Source of the DNA: Microbacterium sp. cx-55
Lineage (GTDB): Bacteria; Actinomycetota; Actinomycetes; Actinomycetales; Microbacteriaceae
NCBI RefSeq assembly: GCF_021117345.1
Contig: NZ_CP088261.1
Span: forward strand, 1,426,001-1,490,000
Direction of reading: 5' to 3'
DNA: 64,000 bases
The translations under genes were made by a program, and so were the position numbers. Below are positions 1 through 64,000 of the stretch, piece by piece. Below the pieces are notes generated by a model. The model did not search any database. It had not been told where the DNA came from and saw nothing but the letters and a program-made list of their open reading frames with translations. Numbering within the stretch: position 1 is the stretch's first letter; every line of letters begins with the position of its first letter.

Positions 1-414
1 AGTCTCCGACAGCAGCGCGTTGTCGCGCCCCGCCAGGACCGGATGCAGAAACACCGCGTAGAGAATGCCGACGATGGGCGCTTGCACGAGCAACGGCAGG
101 CACCCCGCCAGCGGGGACGCGTGCTCGTCGCGATAGACCTGCATCGTCTCGCGCTGCATGCGCTCGGGATCGGTGCGATATCGCTGCTGGATGAGGCGTA
201 GACGCGGCGCGAGCCGCGCGCGGGTCTGCTCCGCTTTCGCTTGCGAGACTCCGGCGGGGATGAGGAGGGCGCGCACGATCAGCGTGGTCAGAATGACCGC
301 CGCGGCCGCAGCCGAGGCGCCGGTGAAGGGTTCGAGAACAGAGGAAAGGGCGAGAAGCGCGCGGTAGGCGAGGTCGAGGAGGGCGGTCACGGGCGGGAAG
401 GCGAAGATGTCCAC
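1..414 (-). CDS. yidC: YidC/Oxa1-family membrane protein insertase (3' end outside window)
   Basis: The visible 138 codons match the N-terminal half of YidC/Oxa1 insertases, which insert and fold inner-membrane proteins with or without SecYEG. A hydrophobic segment with VILTTLIVRALLIP is followed by the basic cytoplasmic helical hairpin (AKAEQTRARLAPRLRLIQQR, then YRTDPERMQRETMQVY) and by GCLPLLVQAPIVGILY, the second family signature. The start is GTG at 414; no ATG precedes it in frame. The protein runs off the left edge, so its remaining TM helices and tail cannot be seen. A DUF6412 gene lies just upstream on the same strand. The family call is firm. The protein may be a second short YidC rather than the main copy, since it lacks the rpmH-rnpA context. 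Confidence 0.9.
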   Translation of the reverse strand, partial: MDIFAFPPVTALLDLAYRALLALSSVLEPFTGASAAAAAVILTTLIVRALLIPAGVSQAKAEQTRARLAPRLRLIQQRYRTDPERMQRETMQVYRDEHASPLAGCLPLLVQAPIVGILYAVFLHPVLAGRDNALLSET

Positions 415-522
415 GGAAGGATCCGTTCTGCGAGGTCGATCGGGAAGGTGATCGGCCGCGACGGAACGCCGCATCCTCGCCGGTCGGGGGCGAGGGAGAG
501 AAGGAGCGTTGCGCGGCGGCGT

Positions 523-807
523 CTAGAGGACGAGGGCCGCGTGGCCCGGTGCTCGCGGGCGCGGGTGCCCGGACGCATCCGGATCGCTCTGCGTGAGCGG
601 AGAGGACACATCGATGCTGCGACGAGGGGTCGCGGAGGGATCCGTTCCCGCTGCCACACCGGCGAAGGCGGTAGCCGCCACGACGATAAGGGCGGCGGCG
701 ATCACGAGCACGACGGCGGCGAGCGCGGATCCGTCGGACAGGACCGCACCGCTCGTCAGCCAGACGAGCGAGAGGATGGCGTGCAGTGCGTCGGTGAATG
801 CGGGCAC
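523..807 (-). CDS. DUF6412-like small membrane protein
   Basis: A 94-residue protein with one or two hydrophobic stretches (LVWLTSGAVLSDGSALAAVV, VIAAALIVVAATAFAGVAAG) and a polar C-terminus containing RPRAPGHA. The tail and the position directly upstream of a YidC gene on the same strand are typical of DUF6412 proteins; the family function is unknown. The GTG start at 807 is chosen because a perfect AAGGAGG Shine-Dalgarno (814-820) lies 6 nt upstream. An in-frame ATG at 843 would give 12 more residues but would place this ribosome site inside the gene. Co-transcription with yidC across the 108-nt gap is an inference. Confidence 0.7.
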   Translation of the reverse strand: MPAFTDALHAILSLVWLTSGAVLSDGSALAAVVLVIAAALIVVAATAFAGVAAGTDPSATPRRSIDVSSPLTQSDPDASGHPRPRAPGHAALVL

Positions 808-848
808 AGCGCTCCTCCTTCGCTCCTCGGTGTGTGCGATCACGGTAG

Positions 849-1760
<912 letters not shown>

Positions 1761-1790
1761 TCCCGGCATCCGGAACGAGAGGCGCTGCGC

Positions 1791-3248
1791 GTGAAAGCGG
1801 CCCTGATCCTCGCGACTCAGCAGTTCGAGGATCACCCGGCCTTCCACGATCCCGACATCGACGAGTTCTTCGTCGTCGAGTCCGCGCAGCGCTTCTCCCG
1901 GTTGCCGTACCACCGGCACAAGATCGTGCTGCTGCTCGCGGCGCTTCGGCACACGGTCGACAGGCTCCGCGCGGACGGGCGCACCGTGCGTGTCGTCGCT
2001 CTCGAGGACGACCTTTCGTTCGCTCGCGGAGTCGAAGAACTGGCGACCCGGCACGGCGCCGACGGTCTGGCGTGGATGAGCGCGACCGATCGGGGAGTCG
2101 ACGAACGGATCCACGCGTTGTGCACCCGGCTCGGCCTTCGCAGTCGGGTGTATCCGGATGCGCTGTTTCTCACTCCGGCAGAGGCATCCGACGAGTGGTT
2201 CGCCGCGCATCCGACGCCCGTCATGGAGACGTTCGTGCGGTGGCAGCGTCATCGCACGGGGATTCTCATGGACGGCGAGAAGCCCGTCGGCGGGCGGTGG
2301 AACTTCGACGCCGATAATCGGCATCCGCTTCCGAAGCGCGGGGTGACGGTGCCGGCGCTTCCTTTTCCGTCGCCCGATCCGATCACCGCCGGTGTGATCG
2401 CCGAGGTGAACGAGCGGTTCTCCGATCATCCCGGTGATGCGGCGCAGTTCTGGCTCCCGGTGACCCCGGATGCGGCGCGCCAGTGGCTCAACACGTTCAT
2501 CGCCGAACGGTTCCGCGATTTCGGGCGCTACGAAGACGCGATGTCGCGCGACCAGCCGTTCCTGTTCCACTCGGTGATCTCGCCGATGCTGAACATCGGG
2601 CTGCTGACGGTCGACGAGGTGATCACGGCCGCGACGACCGCGGGCGACGACGTGCCGCTGGCGTCGGTCGAAGGCTTCGTTCGCCAGATCATCGGATGGC
2701 GGGAGTACATGCGCGGCATGTACCGGGCGCATCCGGAACTCGACGGTGCGAACGCGTTGGGACTGAGCCGGCCGCTCGAGGACTGGTGGTACACGGGGAA
2801 GGGAATCCCGGTGGACGTGCCGGTGCCTGTCCGGTCGGTGCTCGAGAGTGTGCATCGCTGGGGGTATGCGCACCACATCGAACGGCTGATGGTGCTGGGT
2901 AACTGGTTCCTCCTGCGGGGGTACGCCCCCGCCGAGGTGAACCGCTGGTTCTTGGCGCTGTTCGTCGATGCCTACGACTGGGTGATGGTGCCGAACGTGT
3001 TCGGGATGAGTCAGTACGCCGATGGCGGGCTGGTCGGCACGAAACCGTATATCTCCGGCGGGGCATATCTGCAGAAGATGGGGTCGTGGTGGTCGTCGGC
3101 ACAGCAGGCGAAGGAGTCCGCGTTCACGGGCGCGTACTGGCGGTTCCTCGATCAGCACGAAGACGCGCTGGCGGGCAATCCCCGCATGTCGCTGCCCCTC
3201 GCGCAGATGCGGTCGCGGCGCGCGGCGAGCGAGTCCGCAGGCGGGTAG
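1791..3248 (+). CDS. Cryptochrome/photolyase family protein (FeS-BCP type lacking the Fe-S cysteines)
   Basis: A 485-aa member of the prokaryotic (6-4) photolyase-related family (PhrB/FeS-BCP, COG3046 type). The N-terminal Rossmann domain is followed by the FAD-binding helical domain with GRWNFDADNRHPLP, FVRQIIGWREYMRGMY, YAHHIERLMVLGN and the block DAYDWVMVPNVFGMSQYADG, all hallmarks of this group. Canonical members bind a [4Fe-4S] cluster through four cysteines in the C-terminal half. Here the only cysteine in the protein is C111, in the N-terminal domain. The expected YCDTC-like segment reads SWWSSAQQ and is shortened. The protein therefore probably folds without the cluster. The start is GTG at 1791. 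Repair activity, or only a photoreceptor role, cannot be decided from sequence. Confidence 0.88.
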   Translation: MKAALILATQQFEDHPAFHDPDIDEFFVVESAQRFSRLPYHRHKIVLLLAALRHTVDRLRADGRTVRVVALEDDLSFARGVEELATRHGADGLAWMSATDRGVDERIHALCTRLGLRSRVYPDALFLTPAEASDEWFAAHPTPVMETFVRWQRHRTGILMDGEKPVGGRWNFDADNRHPLPKRGVTVPALPFPSPDPITAGVIAEVNERFSDHPGDAAQFWLPVTPDAARQWLNTFIAERFRDFGRYEDAMSRDQPFLFHSVISPMLNIGLLTVDEVITAATTAGDDVPLASVEGFVRQIIGWREYMRGMYRAHPELDGANALGLSRPLEDWWYTGKGIPVDVPVPVRSVLESVHRWGYAHHIERLMVLGNWFLLRGYAPAEVNRWFLALFVDAYDWVMVPNVFGMSQYADGGLVGTKPYISGGAYLQKMGSWWSSAQQAKESAFTGAYWRFLDQHEDALAGNPRMSLPLAQMRSRRAASESAGG

Positions 3249-3293
3249 TCGCAGGGCCTCCCACGGCGTCCGGAGTGTGATTAGCGTGGAGGG

Positions 3294-4184
3294 ATGAGTG
3301 ACACCCGTGCGGAGATCCGAGAGTTCCTGAGTTCTCGACGGGCGCGCATCTCGCCCGAGCAGGCCGGGCTGCCCGCATACGGCGGCAACCGGCGCGTGAG
3401 CGGACTCCGGCGCGAAGAGGTGGCGATGCTCACGGGCGTCTCGGTCGACTACTACGTGCGGCTGGAGCGGGGCAATCTCGCGGGAGCCTCCGAGAGCGTG
3501 CTGGACGCGCTGGCGCGAACCCTGAGCCTTGACGAGGCGGAGCGGCAGTACCTGTTCGACCTCGCTCGGAACGCCGGACCGGCGCCGCGGCGTCGACCGC
3601 CGGTGACGAGCGATGTGCGGCCGGCGATCCGACAGGTGCTCGATGCGATGGCCGATGCTCCCGCCTGGGTGCGCAACGGCCGGCACGACATCCTCGCCGC
3701 GAACAGCATGGGTCGTGCGCTCTACGCGCCGGTCTTCGACGACCCGCGGCGCCCGGTCAACACGACCCGGTTCACGTACCTGAATCCCGCCGCACGCGAG
3801 TTCTGGCGCGACTACGACCAGATCGCCGACGACGCGGCGGCGATGCTCCGGTTGGAGGCAGGACGCAACCCGCACGATGAGGGGCTCATCCGCCTGGTGG
3901 GGGAGTTGTCGACGCAGAGCGAACTCTTCCGCCAGCGGTGGGCGTCACGGGACGTGAAGTACCACCGCAGCGGGATCAAACGGCTCCACCACCCGGTGGT
4001 CGGCGACCTCGACCTGAACTACGAGTCGATGGAGCTTCCCAGCGAGCCGGGGCTGGTCATGAACGTCTACACCGCGGCGCCCGGCTCGCCCACGGCGGAT
4101 GCGTTGATGCTGTTGGCGTCGTGGGTCGCCGATCAGAACCGGCGGGCCGCCCCCGATCACCAGAAGGTCACCCCCGAGGCGTGA
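3294..4184 (+). CDS. XRE-family regulator with MmyB-like ligand-binding domain
   Basis: A 296-aa transcription regulator. Residues about 5-75 form an XRE helix-turn-helix (SGLRREEVAMLTGVSVDYYV followed by RLERG), the N-terminal signature of this actinobacterial family. Residues about 105-280 form the MmyB-like PAS-fold domain (DDPRRPVNTTRFTYLNP, then a stretch with ELFRQRWASRDV and KRLHHPVVGDLDL), thought to bind a small ligand. Such genes usually repress an adjacent oxidoreductase; here the neighbours are a photolyase upstream and a convergent FAD oxidoreductase that overlaps by 17 nt. ATG 3294 follows a TAGCGT -10 box (3282-3287) by 6 nt, so it is probably leaderless; GGAGGG lies within the spacer. 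Confidence 0.9.
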   Translation: MSDTRAEIREFLSSRRARISPEQAGLPAYGGNRRVSGLRREEVAMLTGVSVDYYVRLERGNLAGASESVLDALARTLSLDEAERQYLFDLARNAGPAPRRRPPVTSDVRPAIRQVLDAMADAPAWVRNGRHDILAANSMGRALYAPVFDDPRRPVNTTRFTYLNPAAREFWRDYDQIADDAAAMLRLEAGRNPHDEGLIRLVGELSTQSELFRQRWASRDVKYHRSGIKRLHHPVVGDLDLNYESMELPSEPGLVMNVYTAAPGSPTADALMLLASWVADQNRRAAPDHQKVTPEA

Positions 4185-5454
4185 CCTCTCCCGGCACGCC
4201 TGCACCCGCACGGTCGCGCAGGACGGCCCGTGCGATGCGGTCACCTGACACGAGCGCGCCCTGGATGGACGCGGTGTCGCGGTTGTCTCCGGCCAGATAG
4301 ACACCGTCGCGGATGCGGGCGGGTCGGGTCGGCCGCAGCGGCGCCGTCTGCGCGGGCAGCGCGTGCGGGATGTCATCGCGGCGGATGAGGTGCCAGCCCG
4401 CCACCGATCCGCCCCAGATCTCGCCGAGATGGCGGCGCACCTCCGTCTCCACCGGCCCGCCGCCGGTCGAGGGCAGCAGACATGTCGCCTGCACGAGGTG
4501 CCGGCCGGGAGGTGCATAGGAGGGCGCGGCGTTCGACATCACCGCGGTGTTCACGACCGGGCCGCGGCGGCGTCCGTCGACCCGCAACATGCCGGATTCG
4601 GTCGGCGGCACCTCCGCTTCGAACCACCACGTCTGCAGACCGCGGGTCTGAGCGGACGGCACACCGACGAGCGCCGGCACCGCCTCCGAGCCGACCGCGA
4701 TGATGACCGTCTGCGCTCTGAGGGTGTCGGCACCGGCCACGGCGACCTCCGTGCCGCGGGCGCCCGACCGGAGCCCGGTGACGCGGTGACGGAGTCGGAT
4801 CGAGGCCCCCATCAGTCGGGCCATGCTCGCGAGCTGCGCGGGGACCGCCTGGATGCCGTGCTCGGGAACTCCCGGGCGACCCAGCGCGAACATGCGGATG
4901 AGCAGCCGGACGAACGCGTCGGATGTTTCGAGCGTGTCGTCCGCGACGACGCCGGCGAGGAACGGCTCGAGCACCTCGGCGCGAAGTGCGCCGTGCACGC
5001 CCGCGCGACGCCATCCGGTCGCGAGTGACGCGTCGGCGCCGGTGAGCGCGGTGCGCGGCCTCACGATGGTCGGCCCCGCCCACCGCGCGAGAGCCGAGAG
5101 TTCGCGCGTCGATAGCAGCCCGCTGCGGAGGGTTGCGGGCAGAAGTCGGGGGTGATGGAGCGGATGCGCGAGGGTCGCGACCCCGCGGTCGCGCCGCACC
5201 TGCACGCCCACCGGGAACTGCTGCAGTCCGAGGGCACGCACATCGACCCACCGCCCGACGGCCGGGTAGGCGGGATTGAGCAGCTGGAAGCCGCGGTCGA
5301 GGAGGAAGCCGTCGACCGCATCCGTGCGCTGCCGACCGCCGACCGCCTCCGCCGCCTCGAGCACGACGACGTCGAGTTCCGCCTGCGCCAGCACGCTCGC
5401 GCAGCGCAGCCCCGCCAGGCCCGCGCCGACGATGATCACCTCGTGTGCGTCCAC
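4168..5454 (-). CDS. NAD(P)/FAD-dependent oxidoreductase (amine oxidase/protoporphyrinogen oxidase-like)
   Basis: A 428-aa flavoprotein. The N-terminus carries the Rossmann FAD-binding motif VIIVGAGLAGLRCASVLAQA, then the second signature EAAEAVGGRQRTDA. The C-terminus has a typical flavin-contact block (GVYLAGDNRDTASIQGALVS). The fold matches the amine-oxidase/phytoene-desaturase superfamily; the substrate is unknown. The GTG start at 5454 lies 6 nt after TAGGCT (complement of 5461-5466), consistent with a leaderless mRNA. Its 3' end overlaps the convergent MmyB-type regulator by 17 nt. The next gene, at 5530, is divergent from it. Confidence 0.85.
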   Translation of the reverse strand: MDAHEVIIVGAGLAGLRCASVLAQAELDVVVLEAAEAVGGRQRTDAVDGFLLDRGFQLLNPAYPAVGRWVDVRALGLQQFPVGVQVRRDRGVATLAHPLHHPRLLPATLRSGLLSTRELSALARWAGPTIVRPRTALTGADASLATGWRRAGVHGALRAEVLEPFLAGVVADDTLETSDAFVRLLIRMFALGRPGVPEHGIQAVPAQLASMARLMGASIRLRHRVTGLRSGARGTEVAVAGADTLRAQTVIIAVGSEAVPALVGVPSAQTRGLQTWWFEAEVPPTESGMLRVDGRRRGPVVNTAVMSNAAPSYAPPGRHLVQATCLLPSTGGGPVETEVRRHLGEIWGGSVAGWHLIRRDDIPHALPAQTAPLRPTRPARIRDGVYLAGDNRDTASIQGALVSGDRIARAVLRDRAGAGVPGEVTPRG

Positions 5455-5529
5455 GGGGCGAGCCTAGGCCTGCGGGCGGTGCGCGTGGCGGGGTGGTGCG
5501 GCGCCCGCGCGCGTCGGTAGCCTGACCGC

Positions 5530-6609
5530 GTGACCCACCGGTTGACGGCAGACGAGGCTCGGCGGATCGCCGTGCGAGCGCAGTTGCTCGATGCCGATCG
5601 CCCCGGCGACGTCGTGGAGGTGGCCGAGCAACTCGGCTACATCAAGATCGATCCCACCGCCACGATCGCGCCCGCGGAGCACACCGTGCTCTGGTCGCGG
5701 ATCGGATGGTCGTACGAACCGGGCCAGCTGTCGAAGGCGGTGGAGCAGGACCGGCTGCTGTTCGAGTTCGACGGTGCCTTTCGGCCGATGAGTCTGCTGC
5801 CGCTCATGCTGCCCGGCATGCGCCGGTGGCCGCAACGCGAGAGCAGCCGCCAGTGGCTCGAGGCGAACGCCGCGTTCCGCGACGACGTGCTGGCGCGCCT
5901 TCGCGACGGCGGCCCGCTCTTCGCCCGCGAGATTCCCGACACCGCGGTCGCGCGGCGCGGCACCGACGGATGGTCGGGGCCGAATCAGGTTCCGCACATG
6001 CTCGACTTCCTGAGCCGCCAGGGCAAGGTGGCGATCGTCGGCCGCGACGGGCGTCACCGGCGGTGGGATCTCGCCGAGCGGGTCTACCCGCAGAACTTGC
6101 CCGACTACGCGTTCGATGACGCCGAACGGATGCGGGAGGAGCGCCGACTCCAGGCCGTCGGCATCGCTAAGGAGAAGTCGCCGTGGACGCCGGTCGGGGC
6201 GGCGGGGGAACCCGCGACGATCGAGGGCAGCGCCCGGAAGTACCGCGTCGATCCGGAGGCGCTGGCCGCCCTGAACGACGACCGCGGCGGTCGGGTGGCT
6301 TTCCTCAACCCCTACGACAGCCTGCTGTTCGACCGCCCGCGCCTGCGCGAACTCTTCGCGTTCGACTACGTGCTCGAGCAGTTCAAGCCGAAGCCCCAAC
6401 GCCGGTACGGCTTCTTCGCGCATCCGATTCTGATGGGCGACCGATTCGTGGGGATGCTGGATGCCGAAGTGGACCGTACCCGGGAGGAGTTGCGGCTCGG
6501 CGCCATCTACGAGTTCGTGCCGTTCGATCCGGAAGAGACCGAGATGGTGCGGGCCGAACTCGCGGAACTCGGCGAATGGCTCGGGATGCCGGTCACCGGA
6601 CTGGACTGA
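5530..6609 (+). CDS. YcaQ/AlkZ-like winged-helix protein with altered catalytic motif
   Basis: A 359-aa protein of the HTH_42/AlkZ-YcaQ superfamily, whose studied members are DNA glycosylases that unhook crosslinks and bulky alkyl lesions. The conserved core LGYIKIDPTATIAPAEHTVL, followed by SRIG, aligns with the family segment that normally reads L-G-x-I-Q-I-D. The catalytic Q-x-Q/Q-x-D motif is here K39-I-D41. Later family blocks are intact (winged helices about 120-230, and VAFLNPYDSLLFDRPRLREL). The change may mean altered chemistry or a structural role. GTG 5530 follows TAGCCT (5518-5523) by 6 nt, consistent with a leaderless start. Confidence 0.82.
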   Translation: MTHRLTADEARRIAVRAQLLDADRPGDVVEVAEQLGYIKIDPTATIAPAEHTVLWSRIGWSYEPGQLSKAVEQDRLLFEFDGAFRPMSLLPLMLPGMRRWPQRESSRQWLEANAAFRDDVLARLRDGGPLFAREIPDTAVARRGTDGWSGPNQVPHMLDFLSRQGKVAIVGRDGRHRRWDLAERVYPQNLPDYAFDDAERMREERRLQAVGIAKEKSPWTPVGAAGEPATIEGSARKYRVDPEALAALNDDRGGRVAFLNPYDSLLFDRPRLRELFAFDYVLEQFKPKPQRRYGFFAHPILMGDRFVGMLDAEVDRTREELRLGAIYEFVPFDPEETEMVRAELAELGEWLGMPVTGLD

Positions 6610-6642
6610 CGCCATCTGGCCCCGCTCCGTTAGCGTGGCGGT

Positions 6643-7443
6643 ATGACCGAGCACACGAATGCCCAGCACAAGACTCAGGCCGAACGCGCGCAGGCGCTGT
6701 CGGCCCTGCATGCCGCCCCCGAGATCCTCCGCGTCGTCAACGTCTGGGACGTCGTGTCGGCCAAGGCCATCCTCGACCTTCCGGAGACCCGAGCCCTCGC
6801 CACCGCCGGGCACTCCATCGCCGCGACCTTCGGCTACGCCGACGGCACCATCCCGCTCGAGACGACACTTGACCTCGTCAGCCGCATCGTCGCGGTCGCG
6901 GGCGACGTGCCCGTCTCCGCCGACCTCGACGACGGCTACGCCGATGCGGGGGAGACCGTGCGTCGCGCGATCGGCGTCGGAATCGTCGGAGCCAACGTCG
7001 AAGACCGGCTCCGCCCTCTCGCCGAGGCCGCGGCCCGCGTGGAGGCGATCGTCGCCGCAGGTCACGCCGAGGGCGTGCCGTTCGCGCTGAACGCGCGCAC
7101 CGACGCGTTCGTGCGTGGCGGTGACCGCCCGGTCGAGGAGTCGATCGCGGACGCGATCGAGCGTGGTCGCGCGTATCTATCGGCCGGCGCCGACGTGATC
7201 TTCGTCCCCGGCGTGCTGAACGCCGACGTCACCCGTCAGCTCGTCGAGGGCATCGGCGAGCGCAAGGTCAGCGTGATCGGACTGCCGGGCGCGTTGGCTG
7301 CCGCCGAGTACGAGGCGCTCGGCGTCGCCCGCATCTCGTACGGACCGACCACCCAGCGGGTCGCGCTGACCGCACTGCAGGACGTCGCGAAGAGCCTCTA
7401 CGCCGACGGCGTTATCCCCGCCGGTACCCGCGCGCTGAACTGA
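6643..7443 (+). CDS. Isocitrate lyase/phosphoenolpyruvate mutase superfamily protein
   Basis: A 266-aa single-domain protein with the TIM-barrel signatures of the ICL/PEP mutase superfamily: NVWDVVSAKAI near residue 27, the metal-binding SADLDDGYAD, and the GANVEDRL strand. It is shorter than isocitrate lyase and lacks that enzyme's KKCGH loop, so it is more likely a C-C or P-C lyase of the oxaloacetate-decarboxylase/2-methylisocitrate-lyase-like group. No pathway partner lies beside it. ATG 6643 sits 6 nt after TAGCGT (6631-6636). A strong bidirectional terminator follows the gene. Confidence 0.85.
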   Translation: MTEHTNAQHKTQAERAQALSALHAAPEILRVVNVWDVVSAKAILDLPETRALATAGHSIAATFGYADGTIPLETTLDLVSRIVAVAGDVPVSADLDDGYADAGETVRRAIGVGIVGANVEDRLRPLAEAAARVEAIVAAGHAEGVPFALNARTDAFVRGGDRPVEESIADAIERGRAYLSAGADVIFVPGVLNADVTRQLVEGIGERKVSVIGLPGALAAAEYEALGVARISYGPTTQRVALTALQDVAKSLYADGVIPAGTRALN

Positions 7444-7483
7444 TCCGCACCCGCACCGGTACGTGAGGCCGGAGCACGAAGAA

Positions 7484-7519
7484 GACGACGGATGCGGCGC
7501 CGAGGCCGCATCCGTCGTC
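7484..7519. terminator. Bidirectional intrinsic terminator-like hairpin
   Basis: A perfect 15-bp inverted repeat (arms 7484-7498 and 7505-7519, arm GACGACGGATGCGGC) around a 6-nt loop. It lies between two convergent genes, the PEP-mutase-like gene and msrA. The arms are flanked by GAA and TCT, so each direction has only a short U-containing tail. The arm carries the word GGATGC that is frequent throughout this window. Confidence 0.75.
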
Positions 7520-7531
7520 TCTGTCTCGGGG

Positions 7532-8080
7532 TTACGCCGACGCGGTCGCGCTGCGCTTCGGAAGCACCCAACCGGGACGCACGAAGTGGCAGGTGTACCC
7601 GTTCGGGATGCGCTGCAGGTAGTCCTGGTGCTCGGGCTCGGCCTGCCAGAACGGGCCCGCGGGCTCGATCGTGGTGACGGCCTTGCCGGGCCACAGCCCC
7701 GACGCGTCGACGTCGGCGATCGTGTCGCGGGCGACCTGCTCCTGCTCGGGAGAGAGCGGGAAGATGGCCGACCGGTAGCTGGTGCCGATGTCGTTGCCCT
7801 GACGGTTCAGGGTCGACGGGTCGTGGATCTGGAAGAAGAACGCCAGGATGTCGCGGTAGGTGGTCTTCGAGGGGTCGAACACGATCTCCACGGCCTCCGC
7901 ATGACCGGGGTGGTTGCGGTAGGTCGCGTGCTCGTTGGTTCCGCCGGTGTACCCGACGCGCGTGGAGATCACGCCCGTCTGGTGGCGGATGAGCTCCTCG
8001 GCGCCCCAGAAACAGCCGCCCGCCAGGACGGCGGTCTCGGTGCCGGGGCTGCGGGTGATGGATCCGGTGTCGGTGGTCAT
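7532..8080 (-). CDS. msrA: Peptide-methionine (S)-S-oxide reductase MsrA
   Basis: A 182-aa enzyme that reduces the S-epimer of methionine sulfoxide in proteins and free methionine, using thioredoxin. The catalytic cysteine is C23 in GGCFWGAEE; the conserved GYTGG and [13 protein letters not shown] segments follow, as does [20 protein letters not shown]. No cysteine pair is evident at the extreme C-terminus, so the resolving cysteine is probably C164 (YTCHF) or absent. The start ATG overlaps the msrB stop by 4 nt (ATGA), so the two genes are translationally coupled, and the perfect terminator at 7484-7519 ends the operon. Confidence 0.96.
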
Positions 8081-8541
8081 GCGACGTCCTCCTGCGTGGT
8101 GGTGAAGAGTGTGCGGTAAGAACCGTAGCCCTGCTCCTCGAGCTGGGCGACGGGGATGAAGCGGAGTGCGGCGGAGTTCATGCAGTAGCGCATGCCACCG
8201 GCTTCGCGCGGGCCGTCATCGAACAGGTGCCCGAGATGGCTGTCGGCGCCGGCCGAGCGCACCTCGGTGCGCTTCATCCACAGCGTACGGTCTGTCTTCT
8301 CAGTCACGGCGTCGGAGTCGATCGGCCGGGTGAAGCTGGGCCACCCCGATCCGCTCTCGAACTTGTCGGCCGACGAGAACAGGGGCTGACCCGACACGAC
8401 ATCGACGTAGATGCCGTCCTCGTGGTTGTCCCAGTAGCGATTGCGGAAGGGCGGCTCGGTGCTGTCCTCCTGGGTCACGCGGTACTCGTTCGGGGTCAGG
8501 CGGCTGAGCGCCTCGGGAGTCTTGCGGTAGTCGTTGCTCAC
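8077..8541 (-). CDS. msrB: Peptide-methionine (R)-S-oxide reductase MsrB
   Basis: A 154-aa protein that reduces the R-epimer of protein methionine sulfoxide. The catalytic cysteine is C120 in the invariant [19 protein letters not shown] and [10 protein letters not shown] are further family blocks. The two CxxC pairs that bind structural zinc in many MsrB proteins are absent ([12 protein letters not shown]), so it is a zinc-free form. The GTG start at 8541 is preceded by AAGGAGG with good spacing, which rejects a longer reading that begins at 8736. It is the first gene of the msrB-msrA operon. Confidence 0.96.
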
Positions 8542-8723
8542 GGTGTCCTCCTTGTTCGCCACCGCTGGCTGCGGCGTCTTAGGGGTCAACGGCCGCGGCT
8601 CTGGATTTGGTCCCGCGAACCTGGGAGCGGGCTTTGAGTTGTGTCGGCTCTGCGGTGGGCGCAATCCCGGGCCCACCGCCAGGCATCGTGCATACGATGA
8701 CGGGACCGACCACAGGAGGAAAC

Positions 8724-9545
8724 GTGCCGCGCACAATCGTCATCACCGGAGCAAGCGACGGAATCGGCGGCGCATCCGCACGCCAATTGCAGGATGCGGG
8801 CGAGACGGTCGTCATCGTCGGCCGGAACCCGGAGAAGACGGATGCGGTGGCCCGACGCCTCGGCGCGGATTCGTTCATCGCCGACTACAGCGACCTCGCG
8901 CAGGTGCGGGACCTGGCGGCGGCGCTGCTCGAGACGTATCCGCGGATCGATGTGCTGGCCAACAACGCCGGCGGCATCTTCGGCGACCGCGTCACGACCG
9001 TCGACGGGTACGAGTTCACCTTCCAGGTCAACCACCTGGGCGGCTTCCTCCTCACGAACCTCCTGATGGACCGCCTCATCGAGAGTCAGGCGTCGGTCAT
9101 CCAGACCTCGAGCCTCGCGGCGCAGCGCTTCTCGCGATTCGACATCGACGACCTGCAGGCGGAGAAGAAGTACTCCGCGAGCACGGCCTACGGCAACGGC
9201 AAGCTCGCCAACATCCTGTTCACGAAAGAACTGCACCGGCGCTTCCACGAGAACGGTGTCCACGCGGTCGCGTTCCATCCCGGGGCGGTCGCGAGCGGGT
9301 TCGCGGGAGCATCGAGCGGACCATGGAAGTTCATGTACACGAACCCGCTGACGGCGCGCCTACTCACCTCGACCGAGGTCGGTGGCGCGAGGCTCACGTT
9401 CCTCGCACTCGGCAAGCCGAGGGTCGACTGGGAGCCGGGTCAGTACTACGCGAACAACCGGCTCGCGAAGACGACCCGTGTCGCCGACGACCCCGGGGTG
9501 GCGAAGATGCTCTGGGAGCGGAGCGCGGAGATGGTCTCGCTCTGA
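8724..9545 (+). CDS. SDR-family NAD(P)-dependent oxidoreductase
   Basis: A 273-aa short-chain dehydrogenase. The cofactor motif TGASDGIG lies at the N-terminus, then NNAG ([12 protein letters not shown]) and the catalytic SS...YGNGK (TSSLAAQRF, then [16 protein letters not shown]). The protein resembles the retinol dehydrogenase/WW-oxidoreductase-like branch; the substrate is unknown. The GTG start at 8724 is chosen because AGGAGGA (8714-8720) precedes it closely. A longer reading from 8607 would add non-conserved sequence. It lies divergent from msrB and upstream of a Nudix gene. Confidence 0.92.
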
Positions 9546-9574
9546 GCGCACCGGGGTCGGCGTAGCCTGATCCC

Positions 9575-10282
9575 ATGCCGTCAGATGCCGCCCTCCGGAC
9601 CGCGCGGGAGCAGCTCGTCGACCTGGCCCGCGGCGACGGTCTCGCGGGTGCGGCGCATGCGCTGATCGATCTACCGACCGTGCCGGATCCGCGCCCGGCG
9701 GCGATCCTCATCCTGTTCGGCGTGCTCGATGGTCGGCCGAGCACCGCGGAGACCCAGGCGTCCGCGGTCTCTCGCGATCTCGACGTGCTGCTTCTTTCTC
9801 GCGCAACGACCCTGCGCGCGCATCCCGGACAGGTCGCCTTTCCCGGCGGTCGCCTCGATCCGGAGGATCTCGGTCCCGTGGATGCGGCGCTGCGCGAGGC
9901 GCGCGAGGAGACCGGGCTCGATCCCCGAGGCGTCGATGTGCTCGGCGTTCTCCCCGATGTTCCGCTCGCCTTCTCCGGCCACGTGGTGACGCCGGTGCTC
10001 GGCTGGTGGCGCCATCCGACGCCGGTCGGGGTCGTCGACACCGCCGAGTCCTCGGATGTCTTCCGGGCACCCGTGGCCGATCTGCTCGACCCCGCGAATC
10101 GCGGCGTGACCGTCCTCCGTCGTGACGGGCGAGAGTTCCGCGGGCCGGGATTCCGGGTGGCGCACACCACCGGTGAGCACCTCGTGTGGGGGTTCACGGC
10201 GATGCTGCTCGACGCGCTGTTCGATCGACTCGGGTGGACCGAGCCGTGGGATCAGGCGCGCGAACTGCCGCTCGTGCTCTGA
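9575..10282 (+). CDS. NUDIX hydrolase, CoA pyrophosphatase-like
   Basis: A 235-aa Nudix protein. The segment LLLSRATTLRAHPGQVAFPG leads into GGRLDPED and the Nudix box half REAREETGL (107-115). The LR-H-GQ-FPGG preface and GG-x-D-x-x-D spacing are those of the NUDT7/CoA-diphosphatase group, which hydrolyses CoA to 3',5'-ADP and 4'-phosphopantetheine. ATG 9575 follows TAGCCT (9563-9568) by 6 nt, consistent with a leaderless start. The gene sits 29 nt after the SDR gene, but its own -10 box suggests separate transcription. Confidence 0.9.
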   Translation: MPSDAALRTAREQLVDLARGDGLAGAAHALIDLPTVPDPRPAAILILFGVLDGRPSTAETQASAVSRDLDVLLLSRATTLRAHPGQVAFPGGRLDPEDLGPVDAALREAREETGLDPRGVDVLGVLPDVPLAFSGHVVTPVLGWWRHPTPVGVVDTAESSDVFRAPVADLLDPANRGVTVLRRDGREFRGPGFRVAHTTGEHLVWGFTAMLLDALFDRLGWTEPWDQARELPLVL

Positions 10283-10334
10283 GGCTTTTCGCCATCCCGG
10301 TGACGACGTCGGAGGGGGAGGCTAGGGTCGCGAC

Positions 10335-11432
10335 ATGGCGAGATCTACATCCGATACCGAGTCCGTCGCGGCCGTCCACCAGGGCATCGTGCCGTCGTAC
10401 CTCCTCGACCGTCTGGCGCAGTCGACGCGTTTTCCGCGCGCAGCGGATGCGGCGCGCCAGACGCTCACGATCGGACGACCGCCGCGTCGCGCGCGCATCG
10501 AGCTGTCGATCGACGCGTCCGGCAACCTCGTCGCGGAGGTGAGTGCCGCCCCGGACCGCACGATCAGCGACGCACAGAACACGGAGACGTTGCCGGGCGT
10601 ACGCGTGCGGACGGAAGACGAGCCGCCGGTCGATGACGTGGCCGTGAACGAGGCGTACGACGGACTCGGAGCGACGTTCGAGCTGCTGCTCTCGGCCTTC
10701 GGGCGCACCTCGATCGACGGTGCGGGCGCGGCACTCGAGGCGACCGTGCACTTCGGCGTCGATTACGACAACGCGTTCTGGGACGGCGAGCGGATGGTGT
10801 TCGGCGACGGTGACGGGGAGGTCTTCCTCGGCTTCACCGGCTCGGTCTCGATCATCGGCCACGAGCTCGGGCACGGCGTCATCCAGCACACGGCGGGGCT
10901 CGAATACCAGGGTCAGTCGGGGGCCCTCAACGAGTCCATCGCCGACGTGTTCGGTGCGTTGACCGAGCAGTATCAGCGGGGCGACACGGCGGAGGATGCC
11001 ACCTGGCTCATCGGCGGCGGGATCTTCGGCCCGGCCGTCGAGGGCCGTGCGCTGCGGTCGATGATCGAGCCCGGAACGGCGTACGACGACGACCAGCTCG
11101 GTCGCGATCCGCAGCCCGCTCACATGCGGGATTATGTGGAGACGGCGGAAGACAACGGCGGCGTGCACCTGAACTCGGGCATTCCCAATCGCGCGTTCGC
11201 CCTTGCTGCGATCGCTCTCGGCGGGCCGGCCTGGGAACGCGCCGGGCTCGTCTGGTATCGGGCGCTGACCGGTGGGCTGGGTCCGACCGCGACGTTCGCC
11301 GAGTTCGCCGAGGCAACGATCGCCGCGGCGACGGCGCAGTACGGTGAGGACTCGGAGGTTTCCGCGGCGGTGCGGACCGCGTGGACGACGGTGGGAGTGA
11401 CGGTCGATGAGCGAGGCGGAGCAGGCGACTGA
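10335..11432 (+). CDS. M4-family metallopeptidase, protealysin-like
   Basis: A 365-aa thermolysin-family zinc protease. HELGH (176-180) gives two zinc ligands and the catalytic Glu; E200 in GALNESIADVFG is the third ligand. There is no signal peptide. The short N-terminal region with HQGIVPSYLLDRLA (15-28) matches the protealysin-type propeptide, which has a P-x-Y motif and places it in the protealysin-like branch rather than among secreted thermolysins. It is probably made in the cytosol. ATG 10335 lies 6 nt after TAGGGT (10323-10328). Its last 26 nt overlap the emfourin-like inhibitor gene, so the two are coupled. Confidence 0.93.
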   Translation: MARSTSDTESVAAVHQGIVPSYLLDRLAQSTRFPRAADAARQTLTIGRPPRRARIELSIDASGNLVAEVSAAPDRTISDAQNTETLPGVRVRTEDEPPVDDVAVNEAYDGLGATFELLLSAFGRTSIDGAGAALEATVHFGVDYDNAFWDGERMVFGDGDGEVFLGFTGSVSIIGHELGHGVIQHTAGLEYQGQSGALNESIADVFGALTEQYQRGDTAEDATWLIGGGIFGPAVEGRALRSMIEPGTAYDDDQLGRDPQPAHMRDYVETAEDNGGVHLNSGIPNRAFALAAIALGGPAWERAGLVWYRALTGGLGPTATFAEFAEATIAAATAQYGEDSEVSAAVRTAWTTVGVTVDERGGAGD

Positions 11433-11715
11433 TCGCCCGATCACCGTCGCCGTCGTGCGGTCCGGCGGCATCGCCGGCATCCGTCGCACGTGGCAGATCG
11501 AACCGCCCGCTGACGTCGCATCTCGGTGGGTCGCGCTGATCGAGCGCTGCCCGTGGGACGATCCGGCGCCGGCTCGGCGGGGCGCCGATCTCTACACGTG
11601 GTCCATCCGCGCACGGGTCGCCGGCCGCGAGTGCGCGCGGGAGATTCCGGATGCGGAGCTCTCGGGGCCGTGGCGTGTGCTGGTCGATGCGGTCCAGACG
11701 GCAGCGAAGGCCTGA
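11407..11715 (+). CDS. Emfourin-like protealysin inhibitor
   Basis: A 102-aa protein beginning inside the protease gene (26-nt overlap). The N-terminal strand VAVVRSGGIAGIRRTWQI resembles the GG-x-AG start of emfourin, the slow-binding inhibitor encoded next to protealysin in Serratia. DLYTWSIRARV lies in the middle. Overlap with an M4 protease of the protealysin branch is the expected arrangement and supports the call. The role would be to keep the cytosolic protease in check. Sequence similarity is judged by eye over a short motif, so context carries much of the weight. Confidence 0.8.
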   Translation: MSEAEQATDRPITVAVVRSGGIAGIRRTWQIEPPADVASRWVALIERCPWDDPAPARRGADLYTWSIRARVAGRECAREIPDAELSGPWRVLVDAVQTAAKA

Positions 11716-11816
11716 GTCGGCATTGACTGCGACGGGCGCCGCTGTCAAGCGCTCGCCTTTCCGAGGAGTCTGCCGTTCGATCGATGAGTACCTGTTCTCT
11801 CGAAGAAAGGCCTCCG

Positions 11817-12299
11817 ATGACCGCTACACCCGAAGAGCTGCACAAGCTCAACGACCTGCTCAAGGACTTCCGGTTCGCGATGCTCACCACCCGCGCGACC
11901 GACGGCACGCTGACGGCGCACCCGCTGTCTGTTCAGGAGAGCGAGTTCGACGGCGACCTGTGGTTCATCGTCGGACGCAACGCGCCCGCCGTGCAGCACG
12001 TGCAGGTCGACCCGATGGTGGGAGTCTCGTTCAGCTCGAACAGTTCGTGGCTGTCGCTCGCCGGCTCGGCCGAGGTCGTCGACGACGCAGCGAAGCTGAC
12101 GCAGCTGTGGAACTCGGCGGTGGACGCCTGGTTCCCGAATGGCCCGGAAGACCCGAACGTGACGCTGCTTCGCGTGAACGCGCTGAGCGGCGAGTACTGG
12201 GACAGCCCGGGAGGCCGCGTCGCCACGATCGCCGCCTTCGTCAAGCAGAAGGTCACGGGCGAGAAGTTCGAGGCCGACAACGAGAAGTTCGACCTGTAG
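11817..12299 (+). CDS. Pyridoxamine 5'-phosphate oxidase family protein (general stress protein 26-like)
   Basis: A 160-aa split-barrel flavin-binding protein. FAMLTTRATDGTLTAHPLS near the N-terminus and DLWFIVGRNAPAVQHVQ followed by VGVSFSS are the blocks shared by the general-stress FMN-binding group. The Trp/Asp-rich tail (SGEYWDSPGGRVA) is also typical. Family members bind FMN or F420; the physiological substrate is unknown. The start at 11817 is chosen because GAAGAAAGG (11801-11809) lies just upstream; a longer reading from 11784 is not preceded by a ribosome site. Confidence 0.88.
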   Translation: MTATPEELHKLNDLLKDFRFAMLTTRATDGTLTAHPLSVQESEFDGDLWFIVGRNAPAVQHVQVDPMVGVSFSSNSSWLSLAGSAEVVDDAAKLTQLWNSAVDAWFPNGPEDPNVTLLRVNALSGEYWDSPGGRVATIAAFVKQKVTGEKFEADNEKFDL

Positions 12300-12321
12300 A
12301 CGCACCGCCGTTCCGCATCCG

Positions 12322-12912
12322 TCACGGCCGGGGGAGAGCATCCTCCCGGTCGAGGCGGATGCGGGTGAGCATGACCCCGCCCACGAGTGCCCCGAGACCC
12401 CCGATCGCCATATCGCCGATGGAGTCCTGGTACGCGACGTAGATCTCGTCGCTGATGAACCGCCAGCCCGCCCACTCCACCATCTCCCAGAGCGCGCTGA
12501 TGGCCAGACCGATGGCGGCGGTGAGGACGAGCGGCGCGCGTCGCGGCACTGCGATGCCGCGCAGGTCGGGCACGACCCGCGCGCGGGACAACGCGAGATA
12601 GAGGATCACGGCGAGCACACCGGTGCAGGCGAAGTGCACGACGAGGTCCCACCAGGAGATGCGGGTGTAGAGGTCGAGGACGTTGCTCCACGCGGCGGTG
12701 AGCACGACTACTCCGTAGACGACGTCGAACCCGGAGCGCACCCCGACGAAGCGGGGCACGAGCAGCGCAGGGAGCGAGAACGCCAGGATGCCGGCATCCG
12801 TCGGCTCGAACACGACCGCGGCGATCAGAACGCTCACCAGCCCCGCGACGCGGAGGGCGTCCGCCGCCCACTCGCCGATACCGTACGGCCGGCGGAGGAA
12901 GTTCCTTCTCAC
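12322..12912 (-). CDS. Multi-spanning membrane protein, YjdF/DUF2238-like (tentative)
   Basis: A 196-aa integral membrane protein with about six hydrophobic segments (VAGLVSVLIAAVVF, AFSLPALLVPRFVGV, WDLVVHFACTGVLAVILYL, LVLTAAIGLAISALWEMVEW and a final glycine-rich helix). WDLVVHF and ALWEMVEW recall the conserved His and Trp-Glu motifs of DUF2238/YjdF proteins, whose function is unknown. The GTG start at 12912 overlaps the endonuclease gene stop by 4 nt, so it is the last gene of a GT2-endonuclease-membrane operon. A longer reading from 13131 would overlap the endonuclease gene in another frame and is rejected. Confidence 0.7.
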   Translation of the reverse strand: MRRNFLRRPYGIGEWAADALRVAGLVSVLIAAVVFEPTDAGILAFSLPALLVPRFVGVRSGFDVVYGVVVLTAAWSNVLDLYTRISWWDLVVHFACTGVLAVILYLALSRARVVPDLRGIAVPRRAPLVLTAAIGLAISALWEMVEWAGWRFISDEIYVAYQDSIGDMAIGGLGALVGGVMLTRIRLDREDALPRP

Positions 12913-13745
12913 GCGGGGGGCCGATCGGTCGGGAAGCGCAGGACGGTCTGCACCGGCAGATGGTCGGAGGGCCAGCGCCCATCGATGCGGTGCGCGTTGA
13001 TGCCGATCGTGCGCACCTCGACCCGAGGGGTCACCGCGATCCAGTCGATTCGCGTGCCGAACCGGCGCGGCGGACGGTAGTTCGTGTACGTGCTGAGCTG
13101 CGGAGAGACGCGGACGGATGCGGTCTCCCACGCATCCACGAGGTGATCGCCGGCGAACAACTCGCGAAGCGCGGGCGACGTGTCGTCCGCGTTGAGATCC
13201 CCGGTGACGACCGCGGGAAGCGACTGCGCGGCGATCCGCCGGCGCACGAACTCCGCCGCGCGCACGCGGGACGCCCGCGAGATGTGGTCGAAGTGGGTGT
13301 TGATCGCGAGGAACCGCGCCGACGTGACGCGATCGCGGAACTCCGCGCTGACAGCGATGCGCGGCACCAGATTGCCCCAGGAGCGGGAACCAGCGGTGGC
13401 CGGCTCATCCGAGAGGGCGAGCTGCTGCCACGTCAGGAGCTCCAGGCGGTCCGTGTCGTAGAGGATGGGGCATCCCTCGCCCTGTCCGTCGCGTTCGCGC
13501 CCGTGCCCGATGACCCGGTAGGTCGGCCCGAGTGCCGCGGTGAGGGCGCCCAGCTGCACCGGCATGACCTCCTGCGTGCCGAGGAGCGTGGGACGCTCGG
13601 CCCGTAGCAGACGCTGCATCCGCGGCTCGCGATCGCGCCACTCGTCGACCCCGCGGACGAGCGGCCCGTTCATCTTGCGTCGGATGTTGTACGTCATGAC
13701 GTGCAGATCCGGCGGCGGGACGGGGCCGATCAGGGCGTCGCTCAT
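12909..13745 (-). CDS. Endonuclease/exonuclease/phosphatase family protein
   Basis: A 278-aa metal-dependent phosphoesterase of the DNase I-like fold. LHVMTYNIRRK gives the metal-binding Asn, LLGTQEV the catalytic Glu, INTHFDH and VVTGDLNADDTSPAL the central His and Asp/Asn, and RIDWIAV with SDHLPV the C-terminal Asp-His pair, so the whole active site is present. No signal peptide is seen. Target (nucleic acid, phospholipid or sugar phosphate) is unknown. The ATG at 13745 overlaps the upstream glycosyltransferase stop by 4 nt (ATGA). Confidence 0.9.
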   Translation of the reverse strand: MSDALIGPVPPPDLHVMTYNIRRKMNGPLVRGVDEWRDREPRMQRLLRAERPTLLGTQEVMPVQLGALTAALGPTYRVIGHGRERDGQGEGCPILYDTDRLELLTWQQLALSDEPATAGSRSWGNLVPRIAVSAEFRDRVTSARFLAINTHFDHISRASRVRAAEFVRRRIAAQSLPAVVTGDLNADDTSPALRELFAGDHLVDAWETASVRVSPQLSTYTNYRPPRRFGTRIDWIAVTPRVEVRTIGINAHRIDGRWPSDHLPVQTVLRFPTDRPPA

Positions 13746-14536
13746 CGTTCGTAGGCCTCTCGCGTGCGGGTGGCGTGCCGCATCCGGCGCAGCAGCATCC
13801 GCTCCCACCGTACGGGTGGGAAGTCGCGGGGCCAGTGCAAAACGACGGTGCGGATCCCGCGGTTCAGTCGGCGCGCGAACGCGACGCCCTCCGAGAACGG
13901 GCGCATCGAGATGCCCATGGCCGCGCCCGGGAGGGAGCGGATGCGGAACCGTTCCCCAAGGTGGAACGCGAGGTCGAGGTCGTCGTGCACCTCGGTGTCG
14001 TGACGATGCACAGTCGCGCTGACCCGACTCCATGCCGTTCGGCGCATGGCGAGATTGGAGCCGAAGAGCGGCAGGTGGCCGAGCGCGAGCACGCCGGCGA
14101 CGGCGTAGGCGCCGAGGTACGCAACCGCCAGGCTCGAGCGGAGGGGACGCGGCCCGTCGACGAAGCGCGCGCCGCCGGTGAACGCCGCGACGTCGGGCCG
14201 GCGACGGAAGCCGCGTTCCATCGCTTCGACCCACGAGTCGGCGGGCAGGCAATCCGCATCCAGACGCAGGATCAGGTCGCTCGTCGCGGCGTCGTACCCG
14301 GCCGACGCGGCCGCCGGGATTCCGGGTGTGTCGCAGCGAACGACGACGGCCCCGGCCTCGCGGGCGACGGTCGCGGAAGCGTCGGAGGAGCCGTTGTCGA
14401 CGACGATCACTTCATCGGGCGCGCGCGTCTGGAGTGCCAGCGCGCGCAGGCAGCGACGGAGTTCGTCGGCGTCGTCCTTGACGGGGATCACCACGGTCGT
14501 GGTGAGAAAGGGGGGTGGCGGCGTAGCGCGGGTCAC
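13742..14536 (-). CDS. Glycosyltransferase family 2
   Basis: A 264-aa GT-A fold enzyme. TTVVIPVKDDADELRRCLRA and EVIVVDNGSSDASATVARE are the nucleotide-sugar-binding start of GT2 proteins, and LRLDADCLP contains the DxD metal motif. A hydrophobic stretch (AVAYLGAYAVAGVLALGH) could touch the membrane. It is the first gene of a three-gene operon with ATGA and GTGA overlaps. The start GTG at 14536 has GAGGAGA a few bases upstream. Acceptor and sugar are unknown; a cell-envelope glycan role would fit the membrane-protein partner. Confidence 0.9.
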   Translation of the reverse strand: MTRATPPPPFLTTTVVIPVKDDADELRRCLRALALQTRAPDEVIVVDNGSSDASATVAREAGAVVVRCDTPGIPAAASAGYDAATSDLILRLDADCLPADSWVEAMERGFRRRPDVAAFTGGARFVDGPRPLRSSLAVAYLGAYAVAGVLALGHLPLFGSNLAMRRTAWSRVSATVHRHDTEVHDDLDLAFHLGERFRIRSLPGAAMGISMRPFSEGVAFARRLNRGIRTVVLHWPRDFPPVRWERMLLRRMRHATRTREAYER

Positions 14537-14745
14537 GTCGTCTCCTCGGTGTCGTGTTTCACGCTATGCCGCTCGGTTGCCCGTGCAGGCCGCTTGACCG
14601 TCCGCACATCGGCGTCTATGCCGACGTGCGCGGTCGTGTCGATCCCGGAGGGCGGGCGGCACTCGGTATGGGATGGAGGCGATCGTGCAACGTTTTCCGC
14701 GGTCCCGGCCATGAACAGGGTGTACCGACGGACCGAGGAGGAACT

Positions 14746-15276
14746 GTGAACGATTCACATGTCGACGAAATGCTTCGTGCGAGCGCCCCTGCGGCGTTCG
14801 CCACCGATCCCGCTGTGCGCGCCGAGCTCGACCGCGCTGTGGTCTCATCGCGCGCGATCGCCGTTCGCGGGCGGCGGATGCGGCGGCTGAGCTGGGTGGC
14901 GCTGCCGGTGATCGCCGTTCCGGCGCTCTCGCTGATGACGACCGGTGGCACGGATCCGCGGATGTCGCCCGACTTCGTCATCCCCGTCACCTACACGACC
15001 GACACCGGGCGCCAGGTCGACTGCGCGATCGAGCTGTTCAACGGCGAGATGGACTACGTCGAGACGAACACCCAGGCGGTCGACTACTTCCGCGGCCAGG
15101 ACTGGAGCCGGGTCGGGCAGGAGATCTACGAGAAGGCACTCGTCTACGAAACGACGCGCGCCGTCTCGCCGTGGGCTCAGGCCGAAAACGATGTGCTCAT
15201 GGCGAATGCGCCGGACGGCCTCTTCGTCGACGGCGGCATGGGCTCGGACTCGACCTGCAGCGGTGAGCTGCATTGA
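14746..15276 (+). CDS. Hypothetical membrane-anchored protein next to an ECF sigma factor
   Basis: A 176-aa protein of unrecognised family. The first 45 residues are polar and helical, followed by one TM segment (LSWVALPVIAVPALSLMTTG, about 45-64) and an extracytoplasmic domain with two cysteines (VDCAIELF and STCSGELH) that could form a disulfide. The GTG start at 14746 is supported by GAGGAGGAA just upstream. Its stop overlaps the start of the sigma-factor gene by 4 nt. The topology (cytosolic N-tail, single TM, outer domain) and the pairing would suit an anti-sigma or sensor partner, but no zinc-binding HxxxCxxC anti-sigma motif is present, so the role is only inferred. Confidence 0.65.
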   Translation: MNDSHVDEMLRASAPAAFATDPAVRAELDRAVVSSRAIAVRGRRMRRLSWVALPVIAVPALSLMTTGGTDPRMSPDFVIPVTYTTDTGRQVDCAIELFNGEMDYVETNTQAVDYFRGQDWSRVGQEIYEKALVYETTRAVSPWAQAENDVLMANAPDGLFVDGGMGSDSTCSGELH

Positions 15277-15815
15277 GCCTCTCGGATGGCCGCCGCGGGC
15301 ACGCGGACGAGACCCGCGCGGCCCGGATCGCCGACATCGTGCGGCGCGAGTCGGGGTCGCTTCTGGACTATTTCGCGCGGCGCACGTCGTCTCGCGAGGA
15401 TGCGGCGGACCTCCTCGGCGACACGCTGGTGATCGTCTGGCGTCGCGAACGCGCCGTGCCCGAGGACGCCGCGGAGGCGCGCATGTGGATGTTCGGTGTC
15501 GCGCGCCGAGTGCTGTCGCAGCATCGCCGATCCAGCGGACGGCGCCTTGCGCTGAGCGAGCGACTCGGCCACTACCTGCGCGACAGCGAGCGCCCTCCGG
15601 AGAGCGCAGAGACGGGCGATGTCCGCGCGGCGATCGCTCAGCTGAACGAGGGGGATCAGGAGATCATCCGGCTCGTCTACTGGGATGGATTCACGCTCGC
15701 GGAGGTGGCGCAGCTCCTCGCGATGAACCCGGCGACCGTGCGCAGCCGACACGCGCGCGCCCGCATCCGGCTGCAGGGTCTTCTGACTCCGGCGGTCGGG
15801 GAGGAGGTTCGGTAG
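15273..15815 (+). CDS. RNA polymerase sigma factor, ECF (sigma-70) family
   Basis: A 180-aa alternative sigma factor. Region 2 spans about residues 20-85 (LLDYFARRTSSREDAADLLG, then the -10 recognition helix with WMFGVARRVLSQHRR). Region 4 covers about 115-170 (LNEGDQEIIRLVYWDGFTLA then MNPATVRSRHARARIRL), the HTH that reads the -35 element. It starts at TTG 15273, overlapping the preceding gene's TGA by 4 nt; this weak start and the overlap suggest strict coupling to the membrane protein upstream. Its target promoters cannot be named. Confidence 0.9.
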   Translation: MSLSDGRRGHADETRAARIADIVRRESGSLLDYFARRTSSREDAADLLGDTLVIVWRRERAVPEDAAEARMWMFGVARRVLSQHRRSSGRRLALSERLGHYLRDSERPPESAETGDVRAAIAQLNEGDQEIIRLVYWDGFTLAEVAQLLAMNPATVRSRHARARIRLQGLLTPAVGEEVR

Positions 15816-15834
15816 CCTCCGGCCGGATGTTCCG

Positions 15835-16164
15835 TCAGTCGGACGTCATTCGCACGCTCCACTCCATGCTCGCCAGGGCGGCGGCCAGGCGCCGGGCGTG
15901 TTCACGGGCGAGGTCGAGCGATGAGTCGGAGCAGACGTCGATGGCGATGGGTGGCGGGTCTGCGAACTTCGGGATCTGCACCTCGGCCCAGACGTTCGGG
16001 GCGAGTCCCACCCGCGGAAATGCGGTTCCCGCATTCTCGACGTGCGAGTCGGCGGCGAACGCGACGACGTCGAGTGCGTCGAGCTTCGTGATCGGCATGT
16101 CGACCACGAGAGTGACGACGAACGGGCCGCTGGCGGTGTCGCGCATGATTGCCCAGCATTCCAT
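15835..16164 (-). CDS. Hypothetical protein
   Basis: A 109-aa protein I do not recognise. It is mixed alpha/beta in character (FVVTLVVDMPITKLDALDVV near the start, a stretch with IPKFADPP, and a C-terminal helix REHARRLAAALASMEWSVRM) with no TM segment or signal peptide. An internal ATG at 16146 is an alternative start; neither has an obvious ribosome site or -10 box. Codon pattern is like its neighbours. It is convergent with the sigma-factor gene and follows a DUF2834 gene on the same strand. Confidence 0.55.
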   Translation of the reverse strand: MECWAIMRDTASGPFVVTLVVDMPITKLDALDVVAFAADSHVENAGTAFPRVGLAPNVWAEVQIPKFADPPPIAIDVCSDSSLDLAREHARRLAAALASMEWSVRMTSD

Positions 16165-16197
16165 GCCTGCGCAGGTCGCGGGCGATGATCGTGCGGT

Positions 16198-16536
16198 CTA
16201 CGGTTCGCGTCGGTCGTGCTGCATCCGGCGTTCCCGCATCGCGAGGAACAGGGGGAAGGTGAAGGCGATCGCCGTCACGCCGGAGAGCACGATGTAGATC
16301 CAGGCGCGCTTCATCCCGAGACGACGGGACTCCACCACGATGAAGACGGCTCTGACGACGGCGACGACGAGAAGGTCGATGCCGATCGACGACACCGCGG
16401 GGCCGCCGCCGAAGATGTCGCCCAGGTAGTTGCGTCCGGCGACGATCGTCCACGTGTTGAAGAAGAAGGTGCCCACGAGACCGACGAGCGCGAGCGCGAG
16501 GTAGACGATGGCGCGGGGTGTCCAGTGATGTCTCAC
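16198..16536 (-). CDS. DUF2834-like membrane protein
   Basis: A 112-aa protein with three TM segments: IVYLALALVGLVGTFFFNTW, IGIDLLVVAVVRAVFIVVES and AWIYIVLSGVTAIAFTFPLF. The TFFFNTW motif after the first helix and RRLGMKRAW before the last are typical of DUF2834, a family of unknown function. The GTG start at 16536 overlaps the HNH gene stop by 4 nt (GTGA), so the two genes form an operon. A longer reading to 16650 would run antiparallel to no known domain and is rejected. Confidence 0.8.
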   Translation of the reverse strand: MRHHWTPRAIVYLALALVGLVGTFFFNTWTIVAGRNYLGDIFGGGPAVSSIGIDLLVVAVVRAVFIVVESRRLGMKRAWIYIVLSGVTAIAFTFPLFLAMRERRMQHDRREP

Positions 16537-16877
16537 GAGGCGCGCAACTCCCTCATGATCTCGGCCCAGCGCACGAGGAAGCGCGGCTCGTCCAAGCGGC
16601 GCCGCCGCATCCACGAGGTGACCTCTTCGTTGCTCTTGCTCGCGTTGCACGACCCGCAGGCCGGCACGACGTTCTCGATCGTGTAACGCCCGCCGCGCGA
16701 GATCGGCAGCACGCAGTCCTTCTGGAGGGCCGCGCCGTCAGCGCCGCAGTAGGCGCACGCGGCCCACGCGTCGAGAATGCGGAACCACTCCGCGCCGGTG
16801 AGGTCGCTTCCGGATGCGGCGACCCGCCGCGTACGCCGGCGCGCGGCTCGCGCCTTTCGCGTCTGGGGGACAGCCAT
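16533..16877 (-). CDS. HNH endonuclease domain protein
   Basis: A 114-aa basic protein. After an Arg-rich N-terminus (QTRKARAARRRTRRVAAS), the HNH module has two zinc-binding pairs (CAYCGA and CGSCNASK) around the catalytic strand DCVLPISRGGRYTIENVV, where a typical HNH His is replaced by PISRGG. It probably acts as a nicking or structure-specific nuclease; the target is unknown. ATG 16877 lies 6 nt after TACTCT on the minus strand (complement of 16884-16889), consistent with a leaderless start. It heads an operon with the DUF2834 gene. Confidence 0.85.
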   Translation of the reverse strand: MAVPQTRKARAARRRTRRVAASGSDLTGAEWFRILDAWAACAYCGADGAALQKDCVLPISRGGRYTIENVVPACGSCNASKSNEEVTSWMRRRRLDEPRFLVRWAEIMRELRAS

Positions 16878-16938
16878 GGGCCGAGAGTATCCGCGGATGC
16901 GGCCGCAGCCCACGAGACACCCCGCGACTCCAGAGCTA

Positions 16939-16978
16939 TTGACAGTAGCGCTGTGGCTAAGTAGGTTAGCCACAGCGC
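16939..16978 (+). promoter_or_regulatory. Sigma-A-type promoter with overlapping palindromic operator
   Basis: A consensus TTGACA -35 (16939-16944) and TAGGTT -10 (16962-16967) are spaced by 17 bp. A perfect 13-bp inverted repeat (16948-16960 and 16966-16978, arm GCGCTGTGGCTAA, 5-nt centre GTAGG) covers the spacer and the -10 box. A repressor bound there would block polymerase. The TetR protein encoded second in the operon is the natural candidate for autoregulation (inference). Confidence 0.85.
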
Positions 16979-17057
16979 GAATCAGCCGCAGACCACGTTC
17001 CTCGCCCGCCCGAACCAGGGGCGCATCGCTTACGACCTGCAGGGCAATGGCCCGCTG

Positions 17058-17795
17058 GTGGTGCTGGTTCCCGGGATGGGCGAGATCAGGTCGACGTATC
17101 GCTTCCTGGTCCCCTCGCTCGTCGCGGCGGGCTACTCGGTCGCGACGACCGATCTTCGCGGGCACGGCGACAGCGATGCGACGTTCACGAGCTACGGCGA
17201 CGTCGACACGGCCGGCGACATCGCGGCGCTGATCGGCGAGCTGGGCCGCCCGGCCGTCGTCGTCGGCAACTCCATGGCCGCGGGAGCCGCCGTCATCGTC
17301 GCCGCCGAGCACCCGGATCTCGTGTCGGGGCTCGTGCTGGTCGGGCCGTTCGTCCGCAATCCCCCAGCGAATGCCGCGCTCACCCTGATGTTCCGGATCA
17401 TGATGGCCCGGCCGTGGGCTGCGGCGGCGTGGAAGGCCTACATGCCGACCCTCTACGCCGGCGCCAAGCCCGCCGATTTCGCGGAGTACCGGGACGCGGC
17501 CATCGCGGCCATGAAACGGCCCGGGTACACGCGCGCCTTCAGCCTCACCACCCGCACCGACCATGCTCCGGCCGAAGCGCTGCTCGGTTCCGTCACGGCG
17601 CCGACGCTCATCGTGATGGGAGAGCAGGACCCGGACTTCCCCGACCAGCGGGGCGAGGCCGACTGGATCGGCACGGCGCTCGGGGGCGAGGTCGTGATGG
17701 TCCCGGATGCCGGCCACTACCCGCACTCGCAGCAGCCGGCGGTCACCGCATCCGCCATCGTCGACTTCCTCAGCCGTGCGGCGCACCGTGCCTAG
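17058..17795 (+). CDS. Alpha/beta hydrolase (true N-terminus uncertain)
   Basis: Hydrolase of the alpha/beta fold. The nucleophile elbow is GNSMAAG, the oxyanion region VVLVPGMGEIRSTYRFLVPS, and the acid/base part is MGEQDPDFPD with a late His (PDAGHYPHSQQP). Coordinates give the first canonical in-frame start, GTG 17058, but reading upstream is open to 16965 and encodes RIAYDLQGNGPLV, the normal first strand of the fold. Six nt after the -10 box, in frame, the codon at 16974 is AGC, where a leaderless ATG/GTG would be expected. Either a rare start is used or the start codon has mutated. A TetR gene overlaps the 3' end. Confidence 0.8.
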   Translation: MVLVPGMGEIRSTYRFLVPSLVAAGYSVATTDLRGHGDSDATFTSYGDVDTAGDIAALIGELGRPAVVVGNSMAAGAAVIVAAEHPDLVSGLVLVGPFVRNPPANAALTLMFRIMMARPWAAAAWKAYMPTLYAGAKPADFAEYRDAAIAAMKRPGYTRAFSLTTRTDHAPAEALLGSVTAPTLIVMGEQDPDFPDQRGEADWIGTALGGEVVMVPDAGHYPHSQQPAVTASAIVDFLSRAAHRA

Positions 17796-18357
17796 GGCGG
17801 GACTGGACCGGGCAGTCGTGATCGACCGTGCCGCGGAACTCCTCGACGCGCCGGGCGCGGAGGGCCTGAATCTCGCCGCCGTGGCGGCGAGCCTCGGGGT
17901 CAAGACGCCGTCGCTGTACAAGCACATCGACGGAATGCCGGGCGTGCTCCGCGGGGTCACGCTGCGCGCGAAGGCCGAGCTCGGGACGGTGATGGGTCAG
18001 GCCGCGATCGGCCGTTCGCGCGACGAGGCGATCACGGGGATGTCCATGGCGTATCGGACGTGGGCGCTCGCCCACCCCGGACAGTACGCGCTGACCGTGC
18101 GTGCTCCCGCGGCGGACGACGCCGAGGATACGGCCGCCTCCGCTGCGGTGATCGACGTCATCTACGCGGTCCTGGCCGGGTACGAGCTGCGCGATGAGGA
18201 TGCGGTGCACGCGACCCGGTTCTTCCGCGCGGCACTGCACGGCTTCGTCTCCCTCGAGACGAGTGGCGCGTTCGCGCTGGCGGTCGATCGGGAACGCAGC
18301 TTCGAGCGTCTCGTGCAGAGCGTCGTCACTGCACTCTCGACGTGGGCACGGGAGTAA
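17788..18357 (+). CDS. TetR/AcrR-family regulator (WHG-type C-terminal domain)
   Basis: A 189-aa repressor. Residues about 6-50 form the DNA-binding domain (VVIDRAAELLDAPGAEGLNL then VAASLGVKTPSLYKHIDGMP). The ligand domain contains TWALAHPGQYALTVRAPA and FFRAALHGFVSLE, the signature of the WHG TetR subgroup. GTG 17788 is chosen, 8 nt inside the hydrolase 3' end; GTG 17776 is an alternative. Co-transcription with the hydrolase and the palindrome at 16948-16978 suggest that it represses its own operon until a hydrolase-related ligand appears (inference). Confidence 0.9.
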   Translation: MPRAGLDRAVVIDRAAELLDAPGAEGLNLAAVAASLGVKTPSLYKHIDGMPGVLRGVTLRAKAELGTVMGQAAIGRSRDEAITGMSMAYRTWALAHPGQYALTVRAPAADDAEDTAASAAVIDVIYAVLAGYELRDEDAVHATRFFRAALHGFVSLETSGAFALAVDRERSFERLVQSVVTALSTWARE

Positions 18358-18362
18358 CGGCG

Positions 18363-18965
18363 TCAGATCCAGCCGCGCTCCTGGGCGAGAACCGTCGCCT
18401 GCTGGCGTGAGGACACGGCGAGCTTGCCGAGTGCGGACGACACGTGGTTTCGGACGGTGCCGGGAGACAGATGCAGCGTGGCCGCGATCTGCGCGATCGT
18501 CTCGCCGCGTTTGCCCGCCCGCAGCACGTCCAGTTCGCGGTCGGTGAGCGGGCTCCGCTCGTCGGCGAGCGCGTCTGCCGCGATCTCCGGGTCGACGTAA
18601 CGGCGCCCCGCCGCGACTCGGCGGATGATGTCGGCCACCTCTTCGGCGCGGCGGGACTTCGGCACGAACCCCTCGACACCCGCCTGCAGAGCCCGGCGGA
18701 GGACGCCGGGCCGCGCGTGCCGCGTCACGACGATGCAGCGTGCCGCGCTTTTGCCGCGCAAGCGCTCCGCGACCTCGACGCCGTCGAGGCCCGGCATCTC
18801 GAGATCGAGCAGGCAGATGTCGGGGGACAGCCGCAGCGCCTCGGCGACTGCGTCGGTTCCGGTGCGGCATTCGGCGACGATCTCCAGATCGTCCTCGAGT
18901 CGCAGCAGCGAGGCGAGAGCCGTCCGGATCATGTCTTCGTCATCGGCGATGAGCACGCGGATCAT
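18363..18965 (-). CDS. LuxR/NarL-family response regulator (DesR-like)
   Basis: A 200-aa response regulator. The receiver domain has the acidic pair ADDED, the phosphoacceptor D54 in LLDLEMPGLDG and a conserved Lys (FVPKSRRAEEV). The C-terminal LuxR HTH (about 135-195) contains LTDRELDVLRAGKRGETIAQ and HLSPGTVRNHVSSALGKL. It overlaps the 3' end of the sensor kinase gene by 4 nt, forming a classic two-component operon. This arrangement and size match DesKR/LiaRS-like systems that sense membrane or envelope state. The target genes are unknown; the divergent export protein upstream of the pair is one candidate. Confidence 0.93.
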   Translation of the reverse strand: MIRVLIADDEDMIRTALASLLRLEDDLEIVAECRTGTDAVAEALRLSPDICLLDLEMPGLDGVEVAERLRGKSAARCIVVTRHARPGVLRRALQAGVEGFVPKSRRAEEVADIIRRVAAGRRYVDPEIAADALADERSPLTDRELDVLRAGKRGETIAQIAATLHLSPGTVRNHVSSALGKLAVSSRQQATVLAQERGWI

Positions 18966-20194
18966 GTCGGATCCCGTTCGGTCGGAGCCGCCGGGAGCGA
19001 CACCGTCAGCTCGAAGGTGTTGGCGGACCGTCCGACGCGGATGTCGCCGCCGACGGCGTTCGCGCGTTCGGTCATCCCGGCCAGTCCCGACCCGTCACCG
19101 GTCTCGTCCTCCCCGGTCTCGTCGTTCGCGATCCGGTACACCCACTGCGCGGCGTCGCGCTCCAGCGACAGGCGGGCCCAGCGTCCGCTCCCGTGCTTGA
19201 GCACGTTCGTGACGCTCTCGCGAACGATCGGTCCGAGCACGTCGGCGGGCGCGTCGACGGCGGCCGCATCGACCTCGGCGTGCACATCGACGCCCGCGGA
19301 TCGCAGCAGGTCGACGGCGTTCGCGAGTTCGTCCGGCAGGGGCACTCCGCGGAACGCGGCGGCGAGATCTCGCGTGCCCTGCCGGGCCGCATCCACCGCC
19401 GCCTGCGCGCGAGTGATCTCGGCCGCGGCCGCTTCGGGGTCGCGATCGATGAGCCGCTGGGCGAGTTCGAGCTGCAGGGCGATGACCTGCAGGTGGTGGC
19501 CCTGCAGATCGTGCACGTCATTCGCCAGCCGGAGACGCTCTCTCGTTGCCGCGAGGAGGCTCTCGGCCTGCCGCGCCCGATCGAGTTCCAGAACGATGTC
19601 CCACCACCACAGCGACGATGCGGCGATCACCGGCAGCATCGTGGCGAACAGCGCCGGCACGAAGAATCCGTTGGGCTCGACGTGAGAAAGATCCGACCAG
19701 GATGCCTCGGCCACCCAGACCGCGACGAGGGCGACGGTCACCGCGAGAATCACACGCCACCGGATGCCCGGCAGCCACGGACGCACGCTGAGGGCGTAGG
19801 CGAAGATGCTGGCCCCCGCCATCCACGACCCCGCCGCGAGACCGAGGAGCACTCCTCCCATCACCACGCCCACGAGGGCGATGGCGTCCGGGCGGGGGAG
19901 CCGGCCACGCTCCTCGTCGCCCCCGGCCAGCACGACCGGACGGTACCCGCGGAGGAGGAAGACGACACCGGCGTGCACGACGATCAGGGAGATACCCGCG
20001 AGCGCGAGCCGCCAACTGAGCCCCGCGCCCTCATCGTGGCGCACCAGGATCCAGACGAGCCACTGCAGCGTCGCCACGACACCGAAGAACACAATGCCCC
20101 CGACCGTGTACCACCAGGTCGCGGTCACGCTGCGCGCCAGTGCGCGCTCCCCGATACGCGGGGCGTCGCTGCGCGCCGGGATCGGTGAGGTCAT
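18962..20194 (-). CDS. DesK-like sensor histidine kinase
   Basis: A 410-aa membrane kinase. The N-terminal half holds about six TM segments (for example WWYTVGGIVFFGVVATLQWL and GVVMGGVLLGLAAGSWMAGA). HisKA_3 has NDVHDLQGHHLQVI with phosphoacceptor H228, and the HATPase domain has VRESVTNVLKHG (N box) and GSGLAGMTERANAVGGDI (G box). ATG 20194 is favoured over a GTG at 20260 because TACCGT (complement of 20201-20206) lies exactly 6 nt upstream, the leaderless spacing seen across this window. It forms an operon with the response regulator through a 4-nt overlap. Confidence 0.93.
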   Translation of the reverse strand: MTSPIPARSDAPRIGERALARSVTATWWYTVGGIVFFGVVATLQWLVWILVRHDEGAGLSWRLALAGISLIVVHAGVVFLLRGYRPVVLAGGDEERGRLPRPDAIALVGVVMGGVLLGLAAGSWMAGASIFAYALSVRPWLPGIRWRVILAVTVALVAVWVAEASWSDLSHVEPNGFFVPALFATMLPVIAASSLWWWDIVLELDRARQAESLLAATRERLRLANDVHDLQGHHLQVIALQLELAQRLIDRDPEAAAAEITRAQAAVDAARQGTRDLAAAFRGVPLPDELANAVDLLRSAGVDVHAEVDAAAVDAPADVLGPIVRESVTNVLKHGSGRWARLSLERDAAQWVYRIANDETGEDETGDGSGLAGMTERANAVGGDIRVGRSANTFELTVSLPAAPTERDPT

Positions 20195-20343
20195 GACACC
20201 ACGGTAGGACAGCGAGCGTGGCCGGGTCGTGCGCGCGGGACGGGTCGTGACATTCGTCACGGGTCGGATGCTGCATCCTCACGGCTCGTCGTGACACCGC
20301 AACACTGCCGAGAACCGGGCGCCGCCGATGAGATGGAACCACT

Positions 20344-20841
20344 ATGAATCCCCTCGCCGAACTCATCCTCAACTTCCAGAACCTCGTCGCCCAGCTGCCG
20401 GAGTGGGCCCAACCCCTCATCGTCGCCGTCGCCGGTGCCGTGCCCTTCATCGAGGGCGAGGGGGCCGCGACGATCGGCATCGTCGGCGGTGTGAACCCGG
20501 TGGCCGCCGCGATCGCTGGTGCGCTCGGCAACTTCATCGCGGTCGCGCTCGTCGTGCTGCTCGGCGCGCAGATCCGTGCGGCCATCGCGCGCCGACGGAA
20601 GACGCCGGCAAAGCCGCGGTCTGCGCGTATGGAGAAGTTCCAGCGCGCCTTCAACCGCTATGGCGTGGTGGGCGTGAGCCTGCTCGGCCCCCTGCTCCTG
20701 CCGACGCACTTCACCGCTGCCGCGCTCACCGGTGTCGGTGTGCCGAAGGGTCGCGTGCTCGTCTGGCAGGGCGTGGCGATCGCGTTGTGGACAACGGCCC
20801 TCACTCTGATCGTGACCGGCGTGATCGCGGTCGCGGTCTGA
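20344..20841 (+). CDS. Small multidrug export protein family (Sm_multidrug_ex)
   Basis: A 165-aa membrane protein with three or four hydrophobic segments. LIVAVAGAVPFIEGEGAATI with the acidic EGE motif and the second half FNRYGVVGVSLLGPLLLPTH followed by GVGVPKGRV are the conserved blocks of this DedA-related family, annotated as small multidrug export proteins, although transport has hardly been tested. ATG 20344 is used. It is divergent from the DesK-like kinase, with a 16-bp palindrome (20246-20261) in the shared upstream region, and convergent with the calpain operon. Confidence 0.85.
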   Translation: MNPLAELILNFQNLVAQLPEWAQPLIVAVAGAVPFIEGEGAATIGIVGGVNPVAAAIAGALGNFIAVALVVLLGAQIRAAIARRRKTPAKPRSARMEKFQRAFNRYGVVGVSLLGPLLLPTHFTAAALTGVGVPKGRVLVWQGVAIALWTTALTLIVTGVIAVAV

Positions 20842-20857
20842 AGGTCCGCGTTCGGCG

Positions 20858-22093
20858 TCAGTCCGTGACGTCGGTGTAGGTCGCGCGCCAGAAGAGGTCG
20901 GCGACGTCTTCGGCCGACACCTTGAACTCGCCGCCGCCGTCGGCGCTGTTGCCGGGGCCCCAGGGATTGCGCATCCAGACGCTGCCATCCGCATCGATCC
21001 GGGTCACCGCGTACGAGTGCTTGTTGACGATGTCGATCTCGCGGGTGGAGCCGTCCGGGCCCTCGACGGTGATCGTGTGATCGCCCTCGCGCGGCGACGA
21101 CAGGACGACCTGGCCGCCGTTCGCGAGGTTCTCGCGCAACGGATCGATCTGGCTCTCCGTCAGCCCCGCGTGAGACTCGTTTTCCACGACCTCGACGTCG
21201 CGGCCGGTGATGATCGTCATTGCGTCTTCCGGCTCCCCGCCGTCGAGGAAGCCGTATCCGTACTCCTTCTCGATCGCCGCCTCGTAGAGCGCGGCGATCG
21301 AGGCCTTGTCGCCGGGCAGCCAATCGCCGTCGGACTGTCGCGCACCGTTGCTGAAGACCTTGTCGACGAAGACCTCTGTGGGCTCGCCGTTCTCGTAGAG
21401 CGTCACCCAGTAGCCGTTCTTCTCCGCATCCCAGCGCACGTTCTCGCGGACGAAGTCGTCGCCTTCGTCGGAGCCGAGGAGTGCGACGATGCTGGACAGC
21501 ATGAAGCAGTCGCCGATCGAACCTTGGTCGACGTCGTCGGCGTCGAAGGCGTTCTCGTCGGTGATCGACTCGTTGACGGGCTGATCGGGCACGGTGTCGT
21601 CGTGGGTCCACCAGCCGAACGGATCCCACCAGGCGTTCCCGTCGGCGTCGTCGTCGATCGCCGCCCGGAGTTCGTCGGCTGCACGGGCCGCGGCCGCTTG
21701 GATCTCGCCGGCGGCGCCGAGAGCCGCGAGTCGCGCCCGGCCTGCATCGAGCAGCGCGCCGACGTCGAGGGGATTGTCGCGCACGGCCTGTCGCGCCGTC
21801 TCGAACGACGCGGCCGCCGATTCGTACGCGGCCCGGTGCCTGCGCAGCTCACCGGCGTAGCGCTGCAGCGTGGCGGCGCCGGTGCGGTAGGTCTCGGCGA
21901 GTTCGTCCGCATCCTGTTCCACGGTCTGCTGAGCCTCGGCGTAGGCCCGAGCGGCCTCGCCCTCCCATTCGTCCGCGGTCGCCGTTCGGATGCGGCGCGC
22001 CGCGGCGCGCGTCGACTCGGCCAGAGTGTCGAGCCGGGCGGCCGCGGCCTCGATCGCGTCGGGGTTTCCGAGGGTACTCACCACAGTCTCCAT
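20858..22093 (-). CDS. WXG100-like/calpain (C2) cysteine protease fusion
   Basis: A 411-aa protein. Residues 1-145 form a helical hairpin region with W43-E44-G45 (TADEWEGEAARAY), resembling WXG100 type VII secretion substrates. Residues about 180-410 form a calpain-like protease: C196 (QGSIGDCFMLSS), H359 (VNKHSYAVTRID) and N376 (MRNPWGPG) give the full catalytic triad. The linker is Trp-rich (NAWWDPFGWWTHDD). It is the last gene of a four-gene operon and overlaps the preceding gene by 16 nt from ATG 22093, or by 4 nt if GTG 22081 is used, which fits the pattern of the other overlaps. It is probably exported as an effector or surface protease (inference). Confidence 0.85.
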   Translation of the reverse strand: METVVSTLGNPDAIEAAAARLDTLAESTRAAARRIRTATADEWEGEAARAYAEAQQTVEQDADELAETYRTGAATLQRYAGELRRHRAAYESAAASFETARQAVRDNPLDVGALLDAGRARLAALGAAGEIQAAAARAADELRAAIDDDADGNAWWDPFGWWTHDDTVPDQPVNESITDENAFDADDVDQGSIGDCFMLSSIVALLGSDEGDDFVRENVRWDAEKNGYWVTLYENGEPTEVFVDKVFSNGARQSDGDWLPGDKASIAALYEAAIEKEYGYGFLDGGEPEDAMTIITGRDVEVVENESHAGLTESQIDPLRENLANGGQVVLSSPREGDHTITVEGPDGSTREIDIVNKHSYAVTRIDADGSVWMRNPWGPGNSADGGGEFKVSAEDVADLFWRATYTDVTD

Positions 22094-22428
22094 CCCACGT
22101 TGACGGTCGGTCCGGCACCGTCTTCGGCGCCATCGGATTCGGTGTCATCGGACTCGCCGTCGACCGATCGGACCTCGATGACGCACCAGGGTGCGATGCG
22201 TACGCGTTCTCCGGCGGCGAGGGTGGCACGCCCGTCGTCTCCCCACACGAGGGTGGCGGTGTCGCTCGCCTCGAGGATGCCGACCTGCACCCCGCAGACG
22301 TTCCCTTGCGAACCCGCAGGAACGGCCGTCTGGCCGCCGATGAGGCCGGCGTAAACGATGGCGGCGACCGCGCCGAGGACGGCGATGATCCCGACCAGAC
22401 GCCCGGGTGTGCGGCGCCCGGCCATCAC
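22078..22428 (-). CDS. Hypothetical single-pass membrane protein of the calpain operon
   Basis: A 116-aa protein: short basic N-terminus (MAGRRTPGRLVG), one TM helix (IIAVLGAVAAIVYAGLIGGQ), then an extracytoplasmic part with two cysteines (GNVCGVQVGILEAS and APWCVIEVRSV) that could pair, and an acidic low-complexity stretch before the end. The beta-rich outer part (DTATLVWGDDGRATLAAGE) resembles the small beta-sandwich of the gene upstream. It starts at GTG 22428, or ATG 22425, overlapping the previous stop. No family is recognised. Confidence 0.7.
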   Translation of the reverse strand: MMAGRRTPGRLVGIIAVLGAVAAIVYAGLIGGQTAVPAGSQGNVCGVQVGILEASDTATLVWGDDGRATLAAGERVRIAPWCVIEVRSVDGESDDTESDGAEDGAGPTVNVGWRLW

Positions 22429-22715
22429 CGGTCGCTGGCGTCGGGGACGCGGATCTCGACGGATGCGGACGCATCCGAGCCGTTCGCTTCGAGCGCGATG
22501 CCGACCAGCCGAAGCGTGCCCCCGCCCGGCAGCGGCGCCTCTTCGCCCTCGGTGAGGGTGTGCGACGAGCGTCCGTCGGGGTGGGAGATGCCGAATCGGG
22601 CGGTGATCCCACCGCCGTCACCGGCCGGGCGTAGATCGGTCGAAATGTAGCCGATGCGGAACCCATCGCCGCGGTACTGCGTGCCCTGACGGAGAACTGT
22701 CTGCGTCACACTCAT
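22425..22715 (-). CDS. Hypothetical small beta-rich protein of the calpain operon
   Basis: A 96-aa soluble protein, predicted all-beta: YRGDGFRIGYISTDLRP, ITARFGISHPDGRSSHTL, EEAPLPGGGTLRLVGIALE and ASASVEIRVPD. There is no signal peptide or TM segment. I do not recognise the family. It starts at ATG 22715, overlapping the WXG100-like gene stop by 4 nt (ATGA), and ends in a 4-nt overlap with the membrane protein. This tight coupling suggests that the four products act together, perhaps as chaperone, anchor or immunity factor for the calpain protein. The reading that continues upstream to 23063 is rejected as it is antisense to no domain and lacks coding character. Confidence 0.65.
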   Translation of the reverse strand: MSVTQTVLRQGTQYRGDGFRIGYISTDLRPAGDGGGITARFGISHPDGRSSHTLTEGEEAPLPGGGTLRLVGIALEANGSDASASVEIRVPDASDR

Positions 22716-23008
22716 GCGCTCGGCACCTCGGTCGTGGCGAGCTGATCGATGACGCCCTGTTCGAAGGACGCCATGTCGGAGCGCGCTCCGGCGAGCCCGT
22801 CGGCCAGACGAGTGGTCTGTGCGGCGGTGTGCGCGCGCAGCCGGTCGATCGCGAGCTCGTACGACGCGGCGGCGGCCGCGAGGACGTCGGATGCGTAGAC
22901 GCCGGCGTCCGTGGGCAGTTCGACGGAACCCTCGGTGAGGGCGTCGGCGGCGGCGCGCAGCCGGTCGGTCGCGGTGTCCAGCTGGTCGAACGACATGGCG
23001 ATGCTCAT
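22712..23008 (-). CDS. WXG100/ESX-like small helical protein
   Basis: A 98-aa, almost wholly helical protein (FDQLDTATDRLRAAADALTE, VYASDVLAAAAASYELAIDR, LADGLAGARSDMASFEQGVI). Length, helical-hairpin layout and position at the head of an operon with a WEG-containing calpain fusion fit an ESX/WXG100-like secretion partner. The W-x-G turn itself is not present, so this is a distant or DUF-type member. ATG 23008 is chosen for the strong GGAGGGGG just upstream; a start at 23059 is less likely. No type VII secretion ATPase is in this window. Confidence 0.65.
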   Translation of the reverse strand: MSIAMSFDQLDTATDRLRAAADALTEGSVELPTDAGVYASDVLAAAAASYELAIDRLRAHTAAQTTRLADGLAGARSDMASFEQGVIDQLATTEVPSA

Positions 23009-23132
23009 AGTTCCCCCTCCGGCCAGTGTCGCACGGTGCGGCGCCGCGAACCCGGCCATCCACAGGCGGATGTTCCGCCGCCAGCGCTGTTGACGCCGGT
23101 CAGTTCCGAGATGTGCGACTCCTGCATGCCAC

Positions 23133-24545
23133 CTAGACGGAGTTCTCCCACGGTGGTGGTTCGTCGTCTCGTCGCGCCGTCGTCATGACGTCTCGGTAGG
23201 GCGACCGCTCGTCGTCGGGTGTGAAGTGCACCGCGGTGGGTGGCGACGGATCGGGATACCTCTCGCCGAGCGGCGATGTCCACTCGACGACCCCGTCGTC
23301 GAACATCTGCACGCGCCAGGCGGTGAACTGTTTCATGGAGTGGTGTCGTTGGCAGAGGCATTGCAGGTTGTCGGTGCGGGTGGGTCCGCCGTGTGCCCAA
23401 TCGTGGACGTGGTCGATTTCGCATCGGATGGCGGGGGCGGCGCATCCGGGTGCCCGGCATCGCTGGTCGCGGCCGGTGATCTGTCGGCGGAGGGCCGGGG
23501 GGATGTCTCGTCGGTCGACGGCGAGGACTTGCCCGGTGACCGGGTGGGTAAGGATGCGGTCCCAGCCGGTGGCCGAGCCGCCGGCGAGGCGCCGGGCGGT
23601 GTCGGCGTCGATGGGTGCGCGTCCGGCGAGGTCGGCGGGGGAGTCGTCGGTGCCCAGCAGGGTGAGCACGGGCACGACGACCTGCACGTGCGCCCGGATC
23701 GCACCCAGGGTGCCTGGACCATCGTCGGTGCGGGTGGGATCGGAGGCGGGCTGCGCGGTGAGGGCCATGTCGGCGAGGAGGTCGGCGCGCACCTGGTCGA
23801 TCGTGCGGGTGTCGGTGGCGTACGCCGTGTCTTCGGGGTCATCGGGAAGCCCGGCGGCGCGGGATTCCCGCAGCCGCTGTGCGGCCCCGGTGCGCAGGTC
23901 GGTGAGGGCGCGGGCCATCCGTGTGGCGCGGTCGTAGATGCCCTCGCCGATGACGGTCGGCACGATGAGTCCGAGGTGGCTCATGCCGTCGACCAGCGGC
24001 GTGAGGAACACGCGGCGCTCTTCGCGTGCGTCGGCGTGACGTTCGGTGAGGGTGCGCGGATGCAGCCGCTGGGCGAAGATCTCGAGGCCGGCGCGGACGC
24101 GTCCGGGAGTGTCGGCCTCGCACCGCCGCACGGCTTCCGCGTCGAACGCGGCACGCGCCTCGGGCGGCAAGACGGCTCCGGTTTCGACGATCAGGCGCAC
24201 GTGCCCCTCGTGGATGCGGCCCTCCGCGAGGGCGTCGAGGGTGAGGGGATAGTCGCCGACGAGTTCAGCGGCGGCGTTCATCCGACGCTGCATGGTGCGG
24301 TCGGAGACCCGCGAGCGGGCGCCGAGTTCCAGAGCGATCGCGCGCTGTGCCATGTCGTGATCGCGCACCCTGCGCGGAGAACTCGCGCTCTGCGCTCGAG
24401 CCAGCTCCTCGGCCCGAGCGAGGGCACGGGTCAGCTGGGCCTTGCCCGCCGCGATCACCGCATCCGCCTGCTGCACGGCGTGCGCGATCTCGCTCAGCGT
24501 CGCCTGGTCGGCGTCGCTGAAACCGATGACCCCGTCACGGCCCAT
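23133..24545 (-). CDS. DUF222/HNH endonuclease protein (13E12-type), copy 1
   Basis: A 470-aa protein of the actinobacterial DUF222-HNH family. DUF222 spans about residues 15-330 (DHDMAQRAIALELGARSRVS, GRIHEGHVRLIVETGAVLPP). The C-terminal HNH has RCRAPGCAAPAIRCEIDHVH followed by GGPTRTDNLQCLCQRHHSMK, with the catalytic DH and both cysteine pairs. Nuclease activity is predicted, but its biological role is obscure. ATG 24545 has AGAAGGGG upstream. An identical-length paralogue at 35256-36668 is about 85 % identical by hand count, and homology continues about 110 bp upstream of both starts. Family members are multi-copy and behave like dispersed repeats. Confidence 0.92.
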   Translation of the reverse strand: MGRDGVIGFSDADQATLSEIAHAVQQADAVIAAGKAQLTRALARAEELARAQSASSPRRVRDHDMAQRAIALELGARSRVSDRTMQRRMNAAAELVGDYPLTLDALAEGRIHEGHVRLIVETGAVLPPEARAAFDAEAVRRCEADTPGRVRAGLEIFAQRLHPRTLTERHADAREERRVFLTPLVDGMSHLGLIVPTVIGEGIYDRATRMARALTDLRTGAAQRLRESRAAGLPDDPEDTAYATDTRTIDQVRADLLADMALTAQPASDPTRTDDGPGTLGAIRAHVQVVVPVLTLLGTDDSPADLAGRAPIDADTARRLAGGSATGWDRILTHPVTGQVLAVDRRDIPPALRRQITGRDQRCRAPGCAAPAIRCEIDHVHDWAHGGPTRTDNLQCLCQRHHSMKQFTAWRVQMFDDGVVEWTSPLGERYPDPSPPTAVHFTPDDERSPYRDVMTTARRDDEPPPWENSV

Positions 24546-24660
24546 GGCACCCCTTCTGAGACGGCGGCAACGCGGTGACGTTGTCGCGGCTCGCCGGGGC
24601 ACTCGGCGATGAAACGGATCGAGAGCGGCTGCTTCCGACCTGAGATAAGTCTCGCACCGA
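23133..24660 (-). repeat. Direct repeat copy 1 (DUF222-HNH gene plus conserved upstream)
   Basis: Coding sequence plus about 110 bp of upstream DNA that is recognisably shared with 35256-36785, including CTCGCCGGGGCACTCGGCGA. Both copies have the same orientation, so recombination between them could delete about 12 kb. The outer boundary was set by eye. Confidence 0.75.
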
Positions 24661-24757
24661 CCTCCGACATCGCCCCCACGCGGGCGAGCGCGAGGGCACG
24701 AGCGTGGAAAACACCGCCACACGGAGTGCGAGCGAGAGCAGATCGTAGGCTGACGGA

Positions 24758-27700
24758 ATGCCTTCCTCGACGCACACACCGCTGTCTTCGTGGCAGTTCG
24801 GGGGTCGGCTCCGGCAGTACCAGGCCGACGTGCTCGCCGAGGTGGGTGTCGACACGGCGGTCGGTCTCGACGGAGGCAGGTCGCTGCACATCGTGGCGCC
24901 GCCCGGGTCGGGCAAGACACTGCTCGGCCTGCTGCTCGCGGCCCGTCGCGGACGCCGGGCGGTCGTGCTCGCGCCGACCGTGACCATCCGGGAGCAGTGG
25001 GCGCGGCAGGCGGTCGCTCTCGCGCCGCATCCGAAAGCGGTGTCGGAAGACCCCCAGCGCCTCGGCGACCTCACGGCGCTGACGTATCAGTCGCTGAGCG
25101 TGCTCGACACGGCCCACCCGTTCGCCGCACTCGCCCGAGCGCGCTGGATCGACGAGCTCGAATCCGACGGTCGCTCTGCCGAAAACGCGAACACGTGGCT
25201 CGACGAGCTCGCCTCCGCTCATGCCGCGGCGTACCGCTCCGGGATCACGCGTCGATCGCGCACCCTCCGTCGGCAGCTCATCCGGGAGGATCCGGACGTG
25301 CTGGCGACAGCGCTGCATCCGAATGCTCTCGCGCTCATCGACCGTCTCGTCACGCACGGGGTCGAGACCATCGTGCTCGACGAGTGCCACCACCTGCTCG
25401 ACCACTGGGCGCTCGTCGTGGCGACCCTCGCGGCGCGTATCCGCGCTGCCGGACGCGAACCGCTGCTGATCGGACTCACCGCGACCCTGCCCTCACCCGA
25501 CGACGCCGACGAGTACGACAACTACACCTCCCTGCTGGGAGAGGTGGATCACGAGGTGCCCGTGCCCGCGGTCGTCCGCGAGGGCAACCTCGCGCCGTTC
25601 CGCGATCTGGTGCGCTTCACCGAGCCGACGGCCGAGGAGCTGCTGTTCCTCAACGCGCACGCTGAGGGGCTGACGGTGCTGCTTCGCCACACGTTCGCGG
25701 GTGACACGGGGGTCGGGTTCCTCCTCGATGCGCTGCAGCCGCAGCCCGCGCCACAGCCGCAGCCCGCGCCGCAGCCCGCGCCAGTGTCGCCGGGCGCGCG
25801 CGGCGACCTCGAACCGCCGGCGCCCCCGCCCCGCGGCGAGGAGACGGATGCGCGACTGGCTGCGGCATTCGCCGCCGACTTCGCGGGGGCGGAGGCTGCC
25901 GCGGCTATGCTCTCGGCGGTTGCGCCGCAGGATCCGCTCGTCGCCCATCTGCCCGACGTCGCGCGCCGGCCGCCCACGACCGACGAGTCGCTGCGGCTGC
26001 TCGCGCGCTTCGCGCTCGATCGGCTGCTGCCCGACCCGACGGCCGCACCGCGGTGGGAACGCATCCGTCGCACCCTCGCCGACTTCGGTTTCGCCCTCAC
26101 CGACCGCGGCGTGCGTCGCACGCGCGACCCCGTCGACACGATGCTCGCCTCGTCGCTGGCGAAGGACTATGCCGCGTGCGACATTCTGCGCATCGAGCGC
26201 TCGGCGCTCGGCGACGATCGCCTGCGGGCGCTGATCGCCACGGACTACGCCGAGCACGGCAACACACAGGGCGGGCTCGTCGGCACGGCGGGTGCGCTCC
26301 GCACCTTCGCCGTGATCTCGGCGGATGCATCGACGGCGGGACTGCGTTCCCTGCTCGTCACGGGTAGCCGCACACGAGTGGCTACCCGGGACGCCGACAT
26401 GCTCATGCGGGCGCTCACAGACCTGCTCGGTGTGCCGGTCGCCGCCGCACCGCTCGTCGATTCGCCACAGGTATCGGAGGTGCACGCCCCCGGTGTCGCA
26501 TCGGCGTCGCTCGTGCGGGCCGCATCCGTGCTGCTGACCCGCGGTGACCTGCACGTGGTGGTGGGCACTCGGGGGCTCTTCGGCGAAGGGTGGGACTGCC
26601 CCGCGGTGAACACGCTGATCGATCTCACGGCCGTCGCGACCGCATCGGCGACGCAGCAACTGCGCGGGCGCACGCTGCGTCTTGACCCGGCGTGGTCGCA
26701 GAAGGTCGCGCACAACTGGACGGTCACGGCCATGCTTCCGCCCGGCTTCGCGCTCTCAGCGGCGCCCGACCTCGCGCGCCTGCACCGCAAGCACGCTCGC
26801 CTCTGGGGGTTAGAGGTCGACGACCCGTCGCGCGTCGTGCGGGGGATCACGGGGGCGTTGTCGTCCACCCGGCGCGAGGGCCTCCGCTCCGGGCTCTCGG
26901 CCGCGCACCTCAACGACCTCCTCGTCATTCCGGCGCGGTCGGCGACGCGGAACGAGTGGCGGATCGGCCAGCCGTACGCGGATGCGGAAGGCGTCAGCAC
27001 CCTCGTCGCCCGACGGCGGTCGACACCCGTGTTCCGAACGAGTGTCGTGTCATCGCGCGCGCTGGGCGGCGCACTCGGCGCACTGGTGGCCGCCGCGGTC
27101 GGGGTCAGCGGCCTGGCCTGGACCGTCATCGAACCGTCGGCGGCGGTCGGCGTCGATGCGCTCGTCCTCGCGGCGGCGGTGTGGTTCGGCGTTCCGGTGT
27201 GGACGTCGTGGCGCGACGCCCGGGTGCTGCGGACCGGCGGTGCGGAGTCGTATCGGCGCATCGGCGCCGTCGTGTGGAACGCCCTTCGCGCGGCGGGGCG
27301 GGTGGCTGACGGTCCCGCCACGGTGCGCGCGGAGACGGGCTCCGCGCCGCCGCCGGGTGACCCGCGGGACGCACCGGCGCTTGCCGTCCTCGACGCCATC
27401 AGCGTGTGGGTGACGGATGCTGCGCTGCCCGACCAGCGGACGTTCGCCGATGCGCTCGGTGAACTCTTCGGCCCGGTGCGCACGCCGCGATTCTTGCTCG
27501 AGACCGGTCGCGGAGGCAGGTCATGGCTCGTGCGGACGGTGCTTCGAGGCCATGGTCCCGCCCACTTCCTGGCGGTACCGACGGCGATCGGCCGGCGCCG
27601 AGCGGATGCCGAGACATTCGCCCGCGCCTGGAACAGGGAGGTCGGCCCGGTCCTGCTTCACGCGATGGACGACCCCGCCCGGCTCGCCGTGCTGGCGCGC

Positions 27701-27796
27701 GCGCGGAGAGCGGGCGGTGGCGCACCGAGTGGTCTGCGCGATGCCGTGCGCGACGACGTGGTGTCCGCCGTCGTCGTGCGGGAGGAGTGGCGCTGA
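24758..27796 (+). CDS. SF2 DEAD/DEAH-box helicase with C-terminal transmembrane hairpin
   Basis: A 1012-aa protein. Motif I is APPGSGKT (47-54, K53), Ia VVLAPTVTIREQW, II DECHH (208-212), III LTATLP (240-245); the second RecA domain has VVVGTRGLFGEGWDCPAVNT (motif V) and ATQQLRGRTLRLD (motif VI). A Pro/Gln-rich linker (327-342) splits the core from an insert of about 110 residues. Unusually, two TM segments follow near residues 769-790 and 797-815, then about 190 residues of cytosolic-looking alpha/beta sequence with PRFLLETGRGGRSWLVRTVL. This suggests a membrane-tethered helicase, possibly defensive or involved in DNA uptake or export. ATG 24758 follows TAGGCT (24746-24751) by 6 nt. No close homologue is known to me. 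Confidence 0.85.
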   Translation: MPSSTHTPLSSWQFGGRLRQYQADVLAEVGVDTAVGLDGGRSLHIVAPPGSGKTLLGLLLAARRGRRAVVLAPTVTIREQWARQAVALAPHPKAVSEDPQRLGDLTALTYQSLSVLDTAHPFAALARARWIDELESDGRSAENANTWLDELASAHAAAYRSGITRRSRTLRRQLIREDPDVLATALHPNALALIDRLVTHGVETIVLDECHHLLDHWALVVATLAARIRAAGREPLLIGLTATLPSPDDADEYDNYTSLLGEVDHEVPVPAVVREGNLAPFRDLVRFTEPTAEELLFLNAHAEGLTVLLRHTFAGDTGVGFLLDALQPQPAPQPQPAPQPAPVSPGARGDLEPPAPPPRGEETDARLAAAFAADFAGAEAAAAMLSAVAPQDPLVAHLPDVARRPPTTDESLRLLARFALDRLLPDPTAAPRWERIRRTLADFGFALTDRGVRRTRDPVDTMLASSLAKDYAACDILRIERSALGDDRLRALIATDYAEHGNTQGGLVGTAGALRTFAVISADASTAGLRSLLVTGSRTRVATRDADMLMRALTDLLGVPVAAAPLVDSPQVSEVHAPGVASASLVRAASVLLTRGDLHVVVGTRGLFGEGWDCPAVNTLIDLTAVATASATQQLRGRTLRLDPAWSQKVAHNWTVTAMLPPGFALSAAPDLARLHRKHARLWGLEVDDPSRVVRGITGALSSTRREGLRSGLSAAHLNDLLVIPARSATRNEWRIGQPYADAEGVSTLVARRRSTPVFRTSVVSSRALGGALGALVAAAVGVSGLAWTVIEPSAAVGVDALVLAAAVWFGVPVWTSWRDARVLRTGGAESYRRIGAVVWNALRAAGRVADGPATVRAETGSAPPPGDPRDAPALAVLDAISVWVTDAALPDQRTFADALGELFGPVRTPRFLLETGRGGRSWLVRTVLRGHGPAHFLAVPTAIGRRRADAETFARAWNREVGPVLLHAMDDPARLAVLARARRAGGGAPSGLRDAVRDDVVSAVVVREEWR
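25736..25783 (+). repeat. In-frame tandem repeat encoding a Gln-Pro-Ala-Pro linker
   Basis: Two 18-bp units (25736-25753, 25754-25771) and a 12-bp partial unit (25772-25783) encode QPQPAP, QPQPAP and QPAP in the helicase linker. Repeat-number variation would change linker length without breaking the frame. Confidence 0.8.
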
Positions 27797-27902
27797 CATC
27801 GCGTCGCGTCCTGTCCTCCCCAGTCATCCGCAGCCGGCGAGACGTGCACAGATGCGCGTGCGGGCGGGTGCGGCCCCGGCAGCGGCGACGAAAGTGGAGC
27901 GC

Positions 27903-28364
27903 ATGACCGAACCCACTGTGCGCTTCGAGCGCGACCACGCCTTCGCCTCCGACGTCGACCTCGAGGAGATGATCGCGGACCTGCTTCACGGGGCGAATCG
28001 GCGCCAGCTCTGGATGCTGTTCCTCGGTGAGGACGACGTGCTGCTCGACCCGATCGTGCCGTGCGACGACTACCCCGACGACCCGGCACTCACCGCCCGC
28101 ACCGACGATCTCGGCACCGTAACGTTCCCGACGATCCTGGCGCACCGCGTTGCGAGCTTGCGGGAGCTCATCGGCTTCGCCTCGGTGGTTCTCGTCTGGG
28201 AGCGCCGAGGGTCGGATCTCCTCACGCCGACCGATATCGCGTGGTCCCGAGCGATGGCCGAGTCCGCGGCGGACGTCGGTGTGGACCTGCGCGTGCAGTT
28301 CGTGCTGCACGACCGAGGGGTGCGGCAGATCACTCCGGTCGACGACGGCGCCGCGGCGGCCTAG
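27903..28364 (+). CDS. Hypothetical protein
   Basis: A 153-aa soluble protein of unrecognised family. It has a compact alpha/beta pattern: LEEMIADLLHGANRRQLWML, FLGEDDVLLDPIVPCDDYPD, VLVWERRGSDLLTPTDIAWS and LRVQFVLHDRGVRQITPVDD. The alternation of FLGEDD, VLVWE and VQFVLHD strands with helices is reminiscent of small actinobacterial proteins of unknown function that sit beside repair genes. ATG 27903 is used. It is 106 nt downstream of the helicase, on the same strand; its last 35 nt overlap the convergent GH3 gene. Confidence 0.7.
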   Translation: MTEPTVRFERDHAFASDVDLEEMIADLLHGANRRQLWMLFLGEDDVLLDPIVPCDDYPDDPALTARTDDLGTVTFPTILAHRVASLRELIGFASVVLVWERRGSDLLTPTDIAWSRAMAESAADVGVDLRVQFVLHDRGVRQITPVDDGAAAA

Positions 28365-30864
28365 TGCGGCGAATCCGCTCGATTCCGGCCGATCGTTCGA
28401 AGGCGTCGCGGGTGATGCGCTCGATTCGGCGACCCGACGCGAGTGCCCCCACGAGATGACGCAGACCGCGGAACACGCGGCCGTTCGCGACCTCGAGTAC
28501 CGCATCCGTTACCGGGCGCGTTGCCGACGTCATCTTGTGGAGGGTGCGGAACGGCGCGTAGTAGATGAACTGCGTCTCGAGATCCGGATGCGCCGCCGCA
28601 TCCGCCCGCCGTTTGCGCCGCTCGAGGAAGCCGAATGCGAATCGCACCAGCCGGCTCGGCGACTGTCCGAGACGATCGATGGGCGTGTTGACCCGGAACA
28701 GCGGCACCGCCCATCCGTCATCCGGGAGATCGCGACCCAGCAGTGCGCGGAACGCGGCGTCGGGCACGTCACGCACGTCGCCTCGTGCGTAGACCGCCAG
28801 AGCGGGGTCGGGGGTGCCCGCGGGCACGGTGCCCGCGACGTGGATCGTGGCCGACAGTGGCAGGTCGGCGCTGTTCGGACCCACGAGAACCTCGTACTCG
28901 CCCTGCTCGATCTCCCAGCGTCCCGAGCGGACGTCGAAGAAGCGGAAGGTTCGCGCACCGAACGGCACCGTGACCGTGCGGCGTTCCCCCGGTGCGACGC
29001 GGATCTTCGACCACCCCTTGAGCTCTCGATCCGGGCGGTACACCGCGCTCGAACCGGTGCGGCGTACGTACAGCTGGGGAACGTCGGCGCCTGCGGCCGC
29101 GCCGACGTTGGTGACGGTGAACGTCGCGCCGTCCACGTCGACGGTGAGATCGGCGTAGGCGAACCGCGTGTAGCCGAGCCCGAAACCGAACGGGAATGCC
29201 GGTGCCACGCCCGCGCTCGTGTGAAAGCGATACCGCGCGAAGAGGCCCTCGCGATACTCCGCCGTGCGGCCCTGGGCGGGATAGCCGCTCGACGTCGGAT
29301 CGTCGGCGGCGCTCACCGGCATCGTCTCCGCGAGCCGGCCCCCGGGTTCGACGGTTCCGGTGAGGACGTCCCAGATCGCCTCGGCGCCCGCCTGGCCGCC
29401 GAGGTAGCCGTGCACGAGCGCCGTCGTCAGATGCAGCCACGGGGTTTCGATCGGGCCGCCGCCGGACAACACGACGACCACCGGAGTACCCGTCGCCGCG
29501 ACGGCCCGCAGCGCGTCCACCTGCGCTGCGGGGAGATGCAGATGGGGGCGGTCGATACCCTCGGATTCGTCCGCATCCGGCAAGCCGAGTGCGACGACGG
29601 CCACATCCGCGGTCGCGGCCGCACGCCCCGCCGCGGCCGTCAGCGCCGCATCGGGCCGTCCGTCGAGCGCGAACCCGGGAGCGTACGCGACGAGTTCGAG
29701 ACCCGCATCCGCGATGGAGCTCAGCAGGGTGGTCAGTCGAGTGGGGTTCACGATCGACGACCCGGCACCCTGATACCGCGGGTGCTCGGCGAATGCGCCG
29801 ATCAGCGCCACCCGGGCTCCCGGCGCCAGCGGCAGGATCGTGGACTCGTTCCGCAGGAGCACCGCACTCTCGGCGGCGGCGCGGCGGGCGAGACGGTGGT
29901 GCGCCTCGGTGTGGTTGCCCGGCATCGGTCGCGCCTCGGCGGTAACCCGCCGGACGAGCGTGAGCAGTTCGTTCACCCGTGCGTCGAGATGCGCCTCGTC
30001 CAGCCGCCCGGTCTGAATGGCGCGCACGATCTCGCGCGCGGATTCGAAGCCGGGGGAGGGCATCTCCAATGTGCCGCCGGCGGCGATCGACGCGGCCGGG
30101 CCGTCTGCACCGCCCCAGTCCGAGATCACCGCGCCGTCGAAGCCCCACTCCTCGCGCAGGATATCGGTGAGCAGATGCCGATTCTGGTGCGCGTACGTTC
30201 CGTTCACGAGGTTGTAGGACGACATCAGCGCCCACGGTGCGGCCTCCGTCACGACGATCTCGAACGCGGTCAGGTACAGCTCGCGAAGGGTCCGCTCGTC
30301 GATCACAGAGTCCGACACGAGTCGCCGAAGCTCTTGGTTGTTCGCCGCGAAATGCTTGGGAGTCGCCGCGACACCCTGCGACTGGATGCCGCGAACGTAG
30401 GCCGCGGCGAGTCGCCCGGCGAGTTCGGGGTCTTCGGAGAGGTACTCGAAGTTGCGCCCGCCGCGCGGGTTCCGCTTGATGTTGAGGCCCGGGCCGAGCA
30501 GCACGTGCACCCCTCGCGCGGTCGCTTCCTGCCCCAGAGCGATGCCGATCTCCGCGGCGAGCTCCTCGTCCCAGCTGTTCGCGATCGTCGCGGCCGGCGG
30601 AAAGCAGACGGCGGGCTCGCTCCCGCCAAGACCGAGATGGTCTGCGTCTCCCGGCTGCTTACGGATGCCGTGCGGGCCGTCCGACAGCCAGATCTGCGGA
30701 ACCCCGAGCCGCGGAATCGGCCGGGTCTGCCACACGTTCGCGCCGCTCACCAGGGCGGCCTTCTCGATCAACCGGAGGTCGGCGGCAGTCGGCGGCATGG
30801 GGGCCTTTCGGGCGTAGGCGGGGCGGCCCGCATCCGTCGCCATCGCGGACATGGAGGCCGTCAT
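28330..30864 (-). CDS. Glycoside hydrolase family 3 beta-glucosidase-like enzyme
   Basis: An 844-aa cytosolic glycosidase (no signal peptide). The (beta/alpha)8 domain has LSDGPHGIRK, LLGPGLNIKRNPRGGRNFEY, the KHFAANNQE block (170-178) and the nucleophile D249 in VISDWGG. The second alpha/beta domain contains GAFAEHPRYQGAGSS and GLPDADESEGIDR, and a fibronectin-III-like domain follows (VTNVGAAAGADVPQLYV). A C-terminal extension of about 120 residues after that domain is unusual. It probably hydrolyses beta-glucosides or related disaccharides imported by the MFS transporter, whose stop overlaps its ATG by 4 nt. The 3' end overlaps the convergent gene by 35 nt. Confidence 0.93.
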   Translation of the reverse strand: MTASMSAMATDAGRPAYARKAPMPPTAADLRLIEKAALVSGANVWQTRPIPRLGVPQIWLSDGPHGIRKQPGDADHLGLGGSEPAVCFPPAATIANSWDEELAAEIGIALGQEATARGVHVLLGPGLNIKRNPRGGRNFEYLSEDPELAGRLAAAYVRGIQSQGVAATPKHFAANNQELRRLVSDSVIDERTLRELYLTAFEIVVTEAAPWALMSSYNLVNGTYAHQNRHLLTDILREEWGFDGAVISDWGGADGPAASIAAGGTLEMPSPGFESAREIVRAIQTGRLDEAHLDARVNELLTLVRRVTAEARPMPGNHTEAHHRLARRAAAESAVLLRNESTILPLAPGARVALIGAFAEHPRYQGAGSSIVNPTRLTTLLSSIADAGLELVAYAPGFALDGRPDAALTAAAGRAAATADVAVVALGLPDADESEGIDRPHLHLPAAQVDALRAVAATGTPVVVVLSGGGPIETPWLHLTTALVHGYLGGQAGAEAIWDVLTGTVEPGGRLAETMPVSAADDPTSSGYPAQGRTAEYREGLFARYRFHTSAGVAPAFPFGFGLGYTRFAYADLTVDVDGATFTVTNVGAAAGADVPQLYVRRTGSSAVYRPDRELKGWSKIRVAPGERRTVTVPFGARTFRFFDVRSGRWEIEQGEYEVLVGPNSADLPLSATIHVAGTVPAGTPDPALAVYARGDVRDVPDAAFRALLGRDLPDDGWAVPLFRVNTPIDRLGQSPSRLVRFAFGFLERRKRRADAAAHPDLETQFIYYAPFRTLHKMTSATRPVTDAVLEVANGRVFRGLRHLVGALASGRRIERITRDAFERSAGIERIRRTRPPRRRRRPE

Positions 30865-32090
30865 CGGATCCTGCCCAGAAACGGCAGCACGAACAAGGCC
30901 AGCAGTGCGACGACCGCGGTGGCCGCGTACAGCGCCGGGTAGCCGCCCAGGCTCGTCACGACGGGCGCGGCGATGACTGGCGCGAGAACCTGCGGCAGGG
31001 TGCTCGCGATGTTCGCGACACCGAGCAGTGTCGCGCGCGTGCGCGGGTCGGGCAGGGCATCGGTCACGATCGCGACGTCGACGGCGAGGAAGAGTCCGTA
31101 ACCGACGCCCAGTACCAGCACCGCGGTCACGATGAGCGGTACGTCGACGGCGAAGGCCATCAGCACGGCGCCGACGGCGAGGACGATCGCCGCGCCGGCG
31201 GCGACTCCGCGTCGACGGCGGAGCCGGTCGGAGAGCGCGCCACCCACGCCCGCCGCAATGCCGGCGACCACCACGTAGCACGCGGTGAGCACGAGGATCC
31301 ACGTGCCGGGGTCGTCGATCTGGGCTCGATCCGAGAGGAAGTAGTACAGATACAGCAATCCGAGCGCGCTGACGAGGTTCAAGAGGAACCGCAGGCCGAA
31401 GGCGGCGACGAACGTCCGGTCGACGCGCAAGCCGCGCCGCGTCGGCGCCGCCGCAGCGCCCGTGGCGAGAGGTTCCGCTGCGGCGTCGGGCACACCGGGG
31501 CGCGTGATCAGGATCGGCAGCACCAGCAACGGCACCGCGACGGCGATCGCGATGTAGCCGAGCGCGCCCTCGCCGAGTGCGACGGCGAGCGCCGTGCCGA
31601 CGATGGTTCCGGTGAGCTGCGCGATGCCGAAGAGCGACCCGACCAGCCCGCGCCGCTGTTCGGGCACCCGGTCAGCGATCAGCGCGGCCAGTACCGCGAA
31701 TGGTCCGTTCAGACCCACCTGTGTCAGCACCCAGCCGAGCACCATCATGGGCGGGGATGCGGCGGCCGCCAGCACCAGGAGACCGGCGACTCCGACGCCG
31801 AGCCCGATCAGGAGCACGGGCGCGCGACTGCCCGTGCGGGCGCGGAGTCGATCGGAGAGCACGCCCCACAGCGGATTCGCGATCATCGACGCCGCCGCAC
31901 CCGCGCCGGTGACGAGAGCCAGCAGCCCCTCTTTGCCGCCGTCGACGGCGATCAGCGCGGACTGCGCCGGCAGAAGAATCTGGATGGGCCCGAACCAGCC
32001 GACCGCAACCCCGACGGTCGCCGTGACGAGGGCGGCGATCCACCCTCGCCGCGGGCCCGCGGTGACGTCCTCGTGCGTTCCCGTCACCAT
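30861..32090 (-). CDS. MFS transporter
   Basis: A 409-aa major facilitator with about 12 TM helices. The loop between TM2 and TM3 carries the family motif GVLSDRLRARTGSRAP; its repeat in the second half is GALSDRLRRRRG. The overall look matches the glycoside/pentoside/sugar-cation symporter-like branch, which fits the coupled GH3 enzyme. ATG 32090 is chosen because GGGAGG lies 6 nt upstream; an in-frame GTG/ATG at 32108 is less well placed. It starts 7 nt inside the secreted hydrolase gene and ends with an ATGA overlap into the GH3 gene, forming one operon of three genes. Confidence 0.92.
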   Translation of the reverse strand: MVTGTHEDVTAGPRRGWIAALVTATVGVAVGWFGPIQILLPAQSALIAVDGGKEGLLALVTGAGAAASMIANPLWGVLSDRLRARTGSRAPVLLIGLGVGVAGLLVLAAAASPPMMVLGWVLTQVGLNGPFAVLAALIADRVPEQRRGLVGSLFGIAQLTGTIVGTALAVALGEGALGYIAIAVAVPLLVLPILITRPGVPDAAAEPLATGAAAAPTRRGLRVDRTFVAAFGLRFLLNLVSALGLLYLYYFLSDRAQIDDPGTWILVLTACYVVVAGIAAGVGGALSDRLRRRRGVAAGAAIVLAVGAVLMAFAVDVPLIVTAVLVLGVGYGLFLAVDVAIVTDALPDPRTRATLLGVANIASTLPQVLAPVIAAPVVTSLGGYPALYAATAVVALLALFVLPFLGRIR

Positions 32091-34141
32091 GCGAGCGACG
32101 CCTCCCACATCTGCACGTACTCCTCAGCGCCGTTCATCAACTGCTCCTTCAGCTCGGCGCCGTCGGCCCCCGCCGTGCGGATGATGTCGGCGACCCAGTC
32201 GGCGTAGAGGCCGTACTGCGCGACTCCATCGGCGTTCAGATCCCACGTGCGCTGCCCGAACACCTGGCGATCGAAGACGGCACCGTTGGGAGCCGTGAAC
32301 GGATACCCGAGCGGATCGGACGTTGCATCGAGCCGTGCACCGGGTTGCGCGGCCAATCCGTTCACGTCGGAGCTGTACCCGTACGACGTGAGCACGCCGC
32401 TTCCCGCGGCGGTCGTGTTGGCATTCCACTCGGAGAGGAAGTCGGGCTCGCCGTTTCCGGCATCGGATGCGGCGTACGCGTAGCCCGCCACGAAGCCGCC
32501 ATCCTGCGCGACCCGTGCCGTCAGCGAGCGGTCCGACCAGGTGTGCACCGCCGCCAGACCGCGGTAGCCCGCGTCCTCGGCGATGTCGAGCACCGCCTGC
32601 GCCGTGGCGACGCCCATGTGATCGACGTGGATGATCATGCCGCGGTCCATCATCTGCTCGATGAGGTACTCCCCGAGCTCGGTGAGTCCTCGTACGTTGC
32701 AGATCGGGCCCGTCGGGTACACGGGCAGCACGGCCCCGGCAGCCGACCCGGATGCGGCAGCCAGAAGCGCGGCGATCCCGTCGTTCGTGATCGGCTGCGT
32801 GTTGTCGGCCGGCCCCGTGCAGCTCTGCGCCATCCAGAAGTGGCCGGTGCTGAGGTAATTGCCGACGTTGAGCGCGACTCCGGTCACGCCGGCATCGAAC
32901 CGCGTGCCGCCGAACGCGTTGTCGAACTTGTGCACCGGGTAGAGCCCGCTGACCCCCATGGTCTCGAGCTCATCGAGCCCCGCGTCGACATCGGCCTCGT
33001 CGCACTGCGCGACCCCGTCTATCTCGCGGCATCCGAATGGTTCGGAGATCTCGACGCCGATCGTGACGGCGAGCTTTCCCTCGGCCGCGATCTCGCGCAC
33101 CTGCGCGGGAGTCGTGGCGATCCGGAACCACCCCTCACCGACGCCGCCGGACTGGGCGTCGATGTAGTCCTGCATCTCGTGCAACAGGTCGGCCTGCGCG
33201 CGAATCTGCTCCATCTCGTCGCAGCTGGTGACGCGGGTGGGGTACAGCTCGCAGATCACCCGGTTTCCGACCAGGAGCGCGTTGAATACGCGCAGCCCGC
33301 CCTGCCAGGCTCGTTCGATTCCGCCGTAGTACGCCTGCTCGTGAAGCAGGCTCGTGGGAGTGGGCCAGTCGGTGAACGTCGGCCAGCCGTCATCGCCGCC
33401 CAAGGGATCCGTTCCGCCGATGATGGCTTCGAACAGCGCCCCCGCTCCCGCGGCGTGCGAGGGGCACCCGGCGAGGGCGTCCTCGATCCCGCCCTCCGCG
33501 AACGGGGCGCCGCAGATCAGCTCGCCCCCGAACGCCGCGCTCGCAGCGGGGTGCGCGTGCGCGTCGATCAGGCCATTGATCGTGCCATCGGCGTTGACCG
33601 CGGATTCGGTCGGGCCGCTGATCACACCGGTTGTCGCGGCGGCAGGCTGGGCGCAACCGGATGCGGGAACGAGAGCGAAGGAGGCATCCGATGTCGTCAA
33701 CTGCCCCGACCGACTCCCGATCAGCGCACCGGTCAGGGTCGAACGGATGCGGTACCCGTTGGCGCCGACCGAGATCGTCCAGTCTGCGCGATCGCCGTAC
33801 TCGGTGCCGGCCCATACCCAGTTCGCGACGCTCAGATACAGAATCGCCCCCGTCGAGTCGTAGAGGCGGTACCGACCGAGGTCCGTGGCCTCGACCGCGA
33901 AGGGCTCTGCCGTGGCGACGGTACCGCGCGTGCCGTAGCCGACGCTCTCCCGGGTGAGGTAGTTCGACGGTCCGGCGGTCGTCCCGGTCGTGGTCACGCG
34001 AAGGGTGACGCATCGACCGTCCAGGTCGTTCGCGGGCGTCTCTGCGGTGGCGATGCTGGCCTGGGCGGGAATCAGGGTGAAGAGAAGAGCGAGGGTGGCG
34101 GTGAGGGCGATGGGCAAGGTGCGGCGTACTCGGATCGTCAT
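32084..34141 (-). CDS. Secreted metal-dependent hydrolase (amidohydrolase/M19 dipeptidase-like)
   Basis: A 685-aa exported protein. A Sec signal peptide (RVRRTLPIALTATLALLFTL, cleavage after AQASIATA near residue 33) is followed by a beta-trefoil-like or carbohydrate-binding-like N-domain (about 40-165) and a TIM-barrel domain. Metal-binding candidates are DAHAHP (193-198), VTIGVEIS (359-366), H404 (YPVHKFDN) and the pair in IIHVDHMG (503-510). Those resemble membrane dipeptidase/amidohydrolase centres. The natural substrate is unknown. GAGGAG lies 6 nt before ATG 34141. It heads the MFS-GH3 operon, so it may release a glycoconjugate fragment for uptake (inference). Confidence 0.8.
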   Translation of the reverse strand: MTIRVRRTLPIALTATLALLFTLIPAQASIATAETPANDLDGRCVTLRVTTTGTTAGPSNYLTRESVGYGTRGTVATAEPFAVEATDLGRYRLYDSTGAILYLSVANWVWAGTEYGDRADWTISVGANGYRIRSTLTGALIGSRSGQLTTSDASFALVPASGCAQPAAATTGVISGPTESAVNADGTINGLIDAHAHPAASAAFGGELICGAPFAEGGIEDALAGCPSHAAGAGALFEAIIGGTDPLGGDDGWPTFTDWPTPTSLLHEQAYYGGIERAWQGGLRVFNALLVGNRVICELYPTRVTSCDEMEQIRAQADLLHEMQDYIDAQSGGVGEGWFRIATTPAQVREIAAEGKLAVTIGVEISEPFGCREIDGVAQCDEADVDAGLDELETMGVSGLYPVHKFDNAFGGTRFDAGVTGVALNVGNYLSTGHFWMAQSCTGPADNTQPITNDGIAALLAAASGSAAGAVLPVYPTGPICNVRGLTELGEYLIEQMMDRGMIIHVDHMGVATAQAVLDIAEDAGYRGLAAVHTWSDRSLTARVAQDGGFVAGYAYAASDAGNGEPDFLSEWNANTTAAGSGVLTSYGYSSDVNGLAAQPGARLDATSDPLGYPFTAPNGAVFDRQVFGQRTWDLNADGVAQYGLYADWVADIIRTAGADGAELKEQLMNGAEEYVQMWEASLAW

Positions 34142-34276
34142 GGCGACTCCTCTGAGGGGTGCTACGGACTGTGGATGCGGGGGAGCAGACGGTGCATGGT
34201 GTGGATCTCTGGTGTGTCGAGTGGAGCGGGTGGGGCACGAGCCCGGGGGCGCGTGGCGAAACGGGTCGAGGGAAGA

Positions 34277-34304
34277 GGGCGCCTCCGTCGCCGCGGAGGC
34301 GCCC
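34277..34304 (-). terminator. Hairpin downstream of the TetR gene
   Basis: A perfect 11-bp stem (34277-34287 with 34294-34304, arm GGGCGCCTCCG) around a 6-nt loop. It begins 7 nt after the stop of the minus-strand TetR gene and is followed in that direction by TCTTCCCTC. It probably separates the regulator transcript from the operon that follows. Confidence 0.7.
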
Positions 34305-34310
34305 CGGAGG

Positions 34311-34967
34311 TCAGTCGTCGTCGGGGCGGGGTTCGCGGGCGACGCGGGAGACGGCGGTCGTTCCGCCGGCGTCCGGACTGTCGGCATAGACGGCCAGCGC
34401 GCGCGCGACGAACGCGGCGGTTCGTCGCGCGGCGGCCGTGTCGTGATCGGCGAGCCATCCCAACGTGATCCCGTCGAGCGAGGCCACCAGGAGACGAGCG
34501 AGGTCGGGCAGGGGCGCCGTCCACCGGGTGCGGGTGAGCTCCGCCGCGTACTGAAGAACCTCGGCAGCCGTGCCGAAATAGCTCTCCCACTGGGTGCGCA
34601 TCTGGCCGTCGGCGTCTTGGCGCCGTGCGAAGAGCCCGAGTTCGAGCAGCGCCAGCTCCCGCTCGGGTTCGGCGGCGAGCAGATCTATGTAACCGTTCAG
34701 TCCGCTCAAAAGAGCGGCCTGCACGGATGTCGCGTCGACCGATCGGGTTTCCGCGACGAACCGTTCTTGTTCGGTCACCGCCTCCACGACCGCGCTCATC
34801 AGCTCGTCGTGATTCTCGAAGATGTAATGGAAGGCCCCGAGCGGCATCTGCGCCTCCGTAACGATCGCTCGGGTGGTCGCCGCGGCGACACCGCTGCGGG
34901 CGATGACGCGGATGGCGGCGGCGATGAGCTCCTCGCGCCGCTGCGAGGGCGGAATGCGTCGCATCAT
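34311..34967 (-). CDS. TetR-family transcriptional regulator
   Basis: A 218-aa regulator. The N-terminal HTH (about 10-55) reads REELIAAAIRVIARSGVAAA then TRAIVTEAQMPLGAFHYIFE, typical of TetR; the C-terminal ligand domain is helical (LLSGLNGYIDLLAAEPEREL, LARLLVASLDGITLGWLADH) and of the TetR_C_6-like kind. The start is ATGATG at 34967. A 31-codon small reading frame ends at this start (TGATG overlap), so translation is likely coupled. A 26-bp palindrome lies upstream of that frame. Together with the secreted hydrolase-MFS-GH3 operon downstream it probably forms a regulated carbohydrate or peptide-conjugate locus. Confidence 0.9.
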   Translation of the reverse strand: MMRRIPPSQRREELIAAAIRVIARSGVAAATTRAIVTEAQMPLGAFHYIFENHDELMSAVVEAVTEQERFVAETRSVDATSVQAALLSGLNGYIDLLAAEPERELALLELGLFARRQDADGQMRTQWESYFGTAAEVLQYAAELTRTRWTAPLPDLARLLVASLDGITLGWLADHDTAAARRTAAFVARALAVYADSPDAGGTTAVSRVAREPRPDDD

Positions 34968-35059
34968 CGCGCGTCGGTTTCGACGCTCCGGCGCGGATCG
35001 GCGGAGTAATTGGCGATCAACCCGGGGTCGGTGCGGGCGGTGCGGAGGTGCGTCGGCAT
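34964..35059 (-). CDS. Small leader-like ORF upstream of the TetR gene (31 codons)
   Basis: ATG 35059 is preceded by AGGGAGA at good spacing, a better ribosome site than that of the TetR gene. The 31-residue product (starts MPTHLRTARTDPGL, contains IANYSADPRRS) ends in a TGA that overlaps the ATGATG of the TetR gene. It could be a real small protein or a leader that delivers ribosomes to the regulator. No family is recognised. Its size alone makes chance possible. Confidence 0.5.
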   Translation of the reverse strand: MPTHLRTARTDPGLIANYSADPRRSVETDAR

Positions 35060-35068
35060 GCGTTCTCC

Positions 35069-35094
35069 CTGAGTTGTACAGATGTCCAACTCAG
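35069..35094. promoter_or_regulatory. Palindromic operator upstream of the TetR gene
   Basis: A 26-bp palindrome with 12-bp arms (CTGAGTTGTACA and TGTCCAACTCAG, one mismatch) around a 2-bp centre. It is AT-richer than its surroundings. On the minus strand a CATACT -10-like box lies at its upstream edge (complement of about 35093-35098), and the ribosome site of the small ORF lies immediately downstream. Size and symmetry fit a TetR dimer site and autorepression. Confidence 0.75.
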
Positions 35095-35255
35095 TATGCA
35101 GATGGCCTGGGGAGCGCGAAAGCACTGGTCAAGGGTCTTAACACGGCGGAAACGCAGAGCGACGCGCGGCGGGTACGACCCTCGCTGCCGCGGCCCGTGT
35201 AACCCGCGGTGCTGGTGTGGCGGCGCGGGTCGGCTCGTCGGTGCGTGCCCGGGTC

Positions 35256-36668
35256 TTAGGCGGAGTTCTCCCAGGGTGGGGGTTCGTCGTCTCGTGGGGT
35301 GTCGGTGATGAGGTCGCGGTAGGGGGAGTGAGGGTCGTCGGGGGTGAAGTGGACGGCGGGTGGTCGGGGCTGGTCGGTGTAGGTGGTGCCGAGTGGTGAG
35401 GTCCATTGGATGGTGCCGCGGTCGAGCATTCGTACGTGCCAGGCGGTGAATTGTTTCATCGAGTGGTGCCTCTGGCAGAGGCTGTGGAGGTTGTCGGTGT
35501 GGGTGGGGCCGCCGTGGGCCCAGTCGCGGATGTGGTCGATTTCGCAGCGGATGGCGGGTGCGGCGCATCCGGGTGCCCGGCAGTGTTGGTCGCGGCCGGT
35601 GATCTGTCGGCGGAGGGCTGGGGGGATGTCTCGTCGGTCGACGGCGAGGACTTGTCCGGTGATGGGGTGGGTGAGGATGCGGTCCCAGCCGGTGGTGGAG
35701 CCGCCGGCGAGGCGCCGGGCGGTGTCGGCGTCGATGGGTGCGCGGCCGGCGAGGTCGGCGGGGGAGTCGTCGGTGCCGAGCAGGGTGAGGACGGGCACGA
35801 CGACCTGCACGTGCGCCCGGATCGCGCCGAGAGCGCCAGGTCCGTCGCCGGTGCGGGTGGGGTCGGTGGCGGGGTCGCCGGTGAGGGCCGTGTCGGCGAG
35901 GAGGTCGGCGCGCAGCTGGTCGATCGTGCGGGTGTCGGTTGCATGCACAGTGTTTTCGGGGTCGTCGGGGAGGCCGGCGGCGCGGGATTCCCGTAGCCGC
36001 TGTGCGGCCCCGGTGCGGAAGTCGGTGAGGGCGCGGGCCATGCGGGTGGCGCGGTCGTAGATGCCTTCGCCGATGATGGTGGGCACGATGATTCCGAGGT
36101 GGCTCATGCCATCGGCCAGGGGAGTGAGGAACACGCGGCGGTCCTCGCGTGCCTCGGCGTGACGTTCGGTGAGGGTGCGGGGGTGGAGGCGTTCGGCGAG
36201 GATCTGAAGCCCGGCACGCACCCGCCCGGGAGTGTCTGTCTCGCACCGCCGCACGGCTTCCGTCTCGAACGCCCTGCGCGCGTCGGCGGGCAGCACTGTG
36301 CCGGTGTCGACGATGAGACGCACGTGGCCTTCGTGGATGCGGCCGCCGGCGAGGGCGTCGAGGGTGCGGGGGTAGTCGTTCGCGAGCGTCGCGGCGGCGT
36401 TCATCCGGCGTTGCATGGTGCGGTCCGACACCCGCGAGCGGGCACCGAGTTCCAGTGCGATCGCGCGCTGGGCCATGTCGTGGTCGCGGACCCGGCGGGG
36501 CGAGCTCGCGCTCTGGTCACGGGCGAGTTTCTCGGCGCGCGCCAGCGCGCGGGTCAGCTGCGCTTTGCCCGCGGCGATGACGGCATCCGCTTGCGCGACG
36601 GCGTGCGCGATCTCGCTCAGCGTCGCCTGGTCGGCGTCGCTGAAGCCGACGATCCCCTCACGGCCCAT
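35256..36668 (-). CDS. DUF222/HNH endonuclease protein (13E12-type), copy 2
   Basis: A 470-aa protein, the same length as the copy at 23133-24545 and about 85 % identical by hand count. The N-terminal half is nearly invariant (SDADQATLSEIAHAV, DHDMAQRAIALELGARSRVS); most changes lie at about 95-160 and in the last 60 residues. The HNH is complete (HCRAPGCAAPAIRCEIDHIR, then NLHSLCQRHHSMKQF). ATG 36668 lies in a conserved upstream region shared with copy 1. The third-position pattern near the 3' end is slightly less biased (runs of GGTGGGG). It may be a gene duplication or independent arrivals of one mobile family. Confidence 0.92.
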   Translation of the reverse strand: MGREGIVGFSDADQATLSEIAHAVAQADAVIAAGKAQLTRALARAEKLARDQSASSPRRVRDHDMAQRAIALELGARSRVSDRTMQRRMNAAATLANDYPRTLDALAGGRIHEGHVRLIVDTGTVLPADARRAFETEAVRRCETDTPGRVRAGLQILAERLHPRTLTERHAEAREDRRVFLTPLADGMSHLGIIVPTIIGEGIYDRATRMARALTDFRTGAAQRLRESRAAGLPDDPENTVHATDTRTIDQLRADLLADTALTGDPATDPTRTGDGPGALGAIRAHVQVVVPVLTLLGTDDSPADLAGRAPIDADTARRLAGGSTTGWDRILTHPITGQVLAVDRRDIPPALRRQITGRDQHCRAPGCAAPAIRCEIDHIRDWAHGGPTHTDNLHSLCQRHHSMKQFTAWHVRMLDRGTIQWTSPLGTTYTDQPRPPAVHFTPDDPHSPYRDLITDTPRDDEPPPWENSA

Positions 36669-36785
36669 GGCACCCTCACGAAGACTCCGGCAACGCTCAC
36701 GCGCTGCCATCGCTCGCCGGGGCACTCGGCGAAGAAACTCATCGAGAGCGGTTGCTCCCGACCTGACACAAGTCTCCCACCCACC
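35256..36785 (-). repeat. Direct repeat copy 2 (DUF222-HNH gene plus conserved upstream)
   Basis: Partner of 23133-24660, same strand. Upstream homology is visible to about position 36785, including CTCGCCGGGGCACTCGGCGA and AAGTCTC. The outer boundary was set by eye. Confidence 0.75.
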
Positions 36786-36866
36786 ACCGACATCACCCCC
36801 GATGAGTTGTTCACACGTTGTCGTCTCCCGCTCCGGCGCTCCGACGGGGCACGGTAATCTCACGGC

Positions 36867-37474
36867 GTGAATTCTCGTCGTCGCCGCTTTCTGGTTGCCT
36901 CTCTTCTCGTCCCGGCTCTGCTCACCGGATGCTTCGCCGGCGAGTCCGTCGGCCCGCCGGCCCGCCCGCGGGCGCGTCCGCGCCGTCGGACGGTGCTGCC
37001 GCAAGCCCGCCTGCGAGCGAATCCTCCAGCCAAGGAGTACCGAGTATCTCGAGCTGCGATGAGATCGGCGCGATCGTCGCCGACTACATCGTCGGCATCC
37101 CCCTGGACGAGGAGAATTCGTACACCGACGCCGATGCGGTGTCGTGTGTCTGGTCACCCAGCGCTGACGAGGTCGACGATCTCACCGAGATCCAGACGTT
37201 CTCGGTCGACATCTCCGAGGGCGACGAGGAAGTTCCCGACCCCGAAGAGGCCGCGGCGTACGGCATGGACCAGTACTTCACCGACCCGAGGCTGGACGAC
37301 CTCGGAGGCGTCGGACTGTGGATATCGGCGGACACCGCCGTGGTCGGTGGCGGCACTGGGTCGGTCTTGGTGCCCGGCATCGAGATCACCATCACCGACG
37401 CGCGTTTCGGCCAGAACGCCTACCTCGACAAAAACAGCCTGGTGACCCTCGCGCTCCAGATCCTGGATCTCTGA
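36867..37474 (+). CDS. Lipoprotein, apparently frameshifted after the signal peptide
   Basis: GTG 36867 lies 6 nt after TAATCT (36855-36860) and opens a clean lipoprotein signal: RRRR, FLVASLLVPALL, then the lipobox LTGC with C22. That frame then turns into Arg/Ser-rich nonsense (RARPRRRTVLPQ). The frame one base back becomes sensible from about 36951-36971 and encodes an acidic mature domain with two cysteines (SISSCDEIGAIVADYIVGIP, ADAVSCVWSPSADEVDDL) to the stop at 37474. So one base seems lost in a run of GGCCCGCC-type repeats. It may be a real null allele, a sequencing error or a slippery site. The intact product would be a small surface lipoprotein of unknown role. Confidence 0.65.
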
Positions 37475-37507
37475 GCGCGAGCGCCAGAGAGCGCGCGACA
37501 ACGCGCA

Positions 37508-38623
37508 ATGAACCGGTTCATCCACTCGACTGATTGGCGTTCCCAGATGTCGTCACAGATCCCGTTCGCCGCGCACATCCCCGGCATCCCTATGACGAGA
37601 AGGAGGCAGGCCGTCACCGTCGTCAGCGCCGGGCTGATGTTCGCGATCGTGACGGCGGTCGTCTTCTTCGGGGTCGTGCTGGAGATACAGGGCGCGATGC
37701 AGGCATGGCAGGCGATGGTCGAGGTGAGCGCGGGGTTCCGGTCGGCGTCGGCGACTCTGCTCGGGGTGGTCGTGAGCAGTGTTCTGGTGCTGCGAATCAC
37801 CTTCGCGGTGGTCGATCGGCGGGAGTTGAACGCAGCGGAGCATGCCGCGGCCGAGCGGCGGTTCGAGACAGGAACAGTGCTCTGCGTCATGGTCGCGGTG
37901 CCGTTGGCGGCCATGGCGCTCCCGGCCATGCTGGTGCGGGTCGATCGGGTGGGGGAGGCGGTGGGTGTGATTGCGATTGTCGGACTCATATGCTTCTTCG
38001 CGTTCTGGGTAGGCGCTTCGTGGGCGCCGAAGGCGCGGGTGCAGCGCGAGCGCCTCGTGTCTTCGCGCGAGCAAGCGCTGGCGCGCGTGGCAGCGGCATC
38101 CAGCATGCGTGCACAAGCCGCCGGCGCGGCATGGCGGGCGATAGCTGGGTGGGTGACGGTGACAGCGACCGTGATTGTGGGCTCGTCCGCGCTGGGGGCG
38201 GTCGTACTTCGTTCGCCGGGTGCGGGTGATGCCTCTGTCTGGGCAACGGTCTGGCTTACCGTCACTCTCGTCGCCTCCAGCTGGTACGGCGTGTTCCTCG
38301 CGCAGGGCGCGCGGTACGTGGGTCGCGGCTTCATCTCCCTGCTCGTGGGTGCGGTGGGATGCGCCTTCGCCGGGAGCGGATGGCTGGCGATGTTGGTGGT
38401 GCAGATCATAGGCTTCGCTCACACTCGGGATGGCGGCTGGTTGTGGTGGGGCTTGGCCTTTTCGGCCGCAGGGGTCTTCTTCGTCGCGCTTGCGCTCGGC
38501 CGCCCGACGCGCGCGCGGACTTCGCTCGCCCTCTCGGTGGCCTCGCTTCTCGAGCGCCATGATCGCCGCACCATCGATAGGTGTGATGAGCAAATCCGTG
38601 CCCTCGAGATCGTTCTGAAGTGA
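37508..38623 (+). CDS. Hypothetical polytopic membrane protein
   Basis: A 371-aa protein of unknown family with about nine hydrophobic segments, for example VVSAGLMFAIVTAVVFFGVV, VLCVMVAVPLAAMALPAMLV, VIAIVGLICFFAFWVGASWA and WLWWGLAFSAAGVFFVALAL. A basic cytoplasmic loop lies in the middle (RVQRERLVSSREQALARVAA) and a polar tail ends the protein. Starts at ATG 37508, 37547 and 37592 are all possible; none has a clear ribosome site. Base composition is less GC-biased than in the core genes, consistent with an accessory segment. Confidence 0.6.
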   Translation: MNRFIHSTDWRSQMSSQIPFAAHIPGIPMTRRRQAVTVVSAGLMFAIVTAVVFFGVVLEIQGAMQAWQAMVEVSAGFRSASATLLGVVVSSVLVLRITFAVVDRRELNAAEHAAAERRFETGTVLCVMVAVPLAAMALPAMLVRVDRVGEAVGVIAIVGLICFFAFWVGASWAPKARVQRERLVSSREQALARVAAASSMRAQAAGAAWRAIAGWVTVTATVIVGSSALGAVVLRSPGAGDASVWATVWLTVTLVASSWYGVFLAQGARYVGRGFISLLVGAVGCAFAGSGWLAMLVVQIIGFAHTRDGGWLWWGLAFSAAGVFFVALALGRPTRARTSLALSVASLLERHDRRTIDRCDEQIRALEIVLK

Positions 38624-38766
38624 TATCGGGAGGAACTCTCGCTCCGCAGCACTGTTTGGGGCTTCCTTCGTCGCCTGGGCGCACGGACACACGGTTGAGC
38701 TGTGTACTTGGATCGTCCCGTGGCGGGTGAGCTGACTGAACGAGAAGACACGCCAATAGGCAAACG

Positions 38767-39723
38767 ATGCGCGCACGGCAGGATATCTTCGGGACCGTGC
38801 TGTACGCCGTCGAAGTAGTTACGACCACTGCGCCCGCGTGGCTTGAAGCCGGCGCGGCGGTTGCCGCGCTTATCGTGGCCGTCGCCGCCGTGCTCATGTC
38901 GCTTCGATCGCATGTGGTCGACAAAAGTGCGTTCTTGGCGCAGCGTCGAGCTGATTGGGATGCTCTCGCCGACGACTGGGCGCTCGTTCTGATCCTCCTC
39001 AACGGTGAGGGCTTCTACTACTCGAACGCGTCGCCCGCCGAGCGCGAGCGCATTGCTCAGCTTCGAGCAGATGTGAACGCGGGCCGGGCGGACACCGATG
39101 ATGTGCGTCGCGAGGCCGCCGCCGTGCGTCGCGTCGCGCGCTTCTTCGCAAGCGCAGGCGACGCGCTCGTGAGGGGTGACTGGACAATGCGCGAGGCCTA
39201 CGCACTTCTCGGGCCGGACGTCGCCCGCCACTACGCAACCGTTCTGTGGGTTTCGCATCGAAAGCTGGCTCGCCCAAACGGCCCCGGTAGTTTCGGATGG
39301 TCTGGCGCTGTCGACTCGGTGACGGAGTTCAACTTCTACGACGAGCAAGATGTTCTTTACGTACTCGCATACCTGATGCGTGCTGAGCAATGCAGGCGCG
39401 GCGACACATATCCGCACTTCGTGATCGGGCTTGCGAAGGAGCTCCGGTCGGGGGAAGACGTCAAGCTTCGAATCGTGCTCGGCCGAGCGTCACGAGCTCG
39501 CGGGAGGTGGGCGCCGCGAACTGAACTTCGCCGTCTTCTTCGGCGAGCAGTCCGGCCTACGATCGACGCCGTGTTCGCCCGCGATCCCGACCCGATCGTG
39601 GAGCAGTCCGACTATGTGCTCATCCGTCCTGTCGGGCGCTCGATGAAATGGGTTCTGCGTCGTGTCGCCAGAGTTCGCGCACAAGCGGCCCAAGTGATTC
39701 CGCCGTGGAGCCCCGCACGCTGA
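38767..39723 (+). CDS. Hypothetical protein with one N-terminal TM helix
   Basis: A 318-aa protein of unrecognised family. One TM segment (AGAAVAALIVAVAAVLMSLR, about 28-47) anchors a mostly helical cytosolic domain (FLAQRRADWDALADDWALVL, DVRREAAAVRRVARFFASAG, ATVLWVSHRKLARPNG). The central part with FFASAGDALVRGDW and LGPDVARHYATVLWV recalls DUF4760-like proteins found in accessory regions, but the match is weak. The basic C-terminus (ELRRLLRRAVRPTIDAVF) ends shortly before a helicase remnant. No operon partner is evident; the upstream gene lies 143 nt away. Confidence 0.6.
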   Translation: MRARQDIFGTVLYAVEVVTTTAPAWLEAGAAVAALIVAVAAVLMSLRSHVVDKSAFLAQRRADWDALADDWALVLILLNGEGFYYSNASPAERERIAQLRADVNAGRADTDDVRREAAAVRRVARFFASAGDALVRGDWTMREAYALLGPDVARHYATVLWVSHRKLARPNGPGSFGWSGAVDSVTEFNFYDEQDVLYVLAYLMRAEQCRRGDTYPHFVIGLAKELRSGEDVKLRIVLGRASRARGRWAPRTELRRLLRRAVRPTIDAVFARDPDPIVEQSDYVLIRPVGRSMKWVLRRVARVRAQAAQVIPPWSPAR

Positions 39724-39799
39724 CCCGCATTGCCCTCGTTTCCTCGCCCGCGCCGAAGCAATCTCCTCTTCCGTGTTCAGGAGTACACCAAATCGGCCA

Positions 39800-39895
39800 A
39801 TGCCCTGTGCGCCTCTCGAGGGCATCACCGCGGCGGTCGATCGCTACGTCGCGATGACGCGCGCCACCGAACGGCTCGTGGTGCTCGCCGAATGA
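39800..39895 (+). pseudogene. Remnant of a UvrD/HelD-type SF1 helicase C-terminus
   Basis: Frame 39821-39895 ends DRYVAMTRATERLVVLAE and then TGA. Y-V-A-[ML]-T-R-A-T-[QE]-R-L is motif VI of SF1 helicases, and in HelD-type proteins it lies only a few residues from the C-terminus, as here. No other helicase motif is found upstream on either strand. The short ATG frame from 39800 (MPCAPLEG) is not helicase-like. The rest of the gene therefore seems to have been deleted or replaced by the accessory genes to the left. Confidence 0.6.
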
Positions 39896-39902
39896 TTTCG
39901 GT

Positions 39903-40394
39903 TCAGCGGCCGTCGCGCAGACTCGACACGAAGTTCGTGACGTTCTCGCGCAGCATGTCGATGCGACGATCCCGCGCGGCTTCCCGGTCGAATCCGAGAT
40001 AGGCGGAGGGCGGAAGCCGTCGCACGTTGCGGGAGCATTCGAAGTTCGCGCACACGAGCGTGCCCACGGTATCGCCACGGCGCCCCGCATCGCCGACGCG
40101 CTTCGCGGTGAACAGCACCACGTCGTTCGGCAGCTCGACGTCGCTGCACCATGAGCACTGCGGACGGGACCGGGCCTTCGTGTCCGCCTCGCGAAGGATC
40201 AGGCCGACGGCTTCGCCGTCGAGCTCGGCGATCACGTAGCCGACCTGGGGGAGTTTGCGGTCCCGCCATCCCAAGAAGTCGGCGCGGTCCCACGCTGTCT
40301 CGGCGAGATCGGTCGGAACGAGGATGTGCGCGCGTTCGCTGCGGGACGCGTTGATGAAAGATGCCCGGATGCGGGCCTCGGAAAGGGGAAGCAT
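39903..40394 (-). CDS. FBP-domain (FusB-like) elongation factor G-binding protein
   Basis: A 163-aa protein of the FusB/FBP family. FINASRSERAHILVPTDL and FLGWRDRK in the N-terminal half are followed by a four-cysteine treble-clef zinc finger: C80-x2-C83 (RPQCSWCSDVELP) and C115-x4-C120 (LVCANFECSRNVRR). FusB members bind EF-G and free stalled ribosomes, giving fusidic acid resistance in staphylococci; actinobacterial homologues are common but hardly studied. The ATG at 40394 has AAGGAAG 5 nt upstream. It is convergent with the helicase remnant, 7 nt away. Confidence 0.9.
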   Translation of the reverse strand: MLPLSEARIRASFINASRSERAHILVPTDLAETAWDRADFLGWRDRKLPQVGYVIAELDGEAVGLILREADTKARSRPQCSWCSDVELPNDVVLFTAKRVGDAGRRGDTVGTLVCANFECSRNVRRLPPSAYLGFDREAARDRRIDMLRENVTNFVSSLRDGR

Positions 40395-40602
40395 GATTCT
40401 TCCTTCACGGAGCGGCCGCCGAACGAGGCGGCGGAAAGATGACCCGTCGGGGTCGGGAAAGGGGAGGACAAGGAGGGAGCAGAGGCTCTACCTCGCGCCG
40501 GCGCAGAGAGCGCCGACGACCTCCCCACACCCGACGGGCAGCTCACGATCATGCATGAGCCCAACGATACGCCCGTGGGGTCGGAGTTCGTAGGCTGAGC
40601 GA

Positions 40603-40974
40603 GTGAGGTCATCCGCATCCCGTGCCGCGAGCGCATTCGTTCTCGACGCAGTCCTCGTGATCGTCTTCGCCGCTACCGGGCGCGCCAGTCACGAGGAGAG
40701 CCCGTGGGCGGGTCTGGCGCTCACCGCGTGGCCGTTCCTCGCCGGGCTCGTGCTCGGCTGGCTCATCACGCTCGCGTGGCGGGCGCCCTCGTCGCCGGTG
40801 CGCATTGGCCTCGGCGTCTGGGCGATCACCGTCGCGGGCGGGATGCTGCTGCGCGCCGCATCCGGGCAGGGGACCGCTCTTCCGTTCATCATCGTGGCGT
40901 CGATCGTGCTGTTCGTCGCGCTCGTCGGGTGGCGGATCATCGCCGCCGCGGTTGCGCGGCGGCGGCGCGGCTGA
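40603..40974 (+). CDS. DUF3054-family membrane protein
   Basis: A 123-aa protein with four TM helices: AFVLDAVLVIVFAATGRASH, GLALTAWPFLAGLVLGWLIT, IGLGVWAITVAGGMLLRAAS and PFIIVASIVLFVALVGWRII. The motif GRASHEE after the first helix and WAITVAGGMLLR in the third are the family signature. Function is unknown. GTG 40603 follows TAGGCT (40591-40596) by 6 nt, consistent with a leaderless start. The 208-nt gap before it holds no gene that I can support. Confidence 0.88.
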   Translation: MRSSASRAASAFVLDAVLVIVFAATGRASHEESPWAGLALTAWPFLAGLVLGWLITLAWRAPSSPVRIGLGVWAITVAGGMLLRAASGQGTALPFIIVASIVLFVALVGWRIIAAAVARRRRG

Positions 40975-41044
40975 GCGGAGCGAGGCCGATTTCTCCGTCG
41001 GGTGGCGGAGTTTTGCGCGGGGACGGCTCCATAGGGTGAAGAGC

Positions 41045-41302
41045 ATGGACATCGCGCGCCTCTCTCGTCTGGTTTTCGGTGATCGTCGCGATCCGCGAAA
41101 GGCGATCGCCGAGATCTTCCCCGACCTCGACAGCTGTGCATCCGAGGCCCGGGCTTTGGCTTGGGCGGGAACCCGCCTCCGGTCCGCCGACGTCGACCCG
41201 ATCGACGAGGTGCGCAGCATCGCCGTGCTGCGGGAGGCCGAGCCGCGGCTCGGGTTGAAGGCGGCGCGCTACTTGGCGCACCACCTGGCGCTCCGGGCCT
41301 GA
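41045..41302 (+). CDS. Small hypothetical protein
   Basis: An 85-aa helical protein ([55 protein letters not shown]) that I do not recognise. ATG 41045 lies 7 nt after TAGGGT (41032-41037), which supports this start over a longer reading from 40805 that would overlap DUF3054. Codon use matches its neighbours. It is 31 nt upstream of deoC, so the two may share a transcript. Confidence 0.65.
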
Positions 41303-41333
41303 GGCGGTCGTCGCGGCTGAGATAGTAGAAGGT

Positions 41334-41996
41334 ATGACTGAGAACATCGCCCGATACGTCGACCACACGCTGCTCAAGCCCGAGGCGACGTCGGCGGATG
41401 TCGCGGCCACGATCGCGGAAGCGGCGGACCTCGGCACGTACAGCGTCTGCCTGTCGCCGTCGGTGCTTCCCGTCGATCTTCCGGAGGGCCTGAAGCTCGC
41501 GGTCGTCGTGGGATTCCCGAGCGGCAAGCACCACTCCGAGATCAAGGCCGCCGAGGCCTCGCTCGCCGTGGCCCAGGGAGTCGATGAGATCGACATGGTG
41601 ATCGACATCGGCGCGGCGATCGAGGGGCGTTACGACGCGGTCGAATCCGACATCCGTGCGGTGCGGGATGCGGCGCCGCACCCCATCGTGCTGAAGGTCA
41701 TCATCGAGTCCGCGGCGCTGTCGGACGACGCGATCGTCGCCGTCTCGAAGGCCGCCGAGGCGGCGGGCGCGGACTTCGTCAAGACGTCGACCGGTTTCCA
41801 CCCGGCCGGTGGTGCCTCGGTGCACGCGGTCGAACTCATGAAGCAGACCGTCGGCGATCGCCTTCAGATCAAGGCATCGGGCGGCATCCGGACCCGTGCG
41901 GATGCGGAGGCGATGATCGCCGCCGGTGCCACCCGCCTCGGACTGTCCAGCACTCGCGCGATCGTCGAGGACGGCGTCGCCTCCGGCACCTACTGA
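41334..41996 (+). CDS. deoC: Deoxyribose-phosphate aldolase
   Basis: A 220-aa class I aldolase that splits 2-deoxyribose 5-phosphate into glyceraldehyde 3-phosphate and acetaldehyde in deoxynucleoside catabolism. The Schiff-base lysine is K150 (FVKTSTGF); the catalytic partners are D91 (DMVIDIGA) and K180 (IKASGGIRT). [12 protein letters not shown] at the N-terminus is the family start. No other deo genes lie nearby. ATG 41334 has GAAGG a few bases upstream and a GATAGT/TAGTAG element that could serve as a -10 box, so it may start its own transcript. Confidence 0.96.
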
Positions 41997-42066
41997 CGAC
42001 ACCCGATCCCGCGGAAGGCACCGCATAGGATCGAGCACGACGCGCGCTGCGCGGGAAGGTCGTCGC

Positions 42067-42627
42067 ATGCACTCCAGCAGCACCAACACGTGGGTTCTCG
42101 TCGACGGCGAGAACATCGACGCGACGCTCGGCGGATCGATCCTCGGCCGACGCCCGCAGCCCGATGAGCGCCCGCGCTGGGACCGCATCCTGAGCTTCGT
42201 CGAGCGCAGTTGGTCGCAGCCGGCCCGCGGTCTGTTCTTCTTGAACGCGACCACGAACGTGCCGATGACGTTCGTGCAGGCGCTCAAGGCCATGGACTAC
42301 GAGCCGGTGCTGCTGTCCGGTCCGCCCGAGTCGAAGATCGTCGACATCGCCATCCAGCGGACCCTGCAGGCGCTGCGCGACCGCGACAGCGACGTCGTCC
42401 TGGTCAGCCACGACGGAGATTTCGTCGAGGACGTCGAGTCGCTCATCGACGGAGAACGGCGCGTCGGCGTGCTGGCGTTCGCGGAGTTCCGGAGCTCGAC
42501 CTACTCGGCTCTGCCCGGCCTCACGTTCTTCGATCTCGAGTACGACGCCCGCGCTTTCGACGCACCGTTGCCGCGCATCCGCGTCATCCCGATCGACGAG
42601 TTCGACCCGGCTGCGTTCCTCGGCTGA
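42067..42627 (+). CDS. NYN-domain (PIN-like) protein
   Basis: A 186-aa single-domain protein. WVLVDGENIDATLGGS at the N-terminus provides the first catalytic Asp of the NYN/PIN fold; IVDIAIQRTLQAL and DVVLVSHDGDFVEDVESLID carry the remaining acidic residues, so a metal-dependent RNase is expected. RRVGVLAFAEFRSSTYSAL is the conserved fourth strand region. ATG 42067 has GGGAAGG upstream; a longer reading from 41926 would overlap deoC in another frame. Its RNA target is unknown. Confidence 0.88.
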   Translation: MHSSSTNTWVLVDGENIDATLGGSILGRRPQPDERPRWDRILSFVERSWSQPARGLFFLNATTNVPMTFVQALKAMDYEPVLLSGPPESKIVDIAIQRTLQALRDRDSDVVLVSHDGDFVEDVESLIDGERRVGVLAFAEFRSSTYSALPGLTFFDLEYDARAFDAPLPRIRVIPIDEFDPAAFLG

Positions 42628-42643
42628 GGCCGGCGAATCCGCG

Positions 42644-43078
42644 TCAGGCGGGCCGATACGTCATGTACACGTCGACGTCGTCGGACGTGTCTTCGACGAA
42701 GGAGTGCCGTTCGTAGAGCCGCTGCGCGGCGCTGCCCTGCAGCACGTTCAGTCGAAGCGGCCGCGGATCGGGGTCGGCGAGGATGTCGCGCAGCACCCGA
42801 CCGCCGATTCCCCGTCCCTGCAGATGCGGCGCCAGGTAGAAGTGCTCGAGCCACCGCACGTCTACCTCCGGCCGGACCGACACGCACCCGACGTCGACGC
42901 CGTCGACGATGACCACGCGGGTGTTCTGCGCGTCGAAGACGTTCCGCATCCGCTCTCTGACCCGAACCGGGTCGTACCGGCCGAGGCGTTCCAGGTCGTC
43001 CCGCAGCACGACGGCCCGGAGCTCGACGAGCCACTCGAGATCTGCCGCCGTGCTCGGCCGCAGGGCGACGGCTGTCAC
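42644..43078 (-). CDS. GNAT-family N-acetyltransferase
   Basis: A 144-aa acetyltransferase. VALRPSTAADLEWLVELRAV opens the fold, and the acetyl-CoA loop is FYLAPHLQGRGIGGRVLRDI (the R/Q-x-x-G-x-G/A signature), then LNVLQGSAAQRLYERHSFVE, the typical C-terminal strand-helix. The acceptor is unknown. The GTG start at 43078 overlaps the upstream GNAT gene stop by 4 nt (GTGA); a longer reading to 43321 would be antisense to no known domain and is rejected. The two GNATs may act on related substrates. Confidence 0.9.
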   Translation of the reverse strand: MTAVALRPSTAADLEWLVELRAVVLRDDLERLGRYDPVRVRERMRNVFDAQNTRVVIVDGVDVGCVSVRPEVDVRWLEHFYLAPHLQGRGIGGRVLRDILADPDPRPLRLNVLQGSAAQRLYERHSFVEDTSDDVDVYMTYRPA

Positions 43079-43518
43079 AGCCGGATCTGGTACTGGATCA
43101 TGCCGCTGCGGGTCGCGACGCGGTCGTACAACTCGCGGGCGACACTGTTGCTCTCGGCGGTCAACCAGTAGACCTTCGCGCAGCGCTCGTCCGCGGCCCA
43201 GGCGCGCACGTGTTCGATGAGCGCTCGTCCCGTTCCGCCTCCCCGCGCGTCGGGGGAGACGAAGAGGTCTTCCAGATAGCAGTAATCGCCGGTCGACCAG
43301 GTCGCCGGGTGCGTGACCCACTGCACGAGACCGATCACGGTGTCGTTCTCGTCGCGGGCGAGGGCCGCGTGCATGCTCGATTCCGAATCGACGAGACGCG
43401 CGAACGTCGCGTCCGTGGTCGCGTCGTCGAGCGCCGTCTCATAGAACGCCAGATACCCGCTCCAAAGAGCGAGCCAGTCGTGGCGATCCGACGTCGTGAG
43501 CGGGCGGATCGTGACCAT
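43075..43518 (-). CDS. GNAT-family N-acetyltransferase
   Basis: A 147-aa acetyltransferase. VTIRPLTTSDRHDWLALWSG begins the domain, CYLEDLFVSPDARGGGTGRA holds the acetyl-CoA loop, and VYWLTAESNSVARELYDRVA is the last conserved motif. It resembles small actinobacterial GNATs of the diamine/aminoglycoside-like branch (FYETALDD), but the substrate is unknown. ATG 43518 lies 6 nt after TAGGCT on the minus strand (complement of 43525-43530), so it is probably leaderless and heads a two-GNAT operon. Confidence 0.9.
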   Translation of the reverse strand: MVTIRPLTTSDRHDWLALWSGYLAFYETALDDATTDATFARLVDSESSMHAALARDENDTVIGLVQWVTHPATWSTGDYCYLEDLFVSPDARGGGTGRALIEHVRAWAADERCAKVYWLTAESNSVARELYDRVATRSGMIQYQIRL

Positions 43519-43716
43519 CCGACCAGCCTACGGATGCGGCGCGCCGCTCCTCGCCCCGATCCGGGCTCGGTCCGCGACCGCGCGTGCGGTGAGTGGGTCA
43601 GAATGAATCGTCGTCGCGGTATCGCCCGCCGTCGATGGCGCCTTCGTTCTTCCTGCGGGCGGGACGCGGCCGGACGAGGAATCGTTCGGCCTAGCGGAAG
43701 AGATCCTGAGGAGACG

Positions 43717-44046
43717 ATGACGATCGACGGCATGTCCGAGGTGTTCGGCACCCGCGCCGGCGCTGTGCTCGAAGCCCGGATCGAGCGCGCGCGGATGCAT
43801 CCGGCTAAGCGCGTCGGGCTGGGTATCGCCGCGCTGGCGATCTCGGTGGCCACCGGCGGAGGGGGCGGCGACGACGTGCTCCCGGGCTTCGACCTCGTCG
43901 TCACTCGGCGCGACACCGGCACGGAGGTACTGCGGGCCCGCGTCGGTCATCTCGAGGAAGCGGATCGCGTCCTCACGCAGACCCGACGAGACCTCGACAT
44001 GATGACGGTCGAGCAGTTCGTCCGGGAATGGCGCGCAATCGACTGA
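43717..44046 (+). CDS. Hypothetical protein
   Basis: A 109-aa protein of unrecognised family. It begins with a polar helix (EVFGTRAGAVLEARIERARM), then a hydrophobic glycine-rich stretch (VGLGIAALAISVATGGGGGD), a strand pair (LPGFDLVVTRRDTGTEVLRA) and a C-terminal helix (VEQFVREWRAID). The stretch is short for a TM helix. ATG 43717 has GAGGAG upstream. It is transcribed away from the GNAT pair; the 198-nt gap in between holds their divergent promoters and nothing else I can support. Confidence 0.65.
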   Translation: MTIDGMSEVFGTRAGAVLEARIERARMHPAKRVGLGIAALAISVATGGGGGDDVLPGFDLVVTRRDTGTEVLRARVGHLEEADRVLTQTRRDLDMMTVEQFVREWRAID

Positions 44047-44138
44047 CGCGCGCGCGGTCGGCGTTCACTGCCGCTCGAGGCAGAGTAACCGCTCGCGATC
44101 GTCCGGGGGGAACGACGCCTCGCGGACCGTGACCGCGC

Positions 44139-45215
44139 TCAGACGGCGCTCCGAGCGCCGCCGCCGATCGGTGTGCCGTGCGAGCGACCTGCGGTGTTCG
44201 GCTTCCACCCCAGCGCGGGCGCGACGTACTTCGCGAACGATTCGACGAGTCGCAGATTGAACTCGACGCCGAGCTGACTCGGGATCGTGAGCATGAGGGT
44301 GTCGGCGGAGCGGATCGCCTCATCCGCCAGCAGTTGCTCGACGAGAGCGTCCGGTTCGCCGGCGTAGGTCTTGCCGAAGGTCGACCGCATCCCGTCGATG
44401 ATGCCGATCTGGTCGCCGCCCTGCGCGCCACCGAAGTACATGGCGTCCTCGCGGGTGGTGATCGGGAAGATGCTGCGGCTCACCGAGACGCGCGGCGTGC
44501 CGGCGTGACCGGCGTCCTTCCACGCGGCGCGGAAGGCATCGATCTGCTGCGCCTGTAGTAGGTCGAACGGCGTGCCGTCTGCCTCCGTCAGAAGCGTCGA
44601 CGACATGAGGTTCACACCGATCCGGCCGGCCCATTCGGCCGTGTCGCGGCTTCCCGCGCCCCACCAGACCCGTGAACGCAGGCCGGGGGACTGCGGCTCG
44701 ATCTGCTGCCGACCGGTGCCGCCGCCGAACGGGCTGTCGGGGTCGCGCTCGGCGAGCCCTTCCCCGTCGATGGCGCGGAGGAAGAGGTCGAAGTGCTCCC
44801 GCGCCAGGTCGGCGCCGCGGGGGTCGTTCGAACCGGTGTAGCCGAACGCCTCGTAGCCGCCGATGACGGACTCGGGTGAGCCACGGCTCACGCCGAGCGC
44901 GAGTCGGCCGTCGCTGATGAGATCGACCGCGGCCGCCTCCTCGGCGAGGTACAGCGGGTTCTCGTAACGCATGTCGATCACGCCGGTGCCGACTTCGATG
45001 CGCTTCGTGCGCGCCGCGATCGCGGCGAGCAGCGGCATCGGAGAGGCCTGCTGACGGGCGAAGTGGTGCACACGGAAGGCGATGCCGTTGACGCCGAGCT
45101 CGTCCATGCCGACGCCGAGGTCGATGGCCTGCAGCATCGAGTCCTTGGCGGTGAGGATGCGGCCGCCACCGAGAGGGCCGTAGTGCCCGAACGAGAGAGT
45201 TCCGAAACTTTCCAT
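44139..45215 (-). CDS. LLM-class flavin-dependent oxidoreductase
   Basis: A 358-aa TIM-barrel protein of the luciferase-like monooxygenase family using FMN or F420. FRVHHFARQQASPMPLLAAI and IEVGTGVIDMRYENPLYLAE are the conserved N-terminal barrel blocks, and LALGVSRGSPESVIGGYEAF is the substrate-loop region; VWWGAGSRDTAEWAGRIGVN follows. The substrate is unknown. ATG 45215 is used; the reading extends upstream to 45263 but that part (MCIQGNRTGVHALARD) is not conserved in character. A 16-bp near-palindrome (45221-45236) lies just upstream and may be an operator. It is divergent from rpsA. Confidence 0.9.
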   Translation of the reverse strand: MESFGTLSFGHYGPLGGGRILTAKDSMLQAIDLGVGMDELGVNGIAFRVHHFARQQASPMPLLAAIAARTKRIEVGTGVIDMRYENPLYLAEEAAAVDLISDGRLALGVSRGSPESVIGGYEAFGYTGSNDPRGADLAREHFDLFLRAIDGEGLAERDPDSPFGGGTGRQQIEPQSPGLRSRVWWGAGSRDTAEWAGRIGVNLMSSTLLTEADGTPFDLLQAQQIDAFRAAWKDAGHAGTPRVSVSRSIFPITTREDAMYFGGAQGGDQIGIIDGMRSTFGKTYAGEPDALVEQLLADEAIRSADTLMLTIPSQLGVEFNLRLVESFAKYVAPALGWKPNTAGRSHGTPIGGGARSAV

Positions 45216-45510
45216 ATCCCGTGCAAGCGCGTGCACTCCGGTCCTATTCCCTTGAATGCACATGAATCGGTGCTGCGTGGCGCCAGATGACGGCGGCTCT
45301 GCACCCGCATACCGGCGACGAGCTCGTTCTGATAGCCTGAGGTGTCACTCGTTTGATTCGCCGTTTCGGCGTGCGCGCGTGACATCGCAGGAAATCAATT
45401 CGCTTCGCCTCGGCTCGACTCATCCGTCGTTCCGGCGGGCACCGCATCGTGACATCACGATCGCACGTGCCGAGGCCTGAGACCCCAACCCAACAAGGAC
45501 AACCCACTAC

Positions 45511-46971
45511 ATGACTACCGCAACGACCGCCCCGGCCATCAAGCAGGTCGCGATCAACGACATCGGATCTGCTGAAGACTTCCTGGCAGCGGTCGAGAAG
45601 ACCCTCAAGTTCTTCAACGACGGAGACCTCATCGAAGGCACCGTCGTCAAGATCGACCGCGACGAGGTGCTCCTCGACGTCGGTTACAAGACCGAGGGTG
45701 TCATCCCCTCCCGCGAGCTCTCGATCAAGCACGACGTCGACCCCAACGAGGTCGTCAAGGTCGGCGACGCTGTCGAGGCCCTCGTTCTCCAGAAGGAGGA
45801 CAAGGAAGGCCGCCTCATCCTGTCCAAGAAGCGCGCACAGTACGAGCGTGCGTGGGGCGATGTGGAGAAGATCAAGGAGAACGACGGTGTTGTCACCGGC
45901 TCCGTGATCGAGGTCGTCAAGGGTGGTCTGATCGTCGACATCGGCCTCCGCGGATTCCTCCCGGCGTCGCTCATCGAGCTGCGTCGTGTGCGCGACCTGA
46001 CGCCGTACCTCGGCCAGGAGATCGAGGCGAAGATCCTCGAGCTCGACAAGAACCGCAACAACGTGGTCCTGTCGCGCCGTGCGCTCCTCGAGCAGACGCA
46101 GTCGGAGTCCCGCTCCAACTTCCTCAACAACCTGCACAAGGGCCAGGTCCGCAAGGGCACGGTCTCGTCGATCGTCAACTTCGGTGCGTTCGTCGACCTT
46201 GGCGGAGTGGACGGCCTCGTGCACGTCTCCGAGCTGTCGTGGAAGCACATCGAGCACGCCTCCGAGGTCGTCGAGGTCGGGCAGGAAGTCACCGTCGAGA
46301 TCCTCGAGGTCGACCTCGACCGTGAGCGCGTGTCGCTCTCGCTCAAGGCGACCCAGGAGGACCCGTGGCAGGTCTTCGCCCGCACGCACGCCATCGGTCA
46401 GGTCACGCCCGGTAAGGTCACCAAGCTCGTTCCGTTCGGTGCGTTCGTGCGCGTCGCAGACGGCATCGAGGGCCTCGTGCACATCTCCGAGCTGTCGGGC
46501 AAGCACGTCGAGCTCGCCGAGCAGGTCGTGTCGGTCGGCGAAGAGGTCTTCGTCAAGGTCATCGACATCGACCTCGAGCGTCGCCGCATCTCGCTCTCGC
46601 TGAAGCAGGCGAACGAGTCGGTCGACCCGTACGGCACCGAGTTCGACCCGGCCCTCTACGGCATGGTCACCGAGTACGACGAGAACGGCGAGTACAAGTA
46701 CCCCGAGGGCTTCGACTCCGAGACCAACGCGTGGAAGGAAGGGTTCGACACCCAGCGCGAGGCTTGGGAGCAGGAGTACGCCGCGGCACAGGGTCGCTGG
46801 GAGGCTCACAAGGCCGCCGTCATCAAGGCCGCCGAGGCCGAGGCCGCGAACCCGAGCACGGTCGACTCGAGCACGGGCTCCTCGTCCTTCTCGAGCGACT
46901 CCAGCAACGCCGGCACCCTCGCCGACGACGCTGCTCTCGCCGCGCTTCGCGAGAAGCTGTCGGGCCGCTGA
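45511..46971 (+). CDS. rpsA: 30S ribosomal protein S1
   Basis: A 486-aa mRNA-binding ribosomal protein that helps recruit transcripts with structured leaders. Four S1 (OB-fold) domains: about 38-107 (GDLIEGTVVKIDRDEVLLDV), 125-190 (GVVTGSVIEVVKGGLIVDIG), 211-280 (GTVSSIVNFGAFVDLGGVDG) and 296-366 (GKVTKLVPFGAFVRVADGIE). The C-terminal tail of about 120 residues is acidic, then Ala/Ser-rich, as usual in Actinobacteria. The 295-nt upstream region carries its promoter; I see no clear riboswitch there. It ends at a TTCG-loop terminator. Codon bias is strong (AAG, GTC, GAG), as expected for a highly expressed gene. Confidence 0.97.
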   Translation: MTTATTAPAIKQVAINDIGSAEDFLAAVEKTLKFFNDGDLIEGTVVKIDRDEVLLDVGYKTEGVIPSRELSIKHDVDPNEVVKVGDAVEALVLQKEDKEGRLILSKKRAQYERAWGDVEKIKENDGVVTGSVIEVVKGGLIVDIGLRGFLPASLIELRRVRDLTPYLGQEIEAKILELDKNRNNVVLSRRALLEQTQSESRSNFLNNLHKGQVRKGTVSSIVNFGAFVDLGGVDGLVHVSELSWKHIEHASEVVEVGQEVTVEILEVDLDRERVSLSLKATQEDPWQVFARTHAIGQVTPGKVTKLVPFGAFVRVADGIEGLVHISELSGKHVELAEQVVSVGEEVFVKVIDIDLERRRISLSLKQANESVDPYGTEFDPALYGMVTEYDENGEYKYPEGFDSETNAWKEGFDTQREAWEQEYAAAQGRWEAHKAAVIKAAEAEAANPSTVDSSTGSSSFSSDSSNAGTLADDAALAALREKLSGR

Positions 46972-46996
46972 TCCTTCAGCGTTAGCATCCGATCCA

Positions 46997-47030
46997 CAGG
47001 GGGTCGGAACCTTCGGGTTCCGGCCCCCTG
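46997..47030 (+). terminator. Intrinsic terminator-like hairpin after rpsA
   Basis: A 15-bp stem (46997-47011 with 47016-47030, arm CAGGGGGTCGGAACC, one G-U-type mismatch) closed by a TTCG tetraloop, an unusually stable loop. It starts 26 nt after the rpsA stop. The downstream sequence is not U-rich, as is common in high-GC actinobacteria. Confidence 0.85.
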
Positions 47031-47088
47031 CGCCGTTCTCGGAAGCATCCGCTCGGGGTGTGTCGGGGGAGGCGCGTACCGTCGGGGC

Positions 47089-47652
47089 GTGCCCGATGAA
47101 CGACGTTCCTGTGCCATCGCGGACGGATGCGGCGGCCCCGTGCCCGCAGCGTCCCCGCTGCCGCTCTGCGAACTCCACCTCGCCCTCGCCGCGGAGGCGT
47201 CCGTCGACGTGCACGGCGAGACCGATCTGCTCCCCGCACCGTGCCGTCGATGCGGATCGCCGCTGGGTGCGCGGTTCCGGTCGGGATGGATCTGTGCGGT
47301 CTGCGACTGGCACCACGGCGAGGTCGTCGACGGCGAGCTTCCGGCGCCGAGACTCGACATCGTCTACTACCTCGGGTTCCGCGACCGGGTGAAGATCGGA
47401 ACGACGGTGAATCCGCGTCAGCGATTCGCGGCCATCCGCCACGATCGGGTGCTCGCGTTCGAGCGTGGCGACCGGATGCGGGAGCACCTGCGACACGCCC
47501 AGTTCGCCGAGGAGCGGCTCGGGCGGAGCGAGTGGTTCGTCCGCAGTTCTGCGCTCGACGCCCACATCGACACGCTTCGCGGCGACGTGAACCCCTGGAC
47601 GCGATACGCCCAGTGGCAGAGCGCTGCTCTCGCGGTCGGGTTCATCGGATGA
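47089..47652 (+). CDS. GIY-YIG nuclease-family protein with zinc ribbon
   Basis: A 187-aa protein. A four-cysteine zinc ribbon, C52-x2-C55 and C69-x2-C72 (PCRRCGSPLG and WICAVCDW), precedes a GIY-YIG domain of the T5orf172/MUG113-like kind. That domain starts IVYYLGFRDRVKIGTTVNPR, then QRFAAIRHDRVLAFERGDRM, with E117-type and RSEWF motifs following. The first Y-Y, the Arg and the Glu expected for nuclease activity are present. The physiological target is unknown. GTG 47089 follows TACCGT (47077-47082) by 6 nt, consistent with a leaderless start. Confidence 0.88.
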   Translation: MPDERRSCAIADGCGGPVPAASPLPLCELHLALAAEASVDVHGETDLLPAPCRRCGSPLGARFRSGWICAVCDWHHGEVVDGELPAPRLDIVYYLGFRDRVKIGTTVNPRQRFAAIRHDRVLAFERGDRMREHLRHAQFAEERLGRSEWFVRSSALDAHIDTLRGDVNPWTRYAQWQSAALAVGFIG

Positions 47653-47750
47653 GGGCGAGCTGCCGAATGCCGTGACGGCGTGTCCCCTCTTCGGGGGACG
47701 CCGCGGCGTGCGGGCGGGGGGCATCCGCGCCGAGGCGATAACGTCGGGGT

Positions 47751-49532
47751 ATGAGCCACGAAGAGACCGCGGGAGTCCCCGTCGCGGATCGTGTCGTCGA
47801 CTCCTCCGGGCTGCGTCGAAGGATTCGGCAGGCGGCCGCATCCTTCGAACTTCCCCCCTTCCTCGAGAACGGCCGGGGCCGGACGACGGCCCTGCTGCAG
47901 CTCGCGCTCTGCGCGGTGGTCATCGTTCTCGTCGTCGTGGTCGTCTTCGTGCCCCTCAGCGGTGACGTGAGCCTGTTCTGGCTCGGCGCGATCATCGTGC
48001 TCGCCGCGGGAGGGGCGGCGGTACTGGTTCCGTGGGCCGTGCTTTCGCCCTGGTGGATCATCGCGATCCCGCTCATCGACATCGTCGGCATTCTGCTGCT
48101 GCGGCAGGCGCAGCCGTCGGCAGGGTTCGACGCGCTCTTCTTGGTTCCGATCGTCTGGCTGTCGATCTTCTACGGCCTGTTCGGCTACTTGATCGGCGTC
48201 GTCGCCGTGCCCCTCACAGTGCTGACGACCGTCCTGATCGATGGAACACAACCCTTCACCTACACGATCATCGTTCTGCCGGCCGTGGCGTTCGTGCTGG
48301 CGTCGATCAGCCTCCTGCTCTCGCGGCAGATGACCGCGCAGCGGGTGCTGTTCTCCCGGCAGACGGGCACGATGGCGCGGACCCTCCGGCGTGCGCAGAA
48401 ACAAGAAGAGCTCCTGGCGGAGGTTCTCGACACGATCGATTTCGGCGTCATCCGCATCGCCGTCGACGGATCGACCACGGTCGCGAACGAAGCGCACGCC
48501 CGCCTGCAGCGCGCTGCGCGCTCCGCGGCGTCCGGTCTCGACGAGCGTGGTGCGTCGTACGGCGCGGATGGCGTCACACCGCTCGACCGGGCCGACATCC
48601 CGTTCGCTCGTGCCGCACGCGGTGAAGTGTTCGACAACCAGATCGTGTGGTTCGGCGGGGAGGGCTCCCGGCGTCGTGCGTTGAGCGTCACCGCACGCAG
48701 GACGCGCGCGGTCGACGGTGCCGACAGCGGAGCCGTGATCGTGTCGCGCGATGTCACGAGTGAACTGACCGCCCTCCGCGCCCGCGATTCGCTGGTCTCC
48801 TCGGTTTCGCACGAGCTCCGCACCCCGCTCACGTCGATCATCGGCTACCTCGAGCTCGCGGTCGACGATCCGAACGTGCCCGCGCGCGCCCGGAAGAACC
48901 TCGAGATCGCGGAGCGGAACGCCGCACGACTGCTCGGCATCGTGTCCGACATCCTGACGGCGTCGAGCCGCTCGGAGATGTCGGCCGACCTGACCATCTC
49001 GCAGCAGGACATCGATGTCGCCGAGGTGCTCCGCGCGAGCGGTGAGGCCTGGGAGCCGACCGCGGCCGAGCGCGCGATCGAGATCGACATGGACGGGATC
49101 CGTCCTGCGCCGGCGTACGCGGATCCGCTGCGGATGCGGCAGGTGATCGACAATCTGATCAGCAACGCCGTGAAGTACAACCGCGACGGCGGCTACGTCG
49201 CTCTCGCGGTGCACTCGGATGGTCTTGCCACGAGCATCACCGTCACCGACAGCGGAATCGGTCTGAGCAGCGACGAGCTCCATCGCGTCTTCGAGCGCTT
49301 CTTCCGCGCCGGCGACGACGAGGCGACCGGAACAGGTCTCGGTCTCTCGATCAGTCGGGAGATCGTGCGCGCCCACGGCGGCGAAGTCACGGTCACGAGC
49401 GCCGTGGGTGTGGGATCCACCTTCACCGTGATCCTGCCGGCGACCGCGGACAGCCTCGACGACCCCGATGGTGAGGCGCGGACCGTCTCGTTGGACGAGA
49501 GTACCGGGCCGGGGAACGGGGCTCGCCGATGA
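47751..49532 (+). CDS. Membrane PAS sensor histidine kinase, module copy 1
   Basis: A 593-aa kinase. About six TM segments span residues 47-190 (LLQLALCAVVIVLVVVVVFV, LGAIIVLAAGGAAVLVPWAV, IIAIPLIDIVGILLLRQ); a coiled linker (LRRAQKQEELLAEVLD) leads to a PAS domain (LDTIDFGVIRIAVDGSTTVA, RGEVFDNQIVWFGG). HisKA has VSSVSHELRTPLTSIIGYLE with H354, and HATPase has LRMRQVIDNLISNAVKYN and GTGLGLSISREIVRAHGG. No response regulator is adjacent; its stop overlaps the start of a seven-TM protein by 4 nt. ATG 47751 follows TAACGT (47739-47744) by 6 nt. A paralogue lies at 50786-52531. Confidence 0.93.
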   Translation: MSHEETAGVPVADRVVDSSGLRRRIRQAAASFELPPFLENGRGRTTALLQLALCAVVIVLVVVVVFVPLSGDVSLFWLGAIIVLAAGGAAVLVPWAVLSPWWIIAIPLIDIVGILLLRQAQPSAGFDALFLVPIVWLSIFYGLFGYLIGVVAVPLTVLTTVLIDGTQPFTYTIIVLPAVAFVLASISLLLSRQMTAQRVLFSRQTGTMARTLRRAQKQEELLAEVLDTIDFGVIRIAVDGSTTVANEAHARLQRAARSAASGLDERGASYGADGVTPLDRADIPFARAARGEVFDNQIVWFGGEGSRRRALSVTARRTRAVDGADSGAVIVSRDVTSELTALRARDSLVSSVSHELRTPLTSIIGYLELAVDDPNVPARARKNLEIAERNAARLLGIVSDILTASSRSEMSADLTISQQDIDVAEVLRASGEAWEPTAAERAIEIDMDGIRPAPAYADPLRMRQVIDNLISNAVKYNRDGGYVALAVHSDGLATSITVTDSGIGLSSDELHRVFERFFRAGDDEATGTGLGLSISREIVRAHGGEVTVTSAVGVGSTFTVILPATADSLDDPDGEARTVSLDESTGPGNGARR

Positions 49533-50734
49533 TCCTCGACCCCGCAACGTCTGCGCTGATCGCCTCGGTGGTCGTGGCGAGCGCGGCGGTCACATTCATC
49601 GCGACGGCGCTCGCACCGCGCTTCGCGTCGACCGGGGCGCGGCTGTGGGGTTTGGCGCAGGTCATGGCGCTCGTCTCGGTGTTCTGCCACCTCGTCGCCG
49701 GCGCATCGGCGGTGGCCATCGAAGCGAACTGGGCGGTCGCACTCGGTAACGGCGCCGTCGTCGTGTCGATCGGATGCCTGCTCCTCGGCTTCCGCGCCTA
49801 CAGCGGCAACGAGGTGCAGGGCCCGGCGCTCATGGTCGTGGCGCTCGGGTTCCTCACCGTCGCCGCGTGCGCGATCGACGCCCCGGGACCGCGCGAGGGC
49901 GGCGGGGAGATCGTCACCTACCTCTCGATCACCGTGCTGTCGCTGGGCGCCGCCTGGCATGCCGTGGCGGGACGCACGCGGGAGTACGCGATGGCCTGGA
50001 TCTTCGCCGGATGCCTCGTGGTGTGGTCGCTCTTCTCGCTCATCCGCGTCGCCGTCGTCGTGTTCTGGGGGGCCGAGGTGCTTTACCAGCAGTGGTGGGG
50101 CGAGGTCGGCACGTCGCTGGTCCTGGTGAGCGTCGGAGTCGTGTCGACGATCGCGATCTTCGTGCTGCGGGCCACGCTCGCGGGGGAGTCCGTCGTGCGC
50201 GCGAAGACGGCGGCATCCGATGACGTCCTCGCGCCCCAGGCGTTCGTCGAGTCCCTTCGCGGCGTGCTGCACCGCGCCAGCGCCCGCACCGAGCTCGTGG
50301 TCGTCATCGCGGTGCTCGTCGAGGATGTCGGGGCGATCACGGCGTCGTTCGGTCGGGACGTGGCGGATGCGGCGACGCGGATCCTGCGTTCGGCGGTCCG
50401 CGCGTACGCGTCGCCGGTCGCGATCGTCGGAGAGGGGACCGATCCGAACATCGTGCTGGTCGCCACGACGGCGACGAGTCCCGCGGATGCGCGCCGTCAG
50501 GCGGGGCTGCTCTATCGCGGCGTGGTGCAGAGCTACGTCGGACAATCGCGCATCGTCGTTCCGGGAGTCGGTGTGGGCGTCGCGCTCAGTCAGACGCTCG
50601 GGTACGCCGCGGAGACGCTGGAAGAGGGCGCCACGATCGCGGCGGTCCTCGCGTCCGAGAGCGATGAAACGTCCGTCGTATTCGCCACCGTGCACAGCCT
50701 GCCGGAGGACCCGTTCCCGGCCGATCGGGTGTGA
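49529..50734 (+). CDS. Seven-TM protein with degenerate GGDEF-like C-terminus, module copy 1
   Basis: A 401-aa protein with seven predicted TM helices (about 9-29, 39-59, 68-88, 98-115, 126-146, 153-178, 191-213). The cytosolic C-terminus (about 235-380) has the order and spacing of a GGDEF fold: LVVVIAVLVEDVGAITASFG, DVADAATRILRSAVRAYASP, then VAIVGEGTDPNIVLVATTA where the GGDEF loop should lie, SPADARRQAGLLYRGVVQ, and VVPGVGVGVALSQTLGYAAE. The signature loop is replaced, so diguanylate cyclase activity is unlikely. ATG 49529 overlaps the kinase stop (ATGA). It may relay or gate the kinase signal (inference). The GGDEF relation is my reading by pattern, not by alignment. Confidence 0.75.
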   Translation: MILDPATSALIASVVVASAAVTFIATALAPRFASTGARLWGLAQVMALVSVFCHLVAGASAVAIEANWAVALGNGAVVVSIGCLLLGFRAYSGNEVQGPALMVVALGFLTVAACAIDAPGPREGGGEIVTYLSITVLSLGAAWHAVAGRTREYAMAWIFAGCLVVWSLFSLIRVAVVVFWGAEVLYQQWWGEVGTSLVLVSVGVVSTIAIFVLRATLAGESVVRAKTAASDDVLAPQAFVESLRGVLHRASARTELVVVIAVLVEDVGAITASFGRDVADAATRILRSAVRAYASPVAIVGEGTDPNIVLVATTATSPADARRQAGLLYRGVVQSYVGQSRIVVPGVGVGVALSQTLGYAAETLEEGATIAAVLASESDETSVVFATVHSLPEDPFPADRV

Positions 50735-50785
50735 CGGTGCGCACGCGCGCCATCCCGCACGCGCCGACGCGATAGCGTGCACGGT

Positions 50786-52531
50786 ATGGCACGGCGCGAC
50801 GGAGAGACGGGGCCGGTGCTGACGCGCCTCCGGGCGGCGTTCCGTTCTTCTCTCCTCGGCGAGCGGCACTCGCGGTCCGCAGCCGTGCGCGGCCGATCCG
50901 CGGCGCTGAACCAGCTGCTCCTGTGCGCTGTCGTTCTGATCGTCAGCAGCCTGGCGTTGTTCATCGGCTCGCATCCGAACGGGACGCTCTTCCTCGCGGC
51001 CGTCCTGCTCGTGTTCGCCGGCGGTGCGGCCGCGCTCGTGGTGCCGTGGTCGCAGCTACCGCAGGGGTGTGTGATGGTCATCCCCGTCATCGACATCGTC
51101 GCGATTGGGCTGCTGCGGATGGCGGAGCCGGCCGGAGGTCTCGGGCTCCTGTGGGTCTTCCCCGCCATCTGGCTCGCGACGCTCGGCGCGGTCGGCTTCG
51201 CTTTGCAGTTCGTGCTGATCACGGTGTTGTACTGGGCGATCGTGGCCACCTCGCCGGGAACGACGACGACCGTGACCTATGCAGTGGTGCTGCTGCCCGT
51301 CGTGATCATGTCGGTGGCCACGACCGTGTTCGTCAGCAATCGCCGCTCGCAGGCGCAGCAGAGCCTCCTCGATCGCCAGGCCGTGCTCCTCTCGGGAGCG
51401 CTGCAGCGCGCACAACGACAAGAAGAGCTCATGACCGAGGTGCTGGACGCCGTCGATTTCGGCGTGCTCCGCATCGCGCCCGATGGCACCGTCGCCGTCG
51501 TGAACGAGGCGCTGGGTCGCTTCCAGAACGCGATCCCCGGTTTCGGCATCCAGGACCGCGAACTCGACAACGCCTACCGTCCCGACGGAACCACCCGGAT
51601 CCACCAGGACGAGCGGCCCCTCGTCCGCGCGATCCAGGGAGAGGTGTTCGATGACCAGGTGGTCTGGTTCGGACACCCCGACGAACGACGGACCGCGATG
51701 AGCATGACCGCGCGCCGGATGCGGGACGCCTACGGCGCCGATGCAGGCGCGGTCCTGATCGCGCGCGATGTGACGCGCGAACTGACGGCCCTGCGAGCGC
51801 GGGACCGCCTGGTCGCCTCGGTGTCGCACGAGTTGCGCACCCCGCTGACCTCCGTGCTGGGCTACATCGATCTGGCGCTCGACAACCTCGACCGGCCCGA
51901 GGCCGTGCGGAAAGACCTCGAGATCGCGGGGCGGAACGGCGAACGCCTGCTCGAGATCGTGGCCGATATCCTCGCGGCGTCGAGTTCGTCGCGGTTGTCG
52001 GTGGACATGCGGATCTCGCCGGAGGACGTGGATGTCGCCGACATCGTGCGCGCCTGCGCGGAAGCGTGGCGCCCGCGCGCGGCCGAGCGGGCGGTCACGA
52101 TCGTCACGGGCGATGTCGAGCCGGCCCGGGCGTTCGCCGACCCGCTGCGGCTGCGGCAGGTCGTCGACAACCTGGTGAGCAATGCCGTGAAGTACAACCG
52201 CGACGGCGGCGAAGCATCCATCGGCTGCGCGAGCGACGGCGAGTCGACGTGGATCGTCGTCCGCGACACGGGGCCGGGCATGACGCCCGTCGACCAGGAG
52301 CGTCTGTTCGAGCGATACTTCCGTGCCCGGAACGATGTCGAAGGCACCGGCCTCGGCCTGTCCATCAGCCGCGACATCGCTCGCGCGCACGGAGGCGACA
52401 TCACGGCGCGGAGCGAGCGCGGCGTGGGGTCCACGTTCATCGTGCGATTGCCGGCCACCTCGCGGGCGGCAGCGACCGCCGATGCGGCGGGGGACGAGCC
52501 CCGACGAGACGCCGGAGAGGCGCGCACGTGA
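50786..52531 (+). CDS. Membrane PAS sensor histidine kinase, module copy 2
   Basis: A 581-aa paralogue of the kinase at 47751-49532, with the same order: six TM segments, a linker (LQRAQRQEELMTEVLDAVDF), PAS (QGEVFDDQVVWFGHPDER), HisKA with H348 (VASVSHELRTPLTSVLGYID), then HATPase (LRQVVDNLVSNAVKYNRDGG and GTGLGLSISRDIARAHGGDI). The two are clearly homologous along the full length, most strongly from the PAS to the end. Start ATG 50786 lies 7 nt after TAGCGT (50773-50778); a GTG at 50777 would precede it by three codons. As in copy 1, the stop overlaps by 4 nt a seven-TM protein, and no response regulator is adjacent. Confidence 0.93.
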   Translation: MARRDGETGPVLTRLRAAFRSSLLGERHSRSAAVRGRSAALNQLLLCAVVLIVSSLALFIGSHPNGTLFLAAVLLVFAGGAAALVVPWSQLPQGCVMVIPVIDIVAIGLLRMAEPAGGLGLLWVFPAIWLATLGAVGFALQFVLITVLYWAIVATSPGTTTTVTYAVVLLPVVIMSVATTVFVSNRRSQAQQSLLDRQAVLLSGALQRAQRQEELMTEVLDAVDFGVLRIAPDGTVAVVNEALGRFQNAIPGFGIQDRELDNAYRPDGTTRIHQDERPLVRAIQGEVFDDQVVWFGHPDERRTAMSMTARRMRDAYGADAGAVLIARDVTRELTALRARDRLVASVSHELRTPLTSVLGYIDLALDNLDRPEAVRKDLEIAGRNGERLLEIVADILAASSSSRLSVDMRISPEDVDVADIVRACAEAWRPRAAERAVTIVTGDVEPARAFADPLRLRQVVDNLVSNAVKYNRDGGEASIGCASDGESTWIVVRDTGPGMTPVDQERLFERYFRARNDVEGTGLGLSISRDIARAHGGDITARSERGVGSTFIVRLPATSRAAATADAAGDEPRRDAGEART

Positions 52532-53715
52532 ACTTCGATCTGGCGACCGCGTCGCTCATGACGGCTTTCGTCGCGAACGTGGCGGGCGTGCTGTTCATCG
52601 TCGACACCCTCTTGCGCCGCGATGACGCCGCCGGGCGGATCTGGGCGATCGCGTTTCTCAGCGGGATGGCGACGACCGTCGCCTACGCGCTGTGGGCATC
52701 GGGTGCCGGTGGTGTCGTGGCCATCGCCATCGGCAACGCCCTGTTCGTCAACACCACGGGCTGTATGTGGCTCGGATCGCGGAAGTTCAACGAGCGCCGG
52801 ATGGGGCCCGCCGCGATCGTCGTGGTGTTGGCGGGCATCCTCGTCGCGGCTGCCGTTCTGGCCGAGGGGTCGAGCGGCGGGGACTGGGCGGGTTGGCTGG
52901 TCATGGGGCTCTCGCTCGTCGGGTTCGCGGCTCTCGCGGCCGTCGAGACCACGCGATACCCGATGGGCAGGATCGGCACGGCCCGTGTGCTGACCGCCGT
53001 CCTCGCCGTGGAATGCGTGTTCTACCTCGCCCGATCGATCGTCTTCGTCACCGCCGGGCCCGACAGCGACCTGTTCCAGGTCTGGTTCGGCTCGCTGATC
53101 GCGAACTTCGTCACGATCGGGCTGACGATCGTCGCGGTGGCGGTGTTGTCGGTGCTGCGCGCGGGTCGGGCCGAACTCCGCGGATACTCCTGGATGACAC
53201 GCGTCGGCTCCAGCTCGGACGGCATCCTGCTCGGATCCACCATCACGACGGCGCTCGAGGACGTCGTGGAGCGGGCGGGCTGGCGGGGCGACCTGATCGC
53301 GCTCATCGCCGTCAGAGTGGAGGGGATCGCGCAGATCCGCACGGCATTCGGCGCCGATGTCGCCGGCGACGTGACGCACGCGTGGCGACAGGGGGTACGC
53401 CGCTTCGCGCCGTCCGCGTCGCTCGTCGGCGAAGACGGCGAGTACACGCTGCTCGTCATCGCGCCCGCCTCGACGGCCGCCGACGCTCGCCGTCAGGCCG
53501 GCACGATCTACCGCGGGCTGTTCGAGGCGTTCGGCCGGGTGTCGGATGCCGTCATCCCCGCGGTCGGCGTCGGGGTCGGCCTCACCGAGACGGTCGGCTA
53601 CGACCCGAAGGCTTTGCTCTGGGCGGCCCGTGAGGCATCCGAGATCGCCGCGACGAGCATCGAGTCGTCGGTGCTCTTTGGCGGCGCCTCGACGATCGGC
53701 GAACGCGGAGACTGA
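52528..53715 (+). CDS. Seven-TM protein with degenerate GGDEF-like C-terminus, module copy 2
   Basis: A 395-aa paralogue of the protein at 49529-50734. Seven TM helices again (for example LMTAFVANVAGVLFIVDTLL, VVAIAIGNALFVNTTGCMWL, IANFVTIGLTIVAVAVLSVL). The C-terminus shares DLIALIAVRVEGIAQIRTAF, ASLVGEDGEYTLLVIAPAS (in place of a GGDEF loop), ADARRQAGTIYRGLFEAFG and VIPAVGVGVGLTETVGYDPK. The most conserved words between copies are VGE, ADARRQAG-x-YRG and VGVGV-x-L-x-T-x-GY. GTG 52528 overlaps the kinase stop by 4 nt (GTGA). Function is unknown. Confidence 0.75.
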   Translation: MNFDLATASLMTAFVANVAGVLFIVDTLLRRDDAAGRIWAIAFLSGMATTVAYALWASGAGGVVAIAIGNALFVNTTGCMWLGSRKFNERRMGPAAIVVVLAGILVAAAVLAEGSSGGDWAGWLVMGLSLVGFAALAAVETTRYPMGRIGTARVLTAVLAVECVFYLARSIVFVTAGPDSDLFQVWFGSLIANFVTIGLTIVAVAVLSVLRAGRAELRGYSWMTRVGSSSDGILLGSTITTALEDVVERAGWRGDLIALIAVRVEGIAQIRTAFGADVAGDVTHAWRQGVRRFAPSASLVGEDGEYTLLVIAPASTAADARRQAGTIYRGLFEAFGRVSDAVIPAVGVGVGLTETVGYDPKALLWAAREASEIAATSIESSVLFGGASTIGERGD

Positions 53716-53764
53716 GTCCCGCGCCGGGATCGGTGCGGCGCCCCGCGCGTGGCATGCTCGTGGA

Positions 53765-54361
53765 ATGCCGCTCATCGCTCTCACCGGGGGCATCGCCTCG
53801 GGAAAGTCCACCGTTGCGCGCCGACTCGCCGAGCACGGTGCGGTGATCGTCGACGCCGACGCGCTCGTGCGCGATGTGCAGGCGCCGGGTTCGCCGGTGC
53901 TTGCGGCGATCGCCGCCGAGTTCGGGACAGAGCTCCTCGGCGCGGACGGCGCTCTCGACCGCGCGGCGCTCGGCGCGATCATCTTCTCCGACGACGAGGC
54001 GCGGCACCGCCTGAACGCCATCGTGCATCCGGCGGTGCGCGCCGCATCCGCCGATCGATTCGCACAGGCCTTCGCCGCGGATGCGGACGCGGTGGTCGTC
54101 TACGACGTTCCGCTGCTCGTGGAGGCGCGGGTCGATGACCCGTGGGAACTCATCGTCGTTGCCCACGCTCCGTCGGCGGTTCGGCTCGAACGCCTGGTGA
54201 CGCTGCGCGGTCTGACGCGCGCCGAGGCCGAGAAGCGGATCGCCGCGCAGGTGGACGACGATGCCCGCCTCGCGGTCGCAGACGTGGTCATCGACACGGC
54301 CGGGTCGCTCGCGGAGACCCACGCGCAGGCCGACGCGCTCTGGGAGCGCCTGCGCGCCTGA
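53765..54361 (+). CDS. coaE: Dephospho-CoA kinase
   Basis: A 198-aa kinase for the last step of coenzyme A synthesis, phosphorylating dephospho-CoA at the 3'-OH. The P-loop is GGIASGKST (8-16, K14); [16 protein letters not shown] is the substrate-binding region and [20 protein letters not shown] the lid and Arg-rich segment. A 198-aa form is normal; it lacks the C-terminal GrpB-like fusion of mycobacteria. ATG 53765 lies 6 nt after CATGCT (53753-53758), a weaker leaderless -10 box. It sits 59 nt upstream of uvrB, the usual actinobacterial neighbour. Confidence 0.95.
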
Positions 54362-54420
54362 TCCGTCCGCGCGGGGCGCAACCCGGCCCCGATGTCGGAG
54401 GGTCCACCTACTCTGGAAAG

Positions 54421-56487
54421 GTGCAGACCACCCGATCCGTTCGCCCCTTCGAGGTCATCAGCGAGTACATCCCCAGCGGCGACCAGCCGCAGGCGATCGC
54501 CGACCTCGCCGCCCGTATCAATGCCGGTGAGACCGACGTCGTGCTGCTCGGTGCGACCGGTACCGGCAAGTCCGCGACCACCGCGTGGCTGATCGAGCAG
54601 GTGCAGCGCCCGACGCTCGTCATGGCGCACAACAAGACCCTCGCCGCTCAGCTGGCGAACGAGTTCCGCGACCTCATGCCCAACAACGCGATCGAGTACT
54701 TCGTCTCGTACTACGACTACTACCAGCCCGAGGCGTACGTCCCGCAGACCGATACCTTCATCGAGAAGGATTCGTCGGTCAACGCCGAGGTCGAGCGCCT
54801 CCGCCACTCGACGACGAACTCGCTGCTGAGCCGTCGCGACGTCGTCGTGGTGTCGACCGTCTCCTGCATCTACGGCCTCGGCGCACCGGAGGAGTACCTG
54901 CGCGCGATGGTGGCGCTCCAGGTGGGGGAGCGGTACGACCGTGACGCCCTCATCCGTCAGTTCATCGCCATGCAGTACAACCGCAACGACGTCGACTTCT
55001 CACGAGGAAACTTCCGGGTGCGCGGCGACACGATCGAGATCATCCCGGTGTACGAGGAGTACGCCATCCGGATCGAGCTGTTCGGCGACGAGATCGAAGC
55101 GCTGTACATGCTGCATCCGCTGACCGGCGACGTGATCCAGAAGATGGATTCCGTGCCGATCTTTCCGGCGTCGCACTACGTCGCCGGAACCGATGTCGTG
55201 CAGCGCGCGATCGGCACGATCGAGGCCGAGCTTGCCGAGCGGCTCGCCGAATTCGAGCGTCAGGGCAAGCTCCTGGAGGCTCAGCGGCTCCGCATGCGCA
55301 CGACGTTCGACCTCGAGATGCTGCAGCAACTGGGCTTCTGCTCGGGCATCGAGAACTACTCGCGTCACCTCGACGGCCGCGAGCCCGGCGCTCCGCCGCA
55401 CACCCTCCTCGACTTCTTCCCCGACGACTTTCTGCTGGTGATCGACGAATCCCACGTGACCGTGCCGCAGATCGGCGCGATGTACGAGGGCGACGCATCC
55501 CGCAAGCGCACCCTCGTCGAGCACGGATTCCGACTGCCGTCCGCCATGGACAACCGGCCGCTCCGCTTCGACGAGTTCAAGAACCGCGTCGGCCAGACCG
55601 TGTACCTCTCGGCGACGCCGGGCAGGTACGAGATGGGCATCGCCGACGGCATCGTCGAGCAGATCATCCGGCCGACCGGCCTCATCGACCCCGAGATCGT
55701 GGTCAAGCCCTCGAAGGGGCAGATCGACGATCTGCTCGAGGAGATCCGGATCCGCGTCGAGCGCGACGAACGCGTGCTCGTCACGACGCTGACGAAGAAG
55801 ATGTCGGAGGAGCTCACCGACTTCCTCAGCGAGCACGGGGTGCGCGTGCGCTACCTGCACTCCGATGTCGACACGCTCCGCCGCGTCGAGCTGCTGTCGG
55901 AGCTGCGCTCGGGTGTGTACGACGTGCTCGTCGGCATCAACCTGCTTCGAGAGGGCCTCGACCTGCCCGAGGTGTCGCTGGTGTCGATCCTCGACGCCGA
56001 CAAGGAGGGCTTCCTCCGCAGCGGCACGTCACTCATCCAAACGATCGGCCGCGCCGCGCGAAACGTCTCGGGGCAGGTGCACATGTACGCCGACAAGATC
56101 ACCGACTCCATGCGGTTGGCGATCGACGAGACGGATCGTCGGCGCGAGAAGCAGGTGGCGTACAACCTCGAGCACGGCATCGATCCCCAGCCTCTACGCA
56201 AGAAGATCGCCGACATCACCGACGCGTTGATCCGCGAGGGTGCCGACACGAAGGCGATGCTGGCGCGCGATCCGGGTCGCAAGGGTAAGTCGCCGACGCC
56301 GAACCTTCGTCGCGAGGGCATCGCGGCCGAGGGGGCGACGCAGCTGGAGTCCACGATCGAGGATCTGACGAATCAGATGCTGGCGGCGGCATCCGAGCTC
56401 AAGTTCGAGCTCGCCGGTCGCCTCCGTGACGAAGTGCAAGACCTCAAGAAAGAACTCCGCGCCATGGAGCGCGCCGGGCACGCGTAA
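54421..56487 (+). CDS. uvrB: Excinuclease ABC subunit UvrB
   Basis: A 688-aa damage-verifying helicase of nucleotide excision repair. Walker A is GATGTGKS (K50); the beta-hairpin region has [31 protein letters not shown] is motif II, and [10 protein letters not shown] motif [23 protein letters not shown] and [12 protein letters not shown] form motifs V and VI. The C-terminal UVR motif ([20 protein letters not shown]) binds UvrC. GTG 54421 follows TACTCT (54409-54414) by 6 nt, consistent with a leaderless start; no in-frame start nearer to the conserved region improves on it. Confidence 0.98.
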
Positions 56488-56551
56488 GGGCCGGGAAGAA
56501 GACCCCGCGCGGCGCGATCGAGATCAGGGGCAGCGCCTCAGGGCCAGCGCC

Positions 56552-56794
56552 TCAGGGGCAGTGCATGAGGGGTTTCGGCCCCGACCGGTCGAACGTGTGC
56601 GCCGACATCGGCGCCCCGCACAGGGGGCACGGGCGCTCGGTGCGCACCGGCTCCGGCGCGGTCTCGTACGGACCGACGGATGCCGGACCGGCAGCGCGAA
56701 TGAGGGAGGCGTTGATCCACTGGTACCACCCACCGGCGGCGCGCACGCGCTGACGCAGGGGGAGTCGTGGGGAGTCCGCATCCATTCGTGCCAT
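56552..56794 (-). CDS. Small zinc-ribbon protein divergent from a MarR regulator
   Basis: An 80-aa protein: basic N-terminal half (RLPLRQRVRAAGGWYQWINA), then a single CPLCGAPMSAHTF zinc knuckle with a final LMHCP, so three cysteines and nearby His could bind zinc. The family is unknown. ATG 56794 lies 7 nt after TACACT on the minus strand (complement of 56802-56807), and that box sits inside a palindrome shared with the divergent MarR gene. A longer reading to 56983 would cross that regulatory region and is rejected. Confidence 0.65.
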   Translation of the reverse strand: MARMDADSPRLPLRQRVRAAGGWYQWINASLIRAAGPASVGPYETAPEPVRTERPCPLCGAPMSAHTFDRSGPKPLMHCP

Positions 56795-56799
56795 GATGA

Positions 56800-56816
56800 T
56801 TAGTGTACTAACTAAT
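56800..56816. promoter_or_regulatory. Palindromic operator between the zinc-ribbon and MarR genes
   Basis: The AT-rich palindrome TTAGTGTACTAA (56800-56811), followed by ACTAAT, stands out in otherwise GC-rich DNA. It overlaps the minus-strand -10 box TACACT of the zinc-ribbon gene and lies just upstream of the plus-strand -10 box TAGAGT (56822-56827) of the MarR gene. A dimeric MarR repressor bound here could control both directions. Confidence 0.7.
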
Positions 56817-56833
56817 TGCGCTAGAGTCGCGGA

Positions 56834-57265
56834 ATGTCTGATGATCTGCTGCGCCTCGAGAATCAGGTGTGCTTCGCACTCGTCACGGCGGCGCGCAACG
56901 TCGTGTCCATCTACCGACCTGTTCTCGAGCCGCTCGGGCTGACGCACCCGCAGTACCTCGTCATGCTGGCGCTCTGGGAGCAATCGCCGCGCGCGCTGGG
57001 TGAACTCGCTGCAGAGCTCGCGATGGAGCCCGCCACCCTGTCGCCGCTCGTCAAACGCCTCGAAGCGCAGGGCCGGGTGACGCGCACGCGCCGACCGAGC
57101 GACGAACGCGTGCTCGAGATCGGCCTCACGGGTGAGGGGCGCGACCTGCGTACAAGAGCCCTCGCCGTGCCGGAGCAGATCATGGCTCGGGTGGGAATGG
57201 ACGCCGCGGCCCTCGCGAGCCTTCGGGACGCCCTGAGCCCCTTCGCCGGCCGCCTAGAGGGTTGA
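56834..57265 (+). CDS. MarR-family regulator, OhrR-like
   Basis: A 143-aa winged-helix repressor. LENQVCFALVTAARNVVSIY carries the reactive Cys at C13 in the OhrR position (Q-x-C-F-A-L), and GLTHPQYLVMLALWEQSP follows, with His in place of the first Tyr of the usual LTYPQY. The wing is VTRTRRPSDERVLEIGLTGE. OhrR senses organic hydroperoxides by oxidation of this Cys; no ohr gene is in the window. ATG 56834 lies 6 nt after TAGAGT (56822-56827), consistent with a leaderless start. Likely target: its own promoter and the divergent zinc-ribbon gene. Confidence 0.9.
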   Translation: MSDDLLRLENQVCFALVTAARNVVSIYRPVLEPLGLTHPQYLVMLALWEQSPRALGELAAELAMEPATLSPLVKRLEAQGRVTRTRRPSDERVLEIGLTGEGRDLRTRALAVPEQIMARVGMDAAALASLRDALSPFAGRLEG

Positions 57266-57356
57266 CACTGAGCGCGGACGCGCGGAGTGTACCGCCGCGG
57301 GTCCGCCGCGAGCGAAGCGCGGACCCGGTGTCGGTGGCCCTGCCTAGACTTGACCG

Positions 57357-60254
<2,898 letters not shown>

Positions 60255-60256
60255 TC

Positions 60257-62182
60257 GTGCCGTCCGTTCTGCCCTATCGGCCGAAGCAGGGCGAGATCCC
60301 CACGAGTCCGGGGGTGTATCGCTTCCGTGATGCCGAGGGCCGCATCCTGTACGTCGGCAAGGCGAAGAACCTGAGGGCGCGGCTCTCGAACTACTTCGCT
60401 CCGCTGCACACGCTGCACGAGCGCACGCGCCGGATGGTGACGACCGCGTCGTCGGTCGAATGGACCGTCGTCGGCAGCGACGTCGAGGCGTTGCAGCTCG
60501 AGTACATGTGGATCCAGGAGTTCACACCGCCCTTCAACGTCCGCTACAAGGACGACAAGTCCTACCCGTACATGGCGATCACCCTCGCCGACGAGGCGCC
60601 ACGGGTCATCGTGACGCGCAACCGGCGCATCAAGGGGGCGAAGTACTTCGGGCCGTACCCGAAGATCTGGGCCGTGCACGACGTGATCGATCTCATGATC
60701 AAGGTCTTCCCCATCCGCACCTGCTCGGATTCGTCGTACAAGAAGGCGATGGCGACGGGTCGTCCGTGCTTCCCCGGCCAGATCGGCCGATGCGGCGGCC
60801 CCTGCTCGATGAAGGTGACGATCGACGAGCACCGCGCGATGGTCGATGACTTCGTCGCGTTCATGTCAGGTGGAGACCAGCGGTTCACGAAGGCGCTCTC
60901 GGCCCGGATGCGGGAAGCCGCCGCGGCGATGGACTACGAAGCGGCCGCCGACTACCGCGACAAGCTGCAGGCGATCGAGGCGGTGCTGGTCAAGAGCGCC
61001 CTGGTTCTGCCGGATGACACGGATGCGGACCTCTTCGGGATCGCGGAGGACGAACTCGCCGCCACGGTGCAGCACTTCGTCGTCCGCGGTGGGCGCGTGC
61101 GCGGGGTGCGCGCGACGACGATCGAGAAGGAGATCGACATCTCCGGCGCGGACCTCGTCGACCAGGTCATCCAGCGCACGTACGGTGATGCCTCCGCGGC
61201 CGACATCCCGAAGCAGGTGCTCGTGCCGACGCTTCCGGAAGATGCCGCCGAGCTCGAGCAGTGGCTTCGGGACAAGCGCGGCAAGGGCGTGACGATCCAG
61301 GTCGCCCAGCGCGGCGGGAAGGCCGACCTGATGCGCACGGCGACGATCAACGCGCAGCAGGCCCTGATGCTCTACAAGACGCGGCGCACGAGCGACTACG
61401 TCGCTCGGACGCAGGCGCTCACCGATCTGCAGGAGGCGCTCGAGCTCGCCGAAGCGCCGCTGCGGATCGAATGCTACGACGTCTCGCACCTGTCGGGAAC
61501 GAACGTGGTGGCCTCGATGGTCGTGTTCGAGGACGGCCTGCCCCGGAAGGATCAGTACCGCACGTTCGGGATCCCCGAGACGACCGACGACACCGACTCC
61601 ATCCACCAGGTCATGACGCGTCGCCTCGCGTACCTCGATCGCCCCGAGGAGCAGTCGGATGCGGAGATCGCGGCGGCCGCCATCGACGTCACGGCGTCCG
61701 CCGACGGCGACGAGGTCGTGGCGACGACCCGCAAGCGCCCGCGGTTCGCGTACCCGCCCCAGTTGCTCGTCGTCGACGGCGGACAGCCTCAGGTGGCGGC
61801 TGCGGCGCGTGCGCTGGCGGACTCCGGTCACACCGAGATCGCGCTGTGCGGCATTGCGAAGCGTCTCGAGGAGGTGTGGCTGCCGGGGGAGGACTTCCCG
61901 GTCATCCTGCCGCGCACGTCGGAGGCGCTCTACCTCTTGCAGCGCCTGCGCGACGAAGCGCACCGGTTCGCGATCACGCACCAGCGCAAGCGTCGCAAGC
62001 GCGACATCTCGAGCGTGCTGTCCGAAGTCCCCGGGCTCGGCGACACCCGGATCAAGGCGCTGTTGCGGCACTTCGGGTCGGTCGCGGCGCTCCGGGAGGC
62101 GACGCCGGAGCAGATCACGGAGCTGCCCGGCATCGGTCCGAAGCTCGCGGCGACGGTGCACGAGCACCTGACGAATCGGTAG
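60257..62182 (+). CDS. uvrC: Excinuclease ABC subunit UvrC
   Basis: A 641-aa dual endonuclease making the 3' and 5' incisions. The GIY-YIG domain starts [20 protein letters not shown]; a UVR motif ([20 protein letters not shown], about 223-245) binds UvrB. The RNase H-like domain has [20 protein letters not shown] and VVDGGQPQV with catalytic Asp residues. C-terminal HhH motifs are [20 protein letters not shown] and [19 protein letters not shown] 60257 starts 2 nt after the uvrA stop. A short Ala-rich insert (about 472-490) in the middle is slightly unusual. Confidence 0.98.
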
Positions 62183-62209
62183 GCTGGAAGCTCGACGACA
62201 GGGGTAGAC

Positions 62210-63094
62210 ATGTCGGAACCCGCGGTGACGACCAGCGCCGGTGAGGTGCTCATCGTCACGGGTATGTCCGGCGCCGGGCGATCGACCGTCGCGAACGCGC
62301 TCGAAGACCTCGACTGGTACGTGGTCGATAACCTTCCGCCGACCATGCTGCGTCCGCTTCTGGAACTCTCCGAGCGCGCCGGGGGAGCGGTGCCGCGGGT
62401 GGCCGTCGTCGTCGACGTGCGCGGACGCGACCTGTTCGGCAGTCTGCCCGAGATCACTCGGTCGCTCCGCGACGGCCGGCACTTGCGTCTGGTTTTCCTG
62501 GACGCGAGCGACGACGTGCTCGTCCGCCGGTTCGAGGCCGTGCGTCGTCCGCATCCGCTGCAGGCCGGCGGCACGATCGTCGATGGAATCCACCGCGAGC
62601 GCGCGCGTCTCGCGCCGCTCCGGGAGAACGCCGACCTCATCGTCGACACGTCGTCGTACAACGTCCACCAGCTGACGAGCCGCGTCGCGGAACTGTTCGC
62701 GGCCGAGGGCGCGGCGCCGCACACGGTCACGCTCATGAGCTTCGGCTTCAAGTACGGGCTTCCGGCGGATGCCGACATCGTCGCCGACATGCGTTTTCTT
62801 CCGAACCCCTACTGGACCGACGAACTCCGCTCGTTGACCGGTGAAGACGAGAAAGTGCGCGATTTTGTGCTCGACCAGGAGGGCGCCCGCGAGTTCCTCG
62901 ACGCCTACTCCGCTGCGCTCGCCCCCGTTCTCGCGGGTTATCAGCGCGAGAACAAGCGTCACTCGATCATCGCGATCGGGTGCACGGGCGGCAAGCATCG
63001 CTCGGTCGTGATGGTGCGAGAACTCGCGGAACGGCTCGCCGAGGTGCCGGGTGTTGCGGTGGGTGTGACGCATCGCGACCTCGGTCGCGAGTAG
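62210..63094 (+). CDS. rapZ: RNase adapter RapZ/YvcJ-like nucleotide-binding protein
   Basis: A 294-aa P-loop protein. The P-loop is [10 protein letters not shown] (17-26), where Arg replaces the usual Lys, as is common in actinobacterial members. [16 protein letters not shown] is the conserved next block. The C-terminal half has [40 protein letters not shown] and [17 protein letters not shown], all RapZ signatures. In Enterobacteria it controls glucosamine-6-phosphate synthesis; in Actinobacteria its role is unclear. ATG 62210 has CAGGGG upstream, and the gene is directly followed by whiA. Confidence 0.95.
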
Positions 63095-63132
63095 GCTGGA
63101 ATGTCGTTTCCCGCCCCGACCCGAGGAGTGCC

Positions 63133-64000
63133 GTGCCCCTGACCGCCGACGTCAAGGCCGAGTTGATCGCCGGACGCGACCCGCGTCCCTCTGCGAGAGT
63201 GGCCGAACTGACGGCGATCCTGCGCTTCGCGGGAGGGCTGCATTCCATCGCCGGTCGCGTCGCCGTCGAAGCCGAGGTCGACTCCGAAGCGCTCGCGCGA
63301 CGGGTCGCTCGTGAACTCGTCGAGATCTACGGAGTGCGCCCCGAACTCGCCCACGTACAGGGCACCTCGGGCCGCACCGGGGGTTCGTACGCGGTGCGCG
63401 TCATCGAGGGCGGCGAGACGCTCGCGCGGCAGACCGGTCTACTCGATCAGCGCCGCCGCCAGGTGCGCGGCCTGCCGAACAAGCTCACGACCGGCGCCCG
63501 TCATGACCTCGCCGCGATCTGGCGTGGCGCATTCCTCGCGACCGGAACGCTGACCGATCCCGGCCGTTCCGCCGCGCTCGAGGTCTCCTGCCCCTCCGGA
63601 GAGGCCGCCATGGCCCTCGTCGGCGCGGGACACCGCCTCGGCATCCCCGCCAAGGCCCGCGAGGTGCGCGGCGTGCCGCGCGTCGTCGTGCGCGAGGGAG
63701 AGGCCATCCGCTCCGCCCTCCACGAGATGGGCGCGCGGAAGGCCGCGCAGGACTGGGAGCAGCTGCGTCAGCGCCGCGAGGTGCGCGCCGGGGTCAACCG
63801 CCTGGTGAACTTCGATGACGCGAACCTGCGCCGCTCCGCTCAGGCGGCGGTGGCCGCATGCGCGCGGGTCGAGCGGGCGCTCGAGATCCTCGGTGACTCC
63901 GTTCCCGAGCACCTGAAGGCTGCGGGCGACCTGCGCCTGGCCCATCGCGACGCGAGCCTCGACGAGCTCGGCCACCACGCCGATCCACCGATGACAAAGG
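63133..64000 (+). CDS. whiA: Sporulation/cell-division regulator WhiA (3' end outside window)
   Basis: The first 289 codons of WhiA, a DNA-binding regulator with a LAGLIDADG-homing-endonuclease-like N-domain and a C-terminal [17 protein letters not shown] at the start, the block [35 protein letters not shown] and [20 protein letters not shown] are family signatures; [20 protein letters not shown] begins the conserved C-terminal domain, and the HTH (after [20 protein letters not shown]) is cut by the window end. GTG 63133 has GAGGAG upstream. A TAGGCT -10 box lies at about 63092-63097, overlapping the rapZ stop. Confidence 0.96.

Follow-up and report, generated by a model that had tools for sequence, protein, structure and literature searches.

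In Microbacterium sp. cx-55, a membrane histidine kinase (HK) and an adjoining seven-transmembrane (7TM) protein (M) are, we consider it moderately likely, a single membrane sensor within a three-component system, in which the dead GGDEF scaffold of M would set the kinase and a response regulator would control a surface β-glycan. The HK–M pair probably helps to control the outer sugar coat of the cell. We observed the gene architecture, the loss of catalytic motifs, the linkage and the co-occurrence on which this model is based, together with a predicted fold. Every one of the 82 genus loci that we read retains the degenerate GGDEF domain beside a kinase, and cx-55 does so in a genome without a GGDEF, EAL or PilZ match. 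If the model is correct, a pseudo-cyclase is the sensing subunit of this three-component system, and a diguanylate cyclase architecture has found a new use in genomes that lack detectable c-di-GMP enzymes. The pair makes it testable whether a dead cyclase can act as a kinase-gating subunit, and it is a lead on the control of a cellulose-like coat in Microbacteriaceae.

Two tandem kinase–7TM gene pairs

The cx-55 genome is a single contig of 3.27 Mb, and the stretch of DNA analysed (the window) is 64 kb of it. Two HK–M gene pairs lie head to tail in the window, between rpsA and coaE–uvrB–uvrA:

47751..49532, + strand: HK1, membrane histidine kinase of 593 amino acids, H354; HisKA and HATPase_c, with PAS_4 below the cut-off
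49529..50734, + strand: M1, 401 amino acids; 7TM and degenerate GGDEF-like C terminus; the extra, more diverged copy
50786..52531, + strand: HK2, membrane histidine kinase with PAS_4; 581 amino acids from ATG, H348
52528..53715, + strand: M2, 395 amino acids; 7TM and degenerate GGDEF C terminus; the copy common to most relatives
52528..53190, + strand: 7TM domain of M2, residues 1–221; elsewhere precedes SpoIIE and canonical GGDEF outputs
53194..53712, + strand: predicted GGDEF-fold domain of M2, residues 223–395; lacks GG(D/E)EF, the metal Asp, the guanine-binding Asn and RxxD
53716..53765, no strand: gap between M2 and coaE, 50 bp; lacks a convergent response regulator, unlike 64 of 82 genus loci

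These coordinates bear out the tandem two-gene module of the original prediction, with kinases centred on H354 and H348 and membrane proteins that start inside the kinase stops (ATGA at 49529 for HK1 and M1, GTGA at 52528 for HK2 and M2). A GTG at 50777 is also a possible start for HK2, in which case the active His becomes H351. Both proteins belong to the two-component histidine kinases, with HisKA (including the His) and HATPase_c exceeding the Pfam cut-offs. PAS_4 exceeds its cut-off in HK2 (28.9 bits) and stays below it in HK1, which scores 15.2 bits against a cut-off of 23.1. A 187-amino-acid gene (window 47089–47652) lies between rpsA and HK1, and in the same place in many relatives; a Pfam search at E 0.001 assigned it to no family.

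A seven-helix membrane domain

The seven predicted transmembrane segments agree with the model of M2, which has seven N-terminal helices in residues 1–221 (pLDDT 93.6); a plain hydropathy scan alone gives six segments in M2 and eight in M1, the last of which is inside the C-terminal domain. Loop charges fit an orientation with the N terminus outside and the C terminus inside. No Pfam family exceeded the cut-off over the 7TM part in any protein scanned, and weak matches to 7TMR-DISM, HisKA_7TM and MASE were scattered among 55 members, each common to four or fewer. Microbial rhodopsins have a retinal-binding Lys in helix 7; M2 was rejected as a microbial rhodopsin because residues 189–218 (helix 7) contain no Lys.

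The same 7TM domain is followed by a SpoIIE phosphatase at L207–L210 (L207 and L210 were scanned; L208 and L209 are alike by alignment), where the HK family had no match in the 16 kb fetched. In another family of the order, three tandem 7TM genes have GG(D/E)EF cyclase domains (L270, G450:C6:685000-692000), and a kinase match is absent from the 7 kb fetched.

A degenerate GGDEF domain

The C-terminal domain of M is predicted to have the GGDEF fold and would on that basis belong to PF00990. M1 and M2 miss the PF00990 gathering score, as do L175 and L177; it is reached by L189 and L194 (other genera) and by the M orthologues of some Microbacterium genomes (for example, G031, 38.6 bits). As predicted, the domain lacks the signature loop, and VGEGTDPN and VGEDGEYT are present instead. 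Of the two words that the copies were said to share, ADARRQAGxxYRG is present, and the second reads VGVGVxLxxTxGY, one residue longer than first described. The proposal of a conserved but unnamed domain stands: neither M1 nor M2 reaches the cut-off of any Pfam family or has an NCBIfam match, yet the HK–M pair is kept across the genus. YfiN is a cyclase. Compared with the YfiN/TpbB GGDEF domain (PDB 7a7e and 4iob), that of M is without the signature.

The GG(D/E)EF signature and the metal Asp are lost in 52 of 52 M2-type rows and 4 of 4 M1-type rows; the guanine-binding Asn and RxxD are each lost in all 52 Microbacterium M2-type rows as well, and none of the 86 rows taken from HK-holding loci retains the I-site RxxD upstream of the A-site. 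No match to PF00990, PF00563 or PF07238 (GGDEF, EAL and PilZ) was found in the cx-55 genome at E 0.001; in a control, these searches gave matches in 8, 6 and 5 of 14 genomes, respectively. The PF00990 search also misses M1 and M2, and therefore strongly diverged domains can slip through. Across the genus, no GGDEF match exceeds 60 bits in 60 of the 85 M-carrying genomes, and M is not associated with strong GGDEF matches (Fisher P = 0.12, kinship ignored). With the A-site and RxxD gone and no such match in the genome, the c-di-GMP synthesis or I-site sensing once suggested for M is unlikely. A phosphorelay through M found no support either, as Pfam matched no Hpt or receiver domain in M1 or M2.

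The usual explanation of degenerate GGDEF domains is that they are c-di-GMP receptors or accessories of EAL domains. Here we suggest, tentatively, a 7TM receptor with helices in a GPCR-like arrangement, whose dead GGDEF domain is purely a protein lever that gates a separate kinase for a surface glycan. It is unlikely that M is instead a nucleotide receptor that informs the kinase of nucleotide state, with its GGDEF remnant as the binding site for GTP, (p)ppGpp or a cyclic dinucleotide. Outside Microbacterium, 23 of 30 M rows from HK-holding loci retain the Asn that contacts guanine and 22 of 30 retain the GD Asp, and solved PleD complexes with ppGpp or pppGpp are among the fold matches; the complete loss of the Asn, metal Asp and RxxD in the Microbacterium rows argues against such a receptor, as does the lack of c-di-GMP-related matches in cx-55 and of strong GGDEF matches in most genus carriers. 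Nucleotide-site residues fade from genus to genus and the kinase link persists.

Linkage and duplication of the pair

With M1 as the query, we found matches in 85 of 149 Microbacterium genomes. The genus loci comprise 80 of the 84 other carriers (G044, G054, G056 and G069 were left out), the window and L003 (same place as G111), which gives 82 loci from 81 genomes. In all 82, the gene immediately upstream of M, on the same strand, encodes an HK-family kinase, and HK and M overlap by four or one bases in 79 of 87 pairs (automatic start choice); the eight remaining pairs include loci with broken kinase genes. Because of this linkage and overlap the pairing is not chance, and the proposed coupling of kinase and 7TM protein in a duplicated module is confirmed.

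Two pairs occur in 5 of the 81 genomes (the window, L034, L035, L036 and L046). In the window, HK1 and HK2 are 46% identical, and M1 and M2 32%. M2 and HK2 are closer to their nearest single-copy relatives (approximately 52% and 53% identity) than are M1 and HK1 (approximately 35% and 49%), so the second pair, HK2–M2, is the one common to most relatives. Distances correlate between HK and M (r = 0.93, partial 0.90, n = 63) and between HK and the regulator (r = 0.83, partial 0.80, n = 54) for these linked genes of related genomes, uncorrected for ancestry; such values are consistent with a working unit.

We regard as improbable the idea that HK and M share no more than a transcript, with the kinase signalling alone to its regulator and M having a separate membrane job. 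A self-sufficient kinase would suit the membrane and PAS-like regions that HK itself possesses and its H, N and G boxes, which are intact by sequence, but the start–stop overlaps, the joint duplication, the distance correlation and the recurrence of a divergent HK–M pair in four of the seven Microbacterium glycan loci read (L263–L266) all point away from it.

The response regulator

The original prediction held that the membrane protein fills the slot of a response regulator. This is true of the window, in which neither pair has a regulator and the place past M2 is empty, and untrue of most of its relatives: using a receiver profile built from the cx-55 genome, we found an opposite-strand response regulator beyond M, at 34 to 550 bases from its end in 64 of 82 genus loci and at up to approximately 4 kb in 20 of the 29 HK-holding loci from other genera. 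An obvious cognate regulator beside the kinase in other genomes had been named as evidence against the proposal, and these loci partly provide it. In 22 loci among L058–L113, the convergent regulator is a receiver of approximately 125 residues, which leaves no room for the OmpR-type DNA-binding domain carried by the other convergent regulators. L083 has one M gene with two convergent response regulators downstream.

Receiver matches number 23 in the cx-55 genome, and 84 of 86 linked regulators have L230 as their best match among them (the exceptions are L045, with L214, and the farther of two regulators in L194, with L229). L230 is at approximately 501.6 kb, approximately 0.97 Mb from the HK–M pairs, and is flanked by a family-2 glycosyltransferase (GT2) and a GH6 hydrolase, with two likely lipoprotein genes and a DUF4012 gene nearby; the surrounding 19.5 kb gave no match to the kinase profile. 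Within the window, the only other receiver match is to a LuxR/NarL-type regulator (18363–20260), which adjoins its own HisKA_3 kinase and was rejected as the partner.

The window lineage seems to have lost its M-locus regulator, which leaves the glycan-locus regulator as the likely partner of HK–M. The glycosyltransferase occurs in 16 of 17 genomes without an M-locus regulator versus 35 of 64 with it. In a tree of 96 receivers, which has few columns and many weak forks, seven Microbacterium glycan-locus regulators cluster (100/100) among those of other genera, and M-locus regulators are apart from glycan-locus regulators, including that of cx-55.

A glycan locus

HK, M, glycosyltransferase, regulator and GH6 occupy one stretch in 9 of the 29 HK-holding loci of other genera, among them L206, which has split HK and M frames. 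For L184, L189 and L202 the fetched sequence ends before a full glycan stretch could show, and L191 has the glycosyltransferase and regulator with no GH6 match in the remaining 3.4 kb. In the family (299 genomes; 13 with only partial or weak M matches were dropped), full-length M occurs in 76, the glycosyltransferase in 42 and both in 36 (Fisher P = 3e-19, ancestry uncorrected). Outside the genus, M is within 5 kb of the glycosyltransferase in all 34 genomes that hold both; within it, M occurs in 54 of 61 glycosyltransferase carriers versus 31 of 88 others, with the partial matches G012 and G019 scored as absent.

GT2 is absent from 31 of 85 M carriers in the genus and from 40 of 76 genomes with full-length M in the family, and thus M cannot serve the GT2 locus only; conversely, M is absent from 7 of 61 GT2 carriers in the genus, and full-length M from 6 of 42 in the family. 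The rpsA–coaE pair is not itself beside GT2, which had a match in 0 of the 82 genus M loci fetched. A regulator is present in all seven Microbacterium glycan loci read. The HK–M pair of L263–L266 is a second pair, and L267, L268 and L237 of cx-55 have none. In addition to their HK–M pair, L265 and L266 have one more, divergent 7TM gene next to the glycosyltransferase.

A model and its nearest analogues

We hypothesize that the 7TM domain of M senses an envelope signal and that the dead GGDEF domain has been preserved as a scaffold, through which M touches the kinase and adjusts its balance of kinase and phosphatase activity. Phosphate would then go from HK to a regulator of the OmpR type, whose gene ancestrally lay convergent to that of M, and this regulator would control the GT2/GH6/lipoprotein locus and through it a cell-surface β-glycan. 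In cx-55, where the rpsA–coaE locus regulator is missing and the pair is duplicated, signalling is probably to the glycan-locus regulator near 501 kb. We infer the HK–M contact, the phosphotransfer partner, the regulated genes, the signal and the glycan chemistry; GT2-less M carriers, the short receivers, the separate regulator branches and degenerate 7TM–GGDEF genes found apart from an HK-family kinase (7 rows) weigh against this three-component model. That M is a still-active diguanylate cyclase with an atypical A-site is very improbable: a cyclase with AGDEF instead of GGDEF makes c-di-GMP, according to an excerpt of its report (PMC3974145), but M has replacements at the F and acidic residues of the signature, at the metal Asp and at the residues that bind guanine.

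SgmT/DigR of Myxococcus xanthus appears to be the nearest analogue of HK–M that we have seen. As the excerpted report describes it (PMC3509222), it likewise joins a histidine kinase to a GGDEF module with a degenerate A-site; SgmT is an orphan kinase and DigR an orphan DNA-binding regulator, and they act on extracellular matrix composition. In the same excerpt, SgmT is a soluble hybrid kinase with a fused GGDEF domain, which retains the RxxD I-site and binds c-di-GMP, whereas M is a separate 7TM protein without an I-site in a genome with none of the three c-di-GMP-related matches. Deleting the dead GGDEF domain of SgmT altered no phenotype looked at in that excerpt (PMC3509222), which by analogy would speak against a dead GGDEF domain as a working part of HK–M.

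RgsP (7TM, PAS-GGDEF-EAL), as excerpted (PMC6107284), resembles M in its 7TM receptor, cytoplasmic GGDEF domain and envelope role, and differs in its periplasmic domain and active EAL; M has only the 7TM part and the GGDEF remnant, and is paired with a kinase. In its glycan genes the GT2–GH6 locus parallels the CslA–GlxA–CslZ system of Streptomyces, in which, from the part of the report available (PMC9040799), a cellulose synthase-like protein beside a GH6 lipoprotein (the CslA–CslZ locus) yields a β-1,4-glycan. Compared with that system, the kinase, pseudo-cyclase and regulator are extra here.
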